Shown: one piece after another, positions 1 to 20,903 of the stretch
Layout: each line of letters opens with the position of its first letter
Numbering within the stretch: position 1 is the stretch's first letter
Virus record (IMG/VR): IMGVR_UViG_3300022745_000158
Span: 1-20,903 of that record
Source of the DNA: a virus
DNA: 20,903 nucleotides
Reading direction: 5' to 3' (one strand)
Position numbers and translations under genes: made by a program
Notes under the pieces: model-generated
Databases searched by the model: none
Told to the model about the DNA's origin: nothing
Seen by the model: only the letters and a program-made list of their open reading frames with translations

Positions 1-21
1 GGCAGGGCCGGGCAAATACGC

Positions 22-309
22 ATGAATACCACCAATGATCTCAGGCAATGCCTGTCCCAGTACCAAAAAGCCGCCGTAGCGATCGAAGCCAAGATCCCGC
101 CGCATCTGCGGGAGGAGGCGCAGCACTTCATGCGAAAGAGCCCTGTACTCACCGTCTGGTGGATTCTGGCCGAGACCTACCCGGAAGAGTTTTGGGTCCA
201 GCAACGGCTCGCCTGTGCCGTAATGGAGCGCTCGCTGAGGAAGCAGATCGAGCAGATCGAACGGGCACTCAGGCAGCCAGCAACGGCGATCGAGGGGCGG
301 GAATGCTGA
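22..309 (+). CDS. hypothetical phage protein, 95 aa
   Basis: I do not recognise this family. The product is 95 residues, mostly helical by composition, with a Trp/aromatic-rich centre (VLTVWWILAETYPEEFW) and a C-terminal helix rich in Glu, Arg and Gln. The frame is open to the left window edge, so the true start could lie outside; the ATG at 22 has no clear Shine-Dalgarno. Its stop overlaps the start of the methyltransferase (ATG at 303, TGA at 307), which suggests translational coupling within the same rightward early operon. Coding status rests on the overlap and the protein-like composition. Confidence 0.6.
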   Translation: MNTTNDLRQCLSQYQKAAVAIEAKIPPHLREEAQHFMRKSPVLTVWWILAETYPEEFWVQQRLACAVMERSLRKQIEQIERALRQPATAIEGREC

Positions 310-836
310 TGCTAGATCTCTTTAGCGGCCTGGGAGGTGCAAGCCGCGCTATGAAAGAGCGCGGTTGGGAGGTGGTGATGATAGATAATGATCCTGCTCG
401 AAAGCCAGACATTTTGGCTGATATTCGTGACTGGCAATGGAGCGGAACACGCCCTGATCTCCTCTGGGCAAGCCCACCCTGCACAGATTTCTCGCGTGAG
501 GATCAGCCCTGGACCCATCGAGGAATAAAGCCGGATCTCTCATGCTGCCTTGCGACGATGCGCCTTATTGCCAGCATCAAGCCACGTTGGTGGATACTTG
601 AAAATGTGCGTGGAGCCGTCCCCTATCTTGGCAGACGCTACTTGCGAATCGGGTCACGCTATTTGTGGGGCAGATTCCCGCTCTTCCTCACAAACCATTG
701 TTACGGCAAAACGAATATCCCGAGCGGAAAAAATCAAGCAGCTCTTCGTGCGCTCATCCCCTATGGAATTTCCCTGGCTCTAGCACAGGCAATTGAGGGC
801 GTTTGTGAACCCACAGCGCCGGAGGAGCGGCAGTGA
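303..836 (+). CDS. C5-cytosine DNA methyltransferase (short phage type)
   Basis: The 177-residue product shows core motifs of cytosine-C5 methyltransferases: the SAM-binding motif I DLFSGLGGAS (residues 5-14), the catalytic motif IV SPPC with nucleophile Cys60, and motif VI ENV (100-102). The enzyme would transfer a methyl group from SAM to C5 of cytosine in DNA. It is much shorter than typical Dcm-like enzymes (300 or more residues), and I see no clear target-recognition domain or motifs IX-X, so specificity may be relaxed or set by a minimal domain. No restriction endonuclease lies beside it, so it looks like an orphan phage enzyme, perhaps protecting phage DNA. The frame is open further upstream, but motif I begins right after ATG 303, which overlaps the preceding stop. 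Confidence 0.88.
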   Translation: MLMLDLFSGLGGASRAMKERGWEVVMIDNDPARKPDILADIRDWQWSGTRPDLLWASPPCTDFSREDQPWTHRGIKPDLSCCLATMRLIASIKPRWWILENVRGAVPYLGRRYLRIGSRYLWGRFPLFLTNHCYGKTNIPSGKNQAALRALIPYGISLALAQAIEGVCEPTAPEERQ

Positions 837-900
837 CCACAGATCATTTTCAAATCACTACACCAACCAAAGAAGCACAGATGAACAGGGAGGAGGCCCT

Positions 901-1248
901 ATGACACTCAGAAAATTCTTTCGCTGGCTCTCGGAACCGCGCGTCCATAAGACACACGCCCCCGCCTGGTTCCCCGCGCACATCGCATGGGTCTGTGAGG
1001 ACTGCGGCATGATCGCCAATGGCCTCAGCGTGGCGAATGGCTGTCTGGCCTGCGGATCACACCGCGTGCTGTCAGTGCGGAAACTGGTGGAGATCATCGT
1101 CAGGCCGATCCGCACCCGCATTGCCGAGCACCGAGAAGAAAGCCGGACGACCACTCGTCCGCCGGTGGAGAACACGGCCATGTTTCTCACGGCGCCCGGG
1201 CTGGAGAATTGGTCACTCACAGCGAGAAAGAAGAAGCCGGCCACATAA
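901..1248 (+). CDS. zinc-ribbon hypothetical protein, 115 aa
   Basis: The start at 901 is chosen because GGAGGAGG lies just upstream; the frame stays open to 793 but that part overlaps the methyltransferase. The product has two Cys pairs, CEDCG and CLACGS, about 17 residues apart, the signature of a rubredoxin-like zinc ribbon (residues about 30-52), followed by a basic helical segment and an Arg/Thr-rich tail ending in basic residues. Such small ribbons in phage early operons are generally nucleic-acid or protein-binding factors. No specific family is recognised. Confidence 0.7.
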   Translation: MTLRKFFRWLSEPRVHKTHAPAWFPAHIAWVCEDCGMIANGLSVANGCLACGSHRVLSVRKLVEIIVRPIRTRIAEHREESRTTTRPPVENTAMFLTAPGLENWSLTARKKKPAT

Positions 1249-1505
1249 ACGGTCCACTTCCCGTGCGTCCGCAGGCTTCTCCCTTCCTCCTGCGATGTGA
1301 GACAACCCCGCACGGGAATGCCCTGGGGGCCGGCGTTCCTCCTCAACCGACCCCCGGGGAGAAAGGAGCTGTGCCTATGGAATGAGAAGAGGAGAAGTCA
1401 GGTGACTCGCTAGACAAAAAAAGGGCTTGACGCGGCAAACGCCAAGCCCAATCCGTAAACCCAAACCAGCAGCCTCTTTGTAGCAAGAGGCAAGGAGAAA
1501 AGCAA
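1249..1505 (+). promoter_or_regulatory. structured 257-bp leader before the recombinase gene
   Basis: This gap holds no convincing gene but four stem-loops in series. The first has arms CCCGTGCG (1260-1267) and CGCACGGG (1309-1316). The second has CCCTGGGGG (1321-1329) and CCCCCGGGG (1351-1359), with one G-U pair. The third has GGGCTTG (1423-1429) and CAAGCCC (1443-1449). The fourth has GCCTCTT (1472-1478) and AAGAGGC (1485-1491) and ends directly against the AAGGAG ribosome-binding site (1492-1497) of the ATG at 1506. The last hairpin could control access to that site. This could be an untranslated leader or small RNA; the function is inferred from structure only, and no known riboswitch class is recognised. 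Confidence 0.45.
1416..1449 (-). terminator. intrinsic terminator facing leftward in the leader
   Basis: Read on the minus strand, arms GGGCTTG and CAAGCCC are followed immediately by seven Ts (plus-strand A run 1416-1422), the classic rho-independent layout. The stem extends by a CG pair on each side past one mismatch. It points against the early genes, so it would stop antisense transcripts coming from the recombinase region; no leftward gene is evident there. Confidence 0.55.
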
Positions 1506-2840
1506 ATGGCAGAGGAACGCTGTGCGTATTCTTTTACTGACCGCACACAAAATACCATCAAATGTGCAGTGCATGGCGAGCGAGAGGTGCTGAAGCCGAG
1601 CACACGCAAGCAGATCCTTGCGGAGCTCGTCAGGGCAGGAAAATGGAATGGTCAGGCATTGCCTGAGATTGATGCAGCGAAAGCAGAAGAGTCTGCGCCC
1701 GAGCACAGGACAGAACAGCTTCCCGCCGTCACAGACCGTCCGACAATCCAGACGGACCTCGTTGAATACCAGACGCCGGAAGGTCAGCAGGTCAGCATCT
1801 CCGTGCTGATGTTTCGCCAGATGATTTGCCCACAAGCCAATGACAATCAAGCGCGCTACATGCTCGGTTGGTGCGCTCACAATCGGATAGATCCATTTGG
1901 CAATGAAGCGTACTTTTCGATCGCCAAAGAACGAGAGAAAGACCGGGCGGGGAATGAGACCGGCAATTGGCTAGAGAAACCCTTAATCCAGGTCAGCAAG
2001 GATTGCTGGCTTCGGCGCATGGAGCGGCACCCACGCTTCTCACATTATGATTCCGGGCTCACGATTGAAATCAGCGCCAAACGGCTACAATCAGCCATTC
2101 TGGGCGGCATGGGCGATGACTATTTGATCGCCCCGGAACTGAAGGCACTGCTGTTGCAGGCCATGCTCGATGGTAAGCTCGCAATTCCTGGCGGTCTCGA
2201 AGGGCGCCTCGTCGTGCGCAAGCGTGGGCAATACTTAGGCCCAGACGAGAATCTTGAAGGAGCCTGGACAAAAATTTGGCGCACGGATCGGCCGGAACCC
2301 ATGCTCTTTGAACTCAATTATGAAGGCTGGGCCAAGGACAATGTGTTCTGGAAGAACATGGGACCTTTTATGATATGGAAAAGTGGGCTCAAGAACGGCA
2401 CCAGGCAAGCCTTCCCCGAACTCTCCGGCCTCATCGCTCTGCCCGAGGCGCGCGACGGGCTCGATCCCGCGGCCATCGCCGATGCCGAATTTACACAGCG
2501 GTGCACAGTCGAGCAGTTGCGGGCACTCCATGCGGCTGGCGCAAAAGTGCCCGCGCCCATTGGTCCTCTCCGCCATGCGCACCTGCACGATCTTGCGACG
2601 ATCAACTACGATGGGCGCGGACTCGCGGAGCTGACCATTTTCGAGATGAGCCAGCTCATCGAGTTGATCGAGAAGGCAGCAGAGGACGATCAAGCCACGC
2701 TGGAGGCAATCGCCAGCGACCTGAAAACAGCAGACACGGACTTTAGCGAGGTGGACAATGGGAGCCTTGAGACAACTGATGGAGCAACATGCGGATCTGA
2801 CATCAGCATCACAGACGGAGAATATCGACCCGTCGCCTGA
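1506..2840 (+). CDS. RecT/Bet-family phage single-strand annealing recombinase
   Basis: The product of 444 residues resembles Bet/RecT annealing proteins, which coat single-stranded DNA and promote annealing in phage recombination and replication. Supporting stretches are the region near QARYMLGWCAHNRIDPFGNEAY, the core LIQVSKDCWLRRMERHPRF, the later KRGQYLGPDENLEGAW, and GTRQAFPELSGLIALPEA, which matches the usual 'ALRxAFP-L-G' ending of the fold. Extra N-terminal (about 90 residues, with Cys pairs and Arg/Lys) and acidic C-terminal segments flank the core. The ATG at 1506 has AAGGAG eight bases upstream. A VRR-NUC nuclease further down the operon could be its nuclease partner; no RecE or lambda-Exo homologue is seen. 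Confidence 0.8.
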   Translation: MAEERCAYSFTDRTQNTIKCAVHGEREVLKPSTRKQILAELVRAGKWNGQALPEIDAAKAEESAPEHRTEQLPAVTDRPTIQTDLVEYQTPEGQQVSISVLMFRQMICPQANDNQARYMLGWCAHNRIDPFGNEAYFSIAKEREKDRAGNETGNWLEKPLIQVSKDCWLRRMERHPRFSHYDSGLTIEISAKRLQSAILGGMGDDYLIAPELKALLLQAMLDGKLAIPGGLEGRLVVRKRGQYLGPDENLEGAWTKIWRTDRPEPMLFELNYEGWAKDNVFWKNMGPFMIWKSGLKNGTRQAFPELSGLIALPEARDGLDPAAIADAEFTQRCTVEQLRALHAAGAKVPAPIGPLRHAHLHDLATINYDGRGLAELTIFEMSQLIELIEKAAEDDQATLEAIASDLKTADTDFSEVDNGSLETTDGATCGSDISITDGEYRPVA

Positions 2841-3261
2841 AGACGAGGGCGAGGATGAGAGACAGGAATTCACTGAGACTCTCGAAGCCGCCCGGTTTGC
2901 CATTTTCCAAAACCTCGGGCGGCTGAAACCATCCTTCTGTGAGGATCCGGCCTATCTCAGGCAGAATACGGAAATTGTACGCCTGCTCACAGAGGGTCTG
3001 GAACTGTGCATGATCGCTGAGCAGGATGCCGTTGCGGCCACTCCGCGCGCCCTGGTGCGCCAGGCCTATTGGCTCGATGTCCGATACGGCGGTGGCTGGG
3101 AGGCGATCGCCAAGGAGTCACCCGCAGCGGCGCGGGCGTTGCAGATTATGAATCTCAACGGCCTTTTGAAGGGTCTGGTGCAGGAGTTGCGAGAAGAAGG
3201 GCAGCCGCGACGACCACCGCCGAAGATCGCCCCTCACAGAAAGAGCGATGAAGTCGCATAA
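2758..3261 (+). CDS. hypothetical protein overlapping the recombinase 3' end, 167 aa
   Basis: The family is not recognised. The ATG at 2758 is preceded by GAGGTGG at a good distance; an internal ATG at 2779 is the alternative. The first 83 bases overlap the recombinase gene in another frame, longer than the 4-8 base overlaps elsewhere in the operon. The N-terminal 40 residues are acidic and polar; residues about 45-150 look helical with a conserved-looking core (RALVRQAYWLDVRYGGGWEA); the tail is basic and Pro-rich. Position between the recombinase and replication genes suggests a role in DNA metabolism, which is inference from context only. Confidence 0.7.
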   Translation: MGALRQLMEQHADLTSASQTENIDPSPEDEGEDERQEFTETLEAARFAIFQNLGRLKPSFCEDPAYLRQNTEIVRLLTEGLELCMIAEQDAVAATPRALVRQAYWLDVRYGGGWEAIAKESPAAARALQIMNLNGLLKGLVQELREEGQPRRPPPKIAPHRKSDEVA

Positions 3262-3284
3262 TCCTACGAAAGGAAAGACAGAAT

Positions 3285-3635
3285 ATGGACACAGTAAAAC
3301 TCAACACATTGGCTGGTGGTGCTCTCTTAGAACGCTTCGACGACGCCTGGCAGGAAGTGCTCGATAACATTCAGGACATCGACACGGAGGCAAAAGACAG
3401 GCGCGAGATTACCATCAAAGTCTCCATCTCCCCCGACAGCGCGCGAGACACAGGGTCTGTGAAAATTGCCGTGACGAAAAAACTAGCGGGTCCGCGCCTC
3501 GTAGAAACGGTTATCTTCCTCGGCTTCGACAACGCCGGAAGGGCGACCGCAGCGGAGCAGGAGAGAACCCTCAACCTCTTCAGTCAGACGGTGCAGAAAC
3601 AAGAGCCCACACTCCAGGAGATGAAACGTGCTTAA
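3285..3635 (+). CDS. phage 'replication terminator protein'-like, 116 aa
   Basis: The product starts MDTVKLNTLAGGALLERF and continues through TEAKDRREITIKVSISP to a C-terminal beta-rich part. This layout (short 'LAGGALxExF' helix, then 'KREITIKxxFxP' strands) matches small proteins commonly annotated as replication terminator proteins in phage recombination/replication operons. The name is inherited annotation, and I know of no firm biochemical role. The start has GAAAGGA upstream (about 3270). It overlaps the next gene by eight bases, and the pair commonly travels together, supporting a shared function. Confidence 0.7.
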   Translation: MDTVKLNTLAGGALLERFDDAWQEVLDNIQDIDTEAKDRREITIKVSISPDSARDTGSVKIAVTKKLAGPRLVETVIFLGFDNAGRATAAEQERTLNLFSQTVQKQEPTLQEMKRA

Positions 3636-4341
3636 AGAACTGGTTGATGCCATACAGGATGGAACGAAAGCGGAGATCAAAACTGTTAACGGGATAGAGT
3701 ATGTGACCAGGGAGGTTTTTATTCCTCCCCCCGAGCCTTCGCTGGCTACTCTCAACGTTCACACGTTGACCGGCTTTCTTGACTACCTCAAGACGCGCAC
3801 ATCGGAATTAGAGAATAAGGAACCATTCATTCACGTCGAATCTCCTACGATGGTCTCTCTCCTTGACATTCCCCTCATGCGCCATAGAAAACGAGATTAT
3901 TTCTGTACCGCTACCGCTATTACCTCTTCCGGCTTCAAGTTCGGCCAGTGGCAGGATGTAGAAAACTTTATCATTGCCATGCAGAGTCATTTTGTGAGGA
4001 CAGACGAGGTCAGCCTGATTCTACAACTGGTCGGCAATTTGCGTGATGAAGTGATTCGCACCAGTGAGGACGATGGCATCACGCAAATCGCGGCTATACG
4101 AAAAGGCGTCGCGCGTGTTGCCTCTGCGGAGGTGCCGAATCCCGTCAGTCTCCGACCCTACCGCACATTTACCGAGATTGAGCAGCCTGCGTCCTCTTAC
4201 GTGCTCCGTCTCAAGAGCGGGGACGCGACACCCTCCGTGGCGCTCTTTGAGATCGCGGACAATCGCTGGCAACTAGAGGCGATCACCTCTCTCCGCTCCT
4301 ATTTGGCGGACAAGGTCGGTGATGTGAAGATTATTGCGTGA
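3628..4341 (+). CDS. conserved phage protein, DUF2303-like, 237 aa
   Basis: This conserved phage protein is recognised by pattern: an N-terminal helix plus NGIEYVTREVF, then LNVHTLTGFLDYLK, HVESPTMVSLL, FKFGQWQDVENFIIAMQS, and VEVPNPVSLRPYRTF in the variant AEVPNPVSLRPYRTFTEIEQP, a run typical of DUF2303-like phage proteins next to RecT. The role is unknown; co-occurrence suggests recombination or DNA metabolism. Translation starts at GTG 3628, inside the end of the preceding gene, with AGGAG seven bases upstream, implying coupling. Its length is in line with the family as I remember it. Confidence 0.72.
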   Translation: MLKELVDAIQDGTKAEIKTVNGIEYVTREVFIPPPEPSLATLNVHTLTGFLDYLKTRTSELENKEPFIHVESPTMVSLLDIPLMRHRKRDYFCTATAITSSGFKFGQWQDVENFIIAMQSHFVRTDEVSLILQLVGNLRDEVIRTSEDDGITQIAAIRKGVARVASAEVPNPVSLRPYRTFTEIEQPASSYVLRLKSGDATPSVALFEIADNRWQLEAITSLRSYLADKVGDVKIIA

Positions 4342-4350
4342 GGTGAGCCA

Positions 4351-4674
4351 ATGATTCCCCAAGACCACAATCTCCGTATCGCCGTCGTCCCCGACTGCGT
4401 CGTCCCCGTGCAGTTCGACGTTCCGCGCACGCTGACCCCAGAGCGGCGGCTTGCCCTGGCGGTACTTGAAGATGCTATCGCCTGCCTGGAGGGCACGCCC
4501 TCCTCTGGCTATGGCACCATCCGCCGTGCGGGGGTCAGAACGCGCCTACAGACCGAGGCGGCAGACTGGTTTGCCTCGCGTGACGCCAACTATCCCTTCT
4601 CCTTTGTCAACGTCTGCGCAGCGCTGGGATTAGAGCCAGACTGGGTGCGCAGAGGGCTGAGGGTGAGAAGATGA
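4351..4674 (+). CDS. small conserved phage/ICE protein, 107 aa
   Basis: The C-terminal half (about residues 35-107) contains the pattern RRLALAVLEDAIACLEG, then AADWFASRDANYPFSFVNVC and ALGLEPDWVRRGL. This 'W-x-PFSF-x-N(V/I)C-x-x-LGLxPxxxRxGL' signature recurs in small uncharacterised proteins of phages and integrative elements and looks like a compact helical DNA-binding-type fold, although no function is known to me. The ATG at 4351 follows GAGGTGAGCC. The stop overlaps the next start by four bases (ATGA at 4671). Confidence 0.7.
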   Translation: MIPQDHNLRIAVVPDCVVPVQFDVPRTLTPERRLALAVLEDAIACLEGTPSSGYGTIRRAGVRTRLQTEAADWFASRDANYPFSFVNVCAALGLEPDWVRRGLRVRR

Positions 4675-4988
4675 GTGGAAAGATCACCCTCAAGCAGGAG
4701 CTAGCGGACTCGCTCCAGGAGCGTGCGCGGCTGGAGGCGGAGAACGCCCATATGCGTACGGCGATCTTTGAAGCAGAGGAACTCCTTGAGGACCAAGCCG
4801 GACGGCCAGAAGGGGAGCGACTCAGCAAGGGAATTACGGCGATCTTAGAAGAGAACCGGAAGTTGAGAGAGGCGCTAGATCGCTACGCAAATAGGGCGAA
4901 TTGGGCCAGCCCCTCTGGGATTCTCTACACCTCCTGGTGTGGTGGTGGCAACGGGTTTGCTTACGCTGAGGCGGCGATCACACCATGA
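4671..4988 (+). CDS. coiled-coil hypothetical protein, 105 aa
   Basis: Residues about 5-75 are rich in Glu, Leu, Arg and Ala with heptad-like spacing, suggesting a coiled coil. The C-terminal 30 residues differ: a Trp/Gly-rich segment (SWCGGGNGFAYAEAAITP) that may be a small beta hairpin or interaction tail. The start shares an ATGA overlap with the preceding gene and the stop shares one with the next tiny ORF. The family is not recognised; a role as an oligomerising accessory factor is only a guess from the coiled coil. Confidence 0.6.
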   Translation: MSGKITLKQELADSLQERARLEAENAHMRTAIFEAEELLEDQAGRPEGERLSKGITAILEENRKLREALDRYANRANWASPSGILYTSWCGGGNGFAYAEAAITP

Positions 4989-5074
4989 TCCGCCTTCCCG
5001 CACCTCTTTCGTGCCTTCACGAAGATGGTCAGCAAATGATGGCGGATGAATGGGAGTATATGGTGCGCCCATGA
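4985..5074 (+). CDS. possible 29-aa ORF bridging to the nuclease gene
   Basis: A 29-codon frame starts at ATG 4985 (ATGA overlap with the upstream stop) and ends TGA 5072-5074, again overlapping the nuclease ATG at 5071. The peptide is acidic with Trp and Met near its end (MADEWEYMVRP). The chain of three ATGA junctions (4671, 4985, 5071) makes it plausible as a real small cistron or coupling ORF. It has no recognisable homology and is too short to judge by composition. Confidence 0.4.
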   Translation: MIRLPAPLSCLHEDGQQMMADEWEYMVRP

Positions 5075-5442
5075 TCCGCCTCACCACCACTGAAGAGCAG
5101 GAGCACCGCGCTTTTATCGAGTACGTCCGCCTTATGGAATGGAAATATCCAGACCTGAAGATGCTTTTTCACGTTCCCAACGGCGGCAAGCGGCCAAAGG
5201 GCGAGGCGGGGAAGATGCAGGCGCTCGGGCAGAAGGCCGGCGTGTTAGATTTTCTCCTCTTGGCGCCCCGCGGCCATTGTCACGGATTTGCGCTTGAGCT
5301 GAAAGTGCCCGGCGGCCGCACGTCGATCGAGCAGCTCAACTGGATTGCCGAACTCCAAGAGCGCGGCTATTGCGCCGAGATTCGTGTTGGATGGGAGAAG
5401 GCATGGGCTGCGACTGAGAGGTATTTGAGGATGGGGAAATGA
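5071..5442 (+). CDS. VRR-NUC domain nuclease
   Basis: The 123-residue product is a stand-alone VRR-NUC domain (PD-(D/E)xK superfamily). Visible elements are FHVPNGGKRPKGEAGKMQAL (residues 33-52), the catalytic Asp60 in GVLDFLLL, and Glu76/Lys78 in the strand ALELKVPGG, followed by the SIEQLNWIAELQERGY helix. Stand-alone VRR-NUC proteins in phages are structure-selective or general nucleases, thought to act on branched DNA; here it may process recombination or replication intermediates with the RecT-like protein. The start at 5071 gives the usual N-terminus; an in-frame ATG at 5050 would add seven residues. The stop overlaps the next gene (ATGA at 5439). Confidence 0.88.
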   Translation: MIRLTTTEEQEHRAFIEYVRLMEWKYPDLKMLFHVPNGGKRPKGEAGKMQALGQKAGVLDFLLLAPRGHCHGFALELKVPGGRTSIEQLNWIAELQERGYCAEIRVGWEKAWAATERYLRMGK

Positions 5443-5624
5443 ACATGACCACCTGGGAATACAAAGTCATCGAGGGCATGCCCTATCAGTTGGAGACCTT
5501 CGTTGACCGGCTGAATCTCTTTGGACAGGAAGGTTGGGAGTTGGTCAGCGTCACTACGGAAGGCGAGCGTCCCATAAAGTTCAAAGCTTTTTTCAAGAGA
5601 CCGAAGGCGGAGGTCCGATCCTGA
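5439..5624 (+). CDS. DUF4177-like small protein, 61 aa
   Basis: The pattern WEYKVIEG, then LNLFGQEGWELVSV, then AFFKRPK matches the DUF4177 family: small alpha/beta proteins with an N-terminal strand, a helix ending 'LNxLGxEGWELV' and a final strand. They are widespread in bacteria and phages and have no established function. The gene is coupled to the nuclease by an ATGA overlap; a second ATG two codons on (5445) is an alternative start. The length is normal for the family. Confidence 0.8.
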   Translation: MNMTTWEYKVIEGMPYQLETFVDRLNLFGQEGWELVSVTTEGERPIKFKAFFKRPKAEVRS

Positions 5625-5687
5625 AGAATGCTCCCGGATACTCTTTCGGTCCTGATTATCCGTTCAACAGGTGAAAGGATTTGGAAG

Positions 5688-6638
5688 ATGCCCAGGATTA
5701 GGCGATACTATCCTGCTAGTCATACCCTTAACCGCGATCCTGAGTTCATCACTTTACGGAGACGCTACGCCGATTGGATGGGCTATGTCTGGCACGAGAT
5801 GCTTGCCTGGGGAGACCATACAGAGGGTGAATTAAAGGGAGATATAGCGGAGATTGCCCTGACATTGGCGGCAGTTTCCCTGCAGATCTACCCGAGAAGG
5901 GCGGCACATGTCATCGAGAAGGCGTTTACTTATATGCAAGAATGCGAATGGATTAGGATAGAAAGTAGACGCATTGTCATACTTAACCACGCGAAATTTC
6001 ACAACTCTAAGGAAGAAGAAAAAACCCCAGATAGGAATTCTAAAAATCCCCTCCTAACAACCGAACAACCAACCAACCTTTCTAATAAGACAAATACTTC
6101 TTATGAAGAAGTATTTTCGGAGAGCCAGAAAACTTCTGCCTCTCCGAACGGCTCCGCTACCCCGAGTGAACCAACCACACAAGGCGCGGAAAAAGAGCGG
6201 ACCCCGAGCGAAGCAACCGCACAAGGTCCACCGGCTACGATCCCGAGCGAAGCAACCGCACAAGATCGTAGTTCGAAGGCTCCCCGAGCGAAGCAACCGC
6301 ACAAGGAGCATGACTGGCCGCCAGACGGACTATTTGTCAAATCGTTCTTAGACCGGCAGCAGTATCTTGCGCCTTTTTTTACGCAAGTAGACCTGCTTTG
6401 TCTCAACGATTCGGTCTGGTGGGAAAATTTGAGCACGGCAGTAAACGGCTTGAGCGAAGAACTCCTTGACCAGGAATTCGCCCTAATGGCTAACTGGCTG
6501 CGCGATAATGCAAGACGCCACCCCACGCCCAATGGGCTCCGCCGTTTCGTCGGAGATTGGCTCAAAAGAACGTATGAATACGAAAGGAAAAAACCGTGGC
6601 TTTCCGAAAAAAGAGCAGCGCGGATAGTCAGGAGATAA
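5688..6638 (+). CDS. phage replication initiator-like protein with embedded origin
   Basis: The N-terminal ~115 residues (MPRIRRYYPASHTLNRDPEF, then RRRYADWMGYVWHEML and helices ending with RRIVILNHAKFHN) look like the winged-helix domain of phage replisome-organiser/DnaD-like initiators, which bind origin DNA and recruit helicase. A low-complexity linker (Asn/Ser/Thr/Pro/Gln, about residues 115-210) follows, carrying four DNA repeats, and then a helical C-terminal domain with several Trp that may contact a helicase or loader. The ATG at 5688 is preferred for AAAGGA eight bases upstream; an upstream in-frame ATG at 5628 would add 20 unusual residues. The organisation (DNA-binding N-domain, iteron-bearing linker, C-domain) parallels lambda O. 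The 3' end overlaps the next gene (GTG at 6596). Confidence 0.72.
   Translation: MPRIRRYYPASHTLNRDPEFITLRRRYADWMGYVWHEMLAWGDHTEGELKGDIAEIALTLAAVSLQIYPRRAAHVIEKAFTYMQECEWIRIESRRIVILNHAKFHNSKEEEKTPDRNSKNPLLTTEQPTNLSNKTNTSYEEVFSESQKTSASPNGSATPSEPTTQGAEKERTPSEATAQGPPATIPSEATAQDRSSKAPRAKQPHKEHDWPPDGLFVKSFLDRQQYLAPFFTQVDLLCLNDSVWWENLSTAVNGLSEELLDQEFALMANWLRDNARRHPTPNGLRRFVGDWLKRTYEYERKKPWLSEKRAARIVRR
6092..6116. repeat. 11-bp-arm palindrome in A+T-rich tract before the iterons
   Basis: Arms AAATACTTCTT (6092-6102) and AAGAAGTATTT (6106-6116) form a perfect inverted repeat around ATG. It lies in the most A+T-rich stretch of the initiator gene (about 6000-6118), next to the iteron array, where an origin unwinding element would be expected. 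An intrinsic terminator is unlikely because it sits inside a coding sequence with no following T run. Confidence 0.55.
6161..6305. other. candidate replication origin: four 23-bp iterons
   Basis: Four copies of a 23-bp repeat, consensus CCCGAGCGAAGCAACCGCAC then AAG, lie at 6161-6183, 6203-6225, 6242-6264 and 6283-6305. Copies 2-4 are identical; copy 1 differs at three positions. Start-to-start distances are 42, 39 and 41 bases. The last distance breaks the reading frame, so copies 1-3 encode PSEATAQ-type residues while copy 4 encodes PRAKQPHK. Identity kept across two frames means the DNA, not the peptide, is conserved. Iterons inside the initiator gene next to A+T-rich DNA match the lambda-type origin plan. 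Confidence 0.72.
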
Positions 6639-6958
6639 CTCGCTGCGACGATTGTTTCGACCGCAAAAACCAGCTCCGCCGGCACCTGCACTTTCTGAAG
6701 TTTGCCGATGAGGGGGCGCTCGGCGGACACTTACGCGGGCAATACGGCGAGGCGGCTGAATTCGATGGTACGATCGGCGTCATCCTTGCCTGGGTGCGGT
6801 CGATTCAGGCCAATTATAGCGACTTCGTAGACAATGACGGCGCACGATTGCCAGCCTGGAAAGCCTGGGTCATGACGTATCATGCGGCGGCACGCGAAGA
6901 TCAGACGCTGCAGGCACCACGCACCGAGCAGGGACGGCTCTTTGCTGCGAAAGTCTGA
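6596..6958 (+). CDS. hypothetical protein after the initiator, 120 aa, possibly extending to 7120
   Basis: GTG at 6596 has AAAGGA seven bases upstream and overlaps the initiator by 43 bases. The product has an N-terminal CDDC pair followed by His-rich residues (RRHLHFLKF), then helices with Trp (GVILAWVRSIQ, ARLPAWKAWVMTYHAA). It ends at TGA 6956-6958, but the same frame then runs open for 53 more codons (DRLAAAYPRDISPSV and onward to ARGES) and stops at 7118-7120 exactly where the next gene can begin (TTGA overlap at 7117). The TGA may be a nonsense mutation, a sequencing error or a read-through codon. The family is not recognised; a helicase-loader role would fit its place after the initiator but is unsupported. 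Confidence 0.6.
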   Translation: MAFRKKSSADSQEITRCDDCFDRKNQLRRHLHFLKFADEGALGGHLRGQYGEAAEFDGTIGVILAWVRSIQANYSDFVDNDGARLPAWKAWVMTYHAAAREDQTLQAPRTEQGRLFAAKV

Positions 6959-7116
6959 GACCGTCTTGCCGCCGCTTATCCTCGAGATATTTCCCCTTCT
7001 GTGCGCGACGAGTTTCTTGCGGCGCTGAACGTGGGAGAGATCAAATGGTCACAGTCTGTGATGCCAATGATGGAGCAGGTAGGGAACGTTATTCCCTTAC
7101 GAGCAAGAGGGGAAAG

Positions 7117-7296
7117 TTGAAAAATCAGCCCGCAATTACTTTTGAGGGAAAAACCTTGCACGCTGGGCCACCGCGCGTGGCAGTGGAAACCGCACCGCAC
7201 CCGCCGTGCCTGCCCGGCGGCACCTGCACTTTTTGTGAGGAGGACACGGCGCCGTGCCGGTGGGATGAAAAGAGACAGGAGGAAAGGGACGCATGA
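7117..7296 (+). CDS. small Cys-rich hypothetical protein, 59 aa
   Basis: The frame is open from ATG 7045, but the TTG at 7117 is preferred: GAGGGGAAAG lies just upstream and its TTGA overlap fits the coupling seen at most neighbouring junctions. The region 7045-7116 also looks better coding in the overlapping frame. The product has a Cys/Pro-rich part (PHPPCLPGGTCTFCEEDTAP, then C) with four Cys that may bind zinc, and a charged tail. It overlaps the next start by four bases (ATGA at 7293). No family is recognised. Confidence 0.5.
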   Translation: MKNQPAITFEGKTLHAGPPRVAVETAPHPPCLPGGTCTFCEEDTAPCRWDEKRQEERDA

Positions 7297-7535
7297 AATC
7301 TGGCGACATCATCCGCACCCCCTATGAGCCGAGCGGCCTCGTAAAAGTGGTCGCCATTGCGCCTGTGTGTTGGCCCTATGGCGTGACGGTCTTGGTCCGG
7401 TATCTGCACGATCACGCCGGCTATACGCAGGGGAGCCTCGGGCGCTATCGCTTGGCGGACCTGGAAGAGCGGCAGCAGAAAGATAAACAACGCGAAGATG
7501 AAAGCGAGGATACAGGGAACTCACACCAACAGTGA
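7293..7535 (+). CDS. small hypothetical protein, 80 aa
   Basis: The product begins MKSGDIIRTPYEPSGLVKVV and looks like a small beta-barrel (KOW/SH3-like alternation of Val, Gly and charged residues) up to residue about 55, followed by a very polar Lys/Glu/Asp/Gln tail. The resemblance to SH3-like barrels is by eye only. The ATGA overlap with the preceding gene and GAGGAAAGGGAC upstream support the start. The function is unknown. Confidence 0.62.
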   Translation: MKSGDIIRTPYEPSGLVKVVAIAPVCWPYGVTVLVRYLHDHAGYTQGSLGRYRLADLEERQQKDKQREDESEDTGNSHQQ

Positions 7536-7588
7536 CACGGCTGACCGTCGCCCCGCTCTTTGCAAACATGTAACGAAAGGAGACCCCT

Positions 7589-7855
7589 ATGGAATCAGTG
7601 AGAACGGTCGAACACCATGAATCTTTTCTGATCCGCCACGCATGGGTCCACAACGGCGAACTGCTGGTGCAAACCGCAGATGACAGTGAGGTGCTCGTCT
7701 GTATCGCCAAGTTTGCCACGGCAGAAGAAGTCAAGCCGAAGCGCAAAGCGGGCAGACCGAGAACCGGAAAGAACGGGCTGGGGAAAGAGGTGCTGACTGA
7801 TAACGACAGATCACCGACAACTCCGCAACGTACTGGGCTCATTGCCGCTCAGTGA
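7589..7855 (+). CDS. hypothetical protein with AT-hook-like motif, 88 aa
   Basis: AAAGGAG lies seven bases before the ATG at 7589. The first 48 residues look like a small beta domain (HHESFLIRHAWVHNGELLVQ). A basic segment follows, KPKRKAGRPRTGKN (about 49-62), whose GRP core flanked by Lys/Arg resembles an AT-hook, which binds the minor groove of A+T-rich DNA. The tail is polar. This may be a small DNA-binding protein, though the motif is short and can occur by chance. It is separated from its left neighbour by 53 bases, so it is less tightly coupled than most genes here. Confidence 0.58.
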   Translation: MESVRTVEHHESFLIRHAWVHNGELLVQTADDSEVLVCIAKFATAEEVKPKRKAGRPRTGKNGLGKEVLTDNDRSPTTPQRTGLIAAQ

Positions 7856-7871
7856 GGGGGCAGGAGACCGC

Positions 7872-8096
7872 ATGACTTTTGGTGATATTCTGCCATTTCT
7901 CGGCTTTCGTACCTTCCCCGTAGACCCGAATGGAGACCCGATTGTTGACGGGAGTAAGTGGCGAGAAAGCGGTTACGAATCTCCTACACTGATATTTCAG
8001 TGGGGTAGAGTACTAATCCCTATTTGCACAACGAGAGTGTATAGGCGAGATGAGCAAAAAGATGGCGAAACCGACGAAAAAGAAGATGTGAAATAA
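7872..8096 (+). CDS. hypothetical protein, 74 aa
   Basis: The ATG at 7872 has AGGAG a few bases upstream and follows the previous stop by 16 bases; the frame is open from 7842 but that part overlaps the previous gene. The product (MTFGDILPFLGFRTFPVDPN, then strands with ESPTLIFQWGRVLIPICTTR) looks like a small alpha/beta or beta fold with a very charged tail. No family is recognised. Confidence 0.52.
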   Translation: MTFGDILPFLGFRTFPVDPNGDPIVDGSKWRESGYESPTLIFQWGRVLIPICTTRVYRRDEQKDGETDEKEDVK

Positions 8097-8100
8097 GGTG

Positions 8101-8166
8101 ATGAGCTACCGCCGGCGGCGGAAGCAGAGACGACGCAAGATGAAAGAATTTAGGGGGCGAAGATGA
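8101..8166 (+). CDS. 21-aa arginine-rich peptide ORF
   Basis: ATG 8101 follows AAGGTG and the TGA at 8164-8166 overlaps the ATG of the next gene at 8163 (ATGA). The peptide begins MSYRRRRKQRRRKMK and has ten Arg and three Lys in 21 residues. Arginine-rich peptides of this kind can bind structured RNA (the lambda N arm and HIV Tat are precedents) or bridge nucleic acids. Placement between coupled genes argues for translation, but the length makes coding status uncertain. Confidence 0.45.
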   Translation: MSYRRRRKQRRRKMKEFRGRR

Positions 8167-8576
8167 CAAGGCCACGAGAGTCTAACGGTAGGCACGTGAG
8201 AAGTGCCACGACCATTGCCAAATATCTCCATGCCGAAGGGTTTACGGATTATGTCGCCAATGGCGTTGAGAGCTACTGGAGATATCAAGCCGGGCTGAAT
8301 ATCAGGCGACTGCGCCAATTGGAGGAGCTCGAAAAAGAACTTTCTCGCGTGATGCAAGTGCTTCCGATCGGGGATCGGCTTATCATCGGTCGCTTTATTG
8401 GCATTCACAAGAAAATGAGCTTTGATACTGGGCTCACCATTGGCCTGCAGGCGTTTGCGCAGAGATGCGACACGGTGCTGAGGGAAGAAAAGAAAGAGAC
8501 GGGAAAACCAATGGGGAGCGCAGAAGAGCCCCCGCCGAAAGCGCCCGAGTCATACAGCCAGGCGGGCGAGGCGTAA
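8163..8576 (+). CDS. hypothetical helical protein, 137 aa
   Basis: AGGGGGCG precedes the ATG at 8163, which overlaps the Arg-rich ORF. The product starts with a basic stretch, then has long helices (SATTIAKYLHAEGFTDYVAN, RRLRQLEELEKELSRVMQVL), a hydrophobic segment (IGDRLIIGRFIGIHKKMSF), and another helix (TIGLQAFAQRCDTVLREEK) before a Pro/Glu-rich tail. The overall look is an all-helical oligomeric or DNA-associated protein. I do not recognise the family. Confidence 0.62.
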   Translation: MTRPRESNGRHVRSATTIAKYLHAEGFTDYVANGVESYWRYQAGLNIRRLRQLEELEKELSRVMQVLPIGDRLIIGRFIGIHKKMSFDTGLTIGLQAFAQRCDTVLREEKKETGKPMGSAEEPPPKAPESYSQAGEA

Positions 8577-8692
8577 CGATCGCCCGCTCGTGAAGGGCAG
8601 AGGTAGTCCAAGAATTTGAGGGCCGTAAAACCGATCCTGGGAAGAATTCTACCGGCCAAATTTACGAAAGGTGCTCACGAATGTGTGAATAG

Positions 8693-8724
8693 CTCGCCGA
8701 CCTGGATGGCCGGGGGTCGGCGAG
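8693..8724. promoter_or_regulatory. 10-bp hairpin at the RAMP-like gene start
   Basis: Perfect arms CTCGCCGACC (8693-8702) and GGTCGGCGAG (8715-8724) flank a 12-base loop, directly before AAGGAG (8734-8739) and the ATG at 8742. No T run follows, so it is unlikely to be a terminator in this direction. It may be a protein-binding or translational control element; the function is inferred from position. Confidence 0.5.
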
Positions 8725-8741
8725 AAATGAAAGAAGGAGAC

Positions 8742-9548
8742 ATGACCAAAAATAAACCGTCCGTTGGTATCTGGCAGCGCTACACCGTGCGGTGGGACTT
8801 TTCCACGCCCATCTTTGGCTCGTTGCCAGTGGCGAAAGAAACGCTTGCACCCTTTGTCGAGCGTGCGCTCAAAGAAGGCAAAATCAGACCTGTGACGATC
8901 ACACAGACAGACGCTGGCGTGGTCGAAGTGCGCCGGGAGGGTATCTCCCTGGATGTGCTGCGGCAGGAAAAAATCGACGAACTGCTAGAGCAACTCCCGA
9001 CGGAAGAGGAGATGATCGAAGAGCGCAGCCTGCAATTCTGGCGGCATGACGGCCTGCTCTGTTTTCCTGGTGGCAATATCCGGGCACACCTCAAAGAGTG
9101 CGCCCGGACGCTCTCCTCGCTCGTGCTCCCGAAGCCGGCCAAGGGCAGCGGCAATCGCTCCCTGTCCATTCGCGGGGTCAACGGGCTCTATGTGACCGAG
9201 GAGTGGGTGCCGATTACGCGCGCCGGCCAGCCCGTAACGCAGCCGGACGATGCGGTAGAATTCTTTGTCCACACGACCAACCCGCGCACCGGCGCGCCGA
9301 TGAACGCCATCAAAAAGGTCGAGTCACTGGCGGCCGGGACCCAACTTGCGTTTACCCTGCAAGTGCTGGGCGGGATCGTGAGTGAGGAAGAGCTGGATAT
9401 GATCCTGCAATATGGCGCCTTGCACGGCTTCGGCCAGGAACGCTCGCGCGGCTATGGGCGCTATGTCTACACCGTCGAGCAGCAGGTCAAGCTCACGACG
9501 AAGACGCGGACCCGGCCCAACGGTGCCGCGGCAGAGGCGTCTGCGTAA
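8742..9548 (+). CDS. RAMP-superfamily-like (Cas7-type motif) phage protein
   Basis: The 268-residue product shows two marks of RAMP proteins (the ferredoxin-like RNA-binding fold of Cas5/6/7 and Csm/Cmr subunits). LCFPGGNIRAHLKECARTL (from residue 106; FPGG 108-111) matches the 'IPGSSxKGxLR' helix of Cas7-like subunits, and GFGQERSRGYGRY (229-241) matches the C-terminal G-rich loop. An N-terminal strand (YTVRWDFSTPIFG) and a Glu-rich helical insert precede these. Similar uncharacterised proteins occur, from memory, in other phage genomes, and no CRISPR array or cas1/cas2 is nearby. ATG 8742 has AAGGAG only two bases upstream; ATG 8727 is the alternative. A hairpin (8693-8724) lies just before it and a repeat tract just after. 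RNA binding is inferred. Confidence 0.6.
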   Translation: MTKNKPSVGIWQRYTVRWDFSTPIFGSLPVAKETLAPFVERALKEGKIRPVTITQTDAGVVEVRREGISLDVLRQEKIDELLEQLPTEEEMIEERSLQFWRHDGLLCFPGGNIRAHLKECARTLSSLVLPKPAKGSGNRSLSIRGVNGLYVTEEWVPITRAGQPVTQPDDAVEFFVHTTNPRTGAPMNAIKKVESLAAGTQLAFTLQVLGGIVSEEELDMILQYGALHGFGQERSRGYGRYVYTVEQQVKLTTKTRTRPNGAAAEASA

Positions 9549-9880
9549 AGACGACGAGGTGTGACTTGACATGCAATGAGATGCCGTGACGGCGAGTGTT
9601 GTCGTGTTGTGCTCTGCTTTGTTGTGACGGCGAGGTGTGACGTGCGGTGCCGTGTCCTGGGGTGCTGTGACGGCGAGTATTGTCGTGTTGTGTTCTGCTT
9701 TGTCGTGACGGCGAGGTGTGACGTGCGGTGCCGTGTCCTGGGGTGCTGTGACGGCGAGGAGTGCCCTGGCTTGAACTGAGGTGCCGGCGAGGAGTGGTTT
9801 GTTTTGCTATGAGGTGTAGTGTTTTGACGTGACGCCGAGTAGTGCGGTGGTTTGATGTGATGTGTCGTGCCGTCGCGATC
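9549..9880. repeat. G/T-rich tandem-repeat tract of about eight units
   Basis: This is the main gene-free stretch of the early module. The plus strand is strikingly G/T-rich. A core GTGACGGCGAG recurs at 9586, 9624, 9667, 9705 and 9748, with diverged copies near 9551, 9781 and 9829, at steps of 38, 43, 38, 43, 33 and 48 bases. The two 81-base super-units 9586-9666 and 9667-9747 differ at three positions, so this is a recent duplication. Between the cores the sequence is low-complexity (GTGTTGTG-like). It is not a CRISPR, because the 'spacers' are also repeated. A role as a strand-asymmetric RNA, a protein-binding array or a recombination site is open. Confidence 0.75.
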
Positions 9881-9894
9881 TTTCCTTTCAACGT

Positions 9895-9914
9895 GGGCGG
9901 GACCGCTCCCGCCC
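9895..9914. promoter_or_regulatory. 8-bp G+C hairpin before the 9936 gene
   Basis: Arms GGGCGGGA (9895-9902) and TCCCGCCC (9907-9914) close a four-base loop, nine bases before the AAGGAG at 9923. There is no T run, so it is a poor intrinsic terminator; it could stabilise the 5' end of the following message or end the repeat-tract transcript in part. Confidence 0.45.
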
Positions 9915-9935
9915 TTACTTACAAGGAGTGTGTAT

Positions 9936-10256
9936 ATGGCAGAAGAGAAAAAGTTTACGCTGGTCACCGAGCAGGGTGTCGCGGAGTTCCGTGACCATCT
10001 CGCCCAGGGTGCCATCAACGGGAGCCTCACCTCCAAGCAGCTCGACGCCAGCAATACGCTCATCAAGGGCGTCTATGCGGGCGAGACCGTGCGGCTCAAG
10101 TATCTCAATTTTCTCTTTGATTTTTTCAAGAAATCGGGATCCGACCAGGAGGAAGTCCAACGCCGCGTGATTGGCGCTATGCCAAAGTTTTTCAGCCGGA
10201 CCCCGGAGATGTTCGCTTTGCCCGTGCCGTCGAAAGAAACCAAATCTGCTGCCTAA
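9936..10256 (+). CDS. hypothetical protein, 106 aa
   Basis: The ATG at 9936 has AAGGAG (9923-9928) seven bases upstream; upstream in-frame starts lie in the repeat tract and are rejected. The product begins MAEEKKFTLVTEQGVAEFRD and contains LIKGVYAGETVRLKYLNFLF and a basic-acidic helical end. It looks compact and helical, and no family is recognised. It is the last rightward gene before the convergent junction and stands apart from the others behind the repeat tract, so it may have its own control. Confidence 0.65.
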   Translation: MAEEKKFTLVTEQGVAEFRDHLAQGAINGSLTSKQLDASNTLIKGVYAGETVRLKYLNFLFDFFKKSGSDQEEVQRRVIGAMPKFFSRTPEMFALPVPSKETKSAA

Positions 10257-10388
10257 CTAAAGGGGGCACTCCGTATCACGCGGGGGCGCCTCCCCTCACC
10301 GATCCCCTCTGGGCCGACGCGGAGCAGGAACCAAAGTTCCCGGCAGTCCTATCTTTTACGGCGAGGACCCCTTCGTTTTCTTGTCGCC
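10257..10388. other. convergent intergenic region between early and late modules
   Basis: This 132-base gap separates the last rightward gene from the end of the leftward late operon. I see no gene and no strong intrinsic terminator; GGGG and CCCC runs near 10280-10295 could form a weak stem. The 10-base sequence CCTAACTAAA occurs at both ends (10252-10261 and 10388-10397), spanning both stop codons in direct orientation. Confidence 0.5.
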
Positions 10389-10790
10389 CTAACTAAACGG
10401 CGCGTTCTTCGCCTGCGAGAGCTTGACTGTCACCTCCCGCACCATCTGGCGCGGGACCAACCCCGAGTCCAGCCACTCAAAGACAAAGACGGCCCGGTGA
10501 GAAACGACCGCACCGTCAGCAATAGGGGCATCGCTAATGCGCACGTCTGCCTCTTGCAGTTTCCATGCGAGCGCACCACCTGCGCTGATGGTCACATTGT
10601 TGGCGTTCAGGATATTCTGGTTATTGCGGCCGTTGATGATGGCGCCGGTATGCACCGAGTAGTAGGTGAGCCGGGCACCGCTGAGTGAAGCACTGCTCAC
10701 GGGGGCGCCATTCTCGTCCTGCAAGGAAGCTGTGTAGGTAGCGGTTTCCCCTTCGGTCAGTTCGATGAGATAGGGGGTTGGGGCGGCCAC
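10389..10790 (-). CDS. beta-rich structural-type protein, 133 aa
   Basis: The GTG at 10790 is preferred since the GGGG-containing site is about eight bases upstream; a TTG at 10796 overlapping the previous stop is the alternative. The product opens with AAPTPYLIELTEGETATYTA and reads as an immunoglobulin-like beta sandwich: alternating strands, 'DENGAPVSSASLSGARLTYY', then a long VFEWLDSGLVPRQMVREVTV end. Such Ig-like small proteins occur among phage tail or baseplate accessories. It is the last gene of the leftward operon, and the exact role is not recognised. Confidence 0.6.
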   Translation of the reverse strand: MAAPTPYLIELTEGETATYTASLQDENGAPVSSASLSGARLTYYSVHTGAIINGRNNQNILNANNVTISAGGALAWKLQEADVRISDAPIADGAVVSHRAVFVFEWLDSGLVPRQMVREVTVKLSQAKNAPFS

Positions 10791-10792
10791 GC

Positions 10793-11017
10793 TCAATTCC
10801 CCTTCGTGTGTATTGGCTGCAGCGACGGAACGATGATGCGCGGCTGATCCGTTTCTTGGCGCTTCTGAATGGTCATCTGCAGTTGCGCATTGATGATCGA
10901 GGCCTTGAGCATCTCAATTGCCAAGAGCAAATCCTTGATCGGGAATCCTTCCGTGAGCGACCAACTTGGCGTTTGCGTTTGCGGATCATACTCGATCACC
11001 ACATGTGGATTGGCCAT
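10793..11017 (-). CDS. small hypothetical protein, 74 aa
   Basis: GGAGG lies five bases before the ATG at 11017. The product begins MANPHVVIEYDPQTQTPSWS, a short beta hairpin, followed by an amphipathic helix (DLLLAIEMLKASIINAQLQM) and a polar tail. It overlaps the next start in the leftward operon. This may be a small virion or chaperone-type protein; I recognise no family. Confidence 0.6.
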   Translation of the reverse strand: MANPHVVIEYDPQTQTPSWSLTEGFPIKDLLLAIEMLKASIINAQLQMTIQKRQETDQPRIIVPSLQPIHTKGN

Positions 11018-11038
11018 AGAGTCCTCCGAGCTGTGAGT

Positions 11039-13123
11039 CTACTTGACAATGCCCTCATTGACTAGATGCGCGAGGTTCGCGCCCTCATTGGCGAGCGTGG
11101 GTTTCACGGTTTGCTCGTTGACCAGCCGGAGCACGTTGGGTCCGGTACTGATCGGCTGACTGAGCATCATCAGCAGCATGTTGGGCGGGTCACTCTGTGC
11201 GGTTCTCGCACTCCTCTGCGGCAAAGGAAAATCGAGGGGGCGGAAAGGTGCGACAGGCGGAATTGCAGTCAGGGACCCGGTCAGGAGATTCGGCGCTGCC
11301 CACTCTGGTCGCACTGCCCGCTTGATTGGAGTCGGCCAGTCATCCTGTGCAAATGGTACCGGCACGGCTGGCGCTGCAGCCAGGGTGGTATCGAGGAGGT
11401 TTTGCGGATCGTCAACTCGCTGTGATCTCTTTGCTGAAAGGGGCGGCCAGTCTGTTTGCCGGAATGGCGCGGGTACCGGGGCCAATGTCGAGAGTAAGAG
11501 ATTCGGCGCGATTTCAGACTGTGGGGCCCGTCCTGTCGATCGAGGTGAGGAAAAATCAACAGGAAGAAACGGCGGCGCTAACCCCGGCGTTAAGAGGAGG
11601 TTCGGGGCGAGGTCTGCCGATTGCACGCCCCTGCTTCGCGCCGGTATCGGCCAGTCATCCTGATTGAATGGGGCAACTACCGGGGCGAGCGTCGTCAACA
11701 GCAAATTGGGAATGCTCTCCGCCTGCACTGCTGGCCGTCTGGGTGGGAGCGGCCAATCCTGCCCGCTCAAGGGCGCAGCGGTGGGTAGAGCCGGTGCCAA
11801 GGTCGTTGAGAGTAGATTAGGCAGGTCTGCCGAGAAAGGCTGCGCTCTCCCCCGTAGCGGCGGAAAATCGAGCAATCGGAAAGGAAGGACCGCAGGAGCC
11901 GGGGTCAGAGTCGTCAGCAGCAGATTTGGTACGGCCTCATCCCGCAACGCTCTGCATTTGGCTACAGCCGGCCAATCATCCTGATGAAAGGGGTGGGCTA
12001 TGACCACCGGGGCCAACATTGTCCCGAGGAGATTCGGAGGGACATCCGCTTGTGGACCTGCTCGCCTGACAGAGAGAGGCCAGTCATTCTGGCCAAACGG
12101 CGGCGCTAATCCCGGCGTCAAGAGAAGGTTCAGCGGATCGTCAGCTCGCTGCGCTTTCTTTGCGACAGGCTGCGGCCAGTCATTCTGGTTGAACGGTTGG
12201 GCTATGACCGCCGGGGCCAGAGTCGTCAGCAGCAAGTTCTGCGGATCTGCGTGAACAGGCCGTGCCAGCGCTCGTGAGAGCGGAAAATCGACCGGCGTAA
12301 ACGGGACCGCGATGACCGCTGGCGTGAGGGTCGTCCCGAGCAGATTCGGGAGTATGTCCGCCTGGGGCAGTGCGCGCCGAGCGGGAATCGGCCAGTCAAT
12401 CGGGACAACCGGTGCTGACGGGAGTGCCAGTGTCGAGGCGAGCAGGTTCGGCGGATCCGTTTGGATTGGTCGGCCAACCGCTCGCACTGGCGGAAAATCG
12501 ACAGAGAGAAACGGCGGGGCAAGCCCTGGAGTGAGGAGGAGATTCTGGACACCCTCCGCCTGCGGTATCGCTCGTCTTCCCGGACTCGGCCAGTCCGTCT
12601 GGCTGAACGGCACTGGCGCACGCGTGAAAATGACCAGGTTCGGTGCGCCCTCATCCTGCTGTGCTTTCTTCGCGACAGGTGCCGGCCAGTCGTCCTGATT
12701 GAATGGGGGCGTCAGTCCTGGCGTTATGAGCAGGTTCGGCGGGCCGTCTTGCGATGGTGTCTGCCGTGGTGCCGGACTCGGCCAATCCTGCTGACGAAAC
12801 GGCACCGGCGCCAGCGTCGTGGTGAGGAGATTGGCCTGTGCATCGTATCGGTAGCTGACCGTCCGGCTTGGCAGCGGCCAATCATCCTGGCTGAATGGCG
12901 GCATCGGCGCCGGCGCCAGCGTCGTGAGCAGAAGATTGGGCGGCGGCGCTTCCTGTTTCGGCGCGGCCGGCCGAGCGGGAGTCGGCCAGTCGGTTTGGTG
13001 GAATGGGGCAGGAGTTGGCGCTCCCGCCAGGACGGTGAGCAGGAGGTTGGCGACAACTTCGACGACCGGCACCCACGGGGGAGGCTTCGGCGTGATGATC
13101 GGTGGTCGAAAGATGGTCGCCAT
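11039..13123 (-). CDS. 694-aa Pro-rich tandem-repeat protein
   Basis: Almost the whole protein is about 18 imperfect units of 31-37 residues plus a degenerate nineteenth. Each unit runs PNLL-x-T-x-L-A-P, a short Pro/Val linker, PF-x-Q-x-DWP (sometimes DFP), then P-x-x-RR and a Gln/Ala/Asp link. The Asp-Trp/Phe-Pro is nearly invariant. The N-terminus is Pro-rich with no obvious signal peptide; the C-terminal 40 residues switch to LVNEQTVK and LVNEGIVK, a short unrelated repeat. It sits in the late operon and may be a fibrous tail or surface protein. The start follows the GIY-YIG stop by three bases, with only a weak ribosome-binding site. The family and function are not recognised. Confidence 0.72.
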   Translation of the reverse strand: MATIFRPPIITPKPPPWVPVVEVVANLLLTVLAGAPTPAPFHQTDWPTPARPAAPKQEAPPPNLLLTTLAPAPMPPFSQDDWPLPSRTVSYRYDAQANLLTTTLAPVPFRQQDWPSPAPRQTPSQDGPPNLLITPGLTPPFNQDDWPAPVAKKAQQDEGAPNLVIFTRAPVPFSQTDWPSPGRRAIPQAEGVQNLLLTPGLAPPFLSVDFPPVRAVGRPIQTDPPNLLASTLALPSAPVVPIDWPIPARRALPQADILPNLLGTTLTPAVIAVPFTPVDFPLSRALARPVHADPQNLLLTTLAPAVIAQPFNQNDWPQPVAKKAQRADDPLNLLLTPGLAPPFGQNDWPLSVRRAGPQADVPPNLLGTMLAPVVIAHPFHQDDWPAVAKCRALRDEAVPNLLLTTLTPAPAVLPFRLLDFPPLRGRAQPFSADLPNLLSTTLAPALPTAAPLSGQDWPLPPRRPAVQAESIPNLLLTTLAPVVAPFNQDDWPIPARSRGVQSADLAPNLLLTPGLAPPFLPVDFSSPRSTGRAPQSEIAPNLLLSTLAPVPAPFRQTDWPPLSAKRSQRVDDPQNLLDTTLAAAPAVPVPFAQDDWPTPIKRAVRPEWAAPNLLTGSLTAIPPVAPFRPLDFPLPQRSARTAQSDPPNMLLMMLSQPISTGPNVLRLVNEQTVKPTLANEGANLAHLVNEGIVK

Positions 13124-13126
13124 TTT

Positions 13127-13909
13127 TTAGAGGCTCGCTATGATCCGTCTTGCGTAACGTTCTCGCATCTTCATCAGGTTCTTGTCATGATGACGCAGAT
13201 AGGATTGCCGCTTCTGCTCAAGTTGTGAGGCGCGTTGTTCGGGTGTCATCGTGGCGCGCCTCTGCTTACGCAGTTCGTTCGTTCTGGCACGATGGGCAAT
13301 ATCATAGGCGCGTTTCTCTTCTTTATGAGCCGCCATGTATTCCTGTTGCTGTACAAGCCTTCTCTCTCTGGTGCGCTCAGCATAGCGAGCGGCCCGCAGC
13401 CGCCGCGCCTCCCGTTGTTCCGGTGTCTCCGCCTCATAGATCGCCGAGACGCGCAACGCATTGCAGGCGCGGCAGATACGATCGTTCTTGCTATTCCGGT
13501 AGGTGTTTTCCTCCGTGTATTCATGCCCCCGTGGACAATGTGTGATGAGGGCGGCACGGGCAGAGTGAATTGCTTTATGCCGCAGGAGTTGTTCTAGAGT
13601 ATATTTCGACCCTGCCCGCGATCTTGCTAACGGGCAGACATTAAATACTGGGTTAAGATTGTCTATATATTCTTGCTCCTTCGCGAGCAATTCAGACGGT
13701 TCACACTCCTCGATTATCCAAAAACGAAAAGTCGCCTCATCATATTTCGTCCAAGCGTTTTGCAGATATGGCGAGTGATGTTTTCCGCTTCTTAGCAATA
13801 AACGATGCTTAGACCATCGGGAATGAACACTCTTACTGCTCCCAATGTAATAGTTCTGACAATCTATCTGCTCAATCACGTAAATCCCACATTTTACCTT
13901 CGACGCCAT
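13127..13909 (-). CDS. GIY-YIG homing endonuclease
   Basis: The N-terminus carries the GIY (residues 8-10) and YIG (21-23) motifs, the catalytic Arg31 and a Glu in LLAKEQEYID (about 78), all in the canonical order, ending NPVFNV. A likely zinc finger follows: Cys125, His129, Cys146, Cys149 in CPRGHEYTEENTYRN and then CRAC. The rest is a very basic, Arg-rich helical region (about 160-255) suited to DNA binding. Free-standing genes of this kind cut a target allele and spread by repair. AGGAGG precedes the ATG at 13909. It is co-oriented with the structural genes and probably sits as an insert between 13123 and 14061; its codon use and A+T content differ visibly. Confidence 0.88.
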   Translation of the reverse strand: MASKVKCGIYVIEQIDCQNYYIGSSKSVHSRWSKHRLLLRSGKHHSPYLQNAWTKYDEATFRFWIIEECEPSELLAKEQEYIDNLNPVFNVCPLARSRAGSKYTLEQLLRHKAIHSARAALITHCPRGHEYTEENTYRNSKNDRICRACNALRVSAIYEAETPEQREARRLRAARYAERTRERRLVQQQEYMAAHKEEKRAYDIAHRARTNELRKQRRATMTPEQRASQLEQKRQSYLRHHDKNLMKMRERYARRIIASL

Positions 13910-13950
13910 AGCGTACCTCCTATAACGTCATGGTATCATAAGATATCACA

Positions 13951-14059
13951 AAACCCTAGCATCTGTAGACTCTTAAGGGCTAGGGTTTGTTGTGGTGCGA
14001 TGAGCTAAACATCCTTGATTTTACTGAGTAAATCAAGGATTATATCACATTATGTGATA
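13951..14059 (-). terminator. three stem-loops between structural gene and GIY-YIG gene
   Basis: On the minus strand, after the stop at 14061, come TATCACA/TGTGATA (14043-14059), ATCCTTGATTT/AAATCAAGGAT (14011-14040) and AAACCCTAGC/GCTAGGGTTT (13951-13988, followed by a short T run). The last two are terminator-like with 10-11-bp arms and could end or attenuate late transcripts and so isolate the endonuclease gene. The first may be an operator-type palindrome. Termination is inferred from shape only. Confidence 0.5.
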
Positions 14060-14060
14060 A

Positions 14061-14567
14061 TCACAAAATCTCGTAGACAAGATGGGCTCCCATCAGCCCT
14101 ACATTTCCACCTGTAAAGGCGGAGAGTGAAGACTCACTGACGGACGTGCCGACACCAAGGATGCCCCATTCTCCCCCTTGTGGTGCCAGCCATTTGCAGA
14201 TGCCACCGAAGGCATTAAAGCTCAGATTGAGCTTGGCCCCTGTGGCTGCCGTGATACGGGAGGGACCAGTGAGGGCAGCAACAAAGGTGAGGGCATTGGC
14301 ACTTAGTGCAGAGGCGAATGAGTTCAGCGGGCCATCAGAATTGGGGGTCGCCAGCGCGGTTGGGGTCGCGCCGAGCACGACATCGCGGGCAAAGACCATG
14401 ATGTTGACCGCCGATGCAGTGGCCTGCCCGCCCTCAAAAATTTCCGACACGAGGCATCCGGCCGCAGCGCCGCTGGCGCCAATAGCCATATAGGTACCGT
14501 TCGCCAGGGTAGTGTTATCCGCCGCCGCGGTCGGGGTCCATGTCGCTGCCTGAAAAACTCTTTTCAT
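14061..14567 (-). CDS. phage structural-type protein, 168 aa
   Basis: The product is Ala/Gly/Thr-rich, opening MKRVFQAATWTPTAAADNTT with NGTYMAIGASGAAAG and ending SLSAFTGGNVGLMGAHLVYE. This beta-rich pattern recurs in abundant structural proteins of uncultured phages, as I recall them. The resemblance is by pattern, so it could be a head decoration or tail-tip protein. AAGGAG lies a few bases before the ATG at 14567. No transmembrane or signal segment is seen. Confidence 0.65.
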   Translation of the reverse strand: MKRVFQAATWTPTAAADNTTLANGTYMAIGASGAAAGCLVSEIFEGGQATASAVNIMVFARDVVLGATPTALATPNSDGPLNSFASALSANALTFVAALTGPSRITAATGAKLNLSFNAFGGICKWLAPQGGEWGILGVGTSVSESSLSAFTGGNVGLMGAHLVYEIL

Positions 14568-14614
14568 CGTGATACTCCTTATGGATTAGGGTGGATGTGT
14601 GGTGACGATACAGA

Positions 14615-14986
14615 TTAGGATTTGACTAGACTGAGCAATCCTTGCGGACTGCCGAGATCACCTCCTTTTGCTGCGAGAGTGAACGTCAGATCGGCAAGTT
14701 TCTCGAAGGGCAGATGACTGTAATCAGACGTGCTTGCCATCGCAGCACAAAAGTCGCAAATGTAATGGTCGCACTTTTGGCAGTACGCTCGCTCCCGGGT
14801 GCGCAGCGGATTGAGAATAACGGCACACCGGCAATGCGAGCAGGAGAGCGTTGCTGCCTCCAGTAGTTTTCCCTCACCGCACTGTTTTGGATCGAGGTTG
14901 GCTAAGTGGGCAATTTCAGCAGGAATCCCCGGACTCGCCCTGTGATCGATCATGAGATAGCCGTCATATTTGCGTAGAGAAGCCAT
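14615..14986 (-). CDS. Cys-rich zinc-binding phage protein, 123 aa
   Basis: AGGAGG is at the right distance before the ATG at 14986; the open frame extends further upstream but overlaps the next gene. The centre carries several Cys pairs (CSHCRC, YCQKCDHYICDFC), giving two probable zinc sites in a ribbon-like fold, surrounded by polar sequence. Similar small proteins occur in other phage late operons. Its role may be assembly or nucleic-acid binding; no function is established to my knowledge. Confidence 0.65.
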   Translation of the reverse strand: MASLRKYDGYLMIDHRASPGIPAEIAHLANLDPKQCGEGKLLEAATLSCSHCRCAVILNPLRTRERAYCQKCDHYICDFCAAMASTSDYSHLPFEKLADLTFTLAAKGGDLGSPQGLLSLVKS

Positions 14987-14994
14987 AGATCCTC

Positions 14995-15573
14995 CTATAA
15001 AAGCGCTTGGGCAAAAAGTGTGTCTGCTAAATCCCCCCCCTGCCAATTAATCAAAGTCACGGTTTGCCCGGCCGTCGAGTATCCGATACCGGGGTATCCG
15101 CTTGCAATTGATGAATCGATTACATTAGAACCAATCTGTGTGGCATTGCGAAAGAGTTTGATCGTCGTCCCCGCTATCTGGATTTTGATGATATCATTTA
15201 CTGCAAATCCTGCCGCGGTCCCGGTCGCTAAACTCGTGAATACCCCAGCGATACTCTTTCCCAGTTCCCATGTCCCGTTCAGTGCGAACGCCCATCGATA
15301 ATAGGTGCGCGCTCCGCTCGCGACACGAACCATCAGTGCCGGACCTGACCCGCCAGTTGCGCCAAACTCATCTACCAGGATAATCTGCGAGTACTGATCT
15401 GCCGGAAAAGTGATCGCAGAATAGAATTCTCCGCTGTCGCCGCTGCTAAAGGAGGTGGGCTCGGCATGATTGGAGACGATCTGCATAGCCGTTTCCCCAG
15501 TAATAATTGTCCAGTTCGCCCCGAGATTAGCGGCATTGGCTCTGGTGAAACTATCTGTGACGAGAGCAGTCAT
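14995..15573 (-). CDS. beta-rich structural protein with FxRANxADLG-type domain, 192 aa
   Basis: The product opens MTALVTDSFTRANAANLGAN and runs as a single beta-sandwich-like domain (LamG/concanavalin-like in look), with QYSQIILVDEF, ARTYYRWAFALNGTW and a final IGYSTAGQTVTLINWQGGD. The domain is shared with the next gene upstream (DNFNRANNADLGVNWTPNV), so the two are probably paralogous modules. It is likely a tail fibre or surface-binding domain. The ribosome-binding site is AAGGGA upstream of the ATG at 15573, at a slightly long distance. Confidence 0.65.
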   Translation of the reverse strand: MTALVTDSFTRANAANLGANWTIITGETAMQIVSNHAEPTSFSSGDSGEFYSAITFPADQYSQIILVDEFGATGGSGPALMVRVASGARTYYRWAFALNGTWELGKSIAGVFTSLATGTAAGFAVNDIIKIQIAGTTIKLFRNATQIGSNVIDSSIASGYPGIGYSTAGQTVTLINWQGGDLADTLFAQALL

Positions 15574-15600
15574 ATTTTTTATTTCCCTTTGAGCTTCAGT

Positions 15601-16539
15601 TCAGTTTGCACCCCCCTCCCAGTTATCGAGTGCAGCAGATAAAAGAGTTGATGACAGGGTGATGCCGGGTGAGCCGCTGGTGATTCCTCCGTCACTCGCC
15701 GTTAAAACCGTGACGCCATTTTTCTGGAGGGTGAGCAGAGGCCCGTGGACTCCCAAGCGGATCACGTCGCCAACGTCCCAGGTCACCGTTCCCTGCGCGA
15801 GCTGCTGGTAGGTGTCGTTCACAAAGCGGGCGATCTCCGTGTTGTTGCTCGCAGCTTTGCTGCCGACCCCACGATAGAGGGTATTGGCCGACGCGGCTGC
15901 GCGTACGACGACCCCCACCCCACTCCCATCTCCGGTCTGACCACCACTCAACATGATAATCGTGGCTTGTGAGTATTGGTCATTCGGCCAAGCAGCGGAT
16001 GTGTTGTGCTCGGTGCAGTCTCCATTGGAGACCTGCACCGGCTGCGCGGCATTGGAGACGATCTTCCAGGATCGGACATTTGGCGTCCAGTTTACTCCCA
16101 AATCCGCATTGTTTGCTCGATTGAAGTTGTCAGTGACGACGAGCGGCGCAGGCGTCGTGTCAAGGGTGTAGCCACACGTCAGTGCGGAGGCGGCGCCCAC
16201 AGGAGGAGGTGGCGGAGGGGGAGGAGGTGCGACCGGCGTCCCAGTCCCGATGTTGCTGAAGCCTGAAACGCCCACCAAATTATAGGCGCGCACCTCATAA
16301 CTGGCGCTCTGCCCAGAGGTCAATCCCAGATTGTCAATAAAGCTGAGCGTGGGGTAGGGGACAGAGCCGATCATCCCGAATGTCGCCTCGGTCTGGAGTT
16401 TGCGGTGAATCTCGAATCCCTGCGGCGCGTTGGAATTGTCTGGCAGGATGCTCCCTGCCGTCCAACTCAGGGTCAGTTGCTGGGCGTGAGCGACCGCAGC
16501 CCAGAGACACAGTAAGAGGACGAGCACGAGGCGACGCAT
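15601..16539 (-). CDS. secreted FN3-plus-beta-domain protein, 312 aa
   Basis: The N-terminus is a clear Sec signal peptide (MRRLVLVLLLCLWAAVAHAQ, cleavage after AHA). Then comes an FN3-like domain (residues about 22-105: LSWTAG ... YEVRAYNLVGVSGFSNIG), a nine-proline linker (about 108-116), and a C-terminal beta domain (about 135-312) homologous to the 192-residue gene (TDNFNRANNADLG). A signal peptide in a phage late gene suggests the product acts outside the cytoplasm, for example at the host surface or in the periplasm. GGAG precedes the ATG at 16539. Confidence 0.75.
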   Translation of the reverse strand: MRRLVLVLLLCLWAAVAHAQQLTLSWTAGSILPDNSNAPQGFEIHRKLQTEATFGMIGSVPYPTLSFIDNLGLTSGQSASYEVRAYNLVGVSGFSNIGTGTPVAPPPPPPPPPVGAASALTCGYTLDTTPAPLVVTDNFNRANNADLGVNWTPNVRSWKIVSNAAQPVQVSNGDCTEHNTSAAWPNDQYSQATIIMLSGGQTGDGSGVGVVVRAAASANTLYRGVGSKAASNNTEIARFVNDTYQQLAQGTVTWDVGDVIRLGVHGPLLTLQKNGVTVLTASDGGITSGSPGITLSSTLLSAALDNWEGGAN

Positions 16540-16548
16540 AGTAGTCTC

Positions 16549-16905
16549 CTACGGAACGGTGACCGAGCAACTGAGTCCCGTTGCCCCACCAGCAGCAAAT
16601 ACGGCTGAGCAACATTCGTTACTAATTGGACCGTCACCCCCGGCAGCCGAGGCAGTCACGGTGTAACAAAATGTGTTGCCTAGCGCGAGTCCGGCATCAT
16701 TGTAGGACACTGCCGGCGCATTGACGGTGGCAATCGCATTGACGTAGGCAGCGGCGCCGATTTTCCGATTGATCTTATAGACGGTCGCATTCGCGCCAGC
16801 GGTCCACGTGAGATGCACGGTTGCCGTGGTCGCCTGCGCAAACACGGAGGGCGTCACCATCATCGAGAGCAGTAGGGCACAGCATCCAGCAAGCAAAAGT
16901 TTCAT
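16549..16905 (-). CDS. secreted FN3-like protein, 118 aa
   Basis: A Sec signal peptide (MKLLLAGCCALLLSMMVTPS, cleavage near VFA-Q) is followed by one FN3-like domain with VHLTWTAGANATVYKINRK and FCYTVTASAAGGDGPISNEC, and a short Cys-containing tail. The Cys in the signal region could instead mark lipoprotein processing, but no clear lipobox (LxxC) follows it. The domain resembles that of the next gene downstream (TLSWTAG). GGAGG precedes the ATG at 16905. These two may be virion or host-surface proteins. Confidence 0.72.
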   Translation of the reverse strand: MKLLLAGCCALLLSMMVTPSVFAQATTATVHLTWTAGANATVYKINRKIGAAAYVNAIATVNAPAVSYNDAGLALGNTFCYTVTASAAGGDGPISNECCSAVFAAGGATGLSCSVTVP

Positions 16906-16930
16906 ACAACCTCCATCCTGTGGTTAAGGG

Positions 16931-17227
16931 TTACTCGACAAGCCAGAATTGACCATCTGGTTCGATGCGTGGCAGCGGCGCACTGAGTCGCCATTCCCAT
17001 TTTCTGACAAAGTCCCACTTCTTCAGTGAGAAGACAGCGATGCGCTTGCGACCTGCCTGCCACTGCTGGTAATAGGCATTCCGAGAGGCCCGGTGTTTTG
17101 CCAGCCGCTCAGGGTCGGCCTTCAATCGCTCTCGGTAGCGCCGTTTTTTCGCGTTCAGCCTCGGCAGGTTGCGCCGCCAATAGCGCCGCTCCGCTTCTTT
17201 TTGGGCGAAGGTGCGTTTACGTGTCAC
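16931..17227 (-). CDS. basic Arg-rich hypothetical protein, 98 aa
   Basis: GTG at 17227 with AAAGGA upstream; the start overlaps the preceding gene's end by 11 bases. The product is extremely basic: RKRTFAQKEAERRYWRRN, RYRERLKADPERLAKHRAS, ending with Trp-rich KKWDFVRKWEWRLS. It resembles the Arg-rich C-terminal region of the GIY-YIG protein in this window, though no nuclease motif is visible. It may be a DNA-binding protein or a remnant of a homing-endonuclease DNA-binding part; the family is not recognised. Confidence 0.55.
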   Translation of the reverse strand: MTRKRTFAQKEAERRYWRRNLPRLNAKKRRYRERLKADPERLAKHRASRNAYYQQWQAGRKRIAVFSLKKWDFVRKWEWRLSAPLPRIEPDGQFWLVE

Positions 17228-17540
17228 GCTCCGATCCTTTCCGCAGGGCGTGCATTTCTCCCTCCAGCTTTTTGATCACTGCCGTCATTTCTTCTCGCAG
17301 CCGCGTGATCATCTCCGCGTGCTCATCCTTGACCGCCCGGGCGATGATCGTGCGGTGCTCGGTGAGGTCCTTCAGGTCCGCTAAGCGGTGCTTGTCCTGC
17401 CGCTTCGCCCACTCGTCGAAGCGGTTCAGCTTGCGACTGTACCGCTGCATTTGCGACCAGACCCCGCACCCGAGACTGAGCACTGCGACTGCCAGTACAG
17501 CAATGAGCCAGCCCATGTTGTTATCGATAACCTGCCACAC
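17217..17540 (-). CDS. membrane/coiled-coil protein, 107 aa (spanin-like look)
   Basis: GTG at 17540 is chosen because AAGGA lies six bases upstream; a GTG at 17570 is an alternative. One N-terminal transmembrane segment (MGWLIAVLAVAVLSLGCGVW) is followed by a long charged coiled coil (RYSRKLNRFDEWAKRQDKHR to EEMTAVIKKLEGEMHALRK). This shape resembles phage spanin i-components or tail/lysis accessories, but no second outer-membrane lipoprotein partner is evident. The position near the lysis genes agrees with a lysis role. Confidence 0.6.
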   Translation of the reverse strand: MWQVIDNNMGWLIAVLAVAVLSLGCGVWSQMQRYSRKLNRFDEWAKRQDKHRLADLKDLTEHRTIIARAVKDEHAEMITRLREEMTAVIKKLEGEMHALRKGSERDT

Positions 17541-17570
17541 GTCACGTCCTTGTCTCGTTGCGCGGACCAC

Positions 17571-17605
17571 AAAAAAGGCCCCGGGGGCTGTGAGCCCGCG
17601 GAGCC
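17571..17605 (-). terminator. strong rho-independent terminator in the leftward operon
   Basis: On the minus strand, GGCTCCGCGGGC (17605-17594) pairs with GCCCCCGGGGCC (17588-17577) across a five-base loop, giving 11 of 12 pairs, and is followed directly by six Ts. It lies between the lysis cassette and the 17540 gene, 31 bases before that gene's start, leaving no room for a promoter in between. Downstream late genes would therefore depend on read-through or antitermination. Confidence 0.75.
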
Positions 17606-17669
17606 TCTAGAGGGTGTCCACGCACGAGTCTGTTTCGGTCAATCTACATTATAAGGTCCCCTTTGGCAA

Positions 17670-17773
17670 AGCCGCATGCCACATCTTTCCCGCTCTTCAT
17701 GCACATGATATAGTTACTCATGCGGCTAGAGAACGACTAGCTATCGCTCCCGAACCGTCTGTACCTCGCAGAC
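17670..17773. promoter_or_regulatory. inverted repeats upstream of the first HNH-type gene
   Basis: Arms AGCCGCATG (17670-17678) and CATGCGGCT (17719-17727) lie 40 bases apart, and GTCTG/CAGAC (17757-17773) closes a 7-base loop near the gene start. The region 17606-17816 holds no ORF of note. It may be the leader of the HNH gene or its target-flanking sequence. Confidence 0.35.
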
Positions 17774-17816
17774 CTGCCGCGCACTTTTCACTGAGGACAC
17801 CATGAGGAGGTGTGTC

Positions 17817-18452
17817 ATGCCGAAAGCCTATATCTTTTCTCCCGGGCAAACTTTTAATCGCTGGACCGTCTTGTCTCAGGTTCCATCTAGAAATGGCCAA
17901 ACCTGGGGTTTGTTTCAGTGTCAATGTGGAACGATACAAGAAAGGGCAGCTAAGGATATCTGTAATAATAGGTGCAAGAGCTGTGGGTGTTTGCAGCGAG
18001 AAATCACTGTAGCCCGCAACATCCAGAGAACAACACATGGAGACTCGGTCAATTGTACTACCTCGCCTGAGTACAATATTTGGCGTGGGATAAAGTTGAG
18101 AACCCTGAATCCAAATGACCAGGCCTTTCCACGTTACGGGGGCAGAGGAATCACTATCTGCGACCGCTGGAAAGATTCTTTTGAGAACTTTCTTGCTGAC
18201 GTAGGCCGCCGGCCGGGACCGGAATATTCGATCGACCGCTACCCGGATAATGACGGTAATTATGAGCCGGGGAATGTCCGCTGGGCAACCCGGGAAGAAC
18301 AGGCAAACAATAGACGAAGTAGCCGCTTTCTTACCCATAAGGGACTGACCTTGACGGTTGTACAATGGGCGAGATTTCTCCATATCAATCATACAACGCT
18401 TCACGAGAGACTTGCGAGCGGCTGGTCTATTGAGAGAGCCCTGACACGGTAA
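17817..18452 (+). CDS. HNH-type homing endonuclease (phage AP2/HNH-like)
   Basis: ATG 17817 has AGGAGG six bases upstream; ATG 17802 would overlap the ribosome-binding site. The 211-residue product has a Cys-rich zinc part (FQCQCGTIQER, CKSCGC), then the phage HNH-like core SPEYNIWRGIKLRTLNPN, FPRYGGRGITICDRWKDSFE, and SIDRYPDNDGNYEPGNVRWA. It ends in a helix-turn-helix-like tail (WARFLHINHTTLHERLASGW). The family contains intron-encoded and free-standing homing endonucleases. It lies on the plus strand against the surrounding leftward late genes, so it is an insert with its own expression. Confidence 0.82.
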   Translation: MPKAYIFSPGQTFNRWTVLSQVPSRNGQTWGLFQCQCGTIQERAAKDICNNRCKSCGCLQREITVARNIQRTTHGDSVNCTTSPEYNIWRGIKLRTLNPNDQAFPRYGGRGITICDRWKDSFENFLADVGRRPGPEYSIDRYPDNDGNYEPGNVRWATREEQANNRRSSRFLTHKGLTLTVVQWARFLHINHTTLHERLASGWSIERALTR

Positions 18453-18459
18453 CAGCTCC

Positions 18460-18792
18460 CTAAGCTGCCGGGGGTAGAGGCACAGGCGGCTGCATTGCTG
18501 CCACCTTCGCTTTTACCGTTGGCAAGAGGAATTGCAATAGTGAGTCCACGCCGGCCTCGCCTGCCTCTATACCCAGAGTCTTTGCGTAGGCTATGACCTC
18601 ATCAAATGCAGCGGTATATTTCTGTATACCCGTCAGGCTCGTATTCTGCAGGTTTGTCATGATTGTCATAGCAAAGTCCAAGAGCCGTGGGTCATCGACG
18701 CGGCGTACCTTGAGGTCTTTGAGGAAGTAGGCGAGGATCTCGCGGAATGTCGCGCTGGTGAAAAAAGCGATAATAAGGGCAATAACGTCCAT
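18460..18792 (-). CDS. small membrane protein of the lysis cassette, 110 aa
   Basis: ATG 18792 has AGGAG seven bases upstream; the open frame to 18837 overlaps the previous gene. The N-terminus has one hydrophobic segment (VIALIIAFFTSATFREILAY), then helices and a Pro-rich end (PPVPLPPAA). The position beside a holin-like gene and the transglycosylase suggests a lysis accessory such as an antiholin or regulator. The specific function is not recognised. Confidence 0.62.
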   Translation of the reverse strand: MDVIALIIAFFTSATFREILAYFLKDLKVRRVDDPRLLDFAMTIMTNLQNTSLTGIQKYTAAFDEVIAYAKTLGIEAGEAGVDSLLQFLLPTVKAKVAAMQPPVPLPPAA

Positions 18793-18808
18793 GTTTAATC
18801 TCCTGGTA

Positions 18809-19036
18809 TTAATCTTTGCCTTCAGGCGGAAGTGCAAAATGAGTGAGCTTCAGTATCAGCGCGGGGATGCTGATCGGCTGGTCAGTGAGGAAGCGCAGCA
18901 CGAAATTGGCGACGGCCAGAATCGTGGCGAGCAGCTCCGGCGGGATGAGATTCGCGCCAGAAGTCCACTGCGCCAGCAGGGTGACAAGACCCGCGAAGTT
19001 CACCCAGAGCGTCTTTGATTGATACCAAACTTTCAT
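18809..19036 (-). CDS. holin-like small membrane protein, 75 aa
   Basis: The start is ATG 19036 with AGGAG upstream. The pattern MKVWYQSKTLWVNFAGLVTL then LIPPELLATILAVANFVLRF is common in small phage membrane proteins next to endolysins (two hydrophobic segments joined by a short polar turn). Holins form pores that release the endolysin at lysis time. The family resemblance is by pattern, and the length and position fit a holin. Confidence 0.68.
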   Translation of the reverse strand: MKVWYQSKTLWVNFAGLVTLLAQWTSGANLIPPELLATILAVANFVLRFLTDQPISIPALILKLTHFALPPEGKD

Positions 19037-19046
19037 TTTTCTTCTC

Positions 19047-19505
19047 CTAGTCTTTCACGGCATCGTCTCCATTCAGTAATTTGAGCGAAAGGACTCTCGC
19101 CTCGATGACTCTGACCCGTTCCAGGAGTCGCGCCATGTTCAGCAAGATCTGCTCCAGTTTCGCATTCTGAGTGGCGAATTGTCCGCCCTCTTTGTTGATC
19201 TCCTGTACCGCATAGGCAATTGTCGTCATCGCATAGACCTGCTGTTCCTGTGCATGGATGAAGTTTCCCAGTCCGTGGCGTGGCACATAGCGGAGGATCA
19301 AAAAGATTACTGTGCCCAAAATGATGAATCCGACCCCCCAGGTTTTTCTCATGTCTTCCGCCCAGGGCGGCAGTTCCAGGGTAAAAAAACGAAAGGCCAT
19401 CAGATAGGGCATCACCACCGAGAGTACTTCCGCCAGACCACTGAAGAAAGTCTGCTTTGGTGGGCCGACGGAGTGTTCTGCTCCGGGTGTCAGTGTGTCT
19501 GCCAT
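19047..19505 (-). CDS. membrane protein of the lysis cassette, 152 aa
   Basis: ATG 19505 overlaps the transglycosylase stop (TAATG), so the two are translationally coupled; the longer frame to 19637 lies inside the previous gene. It has two hydrophobic segments (VVMPYLMAFRFF around residues 30-41, and VGFIILGTVIFLILRYV around 57-73), followed by a long helical cytosolic or periplasmic part (EQILLNMARLLERVRVIEAR). The arrangement suggests a second holin, antiholin or lysis regulator. The family is not recognised. Confidence 0.65.
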   Translation of the reverse strand: MADTLTPGAEHSVGPPKQTFFSGLAEVLSVVMPYLMAFRFFTLELPPWAEDMRKTWGVGFIILGTVIFLILRYVPRHGLGNFIHAQEQQVYAMTTIAYAVQEINKEGGQFATQNAKLEQILLNMARLLERVRVIEARVLSLKLLNGDDAVKD

Positions 19506-19948
19506 TAGGCGCGGTACTCCTGCCAGAATTTCATGATCGCTGTCACATATTGTTGCGTTTCCGTTGGGGTGAAAGTCAACCAATGTACTGCATCGCGGAT
19601 GTGCGCCATGAGCCACTGTAAGTGCCCTGTCCCCCAATCATACGCAACGAGCGTCTTCGCCGTGTCATCCCACTGTTTGTGCAGATCCGCCATGTAGGCG
19701 GCCTGCACATGAATCGCATCCTCTGGCTTGAAAGGGCTGGCATTCTGAAGGCCAAGCTTCACCGCGTATTCATGGAACGTCGCAGGCGCGAACTGGGCGA
19801 GCCCTTGGCACCCACTCCGAAGATTCACCGCCAGCGGGTTAAAGTTGCTTTCTACTCGCACCTGCGCCTTCAAAAATGTCCATGAGACTCCGTACTGCTG
19901 GCCATAGAGTTTAAATAAAGTGTCGAAAGCATCAGATTCAGTAGACAT
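19505..19948 (-). CDS. SLT-type lytic transglycosylase endolysin
   Basis: The 147-residue product is a soluble lytic transglycosylase domain: the catalytic Glu33 lies in VRVESNFNPLA, then GLAQFAPATFHEYA (about 48-61) and the late motif AYDWGTGHLQWL. The enzyme cleaves peptidoglycan glycan strands with formation of anhydro-muramic acid. It has no signal peptide, so it probably relies on the holin for release. The ATG at 19948 has GAGGGG upstream. It shares its stop with the next gene's start and heads the lysis cassette (transglycosylase, membrane protein, holin-like, small membrane protein). Confidence 0.85.
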   Translation of the reverse strand: MSTESDAFDTLFKLYGQQYGVSWTFLKAQVRVESNFNPLAVNLRSGCQGLAQFAPATFHEYAVKLGLQNASPFKPEDAIHVQAAYMADLHKQWDDTAKTLVAYDWGTGHLQWLMAHIRDAVHWLTFTPTETQQYVTAIMKFWQEYRA

Positions 19949-19962
19949 TGGCCCCTCTTATA

Positions 19963-20025
19963 GCTATGCTAGGAAGAACGAGCCGCCTCGATGTTAAGAG
20001 CACCGAGGCGAACTCTAACCATAGC
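19963..20025. promoter_or_regulatory. nested inverted repeats before the second HNH-type gene
   Basis: Outer arms GCTATG (19963-19968) and CATAGC (20020-20025) enclose CGCCTCG (19984-19990) and CGAGGCG (20004-20010). The structure lies between the divergent starts of the transglycosylase and HNH genes, next to the latter's AAGGAG (20029-20034). It may be an mRNA leader fold or a target-site remnant. Confidence 0.4.
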
Positions 20026-20042
20026 GAAAAGGAGCTTTCGAG

Positions 20043-20708
20043 ATGGCTATTCAATCTCTTACCCCACCATTTGAAGTCGGGCAAGTTTTTACGCGCCTTA
20101 CAGTTCTGACCCCAGGAATACCAATGTCTCTCTGTCAATGCAATTGTGGAAACACTCTTTTTGTTCGCAATTGGCATCTGAAGTCTGGTAATACGCGAAG
20201 TTGCGGGTGTTTGAATAAAGAGCGAGTATGGCAAAGTAATATAACGCATGGTCAGAGTAGGGGAGGAGGATACACAAAAGAATATGGGGTCTGGGTAAAT
20301 ATGAAGGCTCGTATCCTTCCTTCTTATGCGCATCCAGAACGCTATTACGATCGTGGGATAAAGGTCTGTGAAGGGTTGCAAACCTTTGAGAATTTTTTTG
20401 CCCTGCTCCACGAGAAACCAAGTCAAAAACATTCGCTTGATCGCAAAGATAACAATGGTCATTATTCGTGTGGGCGTTGTCCAGAGTGTTTGACAAGACA
20501 ATGGCCGATGAATGTAAGGTGGGCAACCTCGGCACAACAACAAGACAACAGAAGCGTCACTATCTGGATTACCTATCAAGAAGAAACACGAACGCCTCGG
20601 CAATGGGCAAGTCATCTTGGCGTCAACTTCATGCTGATCTATCGTCGGCTTCGTGATGGGTGGTCTATCGAACGCGCCCTGACGACTCCGGTACGACATT
20701 ATCCCTGA
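20043..20708 (+). CDS. second HNH-type homing endonuclease
   Basis: The 221-residue product is a diverged paralogue of the 17817 gene: the zinc part (LCQCNCGNTLF, SCGCLNKE), YGVWVNMKARIL, SLDRKDNNGHY and NVRWATSAQQQDNR, then the helical tail ending WSIERALT. It carries an extra Cys-rich insert, SCGRCPECLTRQW, between the catalytic-type core and NVRWAT. AAGGAG lies eight bases before ATG 20043. It again lies on the plus strand between leftward genes (transglycosylase and zinc-ribbon protein). Insertion of a free-standing homing gene is the likely origin. Confidence 0.8.
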   Translation: MAIQSLTPPFEVGQVFTRLTVLTPGIPMSLCQCNCGNTLFVRNWHLKSGNTRSCGCLNKERVWQSNITHGQSRGGGYTKEYGVWVNMKARILPSYAHPERYYDRGIKVCEGLQTFENFFALLHEKPSQKHSLDRKDNNGHYSCGRCPECLTRQWPMNVRWATSAQQQDNRSVTIWITYQEETRTPRQWASHLGVNFMLIYRRLRDGWSIERALTTPVRHYP

Positions 20709-20718
20709 TCTCACTTAT

Positions 20719-20903
20719 TTACCCCTTCCGCCCCACCGGCACCTCACCGCGCTGCCTCCCCGTCCAAAAGGTCTTACTGTGGCAGGCATCACAGGAAATA
20801 GAGCTATGCCGCAAGACCTTGCCGTTGTAGACCTCGTTGCGGTTCTCCCACGCAACCCACTGCGTGTTTCCACAGAACGTAAACTCACATCGTACTTCTG
20901 CCT
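20719..20903 (-). CDS. partial zinc-ribbon protein (5' end outside window)
   Basis: Reading leftward from the right edge, an open frame of 61 codons ends at TAA 20719-20721. The C-terminal part shows CEFTFCGNTQWVAWENRNEV, then SISCDACHSKTFWTGRQ and ends PVGRKG. The two Cys pairs, about 37 residues apart, suggest a zinc ribbon or HNH-like finger. The start lies outside the window. It is part of the leftward late module, upstream of the lysis cassette and cut off from it by the HNH insert. Confidence 0.55.
   Translation of the reverse strand, partial: AEVRCEFTFCGNTQWVAWENRNEVYNGKVLRHSSISCDACHSKTFWTGRQRGEVPVGRKG

What the first reader, a model, noticed from the sequence alone, without database searches (positions are those of the whole stretch)
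8742..9548. Phage protein with RAMP/Cas7-type motifs outside any CRISPR locus
The FPGGNIRAHLKECARTL segment and the GFGQERSRGYGRY loop match the two most diagnostic motifs of RAMP subunits. In this phage early operon there is no CRISPR array, cas1, cas2 or cas10, yet the gene is followed at once by a G/T-rich repeat tract. It could be a stand-alone RNA-binding protein, an anti-CRISPR-like mimic of an effector subunit, or a phage-specific RAMP role not yet described.
Basis: partly seen in the sequence, partly recalled or inferred. Interest (0 to 1): 0.72.

Follow-up and report, generated by a model that had tools for sequence, protein, structure and literature searches.

The report
Phage RNA-guided (VIPR-type) silencing locus
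This phage carries a single CRISPR-like protein beside a row of short five-letter-repeat guide RNAs, which matches the recently described VIPR systems that phages are thought to use to shut off rival phages, but its guides are packed in an unusually compact, CRISPR-array-like layout.

Summary
ORF 8742-9548 encodes a genuine Cas7-type RAMP: the AlphaFold model's best 50 PDB matches are all class-1 CRISPR Cas proteins. The tract at 9551-9877 is not low-complexity noise. It consists of 8 units of 5-8 pentads (51 pentads, NN-K-TG) separated by an 8-nt repeat, ACGGCGAG, with every unit length a multiple of 5. About 100 related phage or prophage loci (gut Clostridia, Hydrogenobaculum, others) have the same pairing: 96 of 102 have a 5-nt-periodic tract beside the gene, against 1 of 7,664 control windows. 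In alignable pairs of arrays the periodic G is about four times more conserved than other Gs. This matches the VIPR systems of an April 2026 preprint (PMC13142463): a stand-alone ancestral RAMP plus vrRNA guides (NNGGY pentads) that bind dsDNA through a noncontiguous code and repress rival phages. It is therefore most likely a VIPR system. It differs from the described type II in its pentad consensus and in its punctuated repeat-spacer array; three other Viprs (L247, L259, Microcystis phage Mae-JY09) share that layout. No target could be identified, and transcription was not tested. Whether the preprint's seven types already include this layout could not be checked.

The parts
8734..8739 (+). 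ribosome-binding site AAGGAG before the RAMP gene
   Evidence: direct reading of the sequence
8742..9548 (+). vipr-like gene: 268-aa stand-alone Cas7-type RAMP
   Evidence: AF2 model (mean pLDDT 77, core above 90); all 50 listed best Foldseek hits are class-1 CRISPR Cas proteins; family profile hits type VII Cas7 at E 6e-5 and Csm4 at 2e-3
9063..9113 (+). motif FPGGNIRAHLKECARTL (residues 108-124): RAMP strand plus helix motif, aligned with QIKGFFKD in gut homologues
   Evidence: alignments
9426..9464 (+). glycine-rich loop GFGQERSRGYGRY (residues 229-241)
   Evidence: G229 and G239 are invariant over 78 homologues; aligns with CGVGDWRPRFGRF of the SUSP1 Vipr
9551..9877 (.). punctuated pentad array (candidate vrRNA guide array): 9 punctuation copies and 8 units; coding strand of the RNA not determined
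   Evidence: 5-nt periodicity
9551..9558 (.). punctuation 1 ACGACGAG
   Evidence: other copies of ACGGCGAG (with variants) start at 9589, 9627, 9670, 9708, 9751, 9784, 9832 and 9870
9559..9588 (.). unit 1: 6 pentads GTGTG ACTTG ACATG CAATG AGATG CCGTG
9597..9626 (.). unit 2: 6 pentads
9635..9669 (.). unit 3: 7 pentads, identical to unit 5
9678..9707 (.). unit 4: 6 pentads; duplicate of unit 2 with 3 substitutions, all in the NN positions
   Evidence: 81-bp tandem duplication
9716..9750 (.). unit 5: 7 pentads, identical to unit 3
9759..9783 (.). unit 6: 5 pentads
9792..9831 (.). unit 7: 8 pentads
9840..9869 (.). unit 8: 6 pentads, closed by degenerate punctuation CCGTCGCG 9870-9877
9895..9914 (+). 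8-bp G+C hairpin GGGCGGGA-CCGC-TCCCGCCC between the array and the next gene; no T-run
   Evidence: direct reading of the sequence
9936..10256 (+). 106-aa ORF after the array, unknown function; position compatible with an accessory (vap) gene but no evidence for it
   Evidence: no convincing family match

Best explanation
The locus is a phage-encoded VIPR-type RNA-guided DNA-binding system. The 268-aa RAMP (Vipr) would oligomerise along a small RNA read from the adjacent array, one subunit per 5-nt repeat. Three positions of each pentad (K-T-G, or its complement) would be held by the protein, and the two hypervariable positions would pair with DNA, each pentad reading 3 nt of target with the third skipped. 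The bound complex would block transcription of a competing phage, satellite or prophage. In this locus the guides are short (5-8 pentads) and laid out as a CRISPR-like array with 8-nt punctuation. SHOWN here: the RAMP fold (predicted), the array anatomy, its co-occurrence with the gene across the family, selective constraint on the periodic G (in related arrays), and the same punctuated layout in three relatives. INFERRED from the VIPR preprint by homology: transcription and processing of the array, RNP formation, dsDNA recognition by the 1-nt skip rule, and repression of rivals.
For: RAMP fold: Foldseek best hit is a type VII CRISPR complex chain at E 1.4e-6, probability 1.0, and all 50 listed are class-1 Cas proteins; profile hits type VII Cas7 and Csm4. 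Array: 51 NN-K-TG pentads; units of 30,30,35,30,35,25,40,30 nt. Association: 96/102 homologous loci against 1/7,664 control windows. Constraint: periodic G changed at 3.9% against 16.1% for other G in 9 alignable array pairs. Positive control: the published VIPR phage SUSP1 has a 195-aa protein flanked by NNGGY tracts with the same 5-nt signal, and its G-loop aligns with the family profile (E 4e-4 but probability only 34%). Mechanism: PMC13142463.
Against: No natural target was found: scans with units 3 and 7 gave chance-level hits and there is no self-target. No direct sequence-level family match. The consensus NN-K-TG is not the canonical NNGGY. Units have 5-8 pentads against 9-16 in the type II vrRNAs, and no structured 3' tail was seen. 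Transcription of the array is untested.
Confidence: 0.85

Rival explanations
1. The RAMP binds its own array RNA (or the mRNA that carries it) for autoregulation or RNA sequestration, without DNA targeting; the pentads are protein-binding sites and the variable bases are free to drift.
For: Strict 5-nt periodicity is explained by protein footprint alone. No target found.
Against: Many different units per array, and bounded modular units with punctuation, look like a library of guides rather than repeated identical sites. The homologous SUSP1 system is reported to be DNA-targeting.
Confidence: 0.08
2. The tract is a DNA element (for example a site bound by a phage protein, or a recombination or packaging site) and its nearness to the RAMP is only positional.
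For: The tract lies in an early operon with a RecT-like annealing protein.
Against: The tract follows the RAMP gene across about 100 loci in unrelated phages, on either side of the gene.
Confidence: 0.04
3. The protein mimics a CRISPR effector subunit (anti-CRISPR-like decoy) and the tract is neutral repeat expansion.
For: The Cas7 fold is real. The 81-bp tandem duplication shows that expansion happens.
Against: Repeat expansion does not yield unit lengths that are all multiples of 5 with varied content, nor constraint on the periodic base in relatives.
Confidence: 0.03

Closest known systems
VIPR systems (Vipr + vrRNA), type II of Escherichia phage SUSP1 (PMC13142463; KT454805)
   Same: Phage-encoded stand-alone RAMP of roughly 20-30 kD with a G-loop; flanking non-coding tract of pentads with constant and hypervariable positions; same lag-5 and lag-10 signal.
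   Different: Consensus NN-K-TG instead of NN-GG-Y; 5-8 pentads per unit instead of 9-16; 8-nt punctuation instead of a long structured tail; one contiguous array of 8 units; an extra insert in the N-terminal half of the protein.
Vipr-like relatives found here: L247 (IMG/VR 3300005265_000120), L259 (3300010398_000002), Microcystis phage Mae-JY09 (PP395641)
   Same: Grouped with the window protein (L247 and L259, 97/94 support, long branch); all have punctuated pentad arrays beside the gene.
   Different: Constant bases CC on the gene strand (GG on the opposite strand); punctuation CATAATTGAC, GTCACGAC or (C)CGAC; L259 has two arrays with about 70 units.
Type VII Cas7, Csm3 and other class-1 CRISPR Cas7/RAMP proteins
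   Same: Fold and position of the two conserved motifs.
   Different: No cas1 or cas2 found and no CRISPR repeat array in the 72-kb contig; single-gene system in a phage; guide made of 5-nt repeats rather than a contiguous spacer.

Membership tests
VIPR system | stand-alone RAMP with RRM core, G-loop and thumb | tested here: met
   Cas7-type predicted fold and G-loop; the thumb was not examined separately
VIPR system | encoded in a phage or provirus, minimal locus, no CRISPR array | tested here: met
   IMG/VR tailed-phage contig; no Cas1, Cas2 or CRISPR-type repeats
VIPR system | flanking tandem pentad tract alternating constant trinucleotide (GGY or related) with hypervariable NN | tested here: met
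   51 pentads NN-K-TG, positions 1-2 near-random; consensus is related to, not identical with, GGY
VIPR system | vrRNA of 9-16 repeats with a structured 3' tail (type II) | tested here: not met
   units of 5-8 pentads, 8-nt punctuation, no excess structure
VIPR system | Vipr binds vrRNA and dsDNA by the 1-nt skip rule | not testable with these tools
   needs expression and binding assays
VIPR system | natural targets in competing phages or prophages | tested here: inconclusive
   only two units could be scanned and both gave chance-level hits
VIPR system | vap accessory gene | tested here: inconclusive
   neighbours 8163-8576 and 9936-10256 have no family match
CRISPR-Cas class 1 | cas operon with CRISPR array and adaptation genes | tested here: not met
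CRISPR-Cas class 1 | Cas7-type RAMP fold | tested here: met

The most novel reading that the evidence does not exclude
A distinct, so far undescribed VIPR type in which many short noncontiguous guides (5-8 pentads) are stored as a CRISPR-like repeat-spacer array with 8-10-nt punctuation and a changed constant code (K-T-G or D-C-C), up to about 70 guides in one phage: an array layout intermediate between single vrRNAs and CRISPR arrays.
Probability: 0.4. Interest if true: 0.8.

Novelty: new variant of a known kind. Interest (0 to 1): 0.62.

Why it matters
VIPR is proposed as the ancestor of CRISPR. A subclade whose guides already sit between short repeats, with dozens of guides per phage, would show how a multi-guide memory-like array could arise without cas1/cas2. 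It would also offer a natural variant code (NN-K-TG) to compare with NNGGY in working out how Vipr reads RNA.

Tried and rejected
Sequence-level family searches of the protein alone (Pfam, PHROGs, PDB phmmer) found nothing significant; NCBIfam and PADLOC gave only weak Csm4/Cmr1 hits. Target search by the 1-nt skip rule: unit 7 gave 7 exact hits and unit 3 gave 88 in IMG/VR, both about what chance gives; the cluster of about 20 unit-3 hits is one conserved SPEGRVT peptide in a single phage protein family and no other unit hits the same contigs convincingly. An apparent excess of unit-3 hits is those same fetched loci, so it was discarded. Self-targets: none. Hammerhead or other Rfam RNA: none in L107 or L022. 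The repeated element near L022's array is a pentapeptide-repeat gene, not part of the array. Strand of transcription by folding energy: no consistent trend over 21 arrays. Related phages sharing the terminase: no Vipr match in 17 records, most of them fragments. Minus-strand ORFs across the tract (9467-10066, 9493-9891) rejected as genes: the tract has period 5, not 3.

Full report
WHAT IS THERE. Alone it matches no Pfam, PHROG or PDB sequence. Two weak relatives in annotated phages (Hydrogenobaculum phage 1 and human-gut phages) opened the family. Profile-type searches then gave 128 relatives in IMG/VR, of which 80 were kept, and 10 in MAG contigs, mostly Clostridia/Oscillospiraceae. The shared core is F.P..G.P...QIKGF.K...RPLRAQT.QGERV.LA.SE...LDYG...GIGQWRNSGKGRF. 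The window is 99.99% identical to part of a 72-kb tailed-phage contig.

FOLD. An AlphaFold2 model on 78 homologues has mean pLDDT 77 and pTM 0.70, with much of the core above 90. The best 50 Foldseek matches in the PDB are all class-1 CRISPR Cas proteins: type VII, Csm, Cas7-11/gRAMP and type IV complexes; the best has E 1.4e-6 and probability 1.0. TM-scores are modest (0.3-0.44 by query length), as expected for a model with disordered inserts. A profile of the family hits type VII Cas7 (E 6.4e-5) and Csm4 (E 2e-3) over the C-terminal G-loop region. The RAMP reading therefore stands.

THE TRACT. Directly after the stop codon, positions 9551-9877 split without remainder into nine 8-nt punctuation copies (ACGGCGAG; the first, seventh, eighth and last are variants) and eight units of 25-40 nt, each a whole number of pentads ending in TG. 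Over 51 pentads, positions 1 and 2 are close to random, position 3 is G in 61%, and positions 4-5 are TG. TG-N3-TG occurs 44 times against 10.8 +/- 2.8 in shuffles. Units 2-3 were duplicated as units 4-5 (an 81-bp tandem repeat); the three substitutions since then all lie in positions 1-2, while unit 3 and unit 5 are identical. That last point is only suggestive (three of three).

CO-OCCURRENCE AND CONSTRAINT. Of 102 loci with a homologue, 96 have a strong 5-nt-periodic tract within 900 nt of the gene, downstream or upstream; the same statistic is reached by 1 of 7,664 control windows from other phages. Three of the six exceptions (L018, L078, L093) are homologues lying at or near a contig end. 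In nine pairs of related arrays that still align, G with G at both -5 and +5 changed in 3.9% of cases against 16.1% for other G and 16.3% for other bases. The periodic base is thus under constraint and the rest is variable.

COMPARISON WITH KNOWN SYSTEMS. A full-text search led to PMC13142463 (bioRxiv 2026.04.26.720920), which describes VIPR: phage-encoded stand-alone ancestral RAMPs (Vipr) with vrRNAs made of pentads (GGY constant, NN hypervariable), binding dsDNA with a 1-nt skip per repeat and repressing competing phages; seven types, with "GGY/NN or a related consensus" and several array layouts. As a positive control I read SUSP1 itself: the 195-aa ORF at 28474-29061 (-) is flanked by NNGGY tracts, the same lag-5 and lag-10 signal appears, and its G-loop aligns with the family profile. 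That profile match is weak by itself (E 4e-4 for one pair, probability 34%); the combination of fold and array carries the argument. That ORF was identified here by position, size and flanking tracts, not from the preprint's supplement.

WHAT IS DIFFERENT. The window protein's nearest kin by tree are L247 and L259 (97/94 support, but with long branches); Microcystis phage Mae-JY09 was found with both of these as query. All have punctuated arrays: L247 has eight copies of CATAATTGAC separating units of exactly 5n+3 nt built from NN-D-CC pentads; L259 has GTCACGAC-type punctuation with two arrays and about 70 units; Mae-JY09 has (C)CGAC punctuation with mostly 29-nt units. In the gut and Hydrogenobaculum arrays that I read I saw no such punctuation. 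On the strand opposite to the gene, L247's pentads read GG-H-NN, close to the canonical GGY-NN; the window's read NN-K-TG on the gene strand (G/T-rich like SUSP1) or CA-M-NN on the other. Which strand is transcribed is unresolved, and folding energies do not settle it.

TARGETS. None found. Only two units are long enough for an IMG/VR scan. Unit 7 gave 7 hits and unit 3 gave 88, at chance level; about 20 of the latter are one conserved peptide in a single phage protein family. The phage's own genome has no target.

VERDICT. Very probably a VIPR system, hence a known kind; the punctuated, CRISPR-like array and changed pentad code make it a variant. I could not open the preprint's supplement, so I cannot exclude that this layout is one of its seven types (for example the "staggered arrays").

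Noticed in passing
L109:17677-18390 (-) (72-kb parent contig G001, about 57.7-58.4 kb; outside the window): A second RAMP in the same phage: Csf3/type IV Cas5-like (PADLOC E 2.4e-47, NCBIfam Csf3 E 2e-17 below cut-off), beside an ORF that looks ParB-like by eye (no Pfam match), an ABC-ATPase/acetyltransferase protein and a PAPS-reductase (CysH-like) gene.
   Followed up: partly
window about 6203-6303, inside ORF 5628-6638: Three copies of a 20+-nt repeat (CCCGAGCGAAGCAACCGCAC) spaced about 40 nt inside a gene weakly like replication initiator O: possible origin iterons.
   Followed up: no
L259 (IMG/VR 3300010398_000002), 1850-3950 and 5850-7000: A phage with two very large punctuated pentad arrays (about 70 units) around a Vipr gene that is followed, with overlapping stop/start, by an ORF reading like a winged-helix protein (by eye), a candidate accessory gene.
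   Followed up: partly
window 11039-13123 (-): A 694-aa ORF made of degenerate repeats NLLLTTLAPxPxPFxQxDWPxP; no function assigned.
   Followed up: no
window 13127-13909 (-), 17802-18452 (+): A GIY-YIG homing-type endonuclease (Pfam GIY-YIG 8.8e-10) and an HNH endonuclease; ORF 20043-20708 (+) looks similar to the latter by eye. Several selfish endonucleases in one phage.
   Followed up: no
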